From NCBI GenBank assembly GCA_947454705.1, contig CANGKZ010000004.1:62001-126000 (forward strand): a stretch of DNA of 64,000 nucleotides, given 5' to 3'. Numbering within the stretch: the first letter of the stretch is position 1; every line of letters begins with the position of its first letter. The translations under genes were made by a program, and so were the position numbers. A model generated the notes under the pieces. The model was not told the origin of the DNA. It did not search any database and worked only from the letters and a program-made list of their open reading frames with translations. This document shows, one piece after another, positions 1 through 64,000 of the stretch. This DNA is from Verrucomicrobiota bacterium. GTDB taxonomy: Bacteria; Verrucomicrobiota; Verrucomicrobiia; Limisphaerales; UBA9464.

Positions 1-1596
1 GGTGTGTTTGCCTTCCTCGACCTTCTTGAGGTCCCAGGTGTAGGTGAGCGTGACACTTTGTCCCGCGGGGATTGCCGGGGTTACGAGGGTGGTAAGGAGT
101 TGCTTGCCGTCGGTGATCTTGGTGGTGGAGGCCGCCGCACTGCCGGGCCCCGTGTTGGCGACGAAGACCTTGATCGTGGCGGTCTTGGCATTCTTGGAGT
201 CGTCATTGTCACTGCCCTTGCCCTTACCCTTGCTGCTGGCCGGGGTCTTCTTCGGATCCGGGGTGATGGTCAGTCCGGTGATTTGCAGGTCGGGCTTGCC
301 GCCTGCGAGTCGGGCGTAGAAGACGTGGACGCTGCCGTCAGCCGTGGTGGAGGTGCCGGCGATCGCGGTGCCGGTGATCTGGTCGGCGGAGCTCATGGAT
401 CCTCCAAGAGTGCCAAGATCCTGCGCTCCGTTCACGGAATCCCACAGGAATGCGCGTCGACTCTGGAAGTCATTGAAATAGGAGTAGCCCACCACCTCTC
501 CACGACTGTTGATGGAGGTTGGGATGTAGTAGCCGGAGCCGGGGATACCCAGGTAGCGCTTTCCGTTGATGGCGTCCCAGATGTAGCCGCCGCCGATACT
601 ATCATATCCCGTGACCTGTCCTGAGTCTCCGACTGACGCGATAGCAAGGTAGTCGCCTAGAAAGGTGATCGTATCGGCGTCCGTATCGATGACCATCATG
701 CCGAGGAACATGTCCCAAGCCACCACGGTTTTCCCGTTTCTGCTGATCACGCTGATCTGAGCAAACGTGAATTGCTTGTCGGCCGGGAGGGCGATAAAGC
801 GTCCGCCCCGGATGATATCCCAAACGAACACACCGGAAGCTCCCGTGACTGTTTCCCGCGCAAGGGCGGCGACGACGCCGGATGGGCTGATCACTTCGCG
901 TTGGGTTGAATTCCACGCGGGATTCAAATCCGACGAAATGCTTCTCAGCCCGCCAGCGGCGTCCCAGACGATGAATTGTGAATCTCCCGATGGAAGATTG
1001 CTTTCACCCACCACAAGCCCCGAATCACTAATTCCCGAGGCAAAGGTGTTCATCCCTCCGAGGTTGCCAATGTCCCGAAATCCCGCCACCGGATCCCAAA
1101 CGAATCCTCCGCCGTTTCCGGAGGGGGTGCTGAACACCCCGACGACTTGTCCCTGAGAATTCACCTGACTGGCATAGATCCAGTCCACGCCTGCGGGCCT
1201 GATAACGGTGGTCCCCGTGGTGGTGCTCCACACAAACGGATAATCGGTGGACAGTTCCGGTGCGCTGGCTTGGCCGAGCACCATCCCTGTCGCGCTGATG
1301 GAGTACGCGTTCACGGATCCGCCACTGAACCCCAAAATTGGTTTCCATCCCAGGGATTCAGTCCAGCTGTAGCTGAGAGTGGCTCCATACGGAGCGATAC
1401 TTGGATCGAACGAGGAGCTGATCAGCGTTCCCGAGGCACTGAGCAGGGGGGAGGTATTCGGTGTGAATCCACCCACGCTTCCAAGGTCGATCAGAATGGG
1501 AAGTGCGGCATGAACGGCCGCGTTGAGAGAAAGAGCGATGAATGCTGCGATCGGCAGCGAACGACGGGAAGGATGCGTTGGTAGGGGACTGATCAA
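1..1596 (-). CDS. Secreted HAF-repeat/CARDB protein, copy 1 (C-terminus beyond window)
   Basis: The minus-strand frame stays open from here to the window edge, so about 532 codons are visible and the C-terminus is missing. A hydrophobic segment (IAAFIALSLNAAVHA) gives a signal peptide. It is followed by many imperfect repeats of the type 'VWD..NG..DLGTLGG....A..I...G.VVG', typical of HAF-family extracellular repeats. The visible end is a Lys/Ser-rich linker and a CARDB-like beta-sandwich (VKVFVANTGPGS; LTYTWDLKKVEEG). A TTG start is chosen because no ATG or GTG fits before the signal peptide; no Shine-Dalgarno is seen. It is a tandem paralogue of the gene at 2029-3725. Likely a secreted or surface protein of unknown role. 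Confidence 0.8.
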   Translation of the reverse strand, partial: MISPLPTHPSRRSLPIAAFIALSLNAAVHAALPILIDLGSVGGFTPNTSPLLSASGTLISSSFDPSIAPYGATLSYSWTESLGWKPILGFSGGSVNAYSISATGMVLGQASAPELSTDYPFVWSTTTGTTVIRPAGVDWIYASQVNSQGQVVGVFSTPSGNGGGFVWDPVAGFRDIGNLGGMNTFASGISDSGLVVGESNLPSGDSQFIVWDAAGGLRSISSDLNPAWNSTQREVISPSGVVAALARETVTGASGVFVWDIIRGGRFIALPADKQFTFAQISVISRNGKTVVAWDMFLGMMVIDTDADTITFLGDYLAIASVGDSGQVTGYDSIGGGYIWDAINGKRYLGIPGSGYYIPTSINSRGEVVGYSYFNDFQSRRAFLWDSVNGAQDLGTLGGSMSSADQITGTAIAGTSTTADGSVHVFYARLAGGKPDLQITGLTITPDPKKTPASSKGKGKGSDNDDSKNAKTATIKVFVANTGPGSAAASTTKITDGKQLLTTLVTPAIPAGQSVTLTYTWDLKKVEEGKHT

Positions 1597-1621
1597 TGCG
1601 TTTGAATGGGAATCCGAATGA

Positions 1622-1815
1622 AGGGTTGGTGCTTGGTTCAACCCGCGACTCCAGCGCGAAGTGTACCAAGATTGGAATTCACTCCTGACGGTACGAAACG
1701 CGGCAATTCCCCAACTCCGGAATCGCATCCGTGCAATCGAATTGAGCCCGGGCTCGTGCGATGGAGCCCTGGGTCCATGTTGATGGAGCCGGGCCTCCAT
1801 GCCGCGCGATGCGTG
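1622..1815 (-). repeat. Palindrome-rich leader upstream of copy 1
   Basis: This non-coding stretch matches 3745-3925 upstream of the second copy. The shared parts are a block ending CCAATCTTGGTACACTT on the minus strand and a cluster of small palindromes: GAGCCCGGGCTC at 1744-1755, ATGGAGCCCTGGGTCCAT at 1761-1778 and ATGGAGCCGGGCCTCCAT at 1783-1800. The two copies are not conserved in the same reading frame relative to the gene, so the similarity points to a duplicated promoter/leader or a repeat rather than coding sequence. Confidence 0.6.
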
Positions 1816-1902
1816 GCTACGGCGTAAGGCAAAAGACAAAGATCCGAATTCACCCGAAAGCATCGGTTCAACTTCACCCGAGCAAACGTTCTCCCCCCAT
1901 TT

Positions 1903-1937
1903 GCTCCTCTCTGCGCCTCCGAGCCTCTGCGGTTCAA
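1903..1937. repeat. 'CTCTGCGGTTC' interspersed repeat
   Basis: The sequence resembles the repeat at 25171-25201 (cgcctctgcggttc) and, inverted, that at 24981-25020. It belongs to the degenerate 'AACCGCAGAGACGCAGAG' family scattered between genes of this window. No gene is seen between 1816 and 2028. Confidence 0.5.
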
Positions 1938-1949
1938 CTCCATCGAGAT

Positions 1950-1997
1950 GAGGGAAAACAAGAACACCGCCCCCGTCGGCGCAGACAGGGGCGGTGC
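1950..1997 (-). terminator. Intrinsic terminator of the copy 2 HAF/CARDB gene
   Basis: The arms CACCGCCCC (1965-1973) and GGGGCGGTG (1988-1996) form a 9-bp GC stem. On the minus strand the stem is followed by TTCTTGTTTTCCC. It lies about 30 nt beyond the stop of the minus-strand gene ending at 2029. Confidence 0.75.
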
Positions 1998-2028
1998 GGA
2001 ATCGATCCAGGAGAACTGTCGGAAAAAC

Positions 2029-3725
2029 TCAGTCTTCCTTGATCGTAAACGTGGTCTTGAACGTGTTGTTGGTCTCGTTGGTTTCGGTCACCTGCGCAGC
2101 CGAATCGGCCGTTGCGGTGAGGGTGTGTTTACCCTCCTCGACCTTCTTGAGATCCCAGGTGTAGGTGAGCGTGACACTCTGACCCGCCGGGATCGCAGGG
2201 GTGGCCAGCGTGGTCAGCAACTTCTTGCCATCGACGATCTTGGTGCTGGAGGCCACCGCATTGCCGCTGCCTTGGTTGGCAACGAAGACTTTGACGGTCG
2301 CAGTCTTGGCATTCTTGGAGTCGTCGTTGTCCTTCTCCGAGCCCTTGCCTTTGCCCTTGTTGCTGGCCGGGGTTTTCTTGGGATCGGGGGTGACGGTGAA
2401 TCCGGTGATTTGCAGGTCGGGTTTGCCTCCGTCCAATTTGCCGTAGAAGACGTGCGTGTTGCCGTCGGCCACTTTGGAGGTGCCCGCGATCATCGTGTCG
2501 TTGATTTGCCAGGCGAAGCTTTCATCTCCCCCCAGAGTGCCCAGTTTCTGCAACCCGTTCACATCGTCCCAGAGGAATGCCTGCGGCGGACCGCCGGCGG
2601 TTGGAAATAAGTATCCCACCACCTGACCACGGCTATTGACCGATGTGGGTACACAGTAGTTGTCGATGTCGCCGATCTGGCGCTTCCCATTGACTGAATC
2701 CCAGACGAAGCCGCCGTTGTTGTCCGTGCTGATCACATGTCCGCCGTCCCCGGGAGGCCTAAGATCGTTGCCGAATCCGAGCAAAGAGATGGTCCCGTTG
2801 ACGGTGTCGATGGCCATCGTGCCACCGAACATATCCCATGCCACCGCGATGGTTCCGGATGCGTTGATTCCAACAATTCGGGGTCCACCCATCAAAGCCA
2901 CTCCACTTGGAATCTCGATGAATCGCCCCCCCCGCGAATTGCGTCCCAGACAAAAAAGCCTCGGCCTCCAGAAGTTGCCGAATTGCCGGGTGCGACGACG
3001 ACACCGGAGCGTCCGATCACCGGGTTGTTGACGTTGTTTGCGATCCCCGCCGAAATGTCCCGAATCCCGTTCACCGAATCCCAGATGAAGCAATATGCGG
3101 CATTTGAATCCGAAACGGCATTGCCGGCTACGAGCCCGCTGTCACTGATTCCGGTGGCAATGGCTTGTCGATGCCCGGGGGGTAGGGGGCCAACATCCTG
3201 AAATCCAACGGACGGATCCCAGACGTATCCGCTCATTGAGAAATTATTGTTTGGATCGTAGTAGTAGCCGACGACTTGACTGCGGACGTTCAGGTCAAAC
3301 GAGGCCAACTGGTCAATACCGGGCGGAGCAATATCCACCGGACTGGTATTGAGCGAGCCAAGGAACAAGTGATAAGTCGCGTCGCCTGGAAGCGAGGAGA
3401 GTCCAACGAAAGTTCCCTGCGAGTTGATCCGGTCAACGGAAACATAGTTTCCTCCCAGGCCGGAGATCTGCCGCAATCCGGTGGTTTCGCTCCAGATGAA
3501 GGGAATTGTCCGACCATAAGGCCCAAATCCCGGATCGTCGGCGGAACAAGTGATCACTCCCGAGGCACTCAGGAGGACATCTCGAGATGGAGTGACCCCG
3601 TTGGCACTACCAAGGTCGATGAGGCTGGGAGGTGCGGCGTGAACGCACGCGTTGAGGGACAGGGCAATGAATGCTGCGATCGTCTGCGCACGAGGGGAAC
3701 GCAGGTTGGGGAGAGGAAGGTTCAT
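2029..3725 (-). pseudogene. Secreted HAF-repeat/CARDB protein, copy 2, frameshifted at a G8 tract
   Basis: Two overlapping minus-strand frames together reproduce the architecture of copy 1: signal peptide (MNLPLPN...IAAFIALSLNACVHA), HAF repeats, a Lys/Ser/Asp-rich linker and a CARDB-like domain ending TFTIKED. The first frame ends just after VWDAIRGGGDSS; the second picks up at RFIEIPSG. The break is a run of 8 C on the plus strand at 2926-2933 (G8 in the gene). Copy 1 reads IRGGRFIAL across the same site with only four G, and one more or two fewer G would restore a product of about 565 residues. Either phase variation, a real mutation or a sequencing indel. ATG at 3725 chosen because it opens the signal peptide. 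Confidence 0.8.
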
Positions 3726-3744
3726 AAGGGGTTTTATCAGTCCG

Positions 3745-3925
3745 AATGAAGGGTTGAACTTGGTTTCAACTGCGACCTTGAGCGCAAAGTGTACCAAGAT
3801 TGGAAATCCCCTCCGGACGATCCAAAACGCAGCGATTCCTCAGCTCCGGTATGGATTTAGCGCGATCGAGTAGAGCTGGGGCTCAATTTTGATGGAGCCT
3901 GGACTCCATGCCGCGTCGCGCGCGG
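3745..3925 (-). repeat. Palindrome-rich leader upstream of copy 2
   Basis: Second copy of the conserved leader described at 1622-1815. It contains GAGCTGGGGCTC (3873-3884) and the hairpin ATGGAGCCTGGACTCCAT (3892-3909), plus the block around TTGGTACACTTTGCG (minus strand, near 3797). It probably holds the promoter of copy 2, but no -35/-10 pair can be assigned with confidence. Confidence 0.55.
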
Positions 3926-4023
3926 ACAAGGCGAAAGGAGAAAGGCGAAAGGAACGGAAGGCTACCAATCCAAGAACCGCGGTCCAAAGGCAACGCCCCA
4001 CCGAACCCTCGCTCGTGAGAATG

Positions 4024-4171
4024 AAAATAGCCCAGGCCTTGAGGCCTGGGGGCAAGGGATGCGCGTTTCATCGAGTCCCGGAGGGGACGACAGAGGGTTG
4101 CTTCTGTCGTCCCGATGGGACTCGTTCCGTGTTTGGGCGGGATCCCAGGCCTGAAGGCCCGGGCCATTTTC
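4024..4171. repeat. 148-bp cruciform-like palindromic element
   Basis: Three nested hairpins lie inside terminal inverted repeats. The ends read AAAATAGCCCAGGCC and GGCCCGGGCCATTTT. Hairpin 1 is CCCAGGCCTTGAGGCCTGGG (4031-4050). The central hairpin pairs CGAGTCCC plus GGGACGACAGA (4072-4094) with TCTGTCGTCCC plus GGGACTCG (4102-4124). Hairpin 3 is around CCAGGCCTGAAGGCCCGG (4145-4162). No protein is encoded. Downstream at 4230-4285 a degenerate 'GATCTGCGATC' repeat fills the rest of the gap to the next gene. Confidence 0.75.
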
Positions 4172-4362
4172 AATGGATTCCCGGTCGGGTCGCACTCGGG
4201 CGTGTTTCCTCACACCCATTAGCGCATCCAGCATCCTCCGATCGATCTGCGATCTGCGATCTTCGAGTCGCGATCTCCCCGGTCGCTTTGTCGGCCATGC
4301 GCGAGAATCCGCTTGCCCCGTGTCGGGTCGGACGCTGTGCTTTCCGCGAACCCCTTGCCGCA

Positions 4363-5235
4363 ATGAAACTCTCACGCCGCTCCGCATTGACCACCGCCGC
4401 TTCCGCCGTCGCCGCCACCGCGGCCGCCTCGCTCGAAACCCGCCTCGGTGCCGCCGATGCCGCATCGGGATCCAAGGGCCGGGTGAACCACTCGGTGTGC
4501 AAATGGTGCTATCCCAAGGTGGGCCTCGAAGACCTCGCGATCGCCGGCAAGGCGTTCGGACTTCGCTCCATCGAACTGCTCGAAGTGGGCGAAATTCCCA
4601 CGGTGCAAAAACACGGCCTGACCTGCGCCATGGTCAGCGGCATTCCGGGTGGAATCACCAAGGGACTCAACCGCCTTGAGAACCACGACAAGATCGCCGA
4701 GTGGTTCGAAGCCACAGCGCCCAAGGTCATGAACCTCGGATGCGAGAACATCATCTGCTTCTCCGGCAACCGCGCCGGTCAGTCCGATGAAGAAGGCATC
4801 AAAAACTGCACCATCGGCCTAAAGCGTCTCCTGCCCATTGCGGAGAAGAACAAGGTCACGCTGGTGATGGAGCTCCTGAACTCCAAGGTGAACCACGCCG
4901 ACTATCAGTGCGACCTCTCCAAGTGGGGCGTGGCGCTGTGCGAATCCGTGGGAAGCGAGCGCTTCAAGCTGCTCTACGACATCTACCACATGCAGATCAT
5001 GGAGGGCGACGTGATCGCCACCATCAAGAAGCACCACAAATGGTTCGCCCACTACCACACGGGCGGCGTGCCGGGACGTCACGAGATCGACGAGAGCCAG
5101 GAGCTCTACTATCCCGCCATCATGCAGGCCATCGTGGCCACCGGCTTCAAGGGCCACGTGGCCCAGGAGTTCATCCCGGCCCGCACCGACGTCATCGCCT
5201 CGCTCAAGCAGGGCGTGACGATCTGCGACGTGTAA
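4363..5235 (+). CDS. Hydroxypyruvate isomerase-like TIM-barrel protein, Tat-exported
   Basis: Encodes 290 aa. The N-terminus SRRSALTTAASAVAATAAA is a twin-arginine signal, so the protein is probably exported folded. The mature part matches the xylose-isomerase-like / hydroxypyruvate isomerase (Hyi) family: VCKWCYP near the start, acidic metal-ligand candidates in VMELLNS, LYDIYHMQ and AQEFIP, and an HYHTGGVPGRHE segment characteristic of Hyi. Known members interconvert hydroxypyruvate and tartronate semialdehyde, but Tat-exported PVC homologues are mostly uncharacterised, so the substrate is open. An open frame extends upstream to 3889 through the palindromic repeat; ATG 4363 is chosen because it opens the Tat signal. 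Confidence 0.85.
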   Translation: MKLSRRSALTTAASAVAATAAASLETRLGAADAASGSKGRVNHSVCKWCYPKVGLEDLAIAGKAFGLRSIELLEVGEIPTVQKHGLTCAMVSGIPGGITKGLNRLENHDKIAEWFEATAPKVMNLGCENIICFSGNRAGQSDEEGIKNCTIGLKRLLPIAEKNKVTLVMELLNSKVNHADYQCDLSKWGVALCESVGSERFKLLYDIYHMQIMEGDVIATIKKHHKWFAHYHTGGVPGRHEIDESQELYYPAIMQAIVATGFKGHVAQEFIPARTDVIASLKQGVTICDV

Positions 5236-5251
5236 TCGGGCTGCGGAGTTT

Positions 5252-5402
5252 GAACCGCAGATCAACGCAGATAGACGCAGATGCTGAGAGAAATGAGCCG
5301 GTGGAACTGCGGCGGGAACCCTTTCTGAGTGGGTGAGTCTCAGCTTCTCCGATTCCGCGCATCTGAATCTGCGTTCATCCGCGTTTATCTGCGGTTGTGA
5401 TC
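5252..5402. repeat. Inverted 'AACCGCAGATNNACGCAGAT' repeat pair
   Basis: The left arm (5252-5282) reads gaaccgcagatcaacgcag followed by atagacgcagat. The right arm (5367-5396) is its inverted counterpart, ending atctgcggttg. About 85 nt separate them and contain a small gctgag/ctcagc hairpin. This is a common degenerate intergenic repeat type in PVC-like genomes. Nothing coding is seen between 5236 and 5483. Confidence 0.65.
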
Positions 5403-5483
5403 TCTCTCGTCAGATTTCTGGTGAGTTGAGCCGAAGATCTGCGCGGGTATTGCGCGTCGAATTGTGCTCTCCTGTCCGCACCT

Positions 5484-6926
5484 GTGGCTGATTCCAATTC
5501 CAACTCAAACAGTAGCACCAGTTCCTCCGATTCCCGGATCGCGTCGCGGATGCGCGCGGCCGGTCAGACCGAGGCGGCGCTTCACGGATTTCTCGGTGCA
5601 GTTGCGCGTGTGCGACGCGGCGAACGTGGGTTCCTGCCCGAGTCGGCGATCGACCCCGTGGAATCCCTCCCGCGGTTGGAGGCACTGCAGTCGGCACAGA
5701 CCGCCGTTTCGGACGAATCGCTGCTGCGCGAGCTCGTGGTGTTCAAGCTGAACGGCGGCCTCGGCACGGGCATGGGGCTCGATGGACCGAAGTCCCTCGT
5801 GCCGGTGCGCGACGGGGCCACGTTCCTGGATTTCATCCTGCAACAGATCGGGCATTTGCGAAGCCGAACTGGGACCGATGTGCCGGCGTTCTGCCTGATG
5901 AACAGTTCGGCCACCCAGCGCCAGACGCGTGAGTTCCTCTCGCAGCGTCCGGAGCTTGGCGACCCCGCTTCGCTCGAGTTTCTCCAGAGCGCTGTCCCGA
6001 AATTGGATCCCACCACGCTGGAGCCGGTGTCCTGGCCCGCGGATCCGGAGATGGAATGGTGTCCGCCGGGGCACGGGGATTTTTATCCGTCGCTGTTTTC
6101 GTGCGGGCTGCTCGATCGCCTGCTGGCCCGCGGGATCCGTTACGCCTTTGTCTCCAATTCCGACAACCTCGGAGCCACGGTCGATGCGGCATTGCTGCGT
6201 TATTTTGCAGAAGGCGGTTTTCCGTTTTTGATGGAAGTGGCCGAGCGGACCGCTGCGGATCGCAAGGGTGGGCATCTCGCCCGGTCGCGCACTGCGGAGC
6301 GGCTGCTTCTGCGGGAATCGGCCCAGTGCCCGAAGGAGGACGAGGCCGCGTTCCAGGACATTGCGCGCCACCGGTTCTTTAACACCAACAACCTCTGGAT
6401 CCGGCTCGATGCGGTTCGCGAGGCGCTCATGGCGCAGGGGGGGACTCTGGCCCTGCCGTTGATTACCAATGTGAAGACGGTGGATCCACGCGATGCCAAA
6501 TCACCGAAAGTGCTGCAGTTGGAATCGGCGATGGGTGCGGCCATTGGGGAGTTCGACGGGGCCACGGCGGTGGTGGTTCCGCGTTCGCGATTTGCCCCGG
6601 TGAAGGCCACGGCCGATTTGCTGGCGTTGCGGTCCGATGTGTACCGGGTGACCGAAGATCATCGGCTGGTGCTGATCGAATCGCGCGCTGGTCAACCTCC
6701 GGTGGTGGACCTCGATGGAGAGCACTACAAGCTGCTGTCCGATTTCGAAACGTTGTTCCCGGGTGGCGTGCCGTCGTTGCGGGATTGCGATTCCCTCCAA
6801 GTGCGCGGGCGCGTGGAATTTCGCCCGGGAGTGATTTGTCGCGGCAAGGTGGAGTTCGTCCGCGCGTCCGCCGGTGTCGGAATTGTGGAGCCCGGAGTGT
6901 ATGTGAATCAGCGCGTGGAGGTGTGA
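5484..6926 (+). CDS. UTP--glucose-1-phosphate uridylyltransferase (UDPGP family)
   Basis: Encodes 480 aa of the eukaryote-like UDPGP family, which makes UDP-sugars (typically UDP-glucose) from UTP and sugar-1-phosphate. The nucleotide-binding signature VVFKLNGGLGTGMGLDGPKS is near residues 89-108. Further family motifs are FVSNSDNLGATVD in the middle, FFNTNNLW with a nearby LPLITNVKTVDP, and a C-terminal left-handed beta-helix-like tail (GRVEFRPGVICRGKVEF). The GTG at 5484 gives a Ser/Asn-rich leader; ATG 5550 (residue 23) is a credible alternative. It could use another sugar-1-phosphate such as GlcNAc-1-P, since UDPGP enzymes differ in specificity. Confidence 0.88.
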   Translation: MADSNSNSNSSTSSSDSRIASRMRAAGQTEAALHGFLGAVARVRRGERGFLPESAIDPVESLPRLEALQSAQTAVSDESLLRELVVFKLNGGLGTGMGLDGPKSLVPVRDGATFLDFILQQIGHLRSRTGTDVPAFCLMNSSATQRQTREFLSQRPELGDPASLEFLQSAVPKLDPTTLEPVSWPADPEMEWCPPGHGDFYPSLFSCGLLDRLLARGIRYAFVSNSDNLGATVDAALLRYFAEGGFPFLMEVAERTAADRKGGHLARSRTAERLLLRESAQCPKEDEAAFQDIARHRFFNTNNLWIRLDAVREALMAQGGTLALPLITNVKTVDPRDAKSPKVLQLESAMGAAIGEFDGATAVVVPRSRFAPVKATADLLALRSDVYRVTEDHRLVLIESRAGQPPVVDLDGEHYKLLSDFETLFPGGVPSLRDCDSLQVRGRVEFRPGVICRGKVEFVRASAGVGIVEPGVYVNQRVEV

Positions 6927-6937
6927 GCCGGGGGCGG

Positions 6938-7182
6938 TTGAAAAGTTGAAGTGTTGAAGAGTTGAAGAGGAGCGAGGTGCGCTTCTCACGGGTATGGAGT
7001 ACCGCGTTTACGCGGCTCTGCTGTTCGACGGTAATTCCAACCAAGGTGTGAAATTCAATCTCTTGGCTCCCCTGCCACACGCTTCCCCGAACCGTCTGAA
7101 GACGGGACTCCAAACGAATTCGGACGTCTTCGCGAAAACCGCGAATTACCCTTCAACGCTTCAACCTTTCAACCCTTCAACC
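6938..7182. repeat. Interspersed repeat R1, copy 1, with TTGAA-repeat flanks
   Basis: The core at 6996-7118 starts GGAGTACCGCGTTTACGCGG and ends CGTCTGAAGACGGGACTCC. Both ends are small hairpins (CCGCGTTTACGCGG; CCGTCTGAAGACGG). A second copy, inverted and with a different middle, lies at 19443-19570. The core is flanked by imperfect tandem copies of GTTGAAG/N (6938-6968) and by the reverse type CTTCAAC (7149-7182). No gene is seen between 6927 and 7205. Confidence 0.75.
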
Positions 7183-7205
7183 GCTTTCGCCTCCGGCCCC
7201 CGGCC

Positions 7206-9368
7206 TCAGGGCTTCTTCCGAACCTTCAATCCTTCCGCTTCGCGACGGCGGGCGCCGCGCTGAGCGGAATCCGCGCGTTCCTCGACCAAAGCCATGAACT
7301 CCGATTGGCTGCGGCGAGCTGATTTGTCGGAGGAACCCGTCGCCTGGGCTAGCACCGAGGAACCGTCCGGCTGGAGCAATCGCGCCTTGGTGGTGTCGGC
7401 CAACTGGATGGCGAGAATCTGGTGAAGGATCCGGTCGCGCAGGGCACCGTCTTCGATCGGCACCGCCACTTCGATTCGACGGAACAAATTGCGCGGCATC
7501 CAGTCGGCACTGCCGATGAACACCTCGGGGCGCCCGCTATTTTCAAAGGCCCACACGCGGGCGTGCTCGAGGAAGCGATCGACGATGCTGCGAACCGAAA
7601 TGTTCTCGCTCAATCCCGGAACCCCGGGACGCAGGCAGCAGACGCCGCGGACGATCAGGTCGATCTTCACTCCGGCCTCCGAGGCGCGGTACAGGGCCTC
7701 AATGATTTGCTCGTCCACCAGCGCGTTCATCTTCGCGGTGATCTTTGCAGGCAATCCGGCGCGCGCGTGGGTGGCTTCGCGATGGATGAGTTCCAGCACG
7801 CGGTCGTGCATCTGGAAGTGCGCCACCACCAGTTTTCGCGTGCCCTGGAACTGGCAGATGCCGGTGAGGAGGTTGAAGAGATTGGTCGCATCCTCGCCGA
7901 ACTCGGGCTTGCAGGTGAGCAGGCTCAGGTCGGTGTAAAAGCGCGACGTCGTGGGGTTGTAGTTGCCGGTGCCGATGTGGACGTAGCGGCGGATGCCGTC
8001 CTCATCGGCGCGCACCACCAGCGCCATCTTGCAGTGGATCTTGTATCCCACGAGTCCGTACACCACGTGCACGCCGGCCTCCTCGAGCGCGCGTGACCAG
8101 CGAATGTTGTTCGCCTCGTCGAACCGGGCCTTGAGTTCGACCACCGCAGTGACCTGCTTGCCATTGCGTACGGCCTGCATCAGCGCGCCGATGATGCGCT
8201 GGTCGCCGCCGGTGCGATAGAGGGTCTGCTTGATCGCGAGCACCTTCGGATCGGCCGCGGCTTGTTCGAGGAATTCAACCACCGAGTTGAAAGTCTCGTA
8301 CGGGTGATGGAGCAGGTGGTCGCGCTCGCGGATGGCTTCGAAGAGATCGGTGACCCCTTTGAGCCGGGGGCTGACCACACCCACAAAGCGCGGGTCGCGC
8401 AGTTCCGGGGCCTCGACTTCGTCCACGATCGACATGAGCCGCGTCGGATTCAGCGGGCCATCGATGATGTACAGGTCGTCCTCGGTCAGGTGGAGGCGTT
8501 CCAGCAGCTCGGTGCGGATTTCCGGCGGGCAGTCGGCGGCGACTTCGAGGCGGACGGCCTCGCCCTTGCGACGGTTATGGAGTTCCACCTCGACCGCCTT
8601 GAGCAGGTTCGGCACTTCCTCCTCGTCGAGATACAGCTCGCTGTTCCGCGTGACGCGAAAGGCCCACCAGCCCTCGATCTGCGTGCCGGGAAAGAGCTGC
8701 GAAAGGTGATGCCCGATCAGGTCGCCCTGGAACACGTACTCGTGCGAGGTCGCGCCCTGGCGCTGGAGGCGTACCAATCTTGGGAGCACCCGCGGCACCT
8801 GCACCACGGCAACGCGGCGGAGCACCTCGCCGGTGTGGGTGGCGGTGAGTCGCACGATGAGGTTGAGCGACTTGTTGAGCAGCTGCGGGAAGGGGTGCGA
8901 GGGATCGATCGCCAGCGGGGTCAGGACCGGATGGACCGCGGTGTCGAAGTAGTGGTCCAGCTGCGCGCGGTCGGCGGCGTTGAGGGCCTCGTAGTCGTGA
9001 AAATGAATTCCCTCGCGGGCGAGCGCGGGCACGAGTTTCTCGCGCCAGCAGGCGTAGGCGGTCTGGACGAAGGTGCGGACGCGATGGGTGATGTCACGCA
9101 GGGTGTCGGCGGGCGTCCGGCCGTCGGGACCGCGGCGCTTGATGCCGTCCTCGATCTCCTGCTTGAGCGAGGCCACACGGACCTCGAAGAATTCATCGAG
9201 GTTGGAGGCCGCAATGCAGAAGAACTTCACCCGCTCGAGCAGCGGATTGCGCGTGTCGAGCGCTTCGTCGAGGACGCGCTGATTGAATTCCAACCAACTG
9301 AGCTCGCGATTGAAGAATTGCGGAACTCCGGTCGATCCCGTGGGTTTGGTTGGAGAGGACTTCGGCAT
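7206..9368 (-). CDS. ppk1: Polyphosphate kinase 1
   Basis: Encodes 720 aa, near the usual PPK1 length. The enzyme reversibly transfers the terminal phosphate of ATP to polyphosphate at the membrane. Visible landmarks are the N-domain start FFNRELSWLEFNQRVLDEA, SNLDEFFEVRVA, the head domain and the two PLD-like catalytic domains. The autophosphorylated histidine lies in HIGTGNYNPTTS, at about residue 464. ATG 9368 is chosen because it places FFNREL about 20 residues in; an in-frame start 60 nt upstream adds unrelated sequence. It is 91 nt downstream of the cytochrome gene on the same strand. Confidence 0.95.
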   Translation of the reverse strand: MPKSSPTKPTGSTGVPQFFNRELSWLEFNQRVLDEALDTRNPLLERVKFFCIAASNLDEFFEVRVASLKQEIEDGIKRRGPDGRTPADTLRDITHRVRTFVQTAYACWREKLVPALAREGIHFHDYEALNAADRAQLDHYFDTAVHPVLTPLAIDPSHPFPQLLNKSLNLIVRLTATHTGEVLRRVAVVQVPRVLPRLVRLQRQGATSHEYVFQGDLIGHHLSQLFPGTQIEGWWAFRVTRNSELYLDEEEVPNLLKAVEVELHNRRKGEAVRLEVAADCPPEIRTELLERLHLTEDDLYIIDGPLNPTRLMSIVDEVEAPELRDPRFVGVVSPRLKGVTDLFEAIRERDHLLHHPYETFNSVVEFLEQAAADPKVLAIKQTLYRTGGDQRIIGALMQAVRNGKQVTAVVELKARFDEANNIRWSRALEEAGVHVVYGLVGYKIHCKMALVVRADEDGIRRYVHIGTGNYNPTTSRFYTDLSLLTCKPEFGEDATNLFNLLTGICQFQGTRKLVVAHFQMHDRVLELIHREATHARAGLPAKITAKMNALVDEQIIEALYRASEAGVKIDLIVRGVCCLRPGVPGLSENISVRSIVDRFLEHARVWAFENSGRPEVFIGSADWMPRNLFRRIEVAVPIEDGALRDRILHQILAIQLADTTKARLLQPDGSSVLAQATGSSDKSARRSQSEFMALVEERADSAQRGARRREAEGLKVRKKP

Positions 9369-9459
9369 GTCGCGAGCGGCTAAACTCACGACGGAGCGGG
9401 GCGAAGGCGAGTCACAAATTTGTGACAATCGGCCGGGATTCCCGGGAATCCGGGGAGAA

Positions 9460-10452
9460 TCAGTCGAACGAGGCTCCCTGCTGGATCCACTGGCTGATGG
9501 CCAGGATCTGCTCCGGTGTCAGCGGTTCCTTGCCCTCGGGGGGCATGGCGTCGTCGTGCGCCCGGGGGAGAAGCACGTGATACAACAGGCGGCTCTTGCG
9601 GATGTCCCCGGGCTGGATGGACGGCTCGCCGCTTTCGCCGCCGGCGAGGGCGTTCTCGCGTCGATCCAGCCGCAGCTTGCCCTTCTGCTTGTCGGGGCCG
9701 TGGCAGGAATAGCAGCGCTGTTGGAGCGCGGGTTGGATGACGGTCCGGTACACGCCGGTGCTGCCGGATGCGGATTCCGTGGTGTTCGTGGACGGCTTCG
9801 CAGAAGGAGATTCGGTGGCCTTGGGCGTTGCGACGGCGGCGGTAGCGGGGGGCGCGTCGCCCAGAGCGGTACGGACGAATCCGGGGGCGTTCTTGGTCAG
9901 GAATCCGGAACCGTGGGTGAGGCTTCCCCCGAAATGCCCCGCTGCACCGAGGAGCGCCATCGCCACGCCGAGAAGTCCGCGATAGGCCCACACACGCGAA
10001 CCGGTGGGAGCGACGGCTCCGCCGGGACGGACCAAGGCGGCGAGGGTGGCAAAGACGACGATTCCGACGCCGGTCCATCGATGCTGCTGCAACAAGGCGG
10101 GGTCGAACTCGCTTCCGGTTCCTGCGCGGAACCAGCCCAGACCGGCGGCGGCGGCGGCGGAGAGGGCCGAAATCGGGAGCACGAGGCTGTTGGCCTGGTG
10201 CGCCCACGGCGTTTTTTTCCAGAGGGACCAGGCTTCCAGCAGCGCGGCGAGGGTCAGAAACCCGATCGGCAGGTGCAGCACCACCATGTGAAACGGCCCT
10301 AGAAATGCGCCCCAATCGAAGGTTGCGGGCTGCGGCGCACCGGCGGCGGCGTGGAGCGGTAAACCGGCAAGGAGGGGCAGCAGGGCGGTCGCCGCGAGCC
10401 GGGTTCGGCGGGCGGAAAATCCTGGAAGCGGGAGCAAAGAGATGGGGGTCAC
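9460..10452 (-). CDS. DUF2231 membrane protein with planctomycete-type cytochrome c domain
   Basis: Encodes 330 aa. After a hydrophobic leader (about residues 20-36) comes a DUF2231-like four-helix membrane region (HMVVLHLPIGFLTLAALLEAW; GVGIVVFATLAALV; AYRGLLGVAMALLGAAGH). A Ser/Thr/Ala linker leads to a C-terminal planctomycete cytochrome c domain with CYSCH (C247, C250, H251) followed by GPDKQKGKLRLD and a distal AMPPEGKEPLTPEQ containing the likely axial Met. Such fusions are common in PVC bacteria and presumably carry electrons outside the cytoplasmic membrane; the partner is unknown. Confidence 0.85.
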   Translation of the reverse strand: MTPISLLPLPGFSARRTRLAATALLPLLAGLPLHAAAGAPQPATFDWGAFLGPFHMVVLHLPIGFLTLAALLEAWSLWKKTPWAHQANSLVLPISALSAAAAAGLGWFRAGTGSEFDPALLQQHRWTGVGIVVFATLAALVRPGGAVAPTGSRVWAYRGLLGVAMALLGAAGHFGGSLTHGSGFLTKNAPGFVRTALGDAPPATAAVATPKATESPSAKPSTNTTESASGSTGVYRTVIQPALQQRCYSCHGPDKQKGKLRLDRRENALAGGESGEPSIQPGDIRKSRLLYHVLLPRAHDDAMPPEGKEPLTPEQILAISQWIQQGASFD

Positions 10453-10606
10453 GCGGTCTGAGAGTCGATTGCCGTGCGGGGTTTTGGACGCTTCCGAGGG
10501 CCCGATGCATCAAGGGAATTTCGATGCGACGGGATTCCTCTTCCGCGGGGAGGCCACGCTTGCCCCTTGTCATCCGGGGCGGTGTGGCCATGCTCCGCGC
10601 CGCATT

Positions 10607-11710
10607 ATGCTGAAAGCCGGAATCGTCGGCTTGCCCAATGTTGGCAAGTCCACCCTCTTTAATGCCGTCACGCGCACTCGTAAGGCGCAGGCGGCGAACT
10701 ACCCCTTTTGCACCATCGATCCGAACGTCGGGATCGTGACCGTTCCGGATGAACGGATGTACGTGCTGCAAAAGATCGCCAAGACCACCGTGGTCATCCC
10801 GGCCGCGATTGAATTCGTGGACATCGCGGGCCTCGTGAAGGGCGCCAGCGCGGGCGAAGGACTCGGTAACAAGTTCCTCAGCCACATTCGTGAAGTCGAT
10901 GCCATCGTGCAGGTGGTGCGCTGCTTCGAGGATGCCGACATCCACCACGTGGCGGGCTCCGTGGATCCGGTGCGTGACATCGAGACCATCACCACCGAAC
11001 TCGTGCTCGCGGACCTCGAAGCCGTAAAGAAGCGCCTTCAATCCGTGGCCAAGGATGCCAAGCGCGGCGACAAGCAGGCGCTCGCGGAGGAGAACGTGCT
11101 CAAGAAGCTTGAGCCGCATCTCGACGGCGGCAAACCGGCGTTGACGCTGGAATTGACGCCTGAGGACAAGGCGATTTCCCGCCTGTTCTGGCTGATGACC
11201 GACAAGCCCACGATTTTCGCCTGCAATGTGAAGGAGTCGGACCTCGCCACGGCGGATTCGAATCCCCACGTGCTCAAGGTCCGCGAATACGCGCAGAACC
11301 ACTTCGCCTGCGAGGCCGTGGTGATCTCGGCGCAGATCGAGTCCGATCTCGTGGATCTCTCCCCCGAGGAAGCCGCGGAGTTCCTCAAGGAGCTCGGGGT
11401 GAAGGAATCGGGCGTCGGCGGTCTCATTCGCGCCACGTATCATCTGCTGGGCCTGCGCACCTATTTCACCGCGGGTGAAAAGGAAGTGCGCGCCTGGACG
11501 ATTCACGCCGGCGACACCGCTCCGAAGGCGGCGGGCGTCATCCACAGCGATTTCGAACGCGGCTTCATCAAGGCCGAAACCGTGGCCTACGAGGATCTGG
11601 TCCAGTGCGGATCCGTGGCGGGAGCCCGCGAAAAGGGCCTCTACCGGATGGAAGGCAAGGAGTACGTGGTCAAAGACGGCGACGTGCTGTTGTTCAAGTT
11701 CAACGTGTGA
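10607..11710 (+). CDS. ychF: Redox-regulated ATPase YchF (Obg-like)
   Basis: Encodes 367 aa, full length for the family. Walker A is GLPNVGKST at residues 8-16, switch II is [20 protein letters not shown], and the G4-like motif is the family's NVKESD in place of NKxD. The C-terminal TGS domain ends [12 protein letters not shown]. YchF binds ATP rather than GTP, associates with ribosomes and affects stress responses. The open frame continues upstream, but the first upstream ATG that starts the conserved [11 protein letters not shown] is at 10607. The divergent cytochrome gene shares its 154-bp upstream region. Confidence 0.95.
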
Positions 11711-11791
11711 TCCGGGAGCGCGTGTGACAACGGGGAGCGGACCATTTCTGGTCTCGCCTCCCCGGGTCGCTCCGTCCTAGGGTTCGCGTCG

Positions 11792-13243
11792 ATGTCGAAG
11801 CCGCCCTCCGAAGCCGCTGGCCCCGGAACCCGGGCGGCGTTTCGTTTTCCATGGCGGGTGTTTTTGATCCTCGCGGGAATTTACCTGGCGTCCGTCGCGG
11901 GACGGCTTCCCGTGGTGGATGAGGCGATCATGTTCGCCCAGACCCGCAGCCTGCTTCAGGGGAAACTGTCCATTTCCGGGGTCGGATTGGACCACGTCAC
12001 GCCCGTCGGTGTGGACGGACTTCATTATTCCCAGTACGGCGTCCTGATGCCCGTGTTGTGGATTCCGTCCACCGTGGCGGTCCGGGCCGTGGCGGCGATC
12101 GCCCCGCGTTTTCCTCTTAAGATGTTGGAGGAATTTGCCGCCAGTTTCATCAACGTGGCGGCTTCGCTTGGAATCCTCGGATACCTGGTCCTGGAGTGGC
12201 GTCGGCGCGGCGTCTCAGAATCGATGGTCCGATTCGGCCTCTGGGGCGTCGGGCTGTCGTCGCTGCTGTGGGCGTATGCCAAGATGCCCTTCAGCGATCC
12301 CTGGATGGCCCTGGGGCTCTTCGCGGCCTTCTGCCACTGGCGATGGCGCTTGAACGTTCCCTCGCGCGCGCTGGGCCTGCCTCACGCCGTGTGGTGCGGC
12401 TTCTGGCTCGGCGTCGCACTGCTTTCCCGCAAGCAGGCGCAAATGCTGGTTCCCATGCTGCTCGTCTTTTTCGCCTGGGAGGTGCGTCGCGGTCCGTGGA
12501 CGGATCTGTTCCGCGTGGTCGCCACCTTCCTGCCCGCCGTGATGATCCAGGCGCTCTACAACTACGGCCGGTTCGGTAACCCACTTTTGGAACGTTATCC
12601 GTACGCCGATACCCTGGCGCCGGCCGGACCGGTGCAGATCGCGTCCAACTTCGTGTTGGTGTTCGTCGATGCCCAGAACGGGTTCATTCTGTTCAACCTG
12701 TTTGTGATCGCGCTGGCGGTGATTGGCGCGGCGCGCTGGTGGCGGTCCGATCCCATGGAGGCGCTGCTCCCGTGGGGTTTGCTTCTGGCCTCCGCCGCGT
12801 TCCTGAGTCGATACTGGTTCTGGAACGGCGGCCTGTGTTTCGGGTCGCGGTACCTGCTGTTCATGATCCCGTTTTTCGCCCTTGGACTGGCCGCCCTGCC
12901 TCCGCTCACGCCTGCGTTGCGCGCCGGCTTGCTGGGCGTCATCGCGTTAGGTGCATCGATCCAGTTGGCCGGAGTTTTGGTGGATCCGTTGGCCGTGACC
13001 TGGCGCATGCAATTCGTGGAACCCAAGCCCGCGTCGACCCCGGTGGCGTATGTGGGTGAGGTGCGTCGGGTGCTGACCCAATCGCAACCCACGCTGAACT
13101 CTGAAGGGCAGGGAACCGCCTACGCCACGCACCCCGCCTTTCGAGTGCCGGATTTGTGGTGGGCTCACTTCGCCTATGAGTTGACCGGCCACGGCGTGTC
13201 GCGTCCGGCGGCATCGACGGTGCCCGGAGGAGGAAACCGATGA
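11792..13243 (+). CDS. Polytopic membrane protein, GT-C glycosyltransferase-like
   Basis: Encodes 483 aa with roughly ten predicted membrane helices. An N-terminal helix (VFLILAGIYLASVAG) is followed by an acidic external loop containing VVDEAIMFAQTRSLL. This is the position where GT-C enzymes such as ArnT/PMT carry catalytic acidic residues. Later loops contain RYWFWNGGLCFGSRYLLF. No specific family could be named. It overlaps the next gene by ATGA and heads a four-gene set with a GT2 transferase and two methyltransferases, suggesting transfer of a polyprenyl-linked sugar to an envelope acceptor (inference). Confidence 0.7.
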   Translation: MSKPPSEAAGPGTRAAFRFPWRVFLILAGIYLASVAGRLPVVDEAIMFAQTRSLLQGKLSISGVGLDHVTPVGVDGLHYSQYGVLMPVLWIPSTVAVRAVAAIAPRFPLKMLEEFAASFINVAASLGILGYLVLEWRRRGVSESMVRFGLWGVGLSSLLWAYAKMPFSDPWMALGLFAAFCHWRWRLNVPSRALGLPHAVWCGFWLGVALLSRKQAQMLVPMLLVFFAWEVRRGPWTDLFRVVATFLPAVMIQALYNYGRFGNPLLERYPYADTLAPAGPVQIASNFVLVFVDAQNGFILFNLFVIALAVIGAARWWRSDPMEALLPWGLLLASAAFLSRYWFWNGGLCFGSRYLLFMIPFFALGLAALPPLTPALRAGLLGVIALGASIQLAGVLVDPLAVTWRMQFVEPKPASTPVAYVGEVRRVLTQSQPTLNSEGQGTAYATHPAFRVPDLWWAHFAYELTGHGVSRPAASTVPGGGNR

Positions 13244-14442
13244 GCGCCAATTCTCCTTTCACCGCTTCCGATTTAGCCGGAGTTGGAAGCCTTGAAGTTT
13301 CGGTCGTGCTTCCGTGCTTGAACGAGGCCGACACCGTGACCGTGTGTGTCACCAAGGCGGTTGCGTGCCTGCGCAAGCTCGGTGTGGAGGGCGAAGTGAT
13401 CGTGGCCGACAACGGCAGCACCGACGGTTCCCAGGCTCTCGCCACCGCAGCGGGCGGACGCGTGGTGCCGGTGACCGCCCGCGGCTACGGAGCGGCGCTG
13501 ATCGGGGGCATCGCCGCAGCGCGCGGACGCTACGTCATCATGGCCGATGCCGATGACAGCTATGACCTTTCGGATCTGGGCAAGTTCATCGAGGCCCTGC
13601 GCGCCGGATGCGATCTGGTGCAGGGGTGCCGTTTGCCCTGGGGCGGGGGAACGGTGATGCCCGGAGCCATGCCGTTCCTACATCGGTGGTGGGGCAATCC
13701 GATGTTCACCATCATGGCGCAATGGATGTTTCATTCGCCGGTGAGCGATATTTACTGCGGCTTCCGCGGGTTCCGTCGGGACTGGCAGCAGAAGCTTGAA
13801 CAGCGCTGCACGGGCATGGAGTTCGCGACCGAGATGCTCATCAAGGGCAGCCTCACCGGGGCAAAAATCGTGCAGGTGCCGATCACGCTGCATCCCGACG
13901 GACGCAAGGCGCACGCGCCGCATCTGAAGACCTTCCGCGACGGATGGCGCACGCTGCGATTCTTCCTCCTGTGCAGCCCGCGCTGGCTGTTCCTGCAGCC
14001 GGGATTGCTGCTCATGCTGATTGGTGCGATCGGCTACGCCGTGGCGTTGCCCGGCGTGCGGATCGGCCCTGCGACCTTCGATGTTCATTCCCTGCTGTTC
14101 GCGAGTCTGGCGATTCTCTGCGGATTCCAGGCCTCGATGTTTGCGGTGATCATCAAGACCTTCGCCGTGTCCGAAGGCGTGCTCCCGCCCGACTGGCGCA
14201 TGGCCCGCTTCTTCAAGGTGGCCACGTTGGAGCGCGGACTCATGATCGCCGGAGTGGCCCTCGCTGCCGGGGCGGTGCTGCTCGGACTGGCGATCCATAA
14301 ATGGTACGCGGCCGGGTACGGTCCGCTGGATTATCCCAGCACCATGCGGCTGGTGATTCCCGGGGCGACTCTGTTCGCGCTCGGATTCCAGACCGTTCTG
14401 GGCGGATTTTTTGTGAGCATGCTGGGGATGTCCCGCCGATGA
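13240..14442 (+). CDS. GT2 family glycosyltransferase with C-terminal membrane helices
   Basis: Encodes 400 aa. The GT-A fold starts with EVSVVLPCLNEADTVTVCV (about residues 17-35). The metal/nucleotide motif is IMADADDSYDLSDL, and SPVSDIYCGFRGF resembles the acceptor segment of dolichol-phosphate-mannosyltransferase-like enzymes. Three to four hydrophobic segments follow residue 250. The likely role is charging polyprenyl phosphate with a sugar for the adjacent GT-C-like protein. A strong Shine-Dalgarno (GGAGGAGG at 13226-13233) precedes the ATG by 6 nt, one of the few in this window. It overlaps both neighbours by 4 nt, so translation is probably coupled. Confidence 0.88.
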   Translation: MSANSPFTASDLAGVGSLEVSVVLPCLNEADTVTVCVTKAVACLRKLGVEGEVIVADNGSTDGSQALATAAGGRVVPVTARGYGAALIGGIAAARGRYVIMADADDSYDLSDLGKFIEALRAGCDLVQGCRLPWGGGTVMPGAMPFLHRWWGNPMFTIMAQWMFHSPVSDIYCGFRGFRRDWQQKLEQRCTGMEFATEMLIKGSLTGAKIVQVPITLHPDGRKAHAPHLKTFRDGWRTLRFFLLCSPRWLFLQPGLLLMLIGAIGYAVALPGVRIGPATFDVHSLLFASLAILCGFQASMFAVIIKTFAVSEGVLPPDWRMARFFKVATLERGLMIAGVALAAGAVLLGLAIHKWYAAGYGPLDYPSTMRLVIPGATLFALGFQTVLGGFFVSMLGMSRR

Positions 14443-15128
14443 ATTCTGAACCCAAAAACTCCGGAACTCCGGCGGGCGACTCGGTTCAATCCGTGTGGGA
14501 AGCGGCGTATCAACGCTTCGAAACGCCCGAGGCTGAGATCCGCAAATTCATCGCACGGCTCCGCGAGATGGGTGCGGAGGAGTGGCCGAGGAACGCGGAG
14601 GTGGTGGAAATCTTCTGCGGTCGCGGCAATGGGCTTCACGCCTTGAGCCAGTTGGGATTTGCCCGGCTCGAAGGCGTGGATTATTCCCCGGCGCTGCTGG
14701 CCCGCTACACCGGGTCGGCGAAATGCACGGTGGCCGATTGCCGCGCGCTGCCGTTTCCGGATTCGTCGCGCGACATTTTGGTGGTCCAGGGCGGATTGCA
14801 TCATTTGCTGGAACTGCCGTCGGACCTCGAACGCTCGCTCGATGAAGTGGTGCGGGTGCTCCGGCCCGGCGGACGCTTCATGGTGGTGGAGCCGTGGCTC
14901 ACGCCGTTCCTCCGATTCGTCCACGCGGTCGCCTTCTTCCCACCCACCCGCGCGGCGTGGGGCAAGCTGGATGCGCTCGCCACCATGATCGAACACGAGC
15001 GCACCACCTACGAACAATGGCTCGGACAGCCCGAAGTGGTGCTCAATGCCCTGAAGAGCCGATTCCGGGTGGAACGCTGCTCGACCACGTTTGGTAAACT
15101 GCGATTTGTCGGCCGGAAGGCGGACTGA
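14439..15128 (+). CDS. Class I SAM-dependent methyltransferase
   Basis: Encodes 229 aa. The SAM-binding motif I is VVEIFCGRGNGLHALSQLG, followed by GVDYSPALLARY, an acidic VADCRALPFPDSS and the post-motif EVVRVLRPGGRFMVVEPW. This is a Methyltransf_11-type fold. It starts with an ATGA overlap with the upstream GT2 gene, so ATG 14439 is well supported. The substrate is unknown; the operon context suggests a lipid- or glycan-linked acceptor. Confidence 0.85.
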   Translation: MNSEPKNSGTPAGDSVQSVWEAAYQRFETPEAEIRKFIARLREMGAEEWPRNAEVVEIFCGRGNGLHALSQLGFARLEGVDYSPALLARYTGSAKCTVADCRALPFPDSSRDILVVQGGLHHLLELPSDLERSLDEVVRVLRPGGRFMVVEPWLTPFLRFVHAVAFFPPTRAAWGKLDALATMIEHERTTYEQWLGQPEVVLNALKSRFRVERCSTTFGKLRFVGRKAD

Positions 15129-15138
15129 ACCCCAATTC

Positions 15139-15762
15139 ATGGCCACAGCGGTAGATCCCTTGTTGGAAGCAGTGCACGGCGGATACGTCCACCGGCGCCG
15201 CGTCCGCGTGCTGTGCGATCATCTGGCGTCGATGATCCCCGCCGGCACCACGAGTCTGCTCGACGTGGGATGCGGCGACGGCTGGCTGGCGGCGAAGGTG
15301 GGGCAGGCGCGTCCGGAGTTGAAGCTGGCGGGACTGGATGTCCTGGTGCGTTCCGGCACCCACATTCCGGTGGAGGGGTTCGACGGAAAGAAACTTCCCT
15401 GCGCGGATGGATCGTGGGATGCGGTGATGATGGTGGACGTGCTCCACCACACCGAGGATCCGTCGGTGCTGCTGAACGAGGCGGCGCGGGTGAGCCGGAA
15501 GTGGGTGTTGATCAAGGACCACTACCTCCAGGGACTCGGCGCGGAGGGCACGCTGCGGTTCATGGACTGGATCAGCAACGCGCGCTACGGAGTCGTCCTC
15601 CCCTACAATTATCAGACCCCCGCCCGATGGGACCGCCTGATGGCCGGGGCGGGGCTTCGCCGACATGAGGAGCGGGTGCGTTTGGGCCTCTATCCATGGC
15701 CTGCTTCGTGGGTTTTTGGACGTCGGTTGCACTTCATTGCCTGCCTCAAAAAAGAGGCGTGA
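15139..15762 (+). CDS. Class I SAM-dependent methyltransferase, second in the operon
   Basis: Encodes 207 aa. SAM motif I is SLLDVGCGDGWLAAKVG, then AGLDVLVR, then DAVMMVDVLHHTEDP, the usual Methyltransf_11 order. It is 10 nt downstream of the previous methyltransferase and is only distantly similar to it, so a recent duplication is unlikely. It closes the four-gene glycosyltransferase/methyltransferase set. Its C-terminus (LYPWPASWVFGRRLHFIACLKK) is typical of methyltransferases in polysaccharide loci. Substrate unknown. Confidence 0.85.
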   Translation: MATAVDPLLEAVHGGYVHRRRVRVLCDHLASMIPAGTTSLLDVGCGDGWLAAKVGQARPELKLAGLDVLVRSGTHIPVEGFDGKKLPCADGSWDAVMMVDVLHHTEDPSVLLNEAARVSRKWVLIKDHYLQGLGAEGTLRFMDWISNARYGVVLPYNYQTPARWDRLMAGAGLRRHEERVRLGLYPWPASWVFGRRLHFIACLKKEA

Positions 15763-15854
15763 ACGTCCGATTTTGGACTCCGTAACACGGCGCGTCCGAA
15801 AACTAACGCTTGCCCGGAGGAGAGTTGCGGGGCTACACGTCCGCCCATTCGTCC

Positions 15855-18662
15855 ATGGGAAAATCCCTCATCATCGCAGAGAAACCGTCCGTAGCCGGCG
15901 ACATCGCCAAGGCTCTTGGCGGGTTTGAACGCAAGGACGGGGGCGAGTTTTACGAGAACGACAAGTACGTGGTGTCGTCGGCCGTCGGCCATTTGCTCGA
16001 GCTCACCGTCCCGGAGGAGTTCGAAATCCAGCGAGGCAAGTGGTCGTTCGACAAGCTTCCCCACATCCCGCCCCGGTTCGCGCTCAAGCCGATCGAGAAA
16101 TCCCAGGCCCGGCTCAAGACGCTGGCCCGGTTGATCAAGCGCAAGGACGTGGACACCCTGGTCAATGCGTGCGACGCCGGCCGCGAGGGCGAACTGATCT
16201 TCCGCAACATCGCCGCCTACACCGGCGCCAAGCAACCGGTGCAGCGGCTGTGGCTGCAATCCATGACCCCGGCCGCGATTCGCGACGGGTTCCAGGCGCT
16301 GCGCTCCGATGCGCAGATGCGTCCGCTGGCCGATGCCTCGGTGTGCCGTTCTGAATCCGACTGGCTGGTCGGCATCAATGGCACCCGGGCCATGACGGCC
16401 TTCAATTCCAAGACCGGTGGATTCCACCTCACCACGGTCGGACGCGTGCAGACGCCGACCCTGGCCATCGTGGTGGAACGCGAGGCCAAGATCCGCAAGT
16501 TCGTCTCCCGCGACTATTGGGAAGTGCTGGCCACCTTCGATGCCGCGCGCGGGAATTATCCGGGCCGCTGGTTCGATGAGAAGTTCGTCCGCAGTGACGA
16601 CCGCGATCCGGAAGCCAAGCCCGAGCGCCTGTGGGACAAGGCCCGCGCCGAAACCATCCGAGCCAAGTGCGAAGGCAAGCCCGGTGTGGTCACCGAGGAG
16701 AGCAAGCCCAGCACCTCGATTTCCCCGCTGCTGTACGACCTCACCACGCTGCAACGCGAGGCCAACGGCCGGTTCGGATTCAGCGCCAAGAACACGCTCG
16801 GTCTGGCCCAGGCGTTGTACGAAAAGCACAAGGTCCTCACTTATCCGCGTACCGATGCGCGGGCCCTGCCGGAGGATTACATCGGCACGGTGAAGCAAAC
16901 CCTCGATTCCCTGCGCGATTCCGCCGGGCACGGAGTGTTTGCCGAACGGATCTTGCGCGAAGGCTGGGTGCGTCCGAACAAGCGCATCTTCAACAACGCA
17001 AAGATCAGCGATCACTTTGCGATCATCCCCACCGGCGTCGTGCCCAAGGGATTGTCCGAGCCCGAGCAGAAGCTGTACGACCTGGTCACCAAGCGCTTCC
17101 TTGCGGTGTTCTATCCCGCGGCGGAGTTCCTGGAGACCACCCGCATCACGCGCGTCGAGGGCGAAGCCTTCCGCAGCGCGGGCAAGGTGCTGGTGAAGAC
17201 CGGCTGGCTCGAAGTGTACGGCAAGGAGGCGGACTCCGACGACACGCCGATCCTCACCCCCGTGGATCAGGGCGAGCGCGTCAAAACCGCCTCCATCGAG
17301 GTCAAGGGCAGCGCCACCAAGCCGCCTCCCCGCTACACGGAAGCCACCTTGCTCTCGGCGATGGAAGGCGCGGGCAAGCTGGTCGATGACGAGGAATTGC
17401 GCGAGGCCATGAGCGAGCGCGGGCTCGGCACTCCGGCCACCCGTGCGGCGATCATCGAAGGCCTCATCACCGAGCAGTACATCCACCGTCAACAGCGCGA
17501 GCTGGTGCCGACGGCCAAGGCGTTTTCCCTCATCACGCTGCTGAATGGACTCGGGGTGGAAACCCTCACCAAGCCGGAAATGACCGGCAACTGGGAGTAC
17601 CGGCTCAAGCAGATGGAACGTGGACAGCTCAAGCGTGAGCAGTTCATGGAGGAGATCCGCACGCTTACTCAGGAAATCGTCGGCAAGGCCAAGCAGTTCG
17701 AACACGACACCATCCCCGGGGACTTCGGCGTCCTCACCGTGCCGTGTCCCAAATGCGGCGGCGCGATCCACGAGAACTACAAAAAGTTCCAGTGCCAGAA
17801 GTGCGACTTCTCGTTGTGGAAGATCACGGCCGGACGTCAGTTCGAACCGGCGGAAATTGAAACACTGTTGCGCGAGGGGCGTGTGGGTCCGCTTCAGGGC
17901 TTCCGCAGCAAGCAGGGATTCCCCTTCGCCGCGGTGATCAAGATGACGCCGACCTTCGAGGCGAAGTTTGATTTCGGCGACGACAAGCAGGAGAACGGCG
18001 AGGCCGCCGTGGTGGACTTCACCGGCAAGGAGCCCGTCGGCAACTGCCCGAAGTGCCATGCCCGCGTGTTTGAAAACGGGATGAACTACGTCTGCGAGAA
18101 ATCGGTCAGCGCCGAGCGGACCTGCGATTTCAAGACGGGTGCGATCATCCTCCAGCAGCCGATCGACCGCGTGCAGGCCGGCAAGCTCTTGTCGGAGGGA
18201 AAGACCGATCTGCTCAAGGGCTTCGTCTCAAAGAAGACCAACCGCAAGTTCGAAGCCTTCCTCAAGCTCGACGGCGGCAAGGTTGGATTCGAATTCGCGC
18301 CGCGCGAAAAGAAGGCGGGCGGACGCTTTGGCAAGAAGGCCGCCGATGCCGCGCCGGCGGTGAAGCTGGATTTCACCGGATTGAAACCCCTCGGGGCCTG
18401 CCCGAAATGCAAGGGCAAGGTGTACGAAGGGCCCACGGATTACGTGTGCGAGAACGGCCAGCGCGACACCAAGCGCTGCACCTTCAAGGCCGGGAAGACC
18501 ATCCTGCAGCGCCCGATTGAGGCAGAGCACATCGTCAAGCTGCTCGCCGATGGACGCACCGAGCTGTTGGAAGGCTTCATCAGCAAGGCGGGCAAGCCAT
18601 TCCCCGCGCACCTGGTTCTGGGTGAAAAGGGCAAGGTGGAGTTCGAGTTTCCTCCGCGCTGA
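15855..18662 (+). CDS. topB: DNA topoisomerase III-like, type IA, with zinc-ribbon C-terminal repeats
   Basis: Encodes 935 aa. The Toprim domain begins LIIAEKPSVAGDIAKAL and contains DAGREGELIF. The catalytic tyrosine lies in VLTYPRTDAR (Y330). The core relaxes or decatenates single-stranded DNA. After the core come three Toprim-associated C-terminal repeat units: each starts with a CPKC zinc-ribbon half (about residues 635, 732 and 853) and continues into a beta-rich part of the form 'G..L.G..S..G..F.A.L'. The length is well above E. coli TopB (653 aa) because of this tail. ATG 15855 opens the conserved Toprim start. TopB is favoured over TopA by the AEKPS start and GREGE spacing. Confidence 0.88.
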   Translation: MGKSLIIAEKPSVAGDIAKALGGFERKDGGEFYENDKYVVSSAVGHLLELTVPEEFEIQRGKWSFDKLPHIPPRFALKPIEKSQARLKTLARLIKRKDVDTLVNACDAGREGELIFRNIAAYTGAKQPVQRLWLQSMTPAAIRDGFQALRSDAQMRPLADASVCRSESDWLVGINGTRAMTAFNSKTGGFHLTTVGRVQTPTLAIVVEREAKIRKFVSRDYWEVLATFDAARGNYPGRWFDEKFVRSDDRDPEAKPERLWDKARAETIRAKCEGKPGVVTEESKPSTSISPLLYDLTTLQREANGRFGFSAKNTLGLAQALYEKHKVLTYPRTDARALPEDYIGTVKQTLDSLRDSAGHGVFAERILREGWVRPNKRIFNNAKISDHFAIIPTGVVPKGLSEPEQKLYDLVTKRFLAVFYPAAEFLETTRITRVEGEAFRSAGKVLVKTGWLEVYGKEADSDDTPILTPVDQGERVKTASIEVKGSATKPPPRYTEATLLSAMEGAGKLVDDEELREAMSERGLGTPATRAAIIEGLITEQYIHRQQRELVPTAKAFSLITLLNGLGVETLTKPEMTGNWEYRLKQMERGQLKREQFMEEIRTLTQEIVGKAKQFEHDTIPGDFGVLTVPCPKCGGAIHENYKKFQCQKCDFSLWKITAGRQFEPAEIETLLREGRVGPLQGFRSKQGFPFAAVIKMTPTFEAKFDFGDDKQENGEAAVVDFTGKEPVGNCPKCHARVFENGMNYVCEKSVSAERTCDFKTGAIILQQPIDRVQAGKLLSEGKTDLLKGFVSKKTNRKFEAFLKLDGGKVGFEFAPREKKAGGRFGKKAADAAPAVKLDFTGLKPLGACPKCKGKVYEGPTDYVCENGQRDTKRCTFKAGKTILQRPIEAEHIVKLLADGRTELLEGFISKAGKPFPAHLVLGEKGKVEFEFPPR

Positions 18663-18737
18663 TCCCTGATTTTTCCCCGGATTGTTCCTTCCCGAAGTGC
18701 CACCTATTCGTCACTGTTTAGACGTTCGCCTTGGATC

Positions 18738-19388
18738 ATGCTGAAACGTTGGTTCTCAACCCTACACGTGTTCGGTCGTGAACTGGTCGCCAATCCGCGC
18801 CAGGTCGGGGCGGCGTGTCCCAGTTCCCCCATCCTTGCGGGGCGCATCGCGGCCCTCGTGGGGCGGCAGCCTGAGGGATATGTGATCGAGCTCGGAGCCG
18901 GCACCGGAGCCATCACCCACGCCCTCCTCGAAGCCGGCGTGCCCGCCTCCCGCCTGATCCCCGTGGAACGCAGCGAACGCCTCGCCGCGCATCTTCAGAA
19001 ACGCTTTCCCGCCGTTGGCGTGCATCACCGCGATGCCCGCGATCTCAAGCAGCTCGCCAATGAGCTCGCCCGGACCGGCGATCGCCATGTGTCCCACGTG
19101 GTGTCCAGCCTTCCCCTCCGTTCCCTTCCGGAAGCCGATGTTCAGCACATCCTGGCTGCCGTGGGGCAGGTGCTCGGAGAACGTGGGCTCTTCATCCAGT
19201 ACACCTACTCGGTGCGCGGCGGCAATGAGCCGGCGCATCAGCTGCACTGGTGCGGACGCTCCGTGGTCTGGCTGAACCTCCCGCCCGCCCGGGTGGATGT
19301 GTTCGCCACCCAGCCCGCCACCGCCGCCGAGTTCCGCAAGAACTCCGGTTGGTCGGCCCCAGACGGGAACCTCGCCACCGCGTCCTGA
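18738..19388 (+). CDS. PmtA-like phospholipid N-methyltransferase / SAM methyltransferase
   Basis: Encodes 216 aa. The N-terminus FGRELVANPRQVGAACPSSPILAGRIA followed by VIELGAGTGAITHALLEAGV is the arrangement of Sinorhizobium-type PmtA and KsgA-like methyltransferases. A later SSLPLRSLPE replaces the NLPY-type motif of rRNA dimethylases, arguing against KsgA. Known PmtA enzymes methylate phosphatidylethanolamine, which this organism can make through the pssA/psd pair at 56-58 kb. It stands alone on its strand. The specific substrate is inferred from family resemblance. Confidence 0.75.
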   Translation: MLKRWFSTLHVFGRELVANPRQVGAACPSSPILAGRIAALVGRQPEGYVIELGAGTGAITHALLEAGVPASRLIPVERSERLAAHLQKRFPAVGVHHRDARDLKQLANELARTGDRHVSHVVSSLPLRSLPEADVQHILAAVGQVLGERGLFIQYTYSVRGGNEPAHQLHWCGRSVVWLNLPPARVDVFATQPATAAEFRKNSGWSAPDGNLATAS

Positions 19389-19442
19389 GCGTTCCGCTGA
19401 CGGGCTTCCAATCCGGCAATGCCGGCGCCGCGAGGGCTCATC

Positions 19443-19640
19443 ATTCGTTTGGAGTCCCGTCTTCAGACGGTTCGGGTAGGCGTGTCTGGAGTGAGCTTGA
19501 GGACGGAAATTTGCCCTTCGTCTCTATTCACCGTCCAACAGCAGAGCCGCGTAAACGCGGTACTCCAAACGTGTGAGCAGAACCGCCGCCCCCCCTTCAA
19601 CGCTTCAACTTTTTAACCCTTCAACTGCCGTTTCTAGGCT
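19443..19640. repeat. Interspersed repeat R1, copy 2 (inverted), with CTTCAAC flank
   Basis: The core at 19443-19570 is the reverse complement type of 6996-7118. It starts with the GGAGTCCCGTCTTCAGACGG hairpin end and finishes with CCGCGTAAACGCGGTACTCC. About 34 bp at one end and 32 bp at the other are nearly identical to copy 1, while the middle differs. CTTCAAC/TCAACCC tandem motifs follow at 19595-19640. This separates the convergent methyltransferase and RND genes. Confidence 0.75.
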
Positions 19641-19647
19641 CAACCCT

Positions 19648-22600
19648 TCAACTGCGGCGCGCCGGCCGCAACTTCGCCGCGAGATCGCTCAGCAGCGTGT
19701 ACACCACCGGGATGATCACGAGGGTGAGGAAGGTGCTGGTCAGCATGCCGCCGACCACGGCGATGCCCATCGGACGCCGACTCTCGGCGCCGGCACCAAA
19801 TCCGATCGCGATCGGAAGAATGCCCGCGATGGTGGCGAAGGCAGTCATGAGGATCGGACGCAACCGGACGCGTCCCGATTCCTCCATGGCCTGACGCGAG
19901 GTCGCTCCGCGTTCGACCTGCTGATTGGCGAAGTCCACGAGCAGAATCGAGTTCTTGGTCACCAGGCCGATCAGCAGCACGAGACCAATCTGGCTGAACA
20001 GATTCAGGTTCATCGCCGGGATCGGCGGGTAGAGCCCCGACTTGCCGCCGAGATCCAGCAGCCACAGCGCCCCGAAGGCGCCGACCGCCGCCAACGGCAG
20101 CGCGAGCATCACGGTCATCGGATGAACCAGGCTCTCGAACTGCGCCGCGAGCGTCATGTAAACGATCGCGCCGGCGAGGATCATCACCCACCAGAATTCA
20201 TTCGATGCATCGGACAAGTTGCGCGCATCGCCCTCCCACGCGTGGAGGAATCCGGCGGGAAGTTCCTGGGCGAGCAACGGCTCCACCTGTTTCACCACCG
20301 TGCCGATGGGCACCGCGCCCGGAGACGCCGTGATGCTGGCCGAACGAAGACGTGCGTAGTGGCTGATCGAATTGGGTGCCGCGCCCTCGCTGCGGGTGAC
20401 CAAGCTGGAGAGCTGGATCAATTCGCCGCGCCCGTTGCGAACGAACACTCGGTCCAGATCCCGCGGCGTGAGACGCGAGGCGCGCTCGAGCTGCGCCATT
20501 ACCTGATACTCCTTGCCGTCCACCTTGATGCGGCTGAGGTCCAGTCCGCCGAAGAGGATCTGCAACGTGCGGGAAATGTCCTCGATGGTAACGCCGAGCG
20601 CGGCGGCACGGTTGCGGTCGATGCCGATGCGTAGCTCGGGTTTGTTCACCTCATAGCTCACACGGACGTTGGTGAGCAGCGGCTTTCCAACCGCATTGGT
20701 CAGGCCGCGGAGGCGGTTGGCGACCGCAGTGGCGGTGGTGTTCAGGGCGTCGAGATCCTGGTTCTGCAGCACCAGTTCAAACGGCGAGCTGTTGAAGCTG
20801 GTTTCGATGGCTTTGGGAAGATTCGCGATGGCGATGCCGCCCTCGACTTCCGCGAAGAAGCGCTGCGCGAGTCCGCCAGGGCCGTTCACGATTTCCTGCG
20901 TGTTCCGTTTGCGGTCCGCCGGATCCTTGAAGCTCACGAACACGATGCCGAGGCTCGATTGACCAGGTCCACCAAAGGCCGGCGCTACAATCGCTCCGAA
21001 GCTCCGCACTTCCGGAATGGAGGCGATGATGGCTTCGGCCTTCTTCAATTGGCGGTCGGTGAATTCCGAGGTGGAGCCGTTCGGCGTGATCACCATGGCG
21101 AACATGCGGCTCTTGTCCTCCTGCGGGAGGAAGTCCTGCTCCAGCGCCCGATATGCCGCCACCATCAGAACCAGCGTACCAAAGGTGATACCCACGATGA
21201 CGATCCGGTGATCCAGCGCCCAGCGCAGCAGTGCCAGGTAGCGACGCGTGAAGGTGTCGAGCATCCACTCGAACAAACGGAAGATTCCCCGAGGTTTCTC
21301 GTGATGCACCGGCTTGAGCCACCGGGCGGCCAGGGCGGGGGAGAGCGTGAGGGCGACAAACGCGGAGATGCCCACCGATCCCGCCACCGCGAGCGCGAAT
21401 TCGACGAACAGGCGTCCGGTGGTGCCCTTGAGGAAGGCCAGCGGGGTGAACACCGCGATCAGCGACAGCGTGATGGCAATGACCGCGAAGCTGATTTCCT
21501 CCATTGCCTTCTGTGCCGCCTGCATCGGGGGCATGCCTTCTTCGATGTGACGGAAGATCGCTTCGAGCACCACGATGGCGTCATCGACCACCACGCCGAT
21601 GCTCAGCACAAGCGCGAGCATGGTGAGGATGTTCACCGAGTATCCGAACGCATGGAGCAGCGCAAAGGTACCGATCAGCGAAACCGGCACCGCGATGGCC
21701 GGGATCAGCGTGGAGCGGAAGTTGCGGAGGAAGACGAAGATGATCAGCACCACGAGTCCGAAGGCGATGGCCAGGGTTTCCCAGACTTCGCTGATGGCCT
21801 TCTCCACGTACACGCTGGCGTCGTAGGACACCGACAATTCCGTGCCTTCGGGAAGCGTGGGGTTGATGGCTTTGACCTCGGCGCGAATCGCCTGGGCGAC
21901 GCTGACGGTGTTGGCCTTGGCCTGCTTCACGACTCCGAGGAAGACGCAGGGTTTGCCCGCGGCGCGCGCGATGGTTCGGTAGTCTTCAACGCCGGCCTCG
22001 GCGCGGCCGATGTCGCGCAGGCGCACCAGCGTGGTGCCTTCGGTGCGGATCACCAGGGCGTTGAATTCCTCCGCGGTCTTCAACTCACCGCGCGTGAGGA
22101 TGGTCATTTCGCGGTCGAGGTTCTCCACCCGGCCGCTGGGGAGTTCGACGTTTTGCTGAGTCAGCGCGCGTTGCACGTCGAGCACGGTCACGCGTCGCGC
22201 CGCCATGCGTTCTGAATCCAGCCACAACCGCATGGCGAAGCGCTTTTCGCCGCCGATGGTGATCGAGGAAACTCCGGGAATGCCCTGGAACCGCGGCTTG
22301 ATCTGCCGCTCCGCCATGGTGGTGAGATCCAGCGGGGAGTAGCGGGAACTGTTCAGCGCCACCCAGATGACCGGCTGCGCATCGGCGTCCTGCTTGGAGA
22401 CGATCGGCTCCCGGATGTCCACCGGCAGCGCACCGCGAACGCGCGACACGCGATCCCGGACGTCCTGCGACGCCACGTCGATGTCGCGCGAGAGATCAAA
22501 TTCGATCGAGATGCTGCTCACGCCTTCGCGGCTTTCCGATCGCAGCGTCTTGATGCCGGAGATGTTGTTGACCGCTTCCTCGAGACGTTCGCTCACCTCG

Positions 22601-22782
22601 GTCTCCACCACCTGCGCATTCGCACCGGGGTAGATGGTGACCACGCTGACCACCGGCGGATCGATGTCCGGCAGCTCGCGCACGGGCAGGCGCGAGAGGC
22701 CGATGACGCCGAACAGGACCAGCGCCAGATTCATCATCGTGGCGAGAATCGGGCGTTGGATGGAAATCTTGGAAAGGAACAT
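19648..22782 (-). CDS. RND efflux permease, AcrB/MdtB-like (HAE-1 type)
   Basis: Encodes 1044 aa, full length for an inner-membrane RND pump that uses proton motive force to export drugs or other small molecules. It opens with FLSKISIQRPILATMMNLALVLFG and DIDPPVVSVVTIYPGA. The proton-relay aspartate pair is in GVVVDDAIVVLE (TM4). FLPQEDKSRMFAMV and a second repeat with SQIGLVLLIGLVTKNSILLVDFANQ are also present. It lies 67 nt downstream of its adaptor on the same strand. No TolC-like outer-membrane gene accompanies them, so the pump probably borrows an outer-membrane channel from elsewhere. Confidence 0.95.
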   Translation of the reverse strand: MFLSKISIQRPILATMMNLALVLFGVIGLSRLPVRELPDIDPPVVSVVTIYPGANAQVVETEVSERLEEAVNNISGIKTLRSESREGVSSISIEFDLSRDIDVASQDVRDRVSRVRGALPVDIREPIVSKQDADAQPVIWVALNSSRYSPLDLTTMAERQIKPRFQGIPGVSSITIGGEKRFAMRLWLDSERMAARRVTVLDVQRALTQQNVELPSGRVENLDREMTILTRGELKTAEEFNALVIRTEGTTLVRLRDIGRAEAGVEDYRTIARAAGKPCVFLGVVKQAKANTVSVAQAIRAEVKAINPTLPEGTELSVSYDASVYVEKAISEVWETLAIAFGLVVLIIFVFLRNFRSTLIPAIAVPVSLIGTFALLHAFGYSVNILTMLALVLSIGVVVDDAIVVLEAIFRHIEEGMPPMQAAQKAMEEISFAVIAITLSLIAVFTPLAFLKGTTGRLFVEFALAVAGSVGISAFVALTLSPALAARWLKPVHHEKPRGIFRLFEWMLDTFTRRYLALLRWALDHRIVIVGITFGTLVLMVAAYRALEQDFLPQEDKSRMFAMVITPNGSTSEFTDRQLKKAEAIIASIPEVRSFGAIVAPAFGGPGQSSLGIVFVSFKDPADRKRNTQEIVNGPGGLAQRFFAEVEGGIAIANLPKAIETSFNSSPFELVLQNQDLDALNTTATAVANRLRGLTNAVGKPLLTNVRVSYEVNKPELRIGIDRNRAAALGVTIEDISRTLQILFGGLDLSRIKVDGKEYQVMAQLERASRLTPRDLDRVFVRNGRGELIQLSSLVTRSEGAAPNSISHYARLRSASITASPGAVPIGTVVKQVEPLLAQELPAGFLHAWEGDARNLSDASNEFWWVMILAGAIVYMTLAAQFESLVHPMTVMLALPLAAVGAFGALWLLDLGGKSGLYPPIPAMNLNLFSQIGLVLLIGLVTKNSILLVDFANQQVERGATSRQAMEESGRVRLRPILMTAFATIAGILPIAIGFGAGAESRRPMGIAVVGGMLTSTFLTLVIIPVVYTLLSDLAAKLRPARRS

Positions 22783-22849
22783 GCGGGGTTCGGGTTCCGG
22801 TCAGCGGGGTTCAGCGGCGTCGAACGGGATTCACGGTCGGCACGATCAC

Positions 22850-23935
22850 TCACTTCGTGTACGGGGCGGTGGCTTCGGCTCCGGCGATTTCCACCGGGGC
22901 ACCGGGTCGCAGTTTCTGGACCCCTTCCACGACCACGCGATCCCCCGAGGTGAGGCCGGAGAGGATTTCCGCGCGGCCGGCGAGCCGCAGGCCCACCTTC
23001 ACGGGCTTCATCTCGGCTTTGTTCTGCGCGTTCACGATGAACACCATCGTGGTGTCGCCGTTGTTCATGATCGCCGGCTCGGGAATCACGAGGGCGAGCT
23101 TCCGCAGTTCGAGGGCGAGATCGAGATTGGCAAACATGCCGCCACGGAGGCGTCCGCCCGGATTGGCAATGCGAGCCTTCACCAACGCAGTGCGGGTGCC
23201 GGCGTCGAGCTGCGGCGAGATGAAATAGACTTCGCCCTTGAACGATTCCCCGGGGAAGGCGGCGACCTTGAATCCAACGGCGAGTCCCACCTGCACCTGG
23301 CTGAGATACCGCTCGGGCACGCTGACCTCGACCTTCACGGTGTCGAGATCCACCAGCGTGGTGATGAGCGTGTTCCGCGAGATGACCTGTCCGGGGCTCA
23401 CCTGACGTGCGCCGGCGATGCCGGAAAACGGCGCCACCACCCGGGCGTCGGACAACAGGCGTCGCTTCAGCTCCACACTCGCCTCGTTGGCTGAGAAGGT
23501 GGCCGAGGCCTGGTCGTAGTCCTGTTGCGAGATCAGCTTGCTCCGGTACAGGTCGGCGGTGCGTTCAAACGAAGTCTTGGCCAGGCGCATGTTGGCATCG
23601 GCTTCGGCGAGCGACGCCGCGAGTTTCGATTCGTCGAGCAGCACGAGGAGCTGGCCCTTCTCGACCCGCTGGCCCTCGTCGAAGCCGATCTGCTTCACCG
23701 GACCGTCGATCTCGCATTTGACGTCGATCATCTCGTTGGGAACGACCGAGCCGACCAGCGACACGGACTCCACCACGGGTTGCTCCTTGGCGGCGACCGC
23801 CACGACGCGCACGGCGAATCCGCCCCCGCCGCCTCCACCGGCTGCAGGGTTCGCCGCCTTGCGGCAGCCGCTGACCGCCGGCCCGATGGCCAGAGCGAGA
23901 ATGGAACTGAGAAGAATCGAAGAAGTAAGGCGCAT
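22850..23935 (-). CDS. RND periplasmic adaptor (membrane fusion) lipoprotein
   Basis: Encodes 361 aa. The signal ends AIGPAVSGC, a lipobox, so the mature protein should be lipid-anchored at Cys-23. After a Gly-rich spacer comes the barrel-sandwich half (SVSLVGSVVPNE; VDVKCEIDGPVKQIGFDEGQ-like), a helical hairpin, then VVAPFSGIAGARQVSPGQVI and a C-terminal beta-barrel/MP domain. ATG 23935 is chosen because it opens the lipoprotein signal; the open frame upstream has no such feature. It is co-transcribed with the permease and divergent from the prepilin gene. Confidence 0.92.
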   Translation of the reverse strand: MRLTSSILLSSILALAIGPAVSGCRKAANPAAGGGGGGGFAVRVVAVAAKEQPVVESVSLVGSVVPNEMIDVKCEIDGPVKQIGFDEGQRVEKGQLLVLLDESKLAASLAEADANMRLAKTSFERTADLYRSKLISQQDYDQASATFSANEASVELKRRLLSDARVVAPFSGIAGARQVSPGQVISRNTLITTLVDLDTVKVEVSVPERYLSQVQVGLAVGFKVAAFPGESFKGEVYFISPQLDAGTRTALVKARIANPGGRLRGGMFANLDLALELRKLALVIPEPAIMNNGDTTMVFIVNAQNKAEMKPVKVGLRLAGRAEILSGLTSGDRVVVEGVQKLRPGAPVEIAGAEATAPYTK

Positions 23936-24093
23936 GACAGGCTCGCTGGTGTGCAGGAGAGTATTCCACCGGGCCGCAACCGGGCGAAGCCTATTTCGAG
24001 CGGTAACATCGAGGTGTCGGCCGCCCCTGGCCTTGCGTCCCGGAAAAAACCGGAGGAGCGTGCTTTCAGCGTCGTTTCTAGCCGCGTCAAAGC

Positions 24094-24855
24094 ATGACTC
24101 TCCCATTTCGAAAGGAGCGGACCTGGCACTTCTCGCGTTCCCAGGCCTTCACCCTGATCGAGCTTCTGGTGGTGATCGCCATCATCGCAATCCTTGCCGG
24201 GCTCCTGCTTCCCCATCTCGCGCAGGCCAAGGAGCGCGCGTATCGCACCCAGTGCGTCAGCAACAACCGCCAGCTCGGCCTCGCCCTGCAGCTCTACGTG
24301 GGCGACAACGCCGACGCCATGCCCTGGCCCAATTGGGAAAACGTATATGGCCCGGGCTGGCTGTATCAACCCACCGGCGGCCATGCCCCGGATCCGTGGA
24401 AAACCAACGAACTGCCCTTCGTGCTGCAGGGCGGTTACTACAAATATCTCGGAGATCGGAAGGTGTATTACTGCCCGTTGGATCGCACCAATCACGTGTC
24501 CTTCGTGAAGCGCGGACAACGCATCTCGAGCTACATCATGAACGGGGCGGTCTGCCATTTCGGTCAGCTCGACAAACCCAAGTACAAGATCTCGATGTTT
24601 AACCCGTCCGCCTACGTGCATTGGGAGCCGGACATCAAGCAATTCGGATCGGTGTGGGATGCCAACCAGGGTCACGACGCCAGCCAGTATCCGAGCCTCG
24701 AGGAGGGAATCGGGCGCCGACACAAGAAGGGCGCGGTCATCACCGGGTTTAGTGGGCAGGTTCACTTTATTCGATTCGAAGATTTTCAACGCGAGCAGAA
24801 CTTCAACAAACCCGGCCTGCTCTGGTGCGTCCCCGACAGCAACAACGGGCAGTGA
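24094..24855 (+). CDS. Prepilin-type (type II pseudopilin-like) protein
   Basis: Encodes 253 aa. The class III signal [19 protein letters not shown] (about residues 18-36) is the prepilin peptidase site followed by the pilin helix. The rest matches the large PVC family of exported prepilin-like proteins: [31 protein letters not shown], a [20 protein letters not shown] segment near the end. These genes are highly amplified in Verrucomicrobiota and Planctomycetes, and their role is mostly unknown. Divergent from the RND adaptor. Confidence 0.88.
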
Positions 24856-25631
24856 GAATCGAAGATCGGAGTTCGGAGATCGCAGATCGAAGAATGTCCC
24901 TCGGTGGAGGGCGTGGTTCCACCCACGCCCCATCTTCATCTGCGGACCCCGCGTGAAGTCGCAGGCCGAAATCAGGGAACAACCGCAGAGACGCGGAGAC
25001 GCAGAGGAGAGAAAATGCGGAGGAGGTGGCAGCTGGAAGATTGGTGATCGAACGGCGCCGCGCGATTGTGGAGTGCGGTGGCAGAGCGGAGCGTCGACAC
25101 CGCTTTCGAAACCGTCCGTGGTATGGCACCGACCGGAACCATCGCATCAATGTGCAAAACCTCCCCGAATCCGCTCAGCGTCTCCGCGCCTCTGCGGTTC
25201 ATTTGCCCTGCAGCGCTTTCTGCGTTGCGATGCGGTGGTTCGCTTCTAAGTGAGGCGCGCGACTGATTGGGGCGCGGGTGGAACCGCGCCCTCCACGCCG
25301 TATTTGATCCATGCGCTTGGATGGCCGGTCCGCTCGGGAATTCCCCCAACCCGACGTTCAGTGGCGTTTGCCACGGTGCGGGCGTCGTACGCGTTTCAAA
25401 TCCGTGTTCATCCCGTGTCGATCTCTGGTTTCACGCTCTGGATTTTGGTTGAACGGATTCGGGAGGGGCATTGTCTGCGGATATAAGTGGCCGTCGAATC
25501 GCAGGAACACGCCGCTTAAACTCGCAGTCGGTATTTCGGAGCTGTTCGGAGTCCAGGGGCCCTTCCCCTGGGGTTCGTCGGACGCCCATTCCAAGGAGCC
25601 ATCCACCGCGTCGCACTTCCTTCCCCACCCC
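24856..25631. repeat. 776-bp gene-free spacer with nested inverted repeats
   Basis: The outer inverted pair is 24904-24931 (GGTGGAGGGCGTGGTTCCAC, then CCACGCCC) and 25269-25299. The inner pair is 24981-25020 (AACCGCAGAGACGCGGAGAC...) and 25171-25201 (ending CGCGCCTCTGCGGTTC). A degenerate GATCG-rich repeat occupies 24846-24892. Open frames across this region have no recognisable protein features. The promoter of the BchE-like gene probably lies in 25300-25631, but no consensus elements are assigned. Confidence 0.65.
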
Positions 25632-27203
25632 ATGAAAATCACGCTTGTAAACCCTCCGCACACCGCGATTGGGAGCCGCATTCCACGGGAGCATTTGCCT
25701 CCGCTCGGGTTGTTGAGTGTCGGGGGGCCGCTGATCGATGCCGGGCATTCCGTGTCGCTGCTGGATGCCGAACTCGGTCCGCTGGGCCTGGATGAAATCG
25801 TGACGCGGCTGGCGTCGGATCCACCGGAAGTGGTGATGATCGGTCACTCGGGTTCGAGTTCAGTGCATGCCACCGTGGTGGACCTGTGCGCGCGGATCAA
25901 GGTGCGGATGCCCGCGGTGATCATCGTCTATGGCGGTGTGTATCCAACCTATTGCTGGAGGGAGATTCTCACCGAATGCCCGGCGGTTGACCTCATCGTC
26001 CGCGGTGAGGGCGAACGCACCACGGTTCGCCTGATGGAAACCGTTGCGCGGGGAGGCGACCTCGGACGCGTGGAGGGGATTGCGTACCGGAGTGATGGAC
26101 GCGTGGTCGGAACGGCACAGGCTCCGATGATTCGCGATCTCGATGAATTCCGCGTGGGGTGGGAGTTGATCGATCACCGGGACTATTCGTACTGGGGAGG
26201 CAAGCGCGCGGTGGTGGTGCAGTTTTCGCGCGGATGTCCGTATCAGTGCAGCTACTGCGGTCAGCGCGGATTCTGGACCCAGCGTCGTCACCGGGATCCA
26301 GTGCGCTTCGCTAGGGTGCTGGCTCGGCTGCATCGGGAGCACGGGGTGGAGTTGATCAACTTCGCCGATGAACTTCCCACCGGATCGCCCGCAGCGTGGA
26401 AGGCGTTTCTCGAAGCGTTGATCTCAGAGAATGTTCCCCTCTTGCTCGTGGGTTCCACCCGGGCCGGCGACATCGTCCGCGATCGCGACATCCTCCACCT
26501 GTACCGTCGCGCAGGGGTGATTCGATTCCTGCTTGGGATTGAGAGCTACAACGAGGACACCCTGCACACGATCCGCAAGGGGGGCACGCCGAGTCAGGAT
26601 CAGCTGGCGATCCAATTGCTGCGGGAGCATGGGATCGTCTCGATGGCGACCTACGTGGTGGGCTTCAACGAGGAGCGGGACCGGGACTATTGGACCTCGT
26701 ATCGCCACCTGCTGCGTTATGACCCGGACCAGGTGCAGTTGCTCTACGCGACGCCGCATCGGTGGACTCCGTTCTATGACACGGTGAAGGATCGCCGGGT
26801 GATCCAGACCGACACGCGTCGATGGGATTACAAACACCAGGTGCTGGCGACGCGCGGCGTTCCGTCGTGGCGGGTGTTTCTGTGGTTCAAGTGCATGGAG
26901 GTCTTGATGCAGATGCGTCCCCGCGTGGTGAAACGAATGCTGTTCCATCGGGATCCGGACTTCCGTCACGCAATGCGTTGGTACACGCGCATTGGCCGAC
27001 GCGTGTGGTTTCACGAGGTGTTCGAGTTCCTCTTCCAGACCCGCCATTTGAAGCACGGTCCGACCCTGGGGGAATTCCTCGGCGCCTCGCTGTCGTCGGA
27101 GGAGTACGCGCTCAAGCGTCCCGCGAATGCGTTGAAACTCGCTCTCTTTCCCTCGCGGGATGCGCGGGAGTTGGACGAGGCCCCGGTGCAGCGGGCCGCC
27201 TGA
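25632..27203 (+). CDS. B12-binding radical SAM protein, BchE-like
   Basis: Encodes 523 aa. An N-terminal cobalamin-binding-like Rossmann domain (about residues 1-140; PPHTAIGSRIPREHLPPLGLL, VVMIGHSGSS) precedes a radical SAM core with SRGCPYQCSYCGQRGFW (C202, C206, C209 bind the 4Fe-4S cluster). Several long stretches match, from memory, BchE, the anaerobic Mg-protoporphyrin IX monomethyl ester cyclase: HREHGVELINFADE, LLVGSTRAGDIVRD, YDPDQVQLLYATPHRWTP, WDYKHQVLATR and RRVWFHEVFEFLF. No chlorophyll genes are in the window. It may be a true BchE or a related porphyrin or other ring-forming enzyme. ATG 25632 chosen as it opens KITLVNPPH. Confidence 0.85.
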   Translation: MKITLVNPPHTAIGSRIPREHLPPLGLLSVGGPLIDAGHSVSLLDAELGPLGLDEIVTRLASDPPEVVMIGHSGSSSVHATVVDLCARIKVRMPAVIIVYGGVYPTYCWREILTECPAVDLIVRGEGERTTVRLMETVARGGDLGRVEGIAYRSDGRVVGTAQAPMIRDLDEFRVGWELIDHRDYSYWGGKRAVVVQFSRGCPYQCSYCGQRGFWTQRRHRDPVRFARVLARLHREHGVELINFADELPTGSPAAWKAFLEALISENVPLLLVGSTRAGDIVRDRDILHLYRRAGVIRFLLGIESYNEDTLHTIRKGGTPSQDQLAIQLLREHGIVSMATYVVGFNEERDRDYWTSYRHLLRYDPDQVQLLYATPHRWTPFYDTVKDRRVIQTDTRRWDYKHQVLATRGVPSWRVFLWFKCMEVLMQMRPRVVKRMLFHRDPDFRHAMRWYTRIGRRVWFHEVFEFLFQTRHLKHGPTLGEFLGASLSSEEYALKRPANALKLALFPSRDARELDEAPVQRAA

Positions 27204-27274
27204 AGCAGACGCGCGCAACGCGGGTTTTTCCTCGACCGTCCCCCGGGTTTTCGCTGAGTAAATGGGCCTCACAA

Positions 27275-29272
27275 TTGGAGGAAGAAACGTCCATCCCGGT
27301 TGAAGACCACAGCGGGCCAAGCCTCTGGCGCCTGCTCTGGCCGGCACTGCTGCCCGTGGTGCTGGTGGCAATCTTCTTTGCCGTGGCTCCCGCGTGGCTG
27401 AATCGGCGGCTCCAGACAAATGCACTGGAACGACGGGCGAATCAGACGGCGGAACGAATCGAAGCCATCCGAGGGTTGGATTACGAGGCCATTGGAAACG
27501 GGGACAATCCCCGGCAGCTCCAGATTCGACAGGCCCTGCAGGCGCGCGGGATTCCCCGGCGTTTTGCGAATCTACGCATCGGATTTGGTGTTTCGTTGGG
27601 GCTGCTGGCGTTGATGGGAGGGGCGCTGCTCTGGATGCATCGCTTGCAACGCCAGGCCGCGGAATCCAACACCGACCTGATCCGGAACTATCGTCGCGGA
27701 TGGAATCTCGCCATTGGCGTGGGAGTGGTGAACTTGGTGTTTCTCACGCCGTTGATTGTCTATGCGATGGATCAGTTCGGGCGGCTGTTGGTCGGTCGGC
27801 CGTCGGGCTGGTTGGAATTTGCCGCGGCGAGTGGAGGGGTGATGTCGCTCTGGCGATGCGGATGGATCCTCGCCCGTCGCGTGCCGTTGGAATCGGACGA
27901 ACGATTCGTCCGCAAGGTGACGCCCGAGGAGTGTCCGAAATTGTGGGCAGTGGTGAGGGAGTGCGCCGCGAAACTGGGGACCACGCCGCCGGACAACCTT
28001 TTGATCGGAATCCAGCCCACGTTCTACGTCAGCGAATTCCTGATCCGGTTTGGGGAGCATCAGGTGGTCCAGGGGCGCACCCTGTTCCTATCATCGTCCA
28101 TGCTCCGGCAGCTGAGTGCGGAGGAAGTGATTGCGGTGATTGGTCACGAGTTGGGACATTTCATCGGGGCGGATACCCAGCTGACGCGTGAGTTTTATCC
28201 GCTGCGTTACAAGGCGCTGCAGACCGCCGATGCCTTGGAAAACGGCAAGTGGTGGACGCGCTCCAGTTTTCAGTTGGTGCTGATCTTTCTTTGGAATTTC
28301 GGGCACGTCGAACGACGGGTCTCCCGGGCTCGGGAATTGCGGGCGGATCTGAAGTCGGCGGAGCTCGCATCGAAGGAGATTGCGGCGCGATCCCTGGTGC
28401 GGATTCACGTCCTGGTGGACGCCTTCAATCGACGGATCTCCGACGCCATCCGGGGCGAGCAAACCGGAATGTTGCACGCTCCGTTGTCCGAATACGTGTC
28501 GAAGCGGCTTGGCGAGGAAAAGCAATTCTGGACCGATCTCCTTCAGGCTCGGATGGCTCATCCACTGGATACGCATCCCACGCTTTACGAGCGGCTGACC
28601 GCACTGGGATCGAGCTTCACCCGCGATCAAGCCCTCGAGGCGGCGAGCATGCCGGTCGTTTCCGCGTGGGACAGCTGGATGGGCGAGTGCGATTCCGTTC
28701 TCGAGGAGGCGGAGAAGGAGTTTGATGAATTCTTCACCGGATTGCGCAAACAGACGCAGCTGGATTCTGCCGATGCATCGACCGAAGAGGGCCGGGTGAC
28801 GCTCGAAAAGCACTTTCCCGAAGTGGTGTTTCAGACCCGCTGGGGGCATTCGATCATCTCCGGACTCGCGGTGCTTCTGCTCTCGTTGCCCCTGATTCTT
28901 GTGGTCGCCTTGGCGTCGATTCCGGCCAAGGAATATGCTGTCGCGTTTCTCGGCCTTTCAGTCCTCGGGTTGGGTGTGTTCGTGGCATTGAAATCAAAGC
29001 GCGGCGTCCTCCGCCTTCATTCGGGCGGCTTGGCGTGCAGTGGGTGGAATCGCGAACTCTCGTTTCAGGAGGTCGAGCAAATGAACGCCACAGAATCGAT
29101 GGGAGCCGTCACGCTCCGAGCTCACCTAAGGAAGAAGCAACGACCGTTCTCCCGTTTTTCGCTCCTGCCGATCCCGCGACGAACTGTATCGATTTCGATC
29201 AGCCGGTATCGGGGCGAGGCTCCGAAAATCCTGGAACAAATCTACCGCTACTACCTCCGGCGCGCGGAGTAG
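27275..29272 (+). CDS. M48 family membrane zinc metallopeptidase
   Basis: Encodes 665 aa from the proposed TTG. An N-terminal helix (LLWPALLPVVLVAIFFAVAPAW) and two more near residues 110 and 150 precede the peptidase domain. Its zinc site is VIGHELGHFIGAD (H291, E292, H295), with a distal RELRADLKSAE supplying the third ligand (Glu) in the usual M48 manner. Two further helices follow near residue 530 (ISGLAVLLLSLPLILVVAL) and a basic C-terminal domain. No ATG or GTG lies in frame between the upstream stop and the first membrane helix, so TTG 27275 (or CTG 27254) is inferred. It follows the BchE-like gene by 71 nt. Substrate unknown. Confidence 0.8.
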   Translation: MEEETSIPVEDHSGPSLWRLLWPALLPVVLVAIFFAVAPAWLNRRLQTNALERRANQTAERIEAIRGLDYEAIGNGDNPRQLQIRQALQARGIPRRFANLRIGFGVSLGLLALMGGALLWMHRLQRQAAESNTDLIRNYRRGWNLAIGVGVVNLVFLTPLIVYAMDQFGRLLVGRPSGWLEFAAASGGVMSLWRCGWILARRVPLESDERFVRKVTPEECPKLWAVVRECAAKLGTTPPDNLLIGIQPTFYVSEFLIRFGEHQVVQGRTLFLSSSMLRQLSAEEVIAVIGHELGHFIGADTQLTREFYPLRYKALQTADALENGKWWTRSSFQLVLIFLWNFGHVERRVSRARELRADLKSAELASKEIAARSLVRIHVLVDAFNRRISDAIRGEQTGMLHAPLSEYVSKRLGEEKQFWTDLLQARMAHPLDTHPTLYERLTALGSSFTRDQALEAASMPVVSAWDSWMGECDSVLEEAEKEFDEFFTGLRKQTQLDSADASTEEGRVTLEKHFPEVVFQTRWGHSIISGLAVLLLSLPLILVVALASIPAKEYAVAFLGLSVLGLGVFVALKSKRGVLRLHSGGLACSGWNRELSFQEVEQMNATESMGAVTLRAHLRKKQRPFSRFSLLPIPRRTVSISISRYRGEAPKILEQIYRYYLRRAE

Positions 29273-29315
29273 TCGGCGTCGCCGCCGGAGAAACGTTGTG
29301 GGAGCGGGAAGGATT

Positions 29316-29352
29316 CGGGCGTTTCAATCGCCCGTTTCAGGGGTTTTGCATG
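29316..29352 (+). terminator. Possible terminator after the M48 peptidase
   Basis: A 6-bp stem CGGGCG/CGCCCG (29316-29334) with a 7-nt loop is followed by TTTCAGGGGTTTTG. The stem is short and the T tract interrupted. Confidence 0.35.
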
Positions 29353-29404
29353 CGCGGAGCATTTTTTCTTTGCCCGACGCGTTGGATTTTGCGGCTCTTG
29401 GAGC

Positions 29405-32359
29405 ATGACGATTTCCCGAACCCTGATCGCCTCGGCGCTTCTCGCATCCGCCGTCGCCGAGGCCGCCGAGTTCAAGGTCAACGGCAAACGCTTCGTCGTG
29501 CCCGATGGTTTCGTGGTGGAATGCGTGGCCACCTCGGAACTGGTTCCGCATCCGGTCAGCGCCAGCTTCGATGACAAGGGCCGCCTCTACGTCACCGATT
29601 CCGACGGCTCCAACGCCAAGCCCGATGAGCAACTGAAAAACCCCGGAGCGCGCATTCTCCGGTTGGACGATTCCAACGGCGACGGCGCCTTCGACAAGGC
29701 ATCGGTGTTTGCCGACAAGGTCATGTTTCCCCAGGGATGCCTCTGGCACGACGGCTCGGTGTACGTCGCCGGACCGCCGAGCATCTGGCGCTTCACCGAC
29801 ACCAAGGGATCCGGCGTGGCGGATCGACGCGAGGAGTGGTTCAAGGGCGGGAGTCTCACCGGATGCGCGAACGACATCCACGGTCCCTATCTGGGCCCCG
29901 AGGGCTTCATCTACTGGACCAAAGGCGCCTTTGCCGAGCAGACCCACACGCTGGGCAACGGCCGCATCCTGAAGGACAAGGCAGCCCACATTTTCCGCAT
30001 GAAGCCGGATGGGACCGGGCTCGAATCCATCATGTCCGGCGGCATGGACAACCCGGTGGAGATCGCCTTCACCCGCGATGGGGAGACGTTGTTCAGCAGT
30101 ACCTTTATTGATTTCACCCAGCCCGGATTCCGCGACGGCATTGCTCATGCGGTCTATGGCGGAGCGTTCGGCAAGATCAACGACGTGATGGACGACGGCC
30201 GCGTGAAGCGCACCGGGCCAGAGTTGTTCCATCCGTTTTACCAGGCGGGGCCGGCCGCGGAGTGCGGATTGACCCGCTATGAGAGCGATGCCTTCGGGCC
30301 CGGCTATCGCGACAATTTATTCGCCACCACGTTCAATCTGCACAAGGTCACCCGCCACGTGCTGCGCAAGGAGGGGGCCACGTATGCCAGCACCGACTCG
30401 GATTTCCTGGTGTGTGACGACGTGGATTTTCATCCCACCGATGTCCTGCCCGATGCCGACGGGAGCCTGCTCGTGGTGGATACCGGCGGCTGGTACCGGC
30501 TCTGCTGCCCGAGTTCGCAGCTCGCCAAGCCCGATGTGCTGGGCGCGATCTACCGGGTCCGGCGCGCGGACGCTCCGCATGCCAAGGCGGCCAACCCCGA
30601 TTACGCCAAGCTGACTTCCGGTCCCACGGTTGAGATTCCCGACCAGGCCGGGAAGTTCGACAACGAGCTCTGGCAGTCGTTGTCGGATCCCGCCCTGTGG
30701 ACTTCGCCCGCTCTCGTGGCGGAGATGAAGAAGATCAACGCCGACCCAGAATTGATGCACGCCGCGCGTCGCGTGGCTGCCGACGCCGGGGTCACCCGCA
30801 AGCGAGAGGTCATTCCGCAGATTCTCGCCGCGGCGGGACATACGTCGGATGCGTTCCTCACCCACGGCCTGATCTACGCCCTGATCGAGATTGCCGATTC
30901 CGGAGCCACGCGCGCCGGGTTGACTCACGGCACCGACCGCACGCATCGCGCGGCGTTGATCGCGCTCGACCAGATGGATGGATCGGATTTGAAACCGTCC
31001 GAGGTCGTGCCGCACCTGACCTCTGCGGATCCGGGCCTCAAGTCCGCCGCCGAATGGATCGTGGGACGCCATCCCGAGTGGGGAACGGATCTCGCCAAGT
31101 GGTTCCGCGAACAGCTTCGCAAGCCCGCCGCGCCGGCTCAGGAACTGGCCCGGATTCACGCCCAATTCGCCGTGCTCGCCGGATCGAAGGAAGGCCGCCT
31201 TCTCCTCGCCGAAAGCACGGTGGAACCCGGATTCGCGGGCGCCACGCGCATTGCAGCGTTTGAGACGATGTCGAACGCGGGTCTCAAGGAAGTGCCGGCC
31301 AGCTGGACCAATTCGATTCGTGCCACGCTGCAAAAGGGCGCGGTGATGGTGACGGGAAACTCGGGCGCGGGCGGCAAGACTCCCACTCTGCTGGCGTCCG
31401 CAGTCCAGGCGGCGCGCATCGTTCAGGGCGATGCCGTGGTCCAGAAATCGCTCGTGGAAATCGCCGAGCAGGCGGGTCTCCCGGATGACCTCCGACTTCA
31501 GGCCTACGCCGCACTTCCCGGCGGACGCTCCCTCGCGGCGGCGGATGTATCATTCCTGATCAGCCTCTTGGATCCCACGCGTCCTCCGGCGATTCGCTCG
31601 GGCGCGGCCGGGGTGTTGGGAAAGGCGCGGTTGGAGGCATCCACCCGCGACGTGGTGGTGACGGCGTTGAAGACGGCGGGTCCGCTCGAGTTGACCCGGC
31701 TGCTGGCGGCGTTTGATTCCGGCGGCGACGAAGCGTTCGGGGCATCCTTGGTGGCGGCGCTTCGTGAGTCCAAGAGCGCACGGGCACTGCATCCCACGCA
31801 GATCCAGCCGCACTTCGCCAAGTTCCCGGAGGCGACGGCCAAGCAGTTGTCCGAATTTCTCGCCACGCTGAATGCCGATGCCGCGAAGCAGGGCGCCAGA
31901 CTGGAAGCCCTGCTGGCCGAGCTGCACGCGCTCACGCCGGATGTTCGACGCGGCCAGTCGGTGTTCAATGGCACCAAGGCATCCTGCTCCGCGTGTCACC
32001 GCATTGGTTACCTTGGCGGGAATGTCGGTCCGGAGTTGACCAAAATTGGGGAAGCCCGCACCGAGCGCGATTTGCTGGAGAGCATCGTGTATCCGAGCGC
32101 GAGTTTTGTGCGCAGCTACGAGCCTTCCACGCTGGTGCTAAAAGATGGCGAGCAGGTGAACGGGATCATCCGGCGCGAAACGGCGGACGAGTACGTGGTG
32201 ACGGTCGGACCGGCGGCGGATCAGCACGTGCGGCGCTCCGACGTGGTGGAGACGCGGCCCGGGACGATCAGCGTGATGCCCGCCGGATTGGAGGAGCAAC
32301 TGAGCCGTCAGGAACTCGCCGACTTGTTGCACTTCGTGAAGACCGTCCGCTGGCGCTGA
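29405..32359 (+). CDS. PVC membrane-bound dehydrogenase-like protein with C-terminal haem site
   Basis: Encodes 984 aa with a signal peptide (ISRTLIASALLASAVAEAA). The N-terminal half is a beta-propeller of the Pirellula/Verrucomicrobium 'putative membrane-bound dehydrogenase' family: PDGFVVECVATSELVPHPVS, DDKGRLYVTDS, FPQGCLWHDGSVYVAGPP, GGMDNPVEIAF. The middle is HEAT-like and Ala-rich. The end is the matching PVC haem-binding domain with CSACH (C861, C864, H865), LGGNVGPELTKIGEARTERDLLESIVYP and a late NGIIRRETADEYVV. Such proteins are thought to oxidise sugars or related substrates in the periplasm; neither substrate nor acceptor is known here. Confidence 0.9.
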   Translation: MTISRTLIASALLASAVAEAAEFKVNGKRFVVPDGFVVECVATSELVPHPVSASFDDKGRLYVTDSDGSNAKPDEQLKNPGARILRLDDSNGDGAFDKASVFADKVMFPQGCLWHDGSVYVAGPPSIWRFTDTKGSGVADRREEWFKGGSLTGCANDIHGPYLGPEGFIYWTKGAFAEQTHTLGNGRILKDKAAHIFRMKPDGTGLESIMSGGMDNPVEIAFTRDGETLFSSTFIDFTQPGFRDGIAHAVYGGAFGKINDVMDDGRVKRTGPELFHPFYQAGPAAECGLTRYESDAFGPGYRDNLFATTFNLHKVTRHVLRKEGATYASTDSDFLVCDDVDFHPTDVLPDADGSLLVVDTGGWYRLCCPSSQLAKPDVLGAIYRVRRADAPHAKAANPDYAKLTSGPTVEIPDQAGKFDNELWQSLSDPALWTSPALVAEMKKINADPELMHAARRVAADAGVTRKREVIPQILAAAGHTSDAFLTHGLIYALIEIADSGATRAGLTHGTDRTHRAALIALDQMDGSDLKPSEVVPHLTSADPGLKSAAEWIVGRHPEWGTDLAKWFREQLRKPAAPAQELARIHAQFAVLAGSKEGRLLLAESTVEPGFAGATRIAAFETMSNAGLKEVPASWTNSIRATLQKGAVMVTGNSGAGGKTPTLLASAVQAARIVQGDAVVQKSLVEIAEQAGLPDDLRLQAYAALPGGRSLAAADVSFLISLLDPTRPPAIRSGAAGVLGKARLEASTRDVVVTALKTAGPLELTRLLAAFDSGGDEAFGASLVAALRESKSARALHPTQIQPHFAKFPEATAKQLSEFLATLNADAAKQGARLEALLAELHALTPDVRRGQSVFNGTKASCSACHRIGYLGGNVGPELTKIGEARTERDLLESIVYPSASFVRSYEPSTLVLKDGEQVNGIIRRETADEYVVTVGPAADQHVRRSDVVETRPGTISVMPAGLEEQLSRQELADLLHFVKTVRWR

Positions 32360-32415
32360 TGTTCTGATGTGCTGACGTGCGAGGCGGGCGCAGTGAAAGA
32401 CCCAGACCCGCACTG

Positions 32416-32456
32416 AAACAAAAAACCCCCGGCGGAATGGCCGGGGGTTTTGTTTT
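32416..32456. terminator. Bidirectional intrinsic terminator
   Basis: The stem CCCCCGGC (32426-32433)/GCCGGGGG (32440-32447) is flanked by AAACAAAAAA on the left and TTTTGTTTT on the right, so it can stop transcription in both directions. It sits between the convergent dehydrogenase and PfkB kinase genes. Confidence 0.9.
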
Positions 32457-32468
32457 GCCTGGAGCGGA

Positions 32469-33521
32469 TCAGTAATCGCTCTCGGGTTCGAGCGGCGGAC
32501 GGACGCCGTATTTCTTCTTGAGCGCTTCCACCTGGGCCAGGGGCTTCATGCCACCGGTGCAGGTCGGGTCGCTCAGGGAGGCCGCAGCGGCCATGACGCC
32601 GGTGAGCAGGCAGCGCTGGAGTTCCCAGCCTTCGTGCAGGCCCATGAGGACGCCCGCGCAGAACGCGTCGCCCGCGCCCGCGGTGCCGGCGATGTGCTTG
32701 TCCGGAACCTTGAGGGAAGGCTGCCAATGGTCCTTGCCGTCCCGGGTGCGGGCGAAGCAGCCCTCGGGGAAGTGAATCACCACGAGTTCCTTCACGCCGT
32801 GCTGGAGAATGGCTCCGGAGGCGTGGCGCAGCGACACGGTGTCGAGCACGCCTTCCTTGCGGATGCGGAATCCGGTGACCTGACCGGCTTCGTATTCGTT
32901 GATGATCGCGTAATCGCAGTGCTTGAGCGCGGGGACCACGACGGCCTTGAAGCGGTCGCTGGCTTCGCTGACCACGTCGATGCTGGTCTTGAGTCCGGCG
33001 GCCTGCGCGGCGGCGAGCAGCTTGGCGGCGGGCGTGATGCCTTCCTTGTTCACCACGTCGAGCTTGTCGAGCAGGAGCAGGTAGCCGAGGTGGAAGATGC
33101 GGGCCTTGACCTTGCTGAAATCGATTTCCTTCGCATCCCACAGGGCATTCGCGCCGCGGGAGTGGAAGAAGGTGCGCTTGCCGGTGGACTGCACGGTCAT
33201 CACGTCCGTGTAGCTCGTGGTCGCCTCGGAGGTGGTCTTGACCAGCTTGGAGTCGATCTTGTGCTTGGCGAGGTCGGCCAGGATGGATTCACCCAGGGCG
33301 TCCTTGCCCACGAGGCCCGCGCCGCTCAAGGGAAACTCGGCGCCGAGTTTGGCGAGGTCGAGCAACACATTGTATGGGGAGCCACCAGTGCCCTGGTGCT
33401 GGGACTTGATGTTGGCCAGCTGCTCCGCCGCCGGATAGGTGTCGATGAGCTTGACCTGGTCGATGATCCAATTGCCCGCGGCCAGGATGCCGGAGCGTTT
33501 GGATGCTGCGCTTGCTTTCAT
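32469..33521 (-). CDS. PfkB/ribokinase-family carbohydrate kinase
   Basis: Encodes 350 aa. The N-terminal glycine-rich half has GTGGSPYNVLLDLAKLG (PfkB signature 1 region) and the C-terminal anion hole is GTAGAGDAFCAGVLMG with catalytic base D285. Family members phosphorylate sugars or nucleosides from ATP; the exact substrate cannot be read from the sequence. It lies 107 nt downstream of two cupins and a PEP-hydrolase-family gene on the same strand, so a shared catabolic or isomer-handling pathway is plausible (inference). Confidence 0.88.
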   Translation of the reverse strand: MKASAASKRSGILAAGNWIIDQVKLIDTYPAAEQLANIKSQHQGTGGSPYNVLLDLAKLGAEFPLSGAGLVGKDALGESILADLAKHKIDSKLVKTTSEATTSYTDVMTVQSTGKRTFFHSRGANALWDAKEIDFSKVKARIFHLGYLLLLDKLDVVNKEGITPAAKLLAAAQAAGLKTSIDVVSEASDRFKAVVVPALKHCDYAIINEYEAGQVTGFRIRKEGVLDTVSLRHASGAILQHGVKELVVIHFPEGCFARTRDGKDHWQPSLKVPDKHIAGTAGAGDAFCAGVLMGLHEGWELQRCLLTGVMAAAASLSDPTCTGGMKPLAQVEALKKKYGVRPPLEPESDY

Positions 33522-33628
33522 TCTCTTATAGGGACGGGTATGCGACGCTGGGTAAGCCCGGTGCGTTCGCGGTGGTTGGGAGGCTAGACCATCCGCGCCC
33601 GAATGTCTCTAACGAAGTGGAGTTCGCC

Positions 33629-34063
33629 TCAGCGGCAGACGGGCAATCCGCGTCGGAGCGAGGCCCAGGGCTCATCGCTGGAAACATCCACGGTACCCGG
33701 TTCCTCAGCCTTCGCCGGGGAGAGAATCGCGAGGAAAATCACCGGCTCCGGATGAGGGTTGTAGGTCCCGTGCACCTCGCCCTTCGGGATCAACACCATC
33801 TCGCCGGCCCGCAGCAGGCGCTTCTCATGCCCACACCACTGCTCGGCCTGGCCCGAGAGGATGTAGATGATTTCCTCGCGGGTGGGATGGTGGTGAAACG
33901 GGTGGCACCGGCCCGGATCCAGCGTGGCACGAACCAACAGAAGCTGGTCGCACGGAACGATATCCGGTCGCGACAACCAGGTGTTGAGCGTGAAGGCGGT
34001 CTGCTCCGCGATCACTCCGTCGGCGGTCACAAACCGTCGCTGGGCCAGATCAGATTCGCTCAT
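33629..34063 (-). CDS. Cupin domain protein 1
   Basis: Encodes 144 aa, a single cupin barrel. Motif 1 is HPFHHHPTREEIIYILSGQ (likely metal ligands H and E) and motif 2 is PKGEVHGTYNP. It is clearly paralogous to the cupin immediately upstream (33629 is 37 nt after that gene): both contain E/V-HEKRLL-(K/R)-(A/P)-GE and IFLAILSPA/VILAILSPA. The cupin fold fits an isomerase, dioxygenase or ligand-binding protein; the activity is not known. Confidence 0.85.
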   Translation of the reverse strand: MSESDLAQRRFVTADGVIAEQTAFTLNTWLSRPDIVPCDQLLLVRATLDPGRCHPFHHHPTREEIIYILSGQAEQWCGHEKRLLRAGEMVLIPKGEVHGTYNPHPEPVIFLAILSPAKAEEPGTVDVSSDEPWASLRRGLPVCR

Positions 34064-34100
34064 GGGATCGACTGGGACGGCGCCGCCCTCTCCGGGGAGC

Positions 34101-34511
34101 TCAGGCGCCCTTCCGGAGGGAGTTCCAAGGGGCCGATGCGCTCACATCCACGGCGAACGGACCGCTGTAGGTGGCCGGGGACAGGATGGCCAGGATCACG
34201 GCGTCACGCTGGGTGGGATTGAAGGTGGCGTGCACCACGCCCTTGGGAATGTGGGCCACTTCGCCCGGTTTCAGCAGGCGTTTTTCGTGTTCCACCCATT
34301 GCTCGACCTCGCCTTCGAGCACGTAGATGGCTTCCTCGAGCTCCGGATGCGTGTGAAACGGATGCCCCTCGCCGGCGGGCAGGATGGCCCGGCAGATCTG
34401 CAAGTCTTTGGCCTCGCAGACCTCGCTATGGCAGAGCCAATAGTTGGTCCGCCCCTTGAAATCCTCCTTCAAGGCTTCGGCCGTGGTGATGAAACGACGA
34501 GGGGTGCTCAT
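34101..34511 (-). CDS. Cupin domain protein 2
   Basis: Encodes 136 aa. Cupin motif 1 is HPFHTHPELEEAIYVLEGE and motif 2 is PKGVVHATFNPT, with the metal-binding His/Glu set complete. The paralogue downstream shares the VEHEKRLLKPGEV and LAILSPA segments. It begins 31 nt after the PEP-hydrolase-family gene, so the three genes are likely one transcript. The N-terminus RRFITTAEALKEDFKGRTNYWL resembles cupins found with sugar-metabolism genes, without a firm assignment. Confidence 0.87.
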   Translation of the reverse strand: MSTPRRFITTAEALKEDFKGRTNYWLCHSEVCEAKDLQICRAILPAGEGHPFHTHPELEEAIYVLEGEVEQWVEHEKRLLKPGEVAHIPKGVVHATFNPTQRDAVILAILSPATYSGPFAVDVSASAPWNSLRKGA

Positions 34512-34542
34512 GCGGCGAATGGGTGCGAGGGATCGAAGACGC

Positions 34543-35430
34543 TTACTTCTTCTTCGCGAACTTCTTCGCCCCCGGGGCCTTCAGGCTCTTGAATTCCTTG
34601 GTCAGGTTGGTGAGCGAGGCTTCCACGCCCATGCGTTCGAGCGAGCTGGCGCCGACGAAGCCCACGGCATCGGTGGCCTTCATGACGCGATCGGCATCCT
34701 GCGGGGTGTTGATCGGGCCGCCGTGGCAGAGATAGAAGATGTCCTTCCGAACGCGGTGCGCCGCATCGATGATCTCCTGCGTGCGCTTGATGGTGAAGTC
34801 CCAGCTCACCACGGCCTTGGTCACACCGATGCTGCCGCCGACGGTGGTGCCCACGTGCGCGATGATGGCATCGGCACCGGCCTTGGCCATTTCCACGGCT
34901 TCCTCGGGGGAGCCCACGTACACGATCGAGAACAGGTCCATCTTCCGGGCGAGCGCGATCATCTCGTACTCCTTCTTCACGCTCATGCCGGTCTCCTCCA
35001 GCACGCCGCGGAAGTGGCCATCCACAATGGTGTGGGTGGGGAAATTGTTCACGCCGCTGAAGCCCATTTCCTTCACCTGACCGAGCCAGTGCCACATGCG
35101 GCGGCGCGGGTCGGTGGCGTGGACGCCGCAGATCACCGGGCATTCCTCGACCACGGGCAGCACTTCGTACTCGCCGATCTCCATCGCGATCGCGTTGGCG
35201 TCGCCATAGGCCATCATGCCGCAGGTGGAGCCGTGGCCCATCATGCGGAAGCGGCCGGAGTTGTAGATGATGATCAGGTCGGCCCCGCCGCGTTCGATGA
35301 ACTTCGCGCTGATGCCAGTGCCGGCACCGGCGGCGATGATGGCGTCGCCCTTTTTCAGGGTGTCCATCAGGCGTTCGCGAACTTCTTTGCGGGTGTAGGG
35401 ATTACCTTTGCCGGTCCAGGGATTGGGCAT
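34543..35430 (-). CDS. Phosphoenolpyruvate hydrolase-family TIM-barrel protein
   Basis: Encodes 295 aa. The family (PEP hydrolase-like / TIM-barrel signal transduction) is recognised by GDAIIAAGAGTGISAKFIERGGADLIIIYNSG, MMGHGSTCGMMAYGDAN, GFSGVNNFPTHTIVDGHFR, AHVGTTVGGSIG and LCHGGPINTPQDA. It belongs to the PEP mutase/isocitrate lyase-like barrels. Usual partners are Tm-1-like ATP-binding proteins; here it leads two cupins and a PfkB kinase instead. The chemical reaction is not established for this subgroup. Confidence 0.9.
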   Translation of the reverse strand: MPNPWTGKGNPYTRKEVRERLMDTLKKGDAIIAAGAGTGISAKFIERGGADLIIIYNSGRFRMMGHGSTCGMMAYGDANAIAMEIGEYEVLPVVEECPVICGVHATDPRRRMWHWLGQVKEMGFSGVNNFPTHTIVDGHFRGVLEETGMSVKKEYEMIALARKMDLFSIVYVGSPEEAVEMAKAGADAIIAHVGTTVGGSIGVTKAVVSWDFTIKRTQEIIDAAHRVRKDIFYLCHGGPINTPQDADRVMKATDAVGFVGASSLERMGVEASLTNLTKEFKSLKAPGAKKFAKKK

Positions 35431-35585
35431 GGGATCAGGAGCTAGTGGATGTGAAACTCAGACAAGTCACCGACTGCGAAAGACCGGACCATAAGCAATC
35501 GATGCCCGGGGCAAAAGGACGAAGGCGATCTCCTGATCCTGGGAAATCCCTGGTCCCGCGACTCCGCCCGCCCGCGCGGATCCGA

Positions 35586-38414
35586 TCAGGGCAGGGTGAT
35601 GGTCAGGGCGGAAAGGTCGTCGTCCAGCGGAAGGAAGCGCGTGCGGTCCATGGCCCGTGCGAGCAGGTCCGACGGATCAGTCCAACGGTGCACGGCGAGT
35701 TCGCGTTCGAAATCGGTCAAGGTGGCCACGCGGTCCTCGTTGCCGATGAGTTCGTACACGCCGTCGCTGATCAGGTGCAGAACCGACCCGGGCGGCACCT
35801 GGTGTTGGGCGGATTGAAACTTTGCCTCGGGCAGGAATCCGATGGGCGGGCCGTGGGTCCGCAGTGCGACAAACGGGGATTCTCCCGTGAGCAGGTACGC
35901 CGGAGGATGTCCCCCGCTGGCGAAGCGCAGCGTGCGGGTCCGGCGGTCAAACACGCCGTACCACATGGTGAAGTACTGTCCGCGGTTGGCCTCCATGGGG
36001 AAGGCGAGATTCAATCCGCCGAGCACCGCCGCCGGATCCGCGAAGTCGATTCCGGGCAGGTTTCGCGCGCGCAGGGCGTTCATCACGCTGACCGAGAGCA
36101 GGGCACTGCCGACACCGTGGCCGCAGGCGTCGAGCAGATAGACCACAAATTGATCTTCGTTCAGCCAGTGATGACCGAAGGCGTCTCCGCCCAGTTCCGA
36201 CGACGGCTGGAACACCCAGGCCGAGGACAGAGGACCGGTCGGGCCGGGCGGCGGCAGGAGGGAGCGGACGTAATCCGAGGCCTCGCGAATGTCGTTGGCC
36301 AGGCGCTTCTGGCTGGCGCTGATTTTCTCATGCGCCTGCCGCAATGCGCGGTTCGTGCCCACAAATTCCCGCGCCAAGTGGAGCGACGCGGCCACGACGA
36401 ACGCCGTCATCCCTCCCGGAAACAGCCACACCGCCCAGAGTTCATCGATCAATCCGCCCGCCAGTGTTCCGACGAACTGACACACGTAGAACACCAGCAG
36501 TCCGCAGCCGATGAGCACCGATCCAGGACGCCGCCCCCGGTAGGCTCGGTGCGCGATGCGCAACATCTCGCTGGCCACCAGGATCGCGAGCGCGAAGTTG
36601 AAGAACGCCGAGAGCCCCTGGATGAGGCCCGGATTCCGCGTGCCGTTCCACTGGCCCCAGATGAACAGCAGGCAGAATCCCCACAGCACGTAATACCGTC
36701 GGGACACCCGTTCTGCGAAGAGGTTGTACACCAGCCGCAATCCGATCATGTAGGCGATCGAGAGCAGCGGGAGATTCACCCAGCCGAGGATTGTGGAGTC
36801 GTCGCGATTCCACTCCGCCACCAGAATTTGGAGGACGCCGAACCCGGTGAACAAGGCCGTGTACCCGTCGCTGTGCTTGCGTCGATCGCACAGGAAAAGG
36901 AACAGGTGCAGCATCGAGAACGAACCCAGCACACCGGCGAACAGCAGCGACACGGCGAGCGTTCGTCGGCTGTAAACCGGGGCCAATCCGGCGGGCACCG
37001 GTTGGTTTCTGAGATTGCGCTGAAACTGCTTCAGCCGCGCCTGGCTTCGAAACACCTTGGAATCTTCCAGCAGCGCCGCGGCGGCCACCGGCGATTTGCT
37101 GGCCAGGAAATCCAACTGCGCTCCTGCGGTCTCGCGCACGCGGGGCACCGGATCGAACGCAAACACGCTCGCCAGCGCGGAGGCCACGTGCGGGATCTGA
37201 CCGATGGTGGCCAGGTCGATCGCCGCCATTTCGCGGATCCACGGCTCCGGATCGTGCAGCTCATTCACCAGCGTGGTGGCGAACACGTTGGTCGTCTGCT
37301 TGCTCGCCGCGGCGGTGGGAATCCGCACGGTCAATTCCCGACGCTCATTCGCTTGGAATCGAAGGTCCTGGAAGATCATGCGTCCGCGGGGATCCAGGAC
37401 CTCCAGCACCAGTGGTTGGTTGGTCTGACGGATGGCCAGCATGAAACGGCCATTTCCCGCGATCTCGCTGCCGACCGGCTTCTGATCGACCGGATGTCGC
37501 TGGTTCGGGTCGGGATCTTGATCGCGCGATTGCAGCAGGGCCGACCTGCCCAGCGTCCCGGTCCGACCCGCCGCCAGGATCCGGCCCGCGGTGTTGCGGA
37601 GACGAATCTGCGCCAAGTTGATCGGCTGTTCGTTCGAGTCGACCACGTACCCCGAAAGCACCGCCGGGTGGCTCAGCGCCGCCGGATCCGGCATGGCAAA
37701 AGGGATAAAACCTGCGTCGCCCTCGGCCTCGGCCCGGTCGGCTGGGGAGTCGCCGTTCAGGGTGTTGTCGAGGGACCATCGGGCGAGCAATCCCGGAGTG
37801 CCGGGGGAAATGCGTTCCCGGTAATGCTCGGCGATTTCGGTGGCGGTGCGCGCGGTGTTCCAAAGTCGAACTTCCGTCATCGCGCCGGCCAGAATCCCGT
37901 TCGCCCCGTCCCAGACGCTCTTGCCCAGATACGCGGGACCGTTGGTGGTGAGCACCCCGAATCCCATCGGAGAATTGTTCGCCGCGACTTCGCGTCCGTT
38001 GAAGTACAGCCGCATTCCCCCGCGTCCCGAGACCAGCGCGAGATGGAACCATTCGTTCGTCTGGAGCAACCCGGTGACGTGGATCGCGGAACGGTTGGTG
38101 AGATCCTTCCAGACCTCGGCCATCAGATTCGGCGAGGTGTGGAAATGGGTGATGTTGACCGAATTGAACACCGATCCCACATCGAAGAACCGCGAGTAGC
38201 TGGTGAAGCGATCAAACCGGAGCCAGCCCTCGATCGTGGTGTCCTGGAGTCCGTCAAACCGGGATCGCGGAAGCCGGATCGTGGTGTTGCTGCCGTTGAA
38301 CGCCAGCGCATGCCCCCCGGTGGCGTTCTGGATCGGAGCGGCCGACTGTCCCCACGCAGGCCAGCCCAGCGCGTACAGCAGCACGCCAAGGAGGATCCAG
38401 CGGCAACGGAACAT
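35586..38414 (-). CDS. Large exported/membrane LamG-7TM-like-SpoIIE (PP2C) phosphatase
   Basis: Encodes 942 aa. A signal peptide (MFRCRWILLGVLLYALGWPAWG) leads to a LamG/concanavalin-like domain (about 30-215; SFNGSNTTIRL-type and EWFHLALVSGRGGMRLYFNG). Then come a carboxypeptidase-regulatory-like domain (about 250-340), two HEAT-like repeats (about 385-440), seven or so membrane helices (about 485-680), a short coiled coil (690-720) and a SpoIIE/PP2C phosphatase (about 720-942; ELGGDAFG, LLDACGHGVG, RTRTLRFASGGHPPAYL, HLISDGVYELIGNE). This looks like a sensor that binds a carbohydrate or protein outside and dephosphorylates a target such as an anti-sigma antagonist inside. No partner kinase is adjacent. 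ATG 38414 is chosen for the signal peptide. Confidence 0.85.
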   Translation of the reverse strand: MFRCRWILLGVLLYALGWPAWGQSAAPIQNATGGHALAFNGSNTTIRLPRSRFDGLQDTTIEGWLRFDRFTSYSRFFDVGSVFNSVNITHFHTSPNLMAEVWKDLTNRSAIHVTGLLQTNEWFHLALVSGRGGMRLYFNGREVAANNSPMGFGVLTTNGPAYLGKSVWDGANGILAGAMTEVRLWNTARTATEIAEHYRERISPGTPGLLARWSLDNTLNGDSPADRAEAEGDAGFIPFAMPDPAALSHPAVLSGYVVDSNEQPINLAQIRLRNTAGRILAAGRTGTLGRSALLQSRDQDPDPNQRHPVDQKPVGSEIAGNGRFMLAIRQTNQPLVLEVLDPRGRMIFQDLRFQANERRELTVRIPTAAASKQTTNVFATTLVNELHDPEPWIREMAAIDLATIGQIPHVASALASVFAFDPVPRVRETAGAQLDFLASKSPVAAAALLEDSKVFRSQARLKQFQRNLRNQPVPAGLAPVYSRRTLAVSLLFAGVLGSFSMLHLFLFLCDRRKHSDGYTALFTGFGVLQILVAEWNRDDSTILGWVNLPLLSIAYMIGLRLVYNLFAERVSRRYYVLWGFCLLFIWGQWNGTRNPGLIQGLSAFFNFALAILVASEMLRIAHRAYRGRRPGSVLIGCGLLVFYVCQFVGTLAGGLIDELWAVWLFPGGMTAFVVAASLHLAREFVGTNRALRQAHEKISASQKRLANDIREASDYVRSLLPPPGPTGPLSSAWVFQPSSELGGDAFGHHWLNEDQFVVYLLDACGHGVGSALLSVSVMNALRARNLPGIDFADPAAVLGGLNLAFPMEANRGQYFTMWYGVFDRRTRTLRFASGGHPPAYLLTGESPFVALRTHGPPIGFLPEAKFQSAQHQVPPGSVLHLISDGVYELIGNEDRVATLTDFERELAVHRWTDPSDLLARAMDRTRFLPLDDDLSALTITLP

Positions 38415-38526
38415 GGAATGCACCCTGCCTGAATCCGTCGCCGGAAGGCAACCGCACTGCGAGGAGGGCAGGGGCATGGCGGGACGTGACATCGGGATCG
38501 ATCCGTGGAGTTGAGTCAGCGGTCGG

Positions 38527-39270
38527 TCAGTGACGTGGCCGAACCCGGCGGAGAAATTCGCGGGTCCGCGCGTGGACCGGATCCGAAAGCACCTGCTTCG
38601 GCGGCCCGGATTCCACCACGTGGCCGCCCTCGAAAAACAAAACCCGGTCCGCGAAATCGTGCGCAAATTCCATCTCGTGGGTGATGATCAGCATGGTCAT
38701 TCCCTCCTCCCGAAGTTCGTGCAGGACTGCCAACACCTCCCCGCGCACCTCTGGATCCAGCGCGCTGGTCGGCTCATCGAACAACATCACCCGGGGCTGC
38801 ATGGCCAGCGCCCGCGCGATGGCCACCCGCTGCTGCTGTCCGCCCGAAAGCTGGCTCGGATGAAAGTGCGCGCGATCCGACAGTCCCACCTTCTTCAACA
38901 GTTCGTGCGCCCGCGCTTCGGCCTCGGCTTTGGAAAGTTTCAACACGTGCAGCGGCCCCTCCATCACGTTCTCCAGCGCTGTTCGATGCGGAAACAAATG
39001 GAATTGCTGGAACACCATGCCCGACTGCATCCGCAGCCGCCGCTGGGTTTCCCGATCCAGCCGCGCCCCGGCGTCGAGGGTCACTCCGTCAATCGTGATG
39101 CGTCCGGAATCGTGCGACTCCAGTTGATTCAGACACCTCAGAAACGTGCTCTTTCCGCACCCGCTCGGGCCGATGAGCACGACGGCTTCCGCCTCGGCCT
39201 GTCGATGGTCGATGCCATCGAGGACCGTCAGCGTGCCAAACCGCTTGGTCAGTGCGTCAACGTGGATCAT
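38527..39270 (-). CDS. Polar amino acid ABC transporter ATP-binding protein (GlnQ-like)
   Basis: Encodes 247 aa. Walker A is GPSGCGKST, the signature LSGGQQQRVAIARALA, Walker B MLFDEPTSALD and the switch IITHEMEFAHDFADRV, with the hallmarks (FQQFHLFPHRTALENVM) of the polar amino acid family. It overlaps the 3' end of the upstream permease by 14 nt, so the two are coupled. It powers import of one or a few amino acids across the inner membrane. Confidence 0.95.
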   Translation of the reverse strand: MIHVDALTKRFGTLTVLDGIDHRQAEAEAVVLIGPSGCGKSTFLRCLNQLESHDSGRITIDGVTLDAGARLDRETQRRLRMQSGMVFQQFHLFPHRTALENVMEGPLHVLKLSKAEAEARAHELLKKVGLSDRAHFHPSQLSGGQQQRVAIARALAMQPRVMLFDEPTSALDPEVRGEVLAVLHELREEGMTMLIITHEMEFAHDFADRVLFFEGGHVVESGPPKQVLSDPVHARTREFLRRVRPRH

Positions 39271-40828
39271 GGCGCAATTTGCGTTCGAGCTGCCGCGCCC
39301 CCAGGGAAGCGGCGTAACTCATGACGAAATAGATCCCCGCCGTCATCAGTCCGAGTCCGACATAATCGCCGGTGTCGATGGCCCGGATTTGGTACTGCTT
39401 GGTCAGTTCCACCAGGGCGATGACCGACACGATGGACGAATCCTTGAACATCGCGATGAAGTCGTTGGTGATGCTGGGCAGGGCGATCCTCAGCGCCTGC
39501 GGAAGCAACACCCGTCGCAACGCCAGTGCCCGGCTCATGCCCAGCGCGGCGGCCGCTTCGCTCTGTCCCCGCGGCACCGCTTGAAGTCCCGCTCGGTAAT
39601 TCTCCGCTTCGTTCGCCGCGTAGTTCAAACCAAGCGACACGATCGCCGCGACTCCGGCAGGCAGACGCAGGCCGAACTGCTGCGCGAGACCGAAGTAGAG
39701 GAAGTAAATCTGCAGCAGCAACGGAGTGCCGCGAAACACCTCGATGTAGGCAATCGCCGCCCAGCGCACCGGCCTGGGCCCCTCCAGTCGGGCCAGCGCG
39801 AGGACCAGTCCCCACACCACCGCCACCACCATCCCGCCGCAGGTCACCCACACCGTGGTCACCGCCGCCTTCAACAGCAGGGGCAGGTACGTGGACCACT
39901 CGCGCAACGCCGAGCGGTGCTGTTCACCCACCTGGCCTTCATCCTTCCAGTCCGCCAGCCGGGGCTGATCGTCGTTCCACAATCCGTACTTCGTGTAGAT
40001 GCGTTCCAGCGTGCCGTCGGAGAGCATCGATGCGATCAACGGGTTCAATAATTCAAGCAGTGACGCCTCGTCATGTCGCACCGCAATGGCGTAGGCACCC
40101 CGGGCGAAGGGCGGTCCGGCGGGGATCAACTTGGTGTTCCCGGAAAGGTACGCCCGTGCAATCGGAGTGTCGGTGAGCACGGCATCCAGTCGGCCCACCT
40201 CCAGATCCCGGAAGTAGTTCACATTGTCCTGATACACCTTCACCTCGACGCCGGGTTCCGCCTCGGCCAGACGCTGCGATGCGGTGCCCGACAGCACGCC
40301 GATCTTCTTGCCGCGCATCCCGGCCAGTCCGCTCACCGGCGGCGTTCCGGCCCGCACCACCAACTGCTGCGCGAAGAAATAGTACGGCCGGCTCATCGCC
40401 ACCTTGGCCTGGTTTTCCGGCGTTCGCTCGAGTCCGGCGATGATGATGTCGATCGATCCCCCCTGCCTCAGCGTTGGAACGAGCATGTCCCAATTGCCCT
40501 GAACGAACTCGCTCCGGAGTTTGAGCCGGCCGGCGATCTCGTTGGCCAGGTCCACCTCGAATCCGGTCAAAATCTCCGGGTGATCGGGGGCGTGGAAAAT
40601 ATACGGAGCGCCCCCCTCCGCATCGTTTCCCCATCGCAGGACGCCCCGGCCTTGAACCAATTCCCACGCGTTGGTCTTCGCAGGAGCGGCGGACGAAAGA
40701 AAGATCCCGCAGAAGAGCGTCAGAATGGCCAGCCAACACTGCGGGAGTTGGTGGGAGACCCGACCACGTCGCCAACCTGCGCGCCGGGACGCGGGTTCGG
40801 GGAGGGATGGGGTTGCCGCGGGTTTCAC
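39257..40828 (-). CDS. Fused amino acid binding protein-permease (GlnH-GlnP type)
   Basis: Encodes 523 aa. After a signal-anchor (CWLAILTLFCGIFLSSAAPA) comes a solute-binding domain (GVLRWGNDAEGGAPYIF; GFEVDLANEIAGRL; GSIDIIIAGLERTPENQ; DAVLTDTPIARAYL). A linker leads to an ABC permease domain with about five helices and the EAA-like loop EAAAALGMSRALALRRVLLP. Fused transporters of this kind are known in several phyla; ligand unknown. An initiator GTG/ATG upstream of the anchor gives this start; the exact Met is less certain. Confidence 0.92.
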   Translation of the reverse strand: MKPAATPSLPEPASRRAGWRRGRVSHQLPQCWLAILTLFCGIFLSSAAPAKTNAWELVQGRGVLRWGNDAEGGAPYIFHAPDHPEILTGFEVDLANEIAGRLKLRSEFVQGNWDMLVPTLRQGGSIDIIIAGLERTPENQAKVAMSRPYYFFAQQLVVRAGTPPVSGLAGMRGKKIGVLSGTASQRLAEAEPGVEVKVYQDNVNYFRDLEVGRLDAVLTDTPIARAYLSGNTKLIPAGPPFARGAYAIAVRHDEASLLELLNPLIASMLSDGTLERIYTKYGLWNDDQPRLADWKDEGQVGEQHRSALREWSTYLPLLLKAAVTTVWVTCGGMVVAVVWGLVLALARLEGPRPVRWAAIAYIEVFRGTPLLLQIYFLYFGLAQQFGLRLPAGVAAIVSLGLNYAANEAENYRAGLQAVPRGQSEAAAALGMSRALALRRVLLPQALRIALPSITNDFIAMFKDSSIVSVIALVELTKQYQIRAIDTGDYVGLGLMTAGIYFVMSYAASLGARQLERKLRHDPR

Positions 40829-40865
40829 TGGGTGCGACTTCAGGCCCCGGCACCCCGGGTGACAA

Positions 40866-40905
40866 GGGAAAACAAAAACGCCGCCCGAATCCGGGCGGCG
40901 TGAGT
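40866..40905 (-). terminator. Intrinsic terminator of the superoxide dismutase gene
   Basis: The perfect 9-bp stem CGCCGCCCG (40879-40887)/CGGGCGGCG (40892-40900), 4-nt loop, is followed on the minus strand by TTTTTGTTTTCC. It lies 32 nt past the minus-strand stop. Confidence 0.92.
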
Positions 40906-40936
40906 TGAAAAGAAGATCGAACCTGGCGGGGGCGGA

Positions 40937-41560
40937 TTACTTCGAAGCGGCGAAGTGCGCGGCCACGGCGTTCCAGTTGACCACGTTCCACAGCGCCTTG
41001 AGGTAGGCGGCGCGGAGGTTCTGGTACTTGAGGTAGTAGGCGTGTTCCCAGACATCGACGCCGAGGATGGCCTTGCCTTCGACACCGGAGACGGCCTTGC
41101 CCATCAGCGGGCAGTCCTGGTTGGCGGTGGAGACGATCTCCAGCTTGCCGCCGTTCACCACGAGCCAGGCCCATCCGGAACCAAAGCGGCCGACGCCGGC
41201 GGCTTCGAACTTTTCCTTGAAGGCATCGAAGCTGCCGAAGCTGGCGTTGATGGCCGCGGCGAGGTCGCCGGTCGGAGCGCCGCCCGCGTTGGGAGCGAGA
41301 ATGTTCCAGAAGAACGTGTGGTTCCAGTGGCCGCCGCCGTTGTTGCGGACCGGACCGCGGATCGCGTCAGGCACCGAAGCCAGATCGGAAATGATGGCTT
41401 CGAGCGACTTGGACTCCAGCGGAGTGCCGGCGATCGCCTTGTTCAGGTTGGTGACGTAGGCATTGTGATGCTTGCCGTGGTGGATGCCCATCGTTGCGGT
41501 GTCGATGTGCGGTTCCAGAGCGTCCTGGGCGTAGGGAAGGGGAGCGAGTTCGAAAGCCAT
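40937..41560 (-). CDS. sodA: Superoxide dismutase, Mn/Fe family
   Basis: Encodes 207 aa, normal length. Metal ligands are H27 (in MGIHHGKHH), H81 (in [10 protein letters not shown]), D169 and H173 (in DVWEHAYY). The [11 protein letters not shown] and STANQD segments resemble Mn-type enzymes more than Fe-type, but cambialistic use is possible. It converts superoxide to peroxide and oxygen in the cytosol; no signal peptide. It is a monocistronic unit with a strong terminator. No Shine-Dalgarno is visible. Confidence 0.95.
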
Positions 41561-42019
41561 GGTGGATCGAATGATTTGGATTAGTTAAAGCGAACGGGCG
41601 CCAAGGTAACGGGAGAATCGGATGCCGCAAGGCCCCGCTGCGCCGCTTCAACCCTCTCCGGGAGCGGCGGCACCGGTGCGTGTTGCCCCGTCGCAAGCCC
41701 ACGGATCGTCCCCAACGGCCCTCCCGGTTTCGTCTCCACCCAAAACCCGCAGCCAGGGAACTGCCACGGTTGCCCCGTCTCAACCCCAGCGGTTGCTTGT
41801 GATTCAATTCAAAATTCCCCCGGGTTTAGCCCTTCGAAATCAAGTGGGCGTAGAATTTTCGACACTGCACACCGTGCGTACGATGCCCATTGCCCGAATG
41901 GGGAAAATTTGATGAAAGATGAGGAAATCGCCCACGCGGAATCTCCTTCGCAGCACTGAGATTGAACGGCGTCGTTCCGGTACTGCGGCCCGCTGTGGAG
42001 GTTGAAAACCAAAAGCCAA
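41561..42019. other. Gene-free spacer upstream of two exported hypotheticals
   Basis: No convincing gene. It contains two copies of TTGCCCCGTC (41683-41692 and 41770-41779), each followed by an AAGCCC/CAACCCC run, and a small hairpin CCCATTGCCCGAATGGG (41885-41901). The right half (41800-42000) is AT-richer than neighbouring DNA. Promoters for sodA (minus) and the gene at 42020 (plus) should be here but were not identified. Confidence 0.45.
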
Positions 42020-42796
42020 ATGAAACACGAAGAAATCCGTTCCAAGAGTCTGCTGTCGGGCCACTCTGTCAAAACCGGTGTCGTGCTGCTCGCGTACCTT
42101 GCCAGTGTTGACGGATCGCGGGCTGAAATCCCCGTCAATCAATGGGCGAATCCGGTTCTCGCCTCGGCGGACTCGGTGCTTGGACCGCTCTCGGACGCTG
42201 CCAAACTGGTTTCCGGCATTTATACCGACTATTGCAAGTTAAACGCCTACACGACGATCCAGTATTATAAATCGGTTGAAATCTCCACCCGGGGAACTCT
42301 TCCCGTGGAGTCGTTTCAGGCCACCATCGTGGAATCCGGAGTGGATCCCCGAAATCCATCGAACCTGATCAATATCAAAACGGTGAAGAACCGGGATTCC
42401 TCCGGAAAGATCACCACCACCGTCGATACCTCGCCGATCCTTATCAGCAAAATTGGCAATGTGGCCACCAAGTGCGAGAAATTGAACGCGGACGGAAGTT
42501 TGGTTTCGCGGTTTGAACTCACAATTGAGCCGACGCTCATCAATGTCCACGTGGATGTCGCCAAGTACGCGACCTACTCGATGCGGAATCCAACCTTTGT
42601 GTATGTGGAATTGTCGTCTGCTGCGGACATCCTGACCAACTGCAGCTCCAATGATAAAGCCACCGATTGGAATCAAGTGACTCGGGTCTGCCCGGGGGTT
42701 CAAAACATTATTCCATTCGCCGGCAAAAATGTTCTCGCCCGCACGGCTTGGCCGTTTGTGGACATCGGATACAGCTATACGCCTCCGGCGAAGTAA
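42020..42796 (+). CDS. Hypothetical exported protein
   Basis: Encodes 258 aa with no family recognised. A hydrophobic stretch TGVVLLAYLASVDGSRA, about residues 18-34, looks like a signal peptide with cleavage after SRA. The mature part is rich in Thr/Ser/Val/Ile, without low-complexity or repeats. A TTG 18 nt upstream is an alternative start. Base composition is less GC-rich than the surrounding housekeeping genes, and the protein is followed after 21 nt by another orphan, suggesting an accessory or recently acquired pair. Confidence 0.65.
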   Translation: MKHEEIRSKSLLSGHSVKTGVVLLAYLASVDGSRAEIPVNQWANPVLASADSVLGPLSDAAKLVSGIYTDYCKLNAYTTIQYYKSVEISTRGTLPVESFQATIVESGVDPRNPSNLINIKTVKNRDSSGKITTTVDTSPILISKIGNVATKCEKLNADGSLVSRFELTIEPTLINVHVDVAKYATYSMRNPTFVYVELSSAADILTNCSSNDKATDWNQVTRVCPGVQNIIPFAGKNVLARTAWPFVDIGYSYTPPAK

Positions 42797-42817
42797 TGGG
42801 CGATCACCCGACCGGTT

Positions 42818-43468
42818 ATGAAACGTCCAGTCGCAATTGCTCTTGCCGCGCTCATGCTGGCGTGGGTGATCTTCTATGTCGCGAGACGGGTAAAAGAAGC
42901 GGTCCAACTTGAAATGGCAGCGCCATCCCAGGCAGCCAAGGAGGCTTCGTTTAGTCCGGTTCAGAGCCGGGGAAAGAGTGGGCTGAAAGGGGGCGAAACC
43001 AATGAACCGGTGGCGTTTCTGCCGGTCACTCCTGCAACCATTCAAGATGGCGGTTGGATCCTCTCGTTCCCCCTCGTCGAGCCCCACATGGTTCTCTGGG
43101 CCTTCACCAACAATGGAGTCTCCGCGGATCATGCAAAGGGGTTGCTCAGGCCCGCGCTTGCCCACCTGTTTGCGGGGTCCGTCTACAAGGACCGAATCTC
43201 ACACTCCGATGTGAAGGAGTTGGAGGAATTGAAGCGGATCCGGGAGAGCGATGAGTACAGTCAGCGCGAAAAGTCAGGAATGATGACGGTCGTCGCCTCA
43301 GCCTATCGCACTTCAAAGGAACGCTGGGCTGCAGAGCGCGACGAATGGATGGAGGAGTTCACGTCCTGGGTTGTTTCCTTGGGGGTGAAGGATCCGGTGG
43401 CCCTCAAGAATGACCTGCTGCTGATTCAGCCGGCGAATCCTCCCCCGGATCCGAAACCACCTGAATAA
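42818..43468 (+). CDS. Hypothetical single-pass membrane protein
   Basis: Encodes 216 aa with no recognised family. A single N-terminal helix (AIALAALMLAWVIFYVARRV) anchors a probable periplasmic region containing a charged, helical stretch (about residues 125-185, many Glu/Lys/Arg; coiled-coil-like) and a Pro-rich tail. Twenty-one nt separate it from the previous hypothetical gene, so they are likely co-transcribed. A strong terminator follows at 43510-43554. Confidence 0.65.
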   Translation: MKRPVAIALAALMLAWVIFYVARRVKEAVQLEMAAPSQAAKEASFSPVQSRGKSGLKGGETNEPVAFLPVTPATIQDGGWILSFPLVEPHMVLWAFTNNGVSADHAKGLLRPALAHLFAGSVYKDRISHSDVKELEELKRIRESDEYSQREKSGMMTVVASAYRTSKERWAAERDEWMEEFTSWVVSLGVKDPVALKNDLLLIQPANPPPDPKPPE

Positions 43469-43477
43469 ACAACATTC

Positions 43478-43496
43478 CTGATCGGTTTCCGATCAG
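43478..43496 (-). terminator. Hairpin downstream of the HxlR gene
   Basis: The perfect stem CTGATCGG/CCGATCAG with loop TTT. On the minus strand it is followed by GAATGTTGTTTATT, moderately T-rich. It may end the HxlR transcript or back up the plus-strand terminator beside it. Confidence 0.5.
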
Positions 43497-43509
43497 TGTT
43501 AAAGAGGGG

Positions 43510-43554
43510 CTCCCATCGGTTTGAAGCAATTCAGGCCGGTGGGAGTTTTTGTTT
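43510..43554 (+). terminator. Intrinsic terminator of the two exported hypotheticals
   Basis: The stem CTCCCATCGG (43510-43519)/CCGGTGGGAG (43536-43545), one U-G wobble, is followed directly by TTTTTGTTT. It overlaps the 3' end of the convergent HxlR gene. Confidence 0.75.
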
Positions 43555-44001
43555 CGGCTTGGACCGACGCGGCGGTTCTGACGGAGCGGCCGATTGCGCG
43601 GTCTTCATCGCCTTCGTGCCGGGAAAGTGCTGCTCGCCCCACGCGGCCAATGCCTTGATCGTGGGTAACAGTCCGCGGCCTTGCTCGGTGAGCACGTACT
43701 CGTATCGGGGCGGACGCTTGAGATAGAGCTGCGATCGGATCAGCCCCCCTTGCTCCAGGCGCACCAGCCGTTCGGCGAGGAGATTGGTGGGGATCTGCTC
43801 GGGCGATGCAAGGAACTCCCCAAATCGCTGCTTCCCCCAGAACAGATCGCGCAAAACCAGAAGCGTCCACCGGTCGCCCAACAGATCCAACGCCGCAGCC
43901 ACAGGACACGTAGAACGCAGGTCCGTTCCTGCGGTTTTCCCAGAGGGAACCGCCTTGCGTTGGGGAGCTCGGCGGATGGTGAGTTTGGAAGTCACTTGCA
44001 C
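43531..44001 (-). CDS. HxlR-family transcriptional regulator
   Basis: Encodes 156 aa. The winged-helix core is CPVAAALDLLGDRWTLLVLRDLFWGKQRFGEF (about 32-63), then IPTNLLAERLVRLEQGGLI and YVLTEQGRGLLPTIKAL. C32 sits where HxlR redox sensors such as YodB and HypR carry their reactive cysteine. The start GTG 44001 is supported by AAGGAG 11 nt upstream; GTG 43995 is possible. It is divergent from a cupin/ABM/AhpD-like operon and a 17-bp palindrome overlaps its start, so it probably represses itself and that operon until electrophiles or oxidants inactivate it (inference). Confidence 0.85.
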   Translation of the reverse strand: MQVTSKLTIRRAPQRKAVPSGKTAGTDLRSTCPVAAALDLLGDRWTLLVLRDLFWGKQRFGEFLASPEQIPTNLLAERLVRLEQGGLIRSQLYLKRPPRYEYVLTEQGRGLLPTIKALAAWGEQHFPGTKAMKTAQSAAPSEPPRRSKPKQKLPPA

Positions 44002-44010
44002 GTTGCAAGT
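43994..44010. promoter_or_regulatory. Candidate HxlR operator palindrome
   Basis: ACTTGCA CGT TGCAAGT is a perfect inverted repeat with 7-bp arms and 3-nt spacer, lying between the divergent HxlR and cupin genes and over the HxlR start. It is the only such palindrome noticed in this gap. Operator function is inferred from position and symmetry. Confidence 0.6.
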
Positions 44011-44031
44011 ATCTCCTTGATCGTTGAATGG

Positions 44032-44508
44032 ATGCAAGCCACGTTTCGCGACGTGAAGACCTTTGAGGGATACAAACTGATCACTCCCGGGGAGTTGCAC
44101 TGGCGGCCGTCGAACCGAATGCGCATCCCGAACGCCGATTATTTGGAACGTACCGGCAGTGAGAATTTGGGGGCACGGCTCTGGCGGATGCCCGCTCGGA
44201 GTGCGAACACGCTTCACAAACATATCCGATCCGAAGAGTTCTATTTCGTGCTCGAAGGGGTCGGCCGGATGCGCGTGGGGACGGAGACGCTCACCGTCCC
44301 CAAATACGGTGGCGTGCTCGTTGGCCCAGGGGAGCTCCGGCAGGTGTTCAATGACTCCGAAGAAGAGGTGCTGTGGTTGATCGTTGGCGCCCCCGAGGAA
44401 CCGGAGTTTCTCCCCGGCGGGAATGCGGATCTCTCCAAGTTCTATCCGGTCGATCCCACCCAACTCCCGCCCGAGCTGGCCGGTGTTTCCTGGCCACCGA
44501 AGGAGTGA
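44032..44508 (+). CDS. Cupin domain protein of the HxlR-linked operon
   Basis: Encodes 158 aa. Cupin motif 1 reads ANTLHKHIRSEEFYFVLEG and motif 2 contains VGPGELRQVFNDSEEE, a metal-poor or altered second motif. A short N-terminal extension starts MQATFRDVKTFEGY. It is first gene of the plus-strand operon divergent from HxlR and is 44 nt upstream of the ABM gene. Cupins in such clusters may bind quinones or act as dioxygenases; the activity here is unknown. An alternative upstream TTG exists. Confidence 0.78.
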   Translation: MQATFRDVKTFEGYKLITPGELHWRPSNRMRIPNADYLERTGSENLGARLWRMPARSANTLHKHIRSEEFYFVLEGVGRMRVGTETLTVPKYGGVLVGPGELRQVFNDSEEEVLWLIVGAPEEPEFLPGGNADLSKFYPVDPTQLPPELAGVSWPPKE

Positions 44509-44552
44509 GACTAACTCCCGTTCCTCTCCGGGAACTCGCGGAAATCTGCTTT

Positions 44553-44834
44553 ATGCAACATGTCCTCATCATTCACGAAGTTGCCGATTATCCGGCCTGG
44601 AAGCGCGTGTTCGATTTCGCAGCAGGCATTCGGAAGGAGGCCGGCGAACGTTCGTATCAACTGCTTCGATACGAGAACGATGCCAACCGGATTGTTCACT
44701 TCTCCGCCTGGACCTCGATCGCCGACGCCCGGAGATTCTTCGAATCCCCAAGATTAGTGCAGATCCGCAGGGACGCCGGGGTGAAGGCGCCCGAGTTCAT
44801 CTACCTTGATGCCATTGAATCCGGGACTCTGTGA
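44553..44834 (+). CDS. Small ABM-like (antibiotic biosynthesis monooxygenase) protein
   Basis: Encodes 93 aa, the size of one ferredoxin-like ABM barrel. The core HVLIIHEVADYPAWKRVFD, then RSYQLLRYENDANRIVHFSAW and a final PEFIYLDAIESG fits the fold. Members often oxidise quinols or aromatic substrates without cofactors. The stop overlaps the next start (TGATG at 44832-44836), so translation is coupled to the AhpD-like gene. Confidence 0.72.
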   Translation: MQHVLIIHEVADYPAWKRVFDFAAGIRKEAGERSYQLLRYENDANRIVHFSAWTSIADARRFFESPRLVQIRRDAGVKAPEFIYLDAIESGTL

Positions 44835-45271
44835 TGCGAATCGACTACTTCCAGCACAAGCCGGAGTGGATCACCCGAATGCGTGAACTCACCCGGGAGC
44901 AGGAATCGTTTTCAATCGATCCCCGGCTTCGCGCGCTGGTTGAACTTCGCGTTTCCCAAATCAACGGCTGTGGCTACTGCGTGGACCTGCACGCGCGCGA
45001 AGCCCGGGATCGGGGAGAAAGCCAGCAACGACTCGATGCCCTGCCGGTGTGGCACGACTCGCCTTTTTTCAGCGATCGTGAGAAGTCGGCCCTCGCTTGG
45101 GCGGAATCCCTGACCCGGATTTCGGACACCCATGCCGGCGACGCCGAGTTCGAGGCAGTTCGCCGCCATTTCACGGAGCAGGAAACGGTGGAGCTCAGCC
45201 TCTCGGTTTCCCTGGCCAATTTCTGGAATCGGGTGGCCGGCGGGTTCCGTCGCCAGCCCCAGGTGCGCTGA
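44834..45271 (+). CDS. AhpD-like carboxymuconolactone decarboxylase-family protein
   Basis: Encodes 145 aa. The active site [16 protein letters not shown] (C46, C49, H53) is the CxxC...H pattern of AhpD-like alkylhydroperoxidase/carboxymuconolactone decarboxylase proteins, followed by [14 protein letters not shown] and [21 protein letters not shown]. AhpD proteins pass electrons to peroxiredoxins; many relatives are uncharacterised. Translation is coupled to the ABM gene by a 1-nt overlap. It is the last gene of the HxlR-linked operon. Confidence 0.88.
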
Positions 45272-45327
45272 GCGTACCGGCCGTACTTTTGAATGACCCC
45301 GACCGCAGTTGGGGGCATTCTCGGCCC

Positions 45328-46173
45328 GTGCCTGAATCCACTTCCAAGAGTTCCGCCACCGCGCTGTGGCGGTCGTTGAATCGAAAGGACCGGCTGTTTC
45401 TCATCGCGGGTCCGTGCGTGATCGAAGAGGAGGCCCTGTGTCTCCAGATCGCCCGACGTATGAAGGCGGTCTGCGCGAAACTCGGGGTGACCTATATTTT
45501 CAAGGCGAGCTTCGACAAGGCCAACCGCTCTTCCGGCGCGTCGTTTCGCGGACCCGGATTGGAAGAAGGACTGGCCATCCTCGGCCGCATTCGCAAGCAG
45601 GTCGGGGTGCCCGTCCTGACCGATGTTCACACCGAGGAGCAGTGCATCGCCGCCGCCCGGGTGGTGGATGTACTGCAGATCCCGGCGTTCCTGTGCCGGC
45701 AGACCGATCTGATTCGTACCGCCGTCCAGACCGGCGCGATTGTGAACATCAAGAAAGGCCAATTCCTCGCTCCCAAGGACATGGCCCAGGTGGTTCGAAA
45801 AGCCAGGGAAGCGGTCCCGGCGGGGCGGGCCCGTGTGATGGTGACCGAGCGTGGCACTACCTTTGGGTACAACAATTTGGTCGCCGACATGCGATCGCTG
45901 CCAATTCTGGGTACCCTTGGCGCGCCGGTGGTGTTTGACGCCACGCATTCGGTCCAGCTTCCCGGCGCCGGTGGCGATTCCTCCGGCGGACAACGCGAGT
46001 TTGCTCCCGTCCTTGCCCGCTGCGCGATGGTCGCGGGCGCCGATGGACTCTTCGTCGAAACCCATCCAAATCCGGACAAGGCCCTGAGCGACGGCCCCAA
46101 CATGATCCCGCTCGCGGAACTTCCCAAGCACCTCGCGCAGTGGGTCGCCCTGCGCCAACTGGTGCGGAAATGA
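45328..46173 (+). CDS. kdsA: 3-deoxy-8-phosphooctulonate (KDO-8-P) synthase
   Basis: Encodes 281 aa, full length. It condenses PEP with arabinose-5-phosphate for the LPS inner core, supporting a Gram-negative envelope. Motifs: [74 protein letters not shown] and [12 protein letters not shown]. The Cys in GPC (C30) marks the metal-dependent subgroup; the E. coli enzyme has Asn there. GTG 45328 is the only start that leaves the conserved N-terminal region intact. The next gene begins after, or overlaps by ATGA with, its stop. Confidence 0.95.
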
Positions 46174-46235
46174 ATGAGACTTCCCGCGGGTCCGTCTTGA
46201 CCTTCCATCGCTTCGGTTTCAGAACCTTCCCATCC

Positions 46236-47126
46236 ATGAGCCGGCTGTCCTTGTTCTCCCCCCGATCCCTGTCGTTTTGCGCCCTGGTATTCGCGACCCT
46301 GACCCTCCGGGCGGCTGACGCCCCCGCCGCGGCCAAGCCGGTTGCCAGCACCAACAAGCCCCCCGAAGTGTCGGTGTTCGCCGACAAGAAGCTCGAGGAC
46401 GCCGTCCGCCAGCAGGTGTTCGCCAAGCGCTACACCAATTCCCCGCTGACCGCGGCCGATGTGGCGAACGTCTCCACCTTCAACGGCAACGGCAAAGGCA
46501 TCACCAGCCTTGCCGGTTTGGAACACTGCAAGGCTCTCGCTGCCGCGGATCTGGCCGGCAACGCCATCACCGATCTTTCGCCGCTCAAGGGATTGAAGCA
46601 GCTGCAGTACCTCAATCTCGCGACCAACAAGATCAAATCGATCGCTCCGCTCGCGACCCTTCCGGCGCTTCAATACATCGAGATTTCGAAGAATCAGGTG
46701 GTGGACCTCTCACCGGTCGCCGGTTTGACCAACCTCGCCAGCTTCTATGCCGGCAACAACCGGATCAAATCGGCATCGTCCCTCACCAACCTGCCGCGGC
46801 TGGTGTCGGTGCACCTGGAGAACAATCAGATCGCCTCCATCGCCGGGTTCCAGAACCTCCGCGGACTGGGCAGCCTTTCGATCGCCCACAATCAGGTCTC
46901 CGATGTTTCGCCCCTCACCGGATTGCGCGCGCCGACCTATCTCTTCCTTGAGGACAACCGGATTCGCGACCTGACCCCGCTGAATTCCTGGATCACCGCG
47001 GATCTTTCGGGCGCCAAGAACTTTGCCCCGTTTGTAAACCTCTACCTCCACGGCAACCGCTTGAACTCCAAGAGCCGTCAGCTTCTCGCCGATTGGAAAA
47101 AAGGCGGCGTGCGGGTGAATGAATGA
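46236..47126 (+). CDS. Exported leucine-rich repeat protein (internalin-like)
   Basis: Encodes 296 aa. A signal peptide (SLSFCALVFATLTLRAADA) is followed by a linker and about nine LRR units of 21-23 residues, for example LQYLNLATNKIKSIAPL and LQYIEISKNQVVDLSPV, with the consensus L..L.L..N.I.DLSPL. These resemble bacterial internalin-type LRRs, which bind proteins. An ATG at 46170 overlaps the kdsA stop and would add 22 residues; 46236 is preferred for the signal peptide. Role unknown. Confidence 0.82.
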   Translation: MSRLSLFSPRSLSFCALVFATLTLRAADAPAAAKPVASTNKPPEVSVFADKKLEDAVRQQVFAKRYTNSPLTAADVANVSTFNGNGKGITSLAGLEHCKALAAADLAGNAITDLSPLKGLKQLQYLNLATNKIKSIAPLATLPALQYIEISKNQVVDLSPVAGLTNLASFYAGNNRIKSASSLTNLPRLVSVHLENNQIASIAGFQNLRGLGSLSIAHNQVSDVSPLTGLRAPTYLFLEDNRIRDLTPLNSWITADLSGAKNFAPFVNLYLHGNRLNSKSRQLLADWKKGGVRVNE

Positions 47127-47232
47127 CGGTCATCCGCCCATTTGACAGTTTTCCGCCTCAAAGCACCTTTCCCACTCAAACCCCGGGCAACCGGTTCACG
47201 CAGCACGCTGCTCCCAGCACGAATAGCTCACC

Positions 47233-47793
47233 ATGAACTCCAACTTCAAATTCACGTTCCCCCTCGGGCTCGTTCTCGCCGCCATGACCGCCATTGCCGC
47301 ATCTGCACCGACCGTCCAGTCGATTCCCTTGAAGGACATCGATGGCAAGTCCACCTCGCTGAAGGCCTACAAGGGCAAGGTGGTTCTCGTGGTCAATGTG
47401 GCCTCCAAGTGCGGGCTGACTCCCCAGTACGACGCGTTGGAAGCCACCCACAAGAAGTACGCTGCCAAGGGCTTCACCGTGGTGGGATTCCCCTGCAACG
47501 ATTTCGGCAGCCAGGAGCCGGGAACCGCCGAAGAGATCAAGACCTTCTGCTCGACCAAGTACAAGGTGAGCTTCCCGCTGATGGAAAAGTTGCACGTCAA
47601 GGGACCTGAGCAGCACCCGCTTTACGCTGCCTTGACCGGTCCCGGGTCGGCATTTCCGGGCGACATCGAATGGAACTTCGGCAAATTCCTGGTCGGCCGG
47701 GACGGCACGGTGTTGAAGCGTTTTAAGCCTCAGACCAAGCCCGACGCGCCTGAGGTCATTGAAGCCATCGAGGCCGCCCTCAAGGCCCATTGA
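47233..47793 (+). CDS. Glutathione peroxidase-like protein, exported
   Basis: Encodes 186 aa. A signal peptide (LGLVLAAMTAIAASA) precedes the thioredoxin-fold enzyme. The peroxidatic cysteine is C60 in NVASKCGLT, with Q94 (in GFPCNDFGSQEPG) and W147 (in WNFGKFLVGRDG) completing the active site. It reduces peroxides; bacterial Cys-type GPx often use thioredoxin rather than glutathione. The export signal suggests envelope protection. A terminator follows 33 nt downstream. Confidence 0.92.
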   Translation: MNSNFKFTFPLGLVLAAMTAIAASAPTVQSIPLKDIDGKSTSLKAYKGKVVLVVNVASKCGLTPQYDALEATHKKYAAKGFTVVGFPCNDFGSQEPGTAEEIKTFCSTKYKVSFPLMEKLHVKGPEQHPLYAALTGPGSAFPGDIEWNFGKFLVGRDGTVLKRFKPQTKPDAPEVIEAIEAALKAH

Positions 47794-47822
47794 TTGTCGC
47801 GGGCTTTGTTCCGCACCCAATT

Positions 47823-47866
47823 CTGCAAAACGGCGTCCGACTTCGGACGCCGTTTTTGTTTTTTGA
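47823..47866. terminator. Bidirectional intrinsic terminator
   Basis: The stem CGGCGTCCG/CGGACGCCG (47831-47852), ACTT loop, is followed by TTTTTGTTTTTT on the plus strand and by TTTTGCAG on the minus strand. It separates the convergent glutathione peroxidase and panC genes. Confidence 0.9.
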
Positions 47867-47891
47867 TGGCCTCGGAACCTTCGAAGACGGC

Positions 47892-48770
47892 TCAGAGTCG
47901 GCCGTTGTCGATCAACCGCGTTTTTCCGAGAAAGACCGCGAGGGCCATGTGGGTTCCCTTGCGGACTTCGTCAACAGGCTCCAGGGATTCGCCATGGAAG
48001 AACTCAACGTAGTCCAGCTTTGCGGCCGGAGCTGTGGCAATCAATCGGCGGATTGCCTTGGTCAAATCGGCAACTCCCACGGGTCCGCGACGCACTGCGG
48101 TTCGTGCGGCTTCGATGGATCGGATCAGGACGGTGGCCTGCTCCCGTTCTTCCGGATTCAGGTAGGCATTCCGCGAGCTCAACGCCAAGCCGTCCTCCGC
48201 GCGCCCGGTTGGAGCCACCACGATTTGAATGGGGAAATTCAGGTCCGTGGTCATGCGACGGATCACCGCCGCCTGCTGCCAGTCTTTCGCGCCGAACACC
48301 GACACGTCGGGCAGTACGCAGTTGAACAGCTTGGCCACCACGGTCGTGACGCCTCGAAAATGGGCCGGACGAGACGCGCCTTCCATGCGTCGGGTCAATC
48401 GCTCCTCCACGACATAGGTCGAGTAAGCCCCGGCGTCCCGGCCTGGATACATCACCGCATCGCTCGGAAGAAACAGCGCGTCCACCCCTTCCGCCCGGCA
48501 CAAAGCGCGATCCCGCTTGAGATCGCGCGGGTACCGGGACAGGTCCTCGGTGGGGGCGAACTGGGTGGGATTGACGTAAATGCTTACCACCACGATGCCG
48601 TTGGGGCCCACGCGCTTGCGTGCGTCGCGCACAAGGCTCATGTGGCCGTCGTGGAGGTAGCCCATCGTGGGGACGAAGCCGATGCGTCGTCCCTCCTGCT
48701 TCCAAAGCTTCGCCGCCCGCTGCATTGCCGCCGGAGTGCTGTAAGTCTTCACGCCGCAGACAATGCGCAT
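47892..48770 (-). CDS. panC: Pantothenate synthetase
   Basis: Encodes 292 aa. It joins pantoate and beta-alanine with ATP in coenzyme A synthesis. The HxGH nucleotidyltransferase motif is in FVPTMGYLHDGHMSLV (H40, H43), with SIYVNPTQFAPTEDLSRYPR and the KMSKS-equivalent GLALSSRNAYL. The upstream open frame extends about 47 codons but the conserved protein starts at ATG 48770. It stands alone; panB/panD are not in the window. Confidence 0.95.
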   Translation of the reverse strand: MRIVCGVKTYSTPAAMQRAAKLWKQEGRRIGFVPTMGYLHDGHMSLVRDARKRVGPNGIVVVSIYVNPTQFAPTEDLSRYPRDLKRDRALCRAEGVDALFLPSDAVMYPGRDAGAYSTYVVEERLTRRMEGASRPAHFRGVTTVVAKLFNCVLPDVSVFGAKDWQQAAVIRRMTTDLNFPIQIVVAPTGRAEDGLALSSRNAYLNPEEREQATVLIRSIEAARTAVRRGPVGVADLTKAIRRLIATAPAAKLDYVEFFHGESLEPVDEVRKGTHMALAVFLGKTRLIDNGRL

Positions 48771-48932
48771 CGTCCGGAGCTTGCCAAGGGGATCCTGAGA
48801 TTCGCTTCGGGCGGGCGCGATGACGCCCTTTGAACCGTTCCTGTTCCTCTCCGTTCCCGTTTCTAATTCCCGCGGATTCGGCCTTCCTGACCGCTTGCCA
48901 ACCCGGCCCACCCGATTAATCTGCCGCCCGAC

Positions 48933-49316
48933 ATGGATTCGCAGCTCAAGCAGTATCTCCCGGTTTTGATGTTCCTGTTGGTGGCCACGGGTTTCGCCGT
49001 GAGCACCCTGATCATCTCAGTGGTCGCCGGGAAATTCGGCCGCCGCACCCGCACGAAGGACATGCCGTACGAATGCGGCATGGCCCCCCAGGGTGAAGGT
49101 TCCTCCCGCTTGTCGGTGAAGTTCTACCTCGTGGCGCTCCTCTTCGTGCTCTTCGACATCGAAGTCGTCTTCATGTATCCGTGGGCCTCCGTGTACAAGG
49201 AACTGCTCCACGAAAACGCTGCCATGATCCTTGGCGGAATGGTGAGTTTTCTCGGAATCCTGTTCGCAGGATACGTGTACGCCTTGAAAAAAGGCGCCTT
49301 CAACTGGACCGAGTAA
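48933..49316 (+). CDS. nuoA: NADH-quinone oxidoreductase subunit A
   Basis: Encodes 127 aa with three membrane helices, the NuoA layout. The family marker MPYECGMAPQGEGSSRLSVKFYLVALLFVLFD-type loop is visible, with the conserved E and ...FDIEVVFMYPWA next. It is a membrane subunit of respiratory complex I. Unusually, no nuoB follows: the next gene is nadB after 144 nt. Either the complex I genes are scattered here, or this is an extra copy. Confidence 0.92.
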   Translation: MDSQLKQYLPVLMFLLVATGFAVSTLIISVVAGKFGRRTRTKDMPYECGMAPQGEGSSRLSVKFYLVALLFVLFDIEVVFMYPWASVYKELLHENAAMILGGMVSFLGILFAGYVYALKKGAFNWTE

Positions 49317-49460
49317 TCTCGGCTCCCGGTTGGAGTTCCGTGTTACCCTTCGCCTGCGTTCAACCTCGAACGCATCGTCACGGATTCAATTTGGTTTTTC
49401 CGCCATTCGAGTTCGAAAGGGTGGCGGTCGTCCCGTTTTCCGGTTTGAATCCGACACCCC

Positions 49461-51077
49461 ATGCACTCGCCTCAGCGTGCCTTTGATTTTCTGGTGTTGG
49501 GCAGCGGCATTGCCGGACTGACCTTCGCCCTCAAGGTGGCCGATCACGGCCGCGTTGCGATCGTCACCAAGAAGAATCGCGCCGACTCCAATACCAACTG
49601 GGCCCAGGGCGGCATCGCCAGCGTCACCAGCAAGGAGGACTCCTTTGAGCTCCACGTCCGGGATACCCTCGAGGCCGGCGCCGGATTGTGTCGGGAGTCG
49701 GTGGTTCGGACGATCGTCGAGGAAGGCCCTGCCCGCATCGCCGAGTTGATCGAGCTGGGAACCCGTTTCACCGAGCGCGACATCCCCGATTCCTCGGGTG
49801 CGCGCGAGCTGGATCTCACCCGCGAGGGCGGTCATTCGAAGCGTCGAATCCTGCACGCCCGCGACGCAACCGGGGCGGAGATCGAACGCGCCCTGCTGGC
49901 CGCAATCGCGCGTCATCCCAACATCGCTGTATTCGAGAACCATCACGCCATCGATTTCATCACCACCGGCAAGCTGGGAGTTTCCGGTCCGAATCGAATG
50001 GCCGGGGTTTACGTGCTCAACCAGCCTGAGAATCGTGTCGAAGTGTTCGCCTCCCCGGTGACGGTTCTGGCGACGGGGGGAAGTGGTAAGGTGTACCTCT
50101 ACACCACCAATCCCGACATCGCGACCGGCGATGGTTTGGCCATGGCGTTTCGCGCCGGGGCGGCGGTCTCCAACATGGAGTTCGTGCAGTTTCACCCCAC
50201 CTGCCTGTTCCATCCGAAGGCCAAGACCTATCTGATTTCCGAGGCGGTTCGCGGCGAGGGGGCCTATTTGCTCGGCGCGGATCGTCGCCGATTCATGCCC
50301 AACTATGATCCGCGGGCGGAAATGGCCCCGCGCGACATCGTGGCTCGCGCGATTGACTCGGAGATGAAGCGCACCGGTGCCGACTGCGTGTTTCTGGATA
50401 TCTCGCACAAGCCTGCGGAGTTCATCCGGGAACATTTTCCAAACATCCACGCCAAGTGCATGGAGTACGGGATCGACATGACCCGGGAGCCGATTCCCGT
50501 GGTCCCGGCCGCGCACTACCAATGCGGCGGTGTGGTGACCAACGTGGATGGTGAAACGGAAATCGCCGGCCTCTATGCGATCGGAGAGGTTGCCTGCACC
50601 GGATTGCACGGGGCCAATCGGCTCGCCAGCAATTCGCTCCTGGAGGCTCTGGTCTGTGCCCACCGCGCGTCGTTGAAGGCGCTTAAATTCGAGTCCGGAT
50701 CACTCCCGGGACTTCTTCCGCCCTGGCAGCCGGGTGGGGCAACGGACGCCGATGAACTTGTGGTCGTGTCCCACAATTGGGATGAGATTCGTCGAACTCT
50801 TTGGGATTACGTCGGCATTGTGCGAACCGACAAACGGCTGCGTCGCGCCGAGAAACGTCTCGCGAATCTGCAGGAGGAAATCCGCGAGTTTTATTGGGAC
50901 TTCAAGGTCACTCCCGATCTGCTCGAACTGCGTAACCTTGCCACGGTCGCGGAGTTGATCGTCGCCTGCGCCTTGCAGCGTCCCGAGAGCCGGGGATTGC
51001 ACTACAATCTCGATCATCCGCATCCGGATCCGGCCTGGCAGCAGCGGGACTCCCGGGTGCAGCGGATTTCGGGTTGA
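49461..51077 (+). CDS. nadB: L-aspartate oxidase
   Basis: Encodes 538 aa. It oxidises L-aspartate to iminoaspartate with FAD, the first step of de novo NAD synthesis. The dinucleotide-binding GSGIAGLTFALKVADHG begins near residue 14. Also seen are SNTNWAQGGIAS, TREGGHSKRRILHARDATG, ATGGSGKVYLYTTNPDIATGDG, AAHYQCGGVVTNVDGET and GLHGANRLASNSLLEALV, and a C-terminal helical domain with EKRLANLQEEIREFYWDFKV. NadA is not in the window. Confidence 0.95.
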   Translation: MHSPQRAFDFLVLGSGIAGLTFALKVADHGRVAIVTKKNRADSNTNWAQGGIASVTSKEDSFELHVRDTLEAGAGLCRESVVRTIVEEGPARIAELIELGTRFTERDIPDSSGARELDLTREGGHSKRRILHARDATGAEIERALLAAIARHPNIAVFENHHAIDFITTGKLGVSGPNRMAGVYVLNQPENRVEVFASPVTVLATGGSGKVYLYTTNPDIATGDGLAMAFRAGAAVSNMEFVQFHPTCLFHPKAKTYLISEAVRGEGAYLLGADRRRFMPNYDPRAEMAPRDIVARAIDSEMKRTGADCVFLDISHKPAEFIREHFPNIHAKCMEYGIDMTREPIPVVPAAHYQCGGVVTNVDGETEIAGLYAIGEVACTGLHGANRLASNSLLEALVCAHRASLKALKFESGSLPGLLPPWQPGGATDADELVVVSHNWDEIRRTLWDYVGIVRTDKRLRRAEKRLANLQEEIREFYWDFKVTPDLLELRNLATVAELIVACALQRPESRGLHYNLDHPHPDPAWQQRDSRVQRISG

Positions 51078-51098
51078 GGGAGTTGCCCAGTTTCGGAG

Positions 51099-52025
51099 TC
51101 AGCGGAACGGATTTTTGGTCTTGGTTCGCTTGGATCCACCTCCCAATTCCGAGCGGTCCGCCGATTCGTTCTGAAATGGATTTCGAGAAGCAACGCCGCG
51201 AACCTTGACCGCCGCCCGGGGAAGTCGCAGCACCGCCCAAAAGAAACCGAGCGCGGCCACGCTCGGCTGTGACAACACAGCGATCGCAAGACCGGGCAGT
51301 CGAATCCAAGAGGTGGCGTACAGGATCGAACCCACCGAAAGGCAACACCATCCGGTCACGGCGGAAGCGGTCCCCATTTTCCAAGCTCCGCTCAGAGTGA
51401 GTTGGCGGCCAAGGGCCCAACCGAGCAGCAGCCCGGGAATCGCTGCAACGCTGGCCAGGATTCCCACCCAGAGCCAGACGATCAGGAATCCGCCGATCAG
51501 GAGAAGTGCAAGAATCGGCCAGTTCCAAGCGAGCCAGGCCGCCGATGCTCCGGTGCGATCAAGGCTGAGGGTGAAGTCGGGCGGGTACGCGAATTCTTGA
51601 TGCCCCAGCAATCCCTCCAGTCGGAGTACGGTGGGGCGGAATTCCACTCGAAGATCCCCGGCGCTGCCGGCATCACCGTTTCCCGTTGGGTTTACCGAGA
51701 GACTGAACTGGGGGCGCTCCGCAAGCAGCACGGCCTGTGTGTCAGGCCATATCAGCCTCCCTTCACGGATCTCAGCGCCTGCGTTCGGCAGTTTGGGCAG
51801 CGCTGCGCGAACCGCGGGAAACCAAGCCTGTCGGAGACTCCAAACCAGGACGAGGGTGATCAGGCTGCTGAATAGAGTCTGGAGAACGAGGGTTCTTACT
51901 CCCGACGCGGTCGAAAACTTCGAAATGCCGCCGCCGGTGAGCGGCTGCCACGCGCCCCATTCGAACATGCGTCGCCAACCGGAGAATCGTTCCGGGTTGG
52001 GATTGGGGGAAGAAGCGTCCGCCAC
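51099..52025 (-). CDS. Hypothetical multi-pass membrane protein
   Basis: Encodes 308 aa. A first helix (LVLQTLFSSLITLVLVWSL) is followed by an extracytoplasmic region of about 100 residues with FSLSVNPTGNGDAGSAG. Then come four helices, including LALLLIGGFLIVWLWVGILASVAAIPGLLLG, and a basic Arg/Lys/Ser tail. It resembles Yip1/DUF-type membrane proteins only in shape; no family can be named. It is convergent with nadB (21-nt gap) and downstream of the DUF6941-like gene. Confidence 0.65.
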   Translation of the reverse strand: MADASSPNPNPERFSGWRRMFEWGAWQPLTGGGISKFSTASGVRTLVLQTLFSSLITLVLVWSLRQAWFPAVRAALPKLPNAGAEIREGRLIWPDTQAVLLAERPQFSLSVNPTGNGDAGSAGDLRVEFRPTVLRLEGLLGHQEFAYPPDFTLSLDRTGASAAWLAWNWPILALLLIGGFLIVWLWVGILASVAAIPGLLLGWALGRQLTLSGAWKMGTASAVTGWCCLSVGSILYATSWIRLPGLAIAVLSQPSVAALGFFWAVLRLPRAAVKVRGVASRNPFQNESADRSELGGGSKRTKTKNPFR

Positions 52026-52056
52026 AGCGCCGAAAGTATGACATCCCTCAACGACA

Positions 52057-52091
52057 ACGGCCAGCGACGGAAGAATCCTGTCGCTGGCCGT
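52057..52091 (-). terminator. Hairpin after the DUF6941-like gene
   Basis: A perfect 12-bp stem ACGGCCAGCGAC (52057-52068)/GTCGCTGGCCGT (52080-52091). On the minus strand it is followed by TGTCGTTGAG, so the T tract is weak. Confidence 0.5.
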
Positions 52092-52111
52092 AGGTTGAAA
52101 GGGAATCGGGA

Positions 52112-52540
52112 TCAGCCCTCAGCTCCAGGGGCCGGAGCGCCCGGCTGAGGCACGACGACCACGGGCACCGGATACCGAAGCTTCATGACATCGTCCACCA
52201 GCACTTCGACGTAATAAACGCCGCCGGCGGGGAACTCGAGCTGACCGAAGACCGACACATTGGTGACGTTCTGGACCGGGTCAGGCAGGGCGAGCTTCGC
52301 CGAGCTCTTGCGCAGCACAGTGGAACCATCGGGGCCGATAATGCGGACCTGTTCGGTGAACTGGCCCACGCCGGCAGTCCAGCGGTTGATGACGCAAAGT
52401 TTCGGGGCGACGATGGGCACGCCGGGAACCCGGATGAGGCCGATTACGCCGAGGAGAATAAGGTTGCCACTCGCTTCCTGGCGGACGTCGTCGCACAGCA
52501 GGGAGCACTGAAGATCTGGAAGGATGCGGTTCGGAGTCAT
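52112..52540 (-). CDS. Small hypothetical protein, DUF6941-like
   Basis: Encodes 142 aa. The pattern LPDLQCSLLCDDVRQEASGNLILLGVIGLI followed by INRWTAGVGQFTEQVRIIGPDG and a C-terminal VEVLVDDVMKLRYPVPVVV suggests the DUF6941 family of small beta-sandwich proteins, uncharacterised and with no catalytic residues recognised. It follows the response regulator gene by 88 nt on the same strand, so a functional link is possible. A Pro/Ala tail ends the protein. ATG 52540 chosen over a long upstream open stretch without protein features. Confidence 0.72.
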   Translation of the reverse strand: MTPNRILPDLQCSLLCDDVRQEASGNLILLGVIGLIRVPGVPIVAPKLCVINRWTAGVGQFTEQVRIIGPDGSTVLRKSSAKLALPDPVQNVTNVSVFGQLEFPAGGVYYVEVLVDDVMKLRYPVPVVVVPQPGAPAPGAEG

Positions 52541-52628
52541 TTGCGATGGGAAGGTTCCAGTAGGGAGGGCCAAGGTCAAAACTTTCCAAGCAGGAATCTG
52601 AGACCGCTCGGAATAGAATGAACCGGCT

Positions 52629-53426
52629 TCAAGAAGGCTCAGCTTCCTCGTCTTCCGAGGGGCATGAGTCGCTCTGTGATGCAGGGCTGCTGGCTTGCTG
52701 CGCCTTGGAAGATCGACCGTGAGGGTTGAAGCGAACCCAGGGGCGATTCCATTCCGGGTACAAATCGGAATCAAACTGGCCGAGCTGAATGAGGTCGCGG
52801 ACGTCGCGAATAATCGTTCTTCGGGAAACTCCGAATTCCCGGGCGAGGCCCGAAATGTTGGGCCGGTCATTCACCTCACGGAGGCGAATCTGCAGGCGCT
52901 GCATGCGTTTCAGTCGGTCCACATAACGACTCGGTGGCTCAGCCTCATCCCGGGTGCTGGCGGCTTCTACGGATTGCAGGAGCTGAATCGCAGCCGGCAG
53001 GCCGCACTCCGATCGCGCGCGCTCCACCGTCTGGGTGAGTTGTTTGATATCCACCGGCTTTTCGAGAACGAAGTCGGCGGACAATCCACCTTGAAGCGCT
53101 CCCAGCTGTTCGCGAATCCCCAGAGTTCCGGAAATAATGATAACCGGAACCTGCGGGGCCGCTTTTTTGAGCCGATGCACATGGTCCGCCCCCCGTTGAC
53201 CGTCCCCGAGGATGTGGTCCATGAGAATGACGTCGGGCGAATGGTGACGAAGCACTTCAAGGCCGGCCGAAATGGTGCTCACTGGAATGAGGCGATAGTC
53301 CTGCAGCACAGCAGAAAATAGATCCACTTGCAGCGGGTCATCCTCGATGACCAGTAAGGTGCCTTTGGAGTTGGTTGAGTCTGATTCTTTGGCGAGGTTT
53401 AGTTTCAGGAGCTCTGAGATGCTCAT
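52629..53426 (-). CDS. Response regulator with C-terminal HTH domain
   Basis: Encodes 265 aa. The receiver domain (about 23-140) has the acidic pair VIEDD, phosphoacceptor D70 in VILMDH and K123 in LEKPVD. After a linker, a helix-turn-helix resembling the HTH_11/DeoR type lies at about 185-217 (ISGLAREFGVSRRTIIRDVRDL). This is not a standard OmpR, LuxR or NtrC output. A low-complexity Ser/Glu tail ends the protein. It is 41 nt downstream of a histidine kinase, which presumably phosphorylates it. Target genes unknown; the small DUF6941-like gene follows. Confidence 0.85.
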   Translation of the reverse strand: MSISELLKLNLAKESDSTNSKGTLLVIEDDPLQVDLFSAVLQDYRLIPVSTISAGLEVLRHHSPDVILMDHILGDGQRGADHVHRLKKAAPQVPVIIISGTLGIREQLGALQGGLSADFVLEKPVDIKQLTQTVERARSECGLPAAIQLLQSVEAASTRDEAEPPSRYVDRLKRMQRLQIRLREVNDRPNISGLAREFGVSRRTIIRDVRDLIQLGQFDSDLYPEWNRPWVRFNPHGRSSKAQQASSPASQSDSCPSEDEEAEPS

Positions 53427-53467
53427 GGTTTCCCCGTGGTTTTGAGGTTGAGGTTGAAGGGTTAGAT

Positions 53468-54532
53468 CTAAGCTGAAATTGCTGGCAGGATGAGGTCGAA
53501 GCGGGTTCCTTCCCCGACCTTGGATTGAACCCCCAGTCCGATCCCCTCGTCCTTGGAGAGGGTGTGAACGACATACAGCCCAAGGCCGGAACCGATCCGG
53601 TTCTGCCGGTTCTTGGTGGAGTAGGAGGGCTGAAACAGGCGGTGGAATGCTTCCGGAGCGATTCCGGGACCGGAATCTGTGACGGAGATCCGGATCCAGG
53701 AGGCGGCACCGGCGGGAGGGAGAATCAAGGAGGCATTCTCCAAGGAGCGGATCCGCTCCACTTGAATTCGCAGGCAGCCGCGACCTTCCATCGCTTCGCC
53801 GGCGTTGATCATCAGGTTCAGCAGGATCCGATGCAGCGAGGTGGTTTGGACCCGTGCAAGCAGGGGGGCCGAAGGTGTGATGACCTCGACGCGGGTGGAG
53901 GCCAGATGGGATTCCTGCACCGATTGAACGGTATCCGAAATCACCTGGTCCACTTCGGCGCTCACTCCGCGCGGTTCGGGCCGGGAATACAGTCCGACCA
54001 TCGATTCGATGAGCTGCCGAGCTTGCTGGAGGGAGCGTTCGATTCCATCCGTCCGCTTCTGGATTTCGGGGACCCCTTCGGCCATCCGTGCAATCAACTG
54101 GCTGGACATCCGAACGGCCGACAACTGGTTGTTGAGATCGTGAAGGAGCCCGGCGGCCAGCAACTCCATTGATTCCCTGGAAGGGATGGGTTCAGTGCGT
54201 GCGATCTGCTCGAGCGGTTCGGCATTGGATCGCCCAGCAAACCGGTCCGTCGTACCCAGGGAGGAAGCGGCTGCACCGCTTTGGCGCACCGAGCGAATCG
54301 AAGAGGTAACCGTTGCAACCGCTCCGGCGGCGAGGAGCCCCAGCCCAAGAGGGGCCACCGGCGACTGCATGGCCAGCAGGGCATCGGTACCTGTGCTGCA
54401 GAGCGCAGCGAGCGGCGCAGCTCCGAGGCAGCACGTCAGAATTCCCACGATTCGACGGAGCGACCTCGATCGTTGAACTGCGGTGGGCTGTTCCTTTTGG
54501 AATGCCGCCGGCTGTCTGAAGAGCCTGTGCAT
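53468..54532 (-). CDS. Sensor histidine kinase
   Basis: Encodes 354 aa. Two hydrophobic segments near residues 28-46 and 57-75 anchor it. There is no obvious large sensory domain. The phosphoacceptor H131 is in GLLHDLNNQLSAVRMSSQL, the N box has LLNLMINAGEAM (N243), G1 is DSGPGIA (D286) and G2 is GSGLGLYVV. The short sensor region suggests it senses the membrane or a partner protein. It heads a kinase-response regulator pair on the same strand. Confidence 0.9.
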   Translation of the reverse strand: MHRLFRQPAAFQKEQPTAVQRSRSLRRIVGILTCCLGAAPLAALCSTGTDALLAMQSPVAPLGLGLLAAGAVATVTSSIRSVRQSGAAASSLGTTDRFAGRSNAEPLEQIARTEPIPSRESMELLAAGLLHDLNNQLSAVRMSSQLIARMAEGVPEIQKRTDGIERSLQQARQLIESMVGLYSRPEPRGVSAEVDQVISDTVQSVQESHLASTRVEVITPSAPLLARVQTTSLHRILLNLMINAGEAMEGRGCLRIQVERIRSLENASLILPPAGAASWIRISVTDSGPGIAPEAFHRLFQPSYSTKNRQNRIGSGLGLYVVHTLSKDEGIGLGVQSKVGEGTRFDLILPAISA

Positions 54533-54631
54533 GTGAAAAACAATGCAGAAGACCCTTGAGAGGCAGAAGCGAAAATCGGAACTTTATTTGAATGTCAACA
54601 CCATTTTTCCAGTAACCTTAAGTTTTTTTCG

Positions 54632-54672
54632 GCTTACAGAAAAACAGGACACCTCGTTGCCAAGGTGTCCTG
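54632..54672 (-). terminator. Intrinsic terminator of the Spy-like gene
   Basis: The stem CAGGACACCT/AGGTGTCCTG (54645-54672) is followed on the minus strand by TTTTTCTGTAAGCC. It lies about 90 nt past the minus-strand stop. Confidence 0.8.
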
Positions 54673-54762
54673 CGATTGGATGAAGATCCGTGGTACGGAG
54701 TGCGCTTTAAAGGAGGCTGGTTAGGGCTCAGGATCGGGTGGGCCGGTCTTGATTCGGGTGGA

Positions 54763-55293
54763 TCATTGAGCTGCGCCGCCGCCACCGGGACGACGATTGC
54801 CACCACCCTGACCGCCGGCACCGCCGCCGCCGCGTCCGCCGAAGCCTCCACCGAATCCGGGAGCGTTCTTGAGGCTCTCAATCTGTTCCGCCGTGAATTT
54901 GTCGCGAATCTTCGCGAATCCCTTGGCGCGGGCCACAGCGATGTCGGCTTCAATCTTCGCAACAGCGGCCGATTTTTCACGGATGGAAGCCTCGTTGACC
55001 GTCTCGGCGTAGACGGCTCCGTTGAGTTCCTTGCGGGCCTCGGTGAGCTTGGTGTTCAGCTCGCGAGTGTCTTGGCTCAGCGTTCGGAGGGCCTCGCGCT
55101 GTTCATCGGACAGGTTGGCCATGGGGCCACCGCCGCCGCGTCGACCACCTTGACCGCCGCCTTGGCCGCCAGCTTGTCCACCACCGCCGCCGCCGGCGTT
55201 TCCGTTTTGGGCGAAGGTGGGGGTGAGATGGAACAGCGTCGATGCGGCGAGCACGGCCAGCGCGCTGCGGAGGAGGGAGGAGCTTTGTTTCAT
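54763..55293 (-). CDS. Spy/CpxP-like exported protein with Gly-rich ends
   Basis: Encodes 176 aa. A signal peptide (RSALAVLAASTLFHLTPTFA) is followed by a Gly/Gln-rich block, then an all-helical core of about 80 residues (NLSDEQREALRTLSQDTREL...; IREKSAAVAKIEADIAVARAKGFAKIRDKFTAEQIESLK) with the LTxxQ-like ends of Spy/CpxP periplasmic chaperones or metal-resistance proteins. A Gly/Arg-rich tail closes it. Probably an envelope-stress chaperone-like protein; metal binding is not shown. Confidence 0.78.
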   Translation of the reverse strand: MKQSSSLLRSALAVLAASTLFHLTPTFAQNGNAGGGGGGQAGGQGGGQGGRRGGGGPMANLSDEQREALRTLSQDTRELNTKLTEARKELNGAVYAETVNEASIREKSAAVAKIEADIAVARAKGFAKIRDKFTAEQIESLKNAPGFGGGFGGRGGGGAGGQGGGNRRPGGGGAAQ

Positions 55294-55471
55294 GGGGAGG
55301 GACCTAGTGTGAGTCTTTGTGTGTGACACACCTGCCGGGAGGCAGGGGGTTGCGGCTGATGCAACCGTGTGTGGAGAAGAAGACGTGAGCGCGGACCGAT
55401 TGGTTACCGAGGCCGATCCTGCGGGCGGCCCTGTACCGTTGCCGAATTGCGGCGCAACGGGTTGCAAGGAA

Positions 55472-56134
55472 TCAGCCGCGCGCGAGCAGGTGAACCAGGC
55501 GGAACGCGATCACCACGGCGGTGATCAGGAGAACAATTCCGCTGCCTTGGGAGACGCGACGGAGGAGGCTGGCTGAGAAGCGGCCGTGTCCCCGGGAGAC
55601 GCCCCAACTCACCCCTGCGAACCAAACCATGCCGCTCAACGCCACGCCCGCGCAGAAGGTCAGTTTGGAGTTCCACTGACTGTCGAGAACGCCCTGCGAG
55701 ATGAGGGATGCCGTGATTCCGAGCCAAAGCAGCAGCACGCCGGGATTGGCGAGGACCCGAACAAATCCGATCCAGAACGCGGTGTGGGGATGCAGGCGTC
55801 TCTCGACCAGTTCCACGCCGCGGGCTTCTCCGGGGACGTGTCCGGCGAGCAGGTATTTGATTCCGAGCCAGAGCACGAGGACGAAGCTTGCCAGCTGCAT
55901 GGCAGCCTGGACGTTGCGGGAAAGAAAGAAGCTGGAGAAACCCGCGAACGCGATGCCGCAGTAGATGGTTTCCATCACCACCGCCCCGGCTGCGATCATG
56001 AATGCGCGCAGAAAACCGTTGCGCGCGCTCTCGTTGACGATGGTCACGTTGATGGGACCGCCCAGCGCGGATGTGATGAATCCGGCCAGCATTCCCAGCC
56101 CCCCTCCGAGGGCAATGTCTCCCCAGTCGATCAT
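55472..56134 (-). CDS. LysE/RhtB-family exporter
   Basis: Encodes 220 aa with about six membrane helices. The family start ITSALGGPINVTIVNESARNG, with the conserved GP(I/V) motif, and LVLWLGIKYLL and FVRVLANPGVLLLWLGI in the middle fit LysE exporters of amino acids. ATG 56134 is taken because the upstream open frame contains unrelated sequence from the pssA region. It lies 16 nt downstream of pssA on the same strand, so may be co-transcribed. Substrate unknown. Confidence 0.82.
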   Translation of the reverse strand: MIDWGDIALGGGLGMLAGFITSALGGPINVTIVNESARNGFLRAFMIAAGAVVMETIYCGIAFAGFSSFFLSRNVQAAMQLASFVLVLWLGIKYLLAGHVPGEARGVELVERRLHPHTAFWIGFVRVLANPGVLLLWLGITASLISQGVLDSQWNSKLTFCAGVALSGMVWFAGVSWGVSRGHGRFSASLLRRVSQGSGIVLLITAVVIAFRLVHLLARG

Positions 56135-56150
56135 CCGGTCGTGATTCCGG

Positions 56151-57071
56151 TTAGTGCTTGCCCGAAATCGGTCCGCTGGATTCGGAGGCATCCTCGGCTT
56201 CATCGGGTTCGTCATCGACCTCGATCTCGCGCTGCATTTGACGCGAGATGCTGGGGCGGATGAAGCCGTAGAGCAGATACGCGGTGAAACCCAGCGGAGC
56301 GGCCACGGGCAGCACCTTCTGCCAGAGAAGAAACAGGAAGGCGATGACCACGACAATGATGAGCGTTTTGACGAAGGGGCGTTGGGTTCTCCAATCGAGT
56401 TTCTTGAAGGTCGGATACTTCACCTCGCTGACCATCATGATGGAAAGAAACACGAGGATGACCGGGAGGATGAATCGCCAGCGGCTTCCTTCGAGGTCTT
56501 GGAACGGCTTTTCATCCCACCAAAGCAAAAACAGCGTCAGCGAGGCGACCATTCCCGCCGCTGCGGGGATGGGAAATCCGAGAAAGTATTTTCCCCCGCC
56601 GGTGCCAGCCTGGGCGGCGAGGCAGTTGAACCTCGCGAGCCGGAAGGCGCCGCAGATGACATACAGCGAGGCGATGAACCATCCGAATTCCGGGTGGTTT
56701 ACGAACACCGGCTTCAGGACGATGCGATGGACGAGGAACGCCGGGGCCACACCAAAGCTGACGATGTCAGCCAGGGAGTCGAACTCGCGTCCGAACGGGG
56801 ATTCAAACCCTCCCATTCGCGCGACTCGGCCATCCAGAAGATCCAGGATGCAGGCCAGGAGGATGTAAAGCAGAGCCGTTCGGATGACGGAACTGAAGTT
56901 CGACGCGCTGGGGTCGGCTTCCACGATGCGCGTCAGCGCCAGGAACCCGCAGAAGAGATTTCCCGCCGTGAAGAGATTCGGCAGCAGGTAAATCTTCAAC
57001 CGGCCGTCGGGACCGATCCCTTCGGTGGCCGCGGCCGGGGCGCTGACTGGCGGGGTGGGCTTGGCGCTCAT
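56151..57071 (-). CDS. pssA: CDP-diacylglycerol--serine O-phosphatidyltransferase
   Basis: Encodes 306 aa. The CDP-alcohol transferase motif D-G-x2-A-R-x8-G-x3-D-x3-D spans DLLDGRVARMGGFESPFG then REFDSLAD (D80-G81, D98, D102). About eight membrane helices follow, with an acidic C-terminal tail (DDEPDEAEDASESSG). It makes phosphatidylserine from CDP-diacylglycerol and serine. It starts 4 nt after psd, so both genes are one unit for phosphatidylethanolamine synthesis. Confidence 0.92.
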   Translation of the reverse strand: MSAKPTPPVSAPAAATEGIGPDGRLKIYLLPNLFTAGNLFCGFLALTRIVEADPSASNFSSVIRTALLYILLACILDLLDGRVARMGGFESPFGREFDSLADIVSFGVAPAFLVHRIVLKPVFVNHPEFGWFIASLYVICGAFRLARFNCLAAQAGTGGGKYFLGFPIPAAAGMVASLTLFLLWWDEKPFQDLEGSRWRFILPVILVFLSIMMVSEVKYPTFKKLDWRTQRPFVKTLIIVVVIAFLFLLWQKVLPVAAPLGFTAYLLYGFIRPSISRQMQREIEVDDEPDEAEDASESSGPISGKH

Positions 57072-57075
57072 GAAG

Positions 57076-57753
57076 TCAAAGCAGACGCCCCAGCACCGTC
57101 TGACCGCCAAACACCTTGTCTCCGAGTTTCACAGTCACCTCCGACTTCAACGGCAGGTAAACGTTCACACGCGATCCAAACTGGATCAGGGAAATCCGTT
57201 CGCCCTTGGCCACGATTTCGCCGATGCGGGTCCAGGGAATGATGCGTCGGGCGATCAGGCCCGTGATGAGCCGCACGCCGATGCGCACGCCAGGCGTTTT
57301 CGTGGCGTTGAATCCGATCAGCACGTTCTCGTTGTGGGCGGCGGACTCGGTTTTCAACGCATTGAGAAACAGGCCGGGCGTGTGTGTTTGATAGAACACC
57401 GAGCCCTCGACCGGTGACTGCTGGACGTGGACGTTGAAAACGGACAGGAAGATCGAAATGCGGCGGCAGGGCCCGCCCATCACTTCTTTTTCCGTGGTCT
57501 CATCGATGACGTCCACGGTTCCGTGGGCCGGGGCGACGATGAGCGAAGGATCCGGCGGGACGACAGGATCCGGATCGCGGAAGAACCACAGGACAAAGGC
57601 GAAGAACACGAATCCGAGCGCACAAATGAGCGCCGCCAGCCCTGGCGATTTCGGCCAGAAAAATGCGGTAAACCCGGACAGCAGGACCACCAGCATGAGT
57701 CCCTTGCCCAGAATGACGGACGCGGCATTGAGCGCCTTTCCCTTATGCTTCAC
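57076..57753 (-). CDS. psd: Phosphatidylserine decarboxylase, short type
   Basis: Encodes 225 aa, the shorter archaeal/bacterial type. One or two N-terminal helices anchor it. Key segments are VAPAHGTVDVI, RISIFLSVFNVHVQQSPVEG and the self-cleavage site FGSRVNVYLP (G193-S194), which forms the pyruvoyl group. It decarboxylates phosphatidylserine from PssA. It precedes pssA by 4 nt, the classical order in many bacteria. Confidence 0.93.
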   Translation of the reverse strand: MKHKGKALNAASVILGKGLMLVVLLSGFTAFFWPKSPGLAALICALGFVFFAFVLWFFRDPDPVVPPDPSLIVAPAHGTVDVIDETTEKEVMGGPCRRISIFLSVFNVHVQQSPVEGSVFYQTHTPGLFLNALKTESAAHNENVLIGFNATKTPGVRIGVRLITGLIARRIIPWTRIGEIVAKGERISLIQFGSRVNVYLPLKSEVTVKLGDKVFGGQTVLGRLL

Positions 57754-57796
57754 CGCGGCAATCTAGACCCTGCCGGGTAGGCAGGGGAAGCCCGGG

Positions 57797-58348
57797 TTAT
57801 GGGGCAGGGGGGCGGCGTTTCTGCTGGGGCGGGGAATCGGGATCGATCAATTGACTGATCATCGGCCAAAGCGGGCGCAAATCATCGTCGCGAAGCGCCT
57901 GCTCCCGGAGTGCCGCGGGATTTCCCGTGCTCCGCGCGCGCCGGTACCAATTCCAGGCTTCATCGAGCTGATTCTCCTGCGCGCAATAGCACGCAAGATT
58001 GTAGGGAATCAGCTCGTTGTCGGGAAACAGGTCGGCTGCCGGAACGAGCAATTCAAAGGCACGAGGAATTCCTCCGCCGGGCATGCGTCGGGCCGCGTAG
58101 GCGCGATGAATCCATCCACCGGCCGAGCCCGGATGGTTGCGGACGAGCAGCTCGGCAATGGCATACGCGGCGGTCCAGTTCTTCTGCAGGGCAAAGGCCT
58201 GCCATTGGAGATCGAGGACCTCGGGGCGGACCTCGGTGCCTGCGGACAGGTCGCGCAATTCCGACTGAGCCTCCGCGGGCAATCCGAGCATGAGCCAGCC
58301 TTGGGCGGCGTTCACCCGGTGCAGATCGGAAGGCGCGAAAGGCTCCAC
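57797..58348 (-). CDS. TPR-like repeat protein
   Basis: Encodes 183 aa. Several TPR-like helices are visible (VNAAQGWLMLGLPAEAQSEL; QAFALQKNWTAAYAIAELL; YNLACYCAQENQLDEAWNWY). No signal peptide, so it is probably cytosolic and acts in protein-protein contacts. It lies 43 nt upstream of psd on the same strand, on the 5' side of the phospholipid genes. The partner is unknown. A Pro/Arg tail ends it. Confidence 0.75.
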   Translation of the reverse strand: MEPFAPSDLHRVNAAQGWLMLGLPAEAQSELRDLSAGTEVRPEVLDLQWQAFALQKNWTAAYAIAELLVRNHPGSAGGWIHRAYAARRMPGGGIPRAFELLVPAADLFPDNELIPYNLACYCAQENQLDEAWNWYRRARSTGNPAALREQALRDDDLRPLWPMISQLIDPDSPPQQKRRPPAP

Positions 58349-58413
58349 GCGGCTACCTTAGGAGTTGGTCCCGCGGGGGCAAGCTTCGTGCCGTGCCGTG
58401 GCGGGTTCGTGGT

Positions 58414-58755
58414 TTACCAGCCGGACGGCCAGCGCACGGATCCGTCGGAGTCCAACTCAAAGGGCGCTGAATGCACGACCGCACCGAGGGGAATCGGCCC
58501 ATACACGTGCGGAAACAGTTCGGCCCCCCCGCGGGTGTTCTCACGTTTGACCTGCGTCCCCGATGGAAGCAGCGACTCGTTCACGACGAGCAGGGTCAGC
58601 CCGGTTTTGCCGCGGTAATAGCGTTGGGCAACTCCCGCCACCTGATGACGCTCCGAGAAATGAATGAACCCCTCCGCAGCCAAATCCGGGCTGGCGAAGG
58701 AACCCGTCTGCTGCGCTTCGGTCCAGTGGGCGGCTTCAGCGATGCGATAAATCAT
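58414..58755 (-). CDS. DUF952 family protein
   Basis: Encodes 113 aa. The family signature is IYRIAEAAHWTEAQQTGSF, EGFIHFSERHQVAGVAQRYY, LTLLVVNESLL and FPHVYGPIPLGAVVHSAPF. DUF952 proteins are small cytosolic proteins with no known function, sometimes fused to glutathione-transferase-like domains. It follows the DUF2225-like gene by 36 nt, on the same strand. Confidence 0.88.
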   Translation of the reverse strand: MIYRIAEAAHWTEAQQTGSFASPDLAAEGFIHFSERHQVAGVAQRYYRGKTGLTLLVVNESLLPSGTQVKRENTRGGAELFPHVYGPIPLGAVVHSAPFELDSDGSVRWPSGW

Positions 58756-58791
58756 GGGTAAAAGACGGAGAGATGCGTCGAGTGCGATCGT

Positions 58792-59598
58792 TCACTTCGA
58801 ACCGCTGGAGACGGGTTTTCGAAGCTGGAGTCGGGTGGCCTTTCCCGGGGTGGTGGTGCGGGTTCCGGGATTCGGTTCCAGAGGTTCGGCGGTGGAGATG
58901 CGTGCGGTAATCAACTCGCGCTGGCGTTGAATCATCCGCGGTGCGAGGCCCGTGCGAAAGGCAGGATGAGCGGACCATCGTTTGATCCAGGCATCGGCCG
59001 CTTCAAATTCACCGGCACGTCGGTGGAGATCGGCGCGCACGAGAATGGCTTCGAAATCAGGGGTGGTGCCGGTGGCGGTCTTGGAATCCAGATGGCGATC
59101 CAGCCAGCGAGCGCTCTGCTTCCGACATTCCAGTTCTGCGGCGCGATTGGGGCCGGATTCCCACTGCCATGAGGCTGCGAGCCAGGTCATGGCGAGTTCT
59201 CGCGGGGAATTTTTTTGCGCTTCGAAGATCACCGCGAGGCGATGATAGGTCGGAGTTCCTGCTGGCAGATGGGTAAAGCGGGCGGACTGGACCGCAGACC
59301 GGATCGACTTCAACTCCGACTCAGCGAGCGGTTTGCCCTCGGATCCGAAGCGGACGTTTCGACATTTCGGACACTCCGGCAGCGTCCAGGGCGAGGCAAT
59401 GGGCCCGGTGGGGCGGAAATCCAACCGCATGCCGGTTTGGGTTCCCGAGCCCGCGAGGTGTGCCACAAATTCGGTTCTACAAACCGTGCAGGTGAGCCGG
59501 GCCGGAGGCGCGGGGGTGAGGGCGCGGAGCGAAACGAACGAGAAGAGCCCAGCGACGGCAAGCAGGGAGAACCGACGCCGGGAGTGGAGGAAACTCAT
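58792..59598 (-). CDS. Exported hypothetical, DUF2225-like with zinc-ribbon cysteines
   Basis: Encodes 268 aa. A signal-like helix (FSLLAVAGLFSFVSL) is followed by LTCTVCRTEF and, 50 residues on, PECPKCRNVRF, two CxxC pairs likely to bind zinc, as in DUF2225-type proteins. The rest is helical and TPR-like (RELAMTWLAASWQWESGPN; RADLHRRAGEFEAADAWI). Function unknown; the leader suggests membrane or periplasmic location. ATG 59598 opens the hydrophobic leader. Confidence 0.68.
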   Translation of the reverse strand: MSFLHSRRRFSLLAVAGLFSFVSLRALTPAPPARLTCTVCRTEFVAHLAGSGTQTGMRLDFRPTGPIASPWTLPECPKCRNVRFGSEGKPLAESELKSIRSAVQSARFTHLPAGTPTYHRLAVIFEAQKNSPRELAMTWLAASWQWESGPNRAAELECRKQSARWLDRHLDSKTATGTTPDFEAILVRADLHRRAGEFEAADAWIKRWSAHPAFRTGLAPRMIQRQRELITARISTAEPLEPNPGTRTTTPGKATRLQLRKPVSSGSK

Positions 59599-59712
59599 GC
59601 GCCGGGAGGAGGAACTGGAACCGTGGAAGTTCCACCCCGCTCTCGCCGCGGTTCGAATGGGAATTCGGGGAAATCCCATCCGATACCGCGGCGTGCGGAG
59701 TTCGGTGCCGGA

Positions 59713-60585
59713 TCAGGCGAAGATGATTTCGCCGTCCGTGCGGGTGCGGGCCTGGAAACCGGCCAGCAGCTTCGCCGTGACCGGACCGGGCTTGCCGGTG
59801 CCGATGACGCGTCCATCGACCTTCACCACCGGGATGATTTCCGCAGCGGTGCCGGTGAGGAACATTTCATCCGCATTGTAGACGTCGTAGCGGGTGAGGT
59901 TGGGTTCCGCGAAGGCGATTCCCTGTTCCTTGGCCACGTCGAGCACGGTGTTGCGGGTGATGCCGTACAGCGCGCCGGCGCTGAGCGGCGGGGTGAAGAG
60001 CTTGCCCTTCTGGACGAGGAACACGTTGTCCCCGGTGCATTCGGCCACGAATCCGTCGGAGTTCAGCATGATCGCCTCTTCGACGCCGGCGTTGTTGGCT
60101 TCGATGCGGGCGAGGATGTTGTTGAGGTAATTCAACGACTTGATGGCCGGGTTGACCGAGTTGACCAGGTTGCGCGTGGTCGGGACGGTCACGATGGTCA
60201 GGCCCTCCTGATAGTACTTCTCAGGATAGAGCTGGATCGTGGCCGCGATGATGATCACCGAGGGCTTCGGGCAGCGGCGCGGATCAAGGCCGAGGGTGCC
60301 TTTGCCGCGGGTGACGAGCAGGCGGATGTAGCCGTCGCGGAGATTGTTCTGGCGGCAGGTTTCCACGGTCGCCGCGATCATCTCCTCCTGGGTCATGGGG
60401 ATGTCGAGGAGGATGGCCTTGGCGGACCAGTAGAGGCGCTCGATGTGTTCCTTCAGCTTGAACACCCGGTTGTGGTACATGCGGATGCCCTCGAACACGC
60501 CGTCTCCATAAAGAAGACCGTGGTCGAAGACGGAGACCTTGGCATCCGCTTCGCTGACGAACTCACCATCAAGATAGATTTTCAT
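59713..60585 (-). CDS. ilvE: Branched-chain amino acid aminotransferase
   Basis: Encodes 290 aa of the class IV PLP fold. The PLP lysine is K149 in NPAIKSLNYLNNILARIEA, with DHGLLYGDGVFEGIRMY at the start, AECTGDNVFLV and YDVYNADEMFLTGTAAEIIPV. It transaminates valine, leucine and isoleucine or their keto acids. D-amino acid aminotransferase or ADC lyase are relatives, but the FEGIR and TGTAAEI motifs fit IlvE best. ATG 60585 begins the conserved MKIYLDGEFV. A monocistronic gene. Confidence 0.88.
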   Translation of the reverse strand: MKIYLDGEFVSEADAKVSVFDHGLLYGDGVFEGIRMYHNRVFKLKEHIERLYWSAKAILLDIPMTQEEMIAATVETCRQNNLRDGYIRLLVTRGKGTLGLDPRRCPKPSVIIIAATIQLYPEKYYQEGLTIVTVPTTRNLVNSVNPAIKSLNYLNNILARIEANNAGVEEAIMLNSDGFVAECTGDNVFLVQKGKLFTPPLSAGALYGITRNTVLDVAKEQGIAFAEPNLTRYDVYNADEMFLTGTAAEIIPVVKVDGRVIGTGKPGPVTAKLLAGFQARTRTDGEIIFA

Positions 60586-60690
60586 CGAAGATATTCGGTT
60601 GAGGCTAGAAAGCCGCCGGCCGGGCGGCAACGGTTTTAGACGGACTGTTGGTTTTGTGGTTCTGCAATCGCTGCGTTTTTTGGGCTGGGT

Positions 60691-60731
60691 ACAAAAACAA
60701 AAAGGGCGCGGCTGGTGTGGCCGCGCCCTTG
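60691..60731 (-). terminator. Intrinsic terminator of the AhpC/TSA peroxiredoxin gene
   Basis: The stem AAGGGCGCGGC/GCCGCGCCCTT (60702-60730) is followed on the minus strand by TTTTGTTTTTGT, a strong T tract. Confidence 0.9.
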
Positions 60732-60749
60732 AAGATGGGGAGTCTGCGT

Positions 60750-61229
60750 TTACTGAAGCTGGGCCAAGGTGGCCTTGATGGCTTCGAAGTTGGGCAGGTC
60801 CTTGGGCGTCGGCGTCTGCTCGGCGTAACGTACTACGCCCGCCTTATCGATGACGAACGCAGCACGGGCCGAGGTGTCGCCTACGCCGGCGAGCATCGGG
60901 AACCGAACCTGGTACGCATCGGTGACCGACTTGTTCAGGTCGCTGGCGATCTTGATGGTGATCTTGTTGTGGTTGGCCCACGCCTCCTGGGCAAACGGGC
61001 TGTCCACGCTGATGGCGATCACGTCGGCATTCAGCGCGCTGTAGGCACCGAGTCCGGAGGTGATGTCGCACATCTCCTGGGTGCAGACGCCGGTGAAGGC
61101 CAGCGGGAAGAACAACAGGACGGTGTTCTTGCTGCCGAAATTGGCGGACAGCTTGACGTCGGCAAGACCGGCGGCGGACTTGGACTTGAGCGTGAAATCA
61201 GGGGCTTGGGAACCGACAGCAATAGGCAT
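60750..61229 (-). CDS. Peroxiredoxin (AhpC/TSA, AhpE-like)
   Basis: Encodes 159 aa. The peroxidatic Cys is C49 in FFPLAFTGVCTQEMC, with C54 as possible resolving residue. The DFTLKSK start and SARAAFVIDKAGVVRYAE end are typical of the AhpE-like/AhpC-TSA class. It reduces peroxides, with a thiol partner not identified here. It is followed by a strong terminator and separated by 95 nt from the Bcp-type gene on the same strand. Confidence 0.9.
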   Translation of the reverse strand: MPIAVGSQAPDFTLKSKSAAGLADVKLSANFGSKNTVLLFFPLAFTGVCTQEMCDITSGLGAYSALNADVIAISVDSPFAQEAWANHNKITIKIASDLNKSVTDAYQVRFPMLAGVGDTSARAAFVIDKAGVVRYAEQTPTPKDLPNFEAIKATLAQLQ

Positions 61230-61324
61230 GGTAGGAACAGGTTGGTAGGTGAGCGTCGAACGTGGCGGAAGAAATAGGGGGATGCGCGCGGAGTGTCAAA
61301 CGACAGTCTTGAGGCCTCGCGGGA

Positions 61325-61798
61325 TCAAATCTCGGCGAGCACTTCGGCCGCATGCTCCTCGGGTTTCACTTTTGGCCAGACTTTCTGGATCCGGCCATCG
61401 GCTCCGATCAGAAAGGTCACCCGGTGAATGCCCTCGTACTTGCGCCCCATGAAGCTCTTCTCGCCCCAGGCTCCGTAGGCTTTGACGATGGATTTGTCCT
61501 CATCGGCCAGAAGCAGGAAGGGTAGCTTGAACTTCTCGGTGAACTTGCCGTGGGACTTCACGGAGTCGGCGCTGACGCCGAGGATCACCGCGCCCTTCTT
61601 CTTGAACGCCGCATAGCTGTCGCGGAAGGCGCAGGCTTCCTTCGTGCACCCCGGGGTATCGTCCTTGGGGTAGAAATAGAGAATGACCGGGTGCCCCTTG
61701 AGATCTGCCAGACGCACGGTCGAGCCATCGGTCGCGGTGACCGTGAACTCCGGCGCCGGATCTCCGGGCTTCAGGGCGAGAGTGGGTTCTTTTGCCAT
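61325..61798 (-). CDS. bcp: Peroxiredoxin, Bcp type
   Basis: Encodes 157 aa. The peroxidatic Cys C51 and resolving Cys C56 lie in YPKDDTPGCTKEACAFRD, the Bcp/PrxQ signature, with GVSADSVKSHGKFTEKFKLPF further on. It is a monomeric thiol peroxidase. The upstream open frame from 61939 carries no family similarity; ATG 61798 opens MAKEPTLALKPGDPAP. Two peroxiredoxins of different classes so close together suggests a local oxidative-stress block (inference). Confidence 0.93.
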   Translation of the reverse strand: MAKEPTLALKPGDPAPEFTVTATDGSTVRLADLKGHPVILYFYPKDDTPGCTKEACAFRDSYAAFKKKGAVILGVSADSVKSHGKFTEKFKLPFLLLADEDKSIVKAYGAWGEKSFMGRKYEGIHRVTFLIGADGRIQKVWPKVKPEEHAAEVLAEI

Positions 61799-61865
61799 GG
61801 CGGCGGACGCTAACCCAGGTTGATTGAATCGCAAGTTGGCTGGGAGCCTCCCAGCGGGCCGGACC

Positions 61866-62513
61866 CTATTTGGACGATTCCTTCCGAGCGCGCAGGTATT
61901 CGAACACCATGGGCAGGCAGGACACGGCGATGATGCCAATCACCACGAGTTCGAAGTGGCGTTTGATCACCGGGATGTTTCCGAAGAAGTAGCCGGCCGG
62001 AAGGATCAGGCCGACCCACAGGGCGGTGGCCACGGCGCTGTAGCCGATGAAGCGGGAGTACGGCATGGCCCCCATGCCGGCGACGAACGGGGTGAAGGTC
62101 CGCACGATCGGGACAAAGCGCGCCATCAGGATGGTCTTGCCGCCGTAGCGATCGAAGAAGGCGTGGGTGCGGTCGAGGTGCTTCTGCTGGATCAATCTTG
62201 GAAACCGCTTCACCAGCTGGGTGCCGACCTGTTTTCCGACCCAGTAGTTGAGGTTGTCCCCGACGAAGGCGGCCCCGGCGATGATCAGTGCGCAGTTGGT
62301 CAGGCTGAGTCCGCTGGCGGGATCGGCCGCTAGGGCTCCGACCGCGAACAGCAGCGAATCCCCGGGCAGGAACGGGGTGATCACCAAACCCGTTTCGCAG
62401 AAGATCACGGCAAACAGCATTCCGTAGAACCACGAGCCGTACTGCTGGAGCAGCTGGTTCAGGTGGTCCTGGAGATGCAGGACGAATTCGAGGGCTTGTT
62501 TCAGGAGATCCAT
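61866..62513 (-). CDS. DedA-family (VTT domain) membrane protein
   Basis: Encodes 215 aa with about five membrane segments. DedA/VTT features are FCETGLVITPFLPGDSLLFAVGAL, NYWVGKQVG, FFDRYGGKTILMARFVPIVRTFTPFVAGMGAM and a C-terminal Arg/Lys stretch. Family members help translocate undecaprenyl phosphate or other lipids and maintain membrane potential. It ends 67 nt upstream of the Bcp gene on the same strand and is divergent from the alcohol dehydrogenase gene. Confidence 0.9.
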   Translation of the reverse strand: MDLLKQALEFVLHLQDHLNQLLQQYGSWFYGMLFAVIFCETGLVITPFLPGDSLLFAVGALAADPASGLSLTNCALIIAGAAFVGDNLNYWVGKQVGTQLVKRFPRLIQQKHLDRTHAFFDRYGGKTILMARFVPIVRTFTPFVAGMGAMPYSRFIGYSAVATALWVGLILPAGYFFGNIPVIKRHFELVVIGIIAVSCLPMVFEYLRARKESSK

Positions 62514-62679
62514 GAACTTGAAATGACGCGATTGCCCCTATTCTACACGGAAACCGGTTCGCCGCGAGCCGGTGTCATGGGGTTCCGAACGGTTCCGGGG
62601 CCGCCGAGGTTCAATCTCCGGGAAACGCTGCGGGAACTTCGCCTTGCGGTGCAAGCCGCTTGTCCGGGAAGTTCGGTGT

Positions 62680-63702
62680 GTGAAAGCCGCTGTGTTACAT
62701 GGCCGTGAAGATATCCGCGTGGAAACCGTCGCCGAACGCCCGCTGGCGGAGGGCGAGGTGCGGGTCGGCATCCGGGCCGCCCTGACCTGCGGGACGGACC
62801 TGAAGGTGTATCGACGCGGCTATCACGCGCGGATGCTCACCCCTCCGTGTGTATTCGGACACGAGCTCGCCGGCGAGATCACGGAGTCGCGTCACCCCTC
62901 GTGGAAACCCGGCCAGCGGGTGGTGGCCGCCAATTCCGCTCCGTGCGGCGCGTGTTTTTCGTGCACCCATGAGCAGCCGAACCTTTGCGACAACCTGCTG
63001 TTTCTCAACGGGGCTTATGCCGAATCCATTGTGATCCCGGAACGGATCGCCACGCGGAATCTGATCGAACTCCAGCCCGGGACCGCCTTTGCCGACGCCG
63101 CATTGACCGAGCCGCTGGCCTGCGTGGTGCAGGGAATCGAGGATCTGAACCTGCGCGCCGGGGAATCGGTGCTGATTCTTGGAGCAGGGCCGATCGGGTT
63201 GTTCGCAGTGGCGCTGGCCCGGCAGGCCGGATGCGAGGTCACCGTGGCGGGCCGTGGCGATTCACGACTCGCGCTTGCGCGTCGGCTGGGAGCGTCGCAG
63301 GTCATCGACATGGCGGGTTCCGAAGACCTGGTGGGTGGAGTCCGCGCCGCGGGGAACCGGCGCTACGACGTGGTGTTCGAAGCCGTGGGAAAGCCCGCAG
63401 CGTGGGAGGCGGCCGTGTCGCTGGTTCGAAAAGGCGGGCGCGTGAATTTCTTCGGAGGCTGCCCCGGCGGGACCTCGGTCCAGCTTGATACCACCTTGAT
63501 CCACTATTCGAATCTCACCCTGCTGGCGAGTTTCCATCACACCCCGGCGACGATCCGACGGGCCTTGGGATGGATCGAATCGGGAGTGATCCGTGCGGCG
63601 GATTTCGTCGATGGCAATGCGACGTTGGATGCGCTTCCGGAACTGTTTCGATCGATGGCCCAGGGGAATCGGGCGGTGAAGACGCTGGTGTCGATCCACT
63701 GA
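62680..63702 (+). CDS. Zinc-dependent alcohol dehydrogenase (MDR family)
   Basis: Encodes 340 aa. The catalytic zinc ligands are C37, H61 and E62 (in CVFGHELAGEI), and the structural zinc site is C89, C92, C95, C103 (GACFSCTHEQPNLC). The Rossmann fold shows VLILGAGPIGLFAVALARQAG. This fits an L-threonine dehydrogenase/sorbitol dehydrogenase-like reductase; the polyol or amino acid substrate is undefined. A GTG start is used, preceded by GGGAAG; the longer upstream frame has no family similarity. Confidence 0.88.
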   Translation: MKAAVLHGREDIRVETVAERPLAEGEVRVGIRAALTCGTDLKVYRRGYHARMLTPPCVFGHELAGEITESRHPSWKPGQRVVAANSAPCGACFSCTHEQPNLCDNLLFLNGAYAESIVIPERIATRNLIELQPGTAFADAALTEPLACVVQGIEDLNLRAGESVLILGAGPIGLFAVALARQAGCEVTVAGRGDSRLALARRLGASQVIDMAGSEDLVGGVRAAGNRRYDVVFEAVGKPAAWEAAVSLVRKGGRVNFFGGCPGGTSVQLDTTLIHYSNLTLLASFHHTPATIRRALGWIESGVIRAADFVDGNATLDALPELFRSMAQGNRAVKTLVSIH

Positions 63703-63798
63703 CCTTCCAAGCCGCCACGGATTCCTGCCACCACTTCGCACTTCGTTCCCGCGCCGTCCTCCGCCATAGTCCCGTCCGGAATTGTCCTCGTGACCGCC

Positions 63799-64000
63799 AT
63801 GAAACTGCGCCTGTTTGTCCTTCTTTCGCTGATCTCGATCTTCGCCGGCTGCCGCACCAAGCAGTTGCCGCACATCCGTGTCGAGGATTACCAGGATCGC
63901 CGCCGCACCGGAAATCCGGTGATCAAGATCGCCTGCGTTGGCGACAGCATCACCTACGGAGCCGGGGTGGAAGGGCGCGAGACCAACAGCTATCCCGCGC
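63799..64000 (+). CDS. SGNH/GDSL hydrolase lipoprotein, 5' part only
   Basis: The first 67 codons are visible and the rest is beyond the window. A lipoprotein signal (LFVLLSLISIFAGC, Cys-18) is followed by GNPVIKIACVGDSITYGAGVEGRETNSYPA. The GDSITYG block is block I of SGNH hydrolases, with the nucleophile Ser. Such enzymes remove acyl or acetyl groups from sugars or lipids outside the cell. A GTG 9 nt upstream is an alternative start. Confidence 0.78.
   Translation, partial: MKLRLFVLLSLISIFAGCRTKQLPHIRVEDYQDRRRTGNPVIKIACVGDSITYGAGVEGRETNSYPA

Follow-up and report, generated by a model that had tools for sequence, protein, structure and literature searches.

A BchE-like cobalamin-dependent radical SAM protein of a Verrucomicrobiota bacterium falls in a clade outside the chlorophyll cyclases

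What might a relative of the chlorophyll cyclase BchE be doing in verrucomicrobial DNA without photosynthesis genes nearby? BchE is an O2-independent cyclase that acts on a porphyrin, and it is no methylase. In the stretch analysed here (64,000 nucleotides; hereafter the window), Pfam scanning of 17 proteins, a subset of the ORFs, finds no bch, puf or puh gene. This agrees with the original prediction, which had drawn attention to a BchE homologue and proposed that it marks a phototroph with a dispersed pathway, is a relic, or is a cyclase repurposed for another tetrapyrrole or ring system. We put the probability at roughly 0.8 that the protein is a functional stand-alone enzyme of the cobalamin-dependent radical SAM type, that it was gained laterally and belongs to a clade here called group A, and that its substrate is not Mg-protoporphyrin monomethyl ester. 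The sequence-based part of this explanation is made up of the cobalamin domain, the radical SAM core with its CX3CX2C motif, the clade placement, the absence of the chlorophyll genes tested and the signature of purifying selection.

Domains, fold and possible chemistry

The gene (25632-27203, forward strand, as are all its features below) encodes 523 residues with no internal stop. The frame could be extended upstream to 25311, and the Met at 25632 coincides with the start of the aligned related proteins. All five motifs quoted in the original prediction are found in its translation. An N-terminal cobalamin-binding domain (residues 22-133, 25695-26030; PF02310, 61.1 bits) precedes a radical SAM domain (residues 197-357, 26220-26702; PF04055, 66.9 bits), within which lies the CX3CX2C motif C202/C206/C209 (26235-26258). 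In radical SAM enzymes this triad binds a [4Fe-4S] cluster. Among the curated NCBIfam families, the BchE equivalog TIGR02026 matches best, with 516.3 bits against a cut-off of 481.35 and over model positions 1-497 of 497, which by sequence is far beyond chance and upholds the homology originally claimed. The second-best family, the hopanoid C-3 methylase HpnR (TIGR04367), is likewise cobalamin-dependent radical SAM, but the window protein reaches only 134.7 of the required 650 bits; HpnJ follows with 80.1 of 577.6, and the remaining families listed score far under their respective cut-offs. We also looked for a better match to another characterised radical SAM family, the observation by which the original prediction was prepared to fall; there is none, because the best curated match is BchE.

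The nearest sequences with a solved structure are distant radical SAM enzymes (top score 37.8 bits). An AlphaFold2 model built on a 40-row alignment (mean pLDDT 85.2) has CysS, TsrM, OxsB, AprD4, TokK and MgmA as its top PDB matches in Foldseek (best E-values 9e-20 to 3e-16). These proteins share the overall fold but are only 14-21% identical and act on other substrates; the TsrM, OxsB and TokK structures are cobalamin-bound, in keeping with the PF02310 match.

How might such a protein act? We envision that a [4Fe-4S] cluster held by C202, C206 and C209 would cleave SAM to a 5'-deoxyadenosyl radical, and that this radical might take a hydrogen from a large hydrophobic substrate, presumably one other than Mg-protoporphyrin monomethyl ester. 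The cobalamin of the N-terminal domain would assist, either donating a methyl group or serving as redox partner in an oxidation that needs no O2 (a hydroxylation or the closing of a ring, as BchE performs). By analogy with BchE, which is the nearest characterised relative and no methylase, we lean slightly towards oxidation. Methyl transfer by a cobalamin-dependent radical SAM enzyme, which could go with either of the substrate classes considered below, would be in line with PMC13142503, where methylation is the predominant association of these enzymes, and with the presence of CysS, TsrM, TokK and MgmA among the top structural neighbours. The fold is, however, uninformative on reaction type, as OxsB and AprD4 match too, and BchE remains the closest characterised relative in sequence, so that we regard methylation as rather unlikely. 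For the expression of BchE itself, a C-terminal MBP tag has been of help (PMC13142503).

A clade beside BchE

The reference for BchE consisted of five annotated BchE/ChlE proteins from plasmid records (Thiodictyon, Roseinatronobacter, Skermanella, Rhodobacteraceae bacterium SC52 and Pseudanabaena). To these the window protein is 29-31% identical; identity to BchE across group A is 26-33%, and within group A it is 49-85%. TIGR02026 scores of two of the five, 756.3 bits for Pseudanabaena ChlE and 816.2 bits for Thiodictyon BchE, lie well above the 516.3 bits of the window protein, and other group A members so scored range from 477.7 to 669.3 bits. In four of the five reference loci bchJ adjoins or lies near bchE, the exception being Pseudanabaena, whereas neither bchJ nor a photosynthesis cluster stands beside the window gene. 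It is flanked downstream by an ORF with an M48 peptidase domain (26822-29272, forward strand; PF01435), as predicted, the real start of which is probably past 27203, and upstream by a gene for a pilin-like protein with an N-methylation motif and a DUF1559 domain (24094-24855, forward strand; Pfam). Nothing ties either neighbour to the group A system. The large repeat-rich spacer described originally was not recovered: Tandem Repeats Finder, which reports tandem repeats only, lists no more than seven arrays over the window, all short, of which one (24858-24893) lies between the pilin-like gene and the group A gene.

Residue conservation was compared in an alignment of 33 group A, four group B (the closest relatives of BchE, described below) and five BchE sequences, a position counting as fixed at 94% or more in group A and when complete in group B and BchE. 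By this measure, 43 window positions are identical across the three groups, among them C202, C206, C209, A245-D246-E247, P249, R277, D280-I281, R283-D284 and T374-P375. A further 44 positions are fixed in group A (at least 94% of 33) and fixed otherwise in BchE (5/5), several of them clustered, as in NWPP/HLPP, TPWPF/TPHRW and YNFV.P/WDYKHQ (group A/BchE), so that the residues fixed among BchEs outside the common core are not those of group A. Another 39 positions are common to group B and BchE and absent from group A. Group A also has an extra helical insert (residues 412-438, 26865-26945), which lies mostly opposite a gap in BchE and group B; it is hydrophobic and forms helices H412-427 and H430-438 in the AlphaFold2 model. 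Judging from these comparisons, the catalytic core is maintained in group A while other fixed positions differ. Group A thus resembles BchE in domain order, CX3CX2C motif and common core, and passes its curated cut-off, but is only about 30% identical to it and differs in its separate clade and in its insert.

Is the gene still in use? Group A alignments contain 103 invariant columns at 27 rows and 113 at 40 rows, and the group appears strongly conserved. Divergence between the window gene and its Steroidobacter counterpart amounts to 0.231 at first, 0.155 at second and 0.534 at third codon positions, a clear indication of purifying selection on the gene. The proposal of a relic, left without function when a photosynthesis cluster was lost, could draw on the solitary position of the gene and on the failure to find it elsewhere in the host's family (34 other genomes, not all complete). 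The intact frame, the retained catalytic residues, the concentration of change at third codon positions, the 73% identity to homologues of other phyla and the absence of chlorophyll remnants from the searches made all speak against it, and we consider it highly improbable.

The main tree was built from 14 of the 33 group A rows, four of group B, five BchE/ChlE proteins and 12 further sequences to which the BchE model has a match. Group A, group B and BchE each form a clade with 100/100 support; group B joins BchE at 97/95, and the three together stand apart from the 12 others at 100/99. A topology forcing group A together with BchE to the exclusion of group B was rejected (p-AU 0.0165). A larger tree of 55 rows, 33 of them group A and one a wrong ORF on a very long branch (L146, Kovacikia), returned the same groups (A 100/99, BchE 100/99, B 100/100, B with BchE 96/93, the 12 others 100/99). 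Group A is an uncharacterised sister clade to BchE plus group B in these trees. The phylogeny that the original prediction had called for consequently bears out kinship with BchE and places the protein outside the BchE clade, and the BchE label on it is misleading. Of the three original readings, the repurposed cyclase fits best, except that it presupposes a direction of change from BchE, whereas the clade lies beside BchE and group B. The stem of group A is long (2.12 changes per column in the main tree), which is compatible with a change of function and can also be a model effect. In both trees the window protein is nested among sequences of Steroidobacter, Pseudomonas and Chloroflexota, away from other verrucomicrobial group A proteins. 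In the larger tree the group A protein of a metagenome-assembled genome titled Bordetella parapertussis (L118) pairs with an Allocoleopsis plasmid protein (100/100); the bin name or the contig assignment may be wrong.

How far does group A extend? A tblastn scan of species-level genomes (E<=1e-3) found at least 580 stretches encoding a relative. The best 80 of these (57-73% identity) were kept and inspected and constitute group A as used here, the remaining stretches perhaps belonging partly to other groups. The 80 come from Steroidobacter, Pseudomonas, Undibacterium, Lysobacter, Stenotrophomonas, Rhizobium, Mesorhizobium, Bradyrhizobium, Methylobacterium, Chloroflexota, Hydrogenedentota and others, and among them identity to the window protein reaches 73% (Steroidobacter, Pseudomonas, Bradyrhizobium and other proteins). 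Plasmid proteins of Allocoleopsis and Sphingobium are 58% identical to it. By these counts the clade looks large. In the host's class, the BchE model matches at E<=1e-80 in six of 384 genomes, three with group A (the host included) and three with group B; a second sample of 58 genomes, overlapping the first, added one genome of each. Viral contigs gave 43 pattern matches, none of them a relative. A literature search that covered few subscription journals found no account of the clade and no function for group A, nor did the literature searched describe the clade structure or the link between BchE, group B and CcsA discussed below.

Chlorophyll genes and the origin of the gene

Could the protein nevertheless serve chlorophyll synthesis as BchE in this host? 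This reading has in its favour a TIGR02026 score above the equivalog cut-off and the annotation of the Allocoleopsis homologue as bchE. The host assembly (5.4 Mb, 95.7% complete, 0.75% contamination; the contig that contains the window measures 246 kb) was searched for four markers, bchL, bchM, BchH and Photo_RC. Neither bchL nor bchM scores over its cut-off, in searches that each put one of 14 control genomes over. PufL/M (Photo_RC) has no match in the host, while the same search is positive in Synechococcus and in three genomes with bchL. The BchH model matches two pieces, of 283 and 268 bits against a cut-off of 829; because it exceeds this cut-off in three of the 14 control genomes, the model is not chlorophyll-specific. 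Both pieces, which lie on two small contigs (L120 on G000:C79, L121 on G000:C73), are of the CobN/Mg-chelatase family by Pfam. They may be parts of one CobN-like protein, which is probably not a Mg-chelatase subunit. By eye, these pieces have a hydrophobic stretch near the start and a membrane-anchor-like C-terminus. The genome search suggested originally thus found none of these chlorophyll genes over cut-off, and a phototroph with a dispersed pathway receives no support from a genome of this completeness. Together with the position of the window protein outside the BchE clade, its lower score and the missing bchJ, these results leave the chlorophyll-cyclase reading strongly disfavoured, with a probability close to nil.

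The host has no cobJ match at E<=1e-40, and presumably it therefore imports its cobalamin. In none of the 34 other genomes of its family (some incomplete) was a BchE-like gene found, the best BchE-model match among them being E 1.2e-35. Because of this absence and the nesting of the window protein with foreign sequences, lateral gain is likely and would be the simplest account of the gene. Its GC content (62.4%) equals that of the window (62.2%), so that by this measure of composition the import was not recent.

Among 49 genomes of group A loci, bchL exceeds its cut-off in three (loci L063, L090 and L108; genomes G443, G457 and G465). These also have PufL/M-type matches, and at E<=1e-35 the BchE model matches nothing in them but the group A protein. 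AcsF is presumably the cyclase there; conceivably, the group A protein may take this role. A Chloroflexaceae metagenome bin (G429) holds, besides group A, a photosynthetic-type BchE on another contig (L137/L140, G429:C923). The latter is 67-73% identical to Thiodictyon BchE and is split over two adjacent frames, for which sequencing error and decay are indistinguishable; this bin has no bchL over cut-off and no Photo_RC match, perhaps owing to incomplete assembly. By these counts most occurrences of group A are in genomes that lack bchL over cut-off, and one bin has it together with a photosynthetic-type BchE. As the hosts of group A mostly make no chlorophyll, a role other than chlorophyll cyclase is very probable.

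According to PMC4500134, BchE is confined to photosynthetic bacteria, and no cyclase phenotype appeared when three candidate homologues of BchE in Synechocystis 6803 were mutated. A chlorophyll-enzyme name in the nonphotosynthetic genome of Paraflavitalea (PMC10750312) and chlorophyll orthologies in nonphotosynthetic genomes, sometimes with thousands of hits (PMC8262859), are likewise described. Because such names (PMC8262859) and the Synechocystis candidates (PMC4500134) are already in print, the surprise is moderate. Since the equivalog model names members of group A chlorophyll cyclases, genomes of heterotrophs may be misread as partly photosynthetic.

Neighbouring genes and candidate substrates

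What, then, might group A act on? Within the preferred reading, a stand-alone group A enzyme, we tentatively rank an isoprenoid-type lipid and a tetrapyrrole or corrinoid as equals, with some other compound slightly less probable than either. ORF clustering over 80 loci, which missed the BchE-like ORF in ten and shortened it in some others, showed mainly genus-level synteny around group A: the widest near-neighbour clusters span three genus labels, and no single neighbour recurs in distant genera over most of the loci. Neighbours outside the host genome hint weakly at isoprenoids or corrinoids.

The isoprenoid version holds that group A modifies a polyprenyl or terpenoid lipid. In 17 of the 80 loci, a membrane protein, a winged-helix regulator and a second cis-prenyltransferase of the PRK14839 type are encoded directly upstream of group A. 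This enzyme (E<=1e-90) occurs in nine of 54 group A genomes (eight over the cut-off) and in none of 26 genomes without group A, a contrast set that is of the class of G443 and includes many small genomes. A Hydrogenedentota genome has a similar trio on a contig other than that of group A. Genes resembling that for linalool dehydratase/isomerase (Ldi; PF18566) lie downstream of group A in two other Verrucomicrobiota: in G067 group A is followed by the same kinds of membrane protein and regulator and by two Ldi-like genes, and in G049 an Ldi-like gene overlaps the end of group A. The hydrophobic helical insert would also suit a lipid substrate. Against this stands the origin of the 17 loci (14 Bradyrhizobium, two Methylobacterium and one Hyphomicrobiales bin), which makes them nearly one lineage, while 45 of the 54 group A genomes lack the PRK14839-type enzyme. 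The Ldi-like matches are weak (24.7, 32.2 and 22.7 bits against 26.1), there is none in G269, the third other verrucomicrobial genome with group A, and Ldi-like genes also occur in two genomes of the host's genus without detected group A. The host itself has neither a PRK14839-type enzyme nor an Ldi-like gene. Taken as a whole, an isoprenoid substrate is a lead on the unlikely side.

A tetrapyrrole or corrinoid, for instance a porphyrin of the haem pathway or a corrinoid to be salvaged, is equally tentative. The substrate of BchE is a porphyrin, and its sister, group B, has a gene partner that points to haem (see below). In Pseudomonas sp. A-1, group A and cobJ are arranged tail to tail, 0.3 kb apart. 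In Labrenzia it comes after two genes on its own strand that look by eye like cobA and cobB, cobJ being 1.8 kb away, and in the bin of L050 the distance to cobJ is 6.5 kb; cob genes other than cobJ in the Labrenzia and Pseudomonas loci were named by eye. Only three of the 80 loci, however, have cob genes within 10 kb, some flanks being shorter than that, and no cobalamin riboswitch was found in 18 group A loci (with short flanks) or in the window, a loose motif scan giving scattered matches with one or two mismatches. The Labrenzia and Pseudomonas loci led us to weigh a CobG-like step in B12 synthesis as a general role. We rejected it: of 53 group A genomes only 24 have cobJ over its cut-off, and no match was found in the host, so that group A is no obligatory step of corrin synthesis. 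Because the host lacks the cis-prenyltransferase, the Ldi-like gene and cobJ, both substrate leads fail in the very genome of the window.

Group B, found here, comprises four loci of the host's order and three families (L003, L033, L034 and L035; genomes G045, G357, G337 and G278). It shares with group A the superclade (100/99) and the catalytic motifs, but groups with BchE, has the 39 BchE positions that group A lacks and is part of a conserved gene pair. In all four loci there is an overlap of 1-4 bases between its gene and the stop codon of a CcsA-like gene for cytochrome c assembly, the CcsA-like domain having been checked on L003 alone (PF01578, 112.9 bits). This overlap suggests haem as the putative substrate of group B and keeps a tetrapyrrole among the candidates for group A. 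We speculate, with less than even odds by a wide measure, that groups A and B are two unrecognised O2-independent families bracketing BchE, the former modifying a membrane isoprenoid or a tetrapyrrole in heterotrophs and the latter haem, together with the CcsA-like protein. If true, BchE would be a late recruit from a family already present in non-photosynthetic metabolism, with a bearing on the origin of the fifth ring of chlorophyll. New cobalamin-dependent radical chemistry can be sought in group A, a defined set of proteins that also lends itself to rooting the evolutionary history of BchE, and the haem-linked sister of BchE is perhaps the more interesting object.

Two minor observations concern neighbouring genes. 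A small membrane protein and an HTH_34-type winged-helix regulator recur as a pair in L071 and 16 other loci and in L153, L162 and L165 (named by eye in L162 and L165); the pair stands beside the second cis-prenyltransferase or has Ldi-like genes nearby, whether group A is present or not. In the window, positions 19648-24106 on the reverse strand appear by eye to encode an RND-type efflux pump (1044 residues) adjoining a membrane fusion protein (418 residues).
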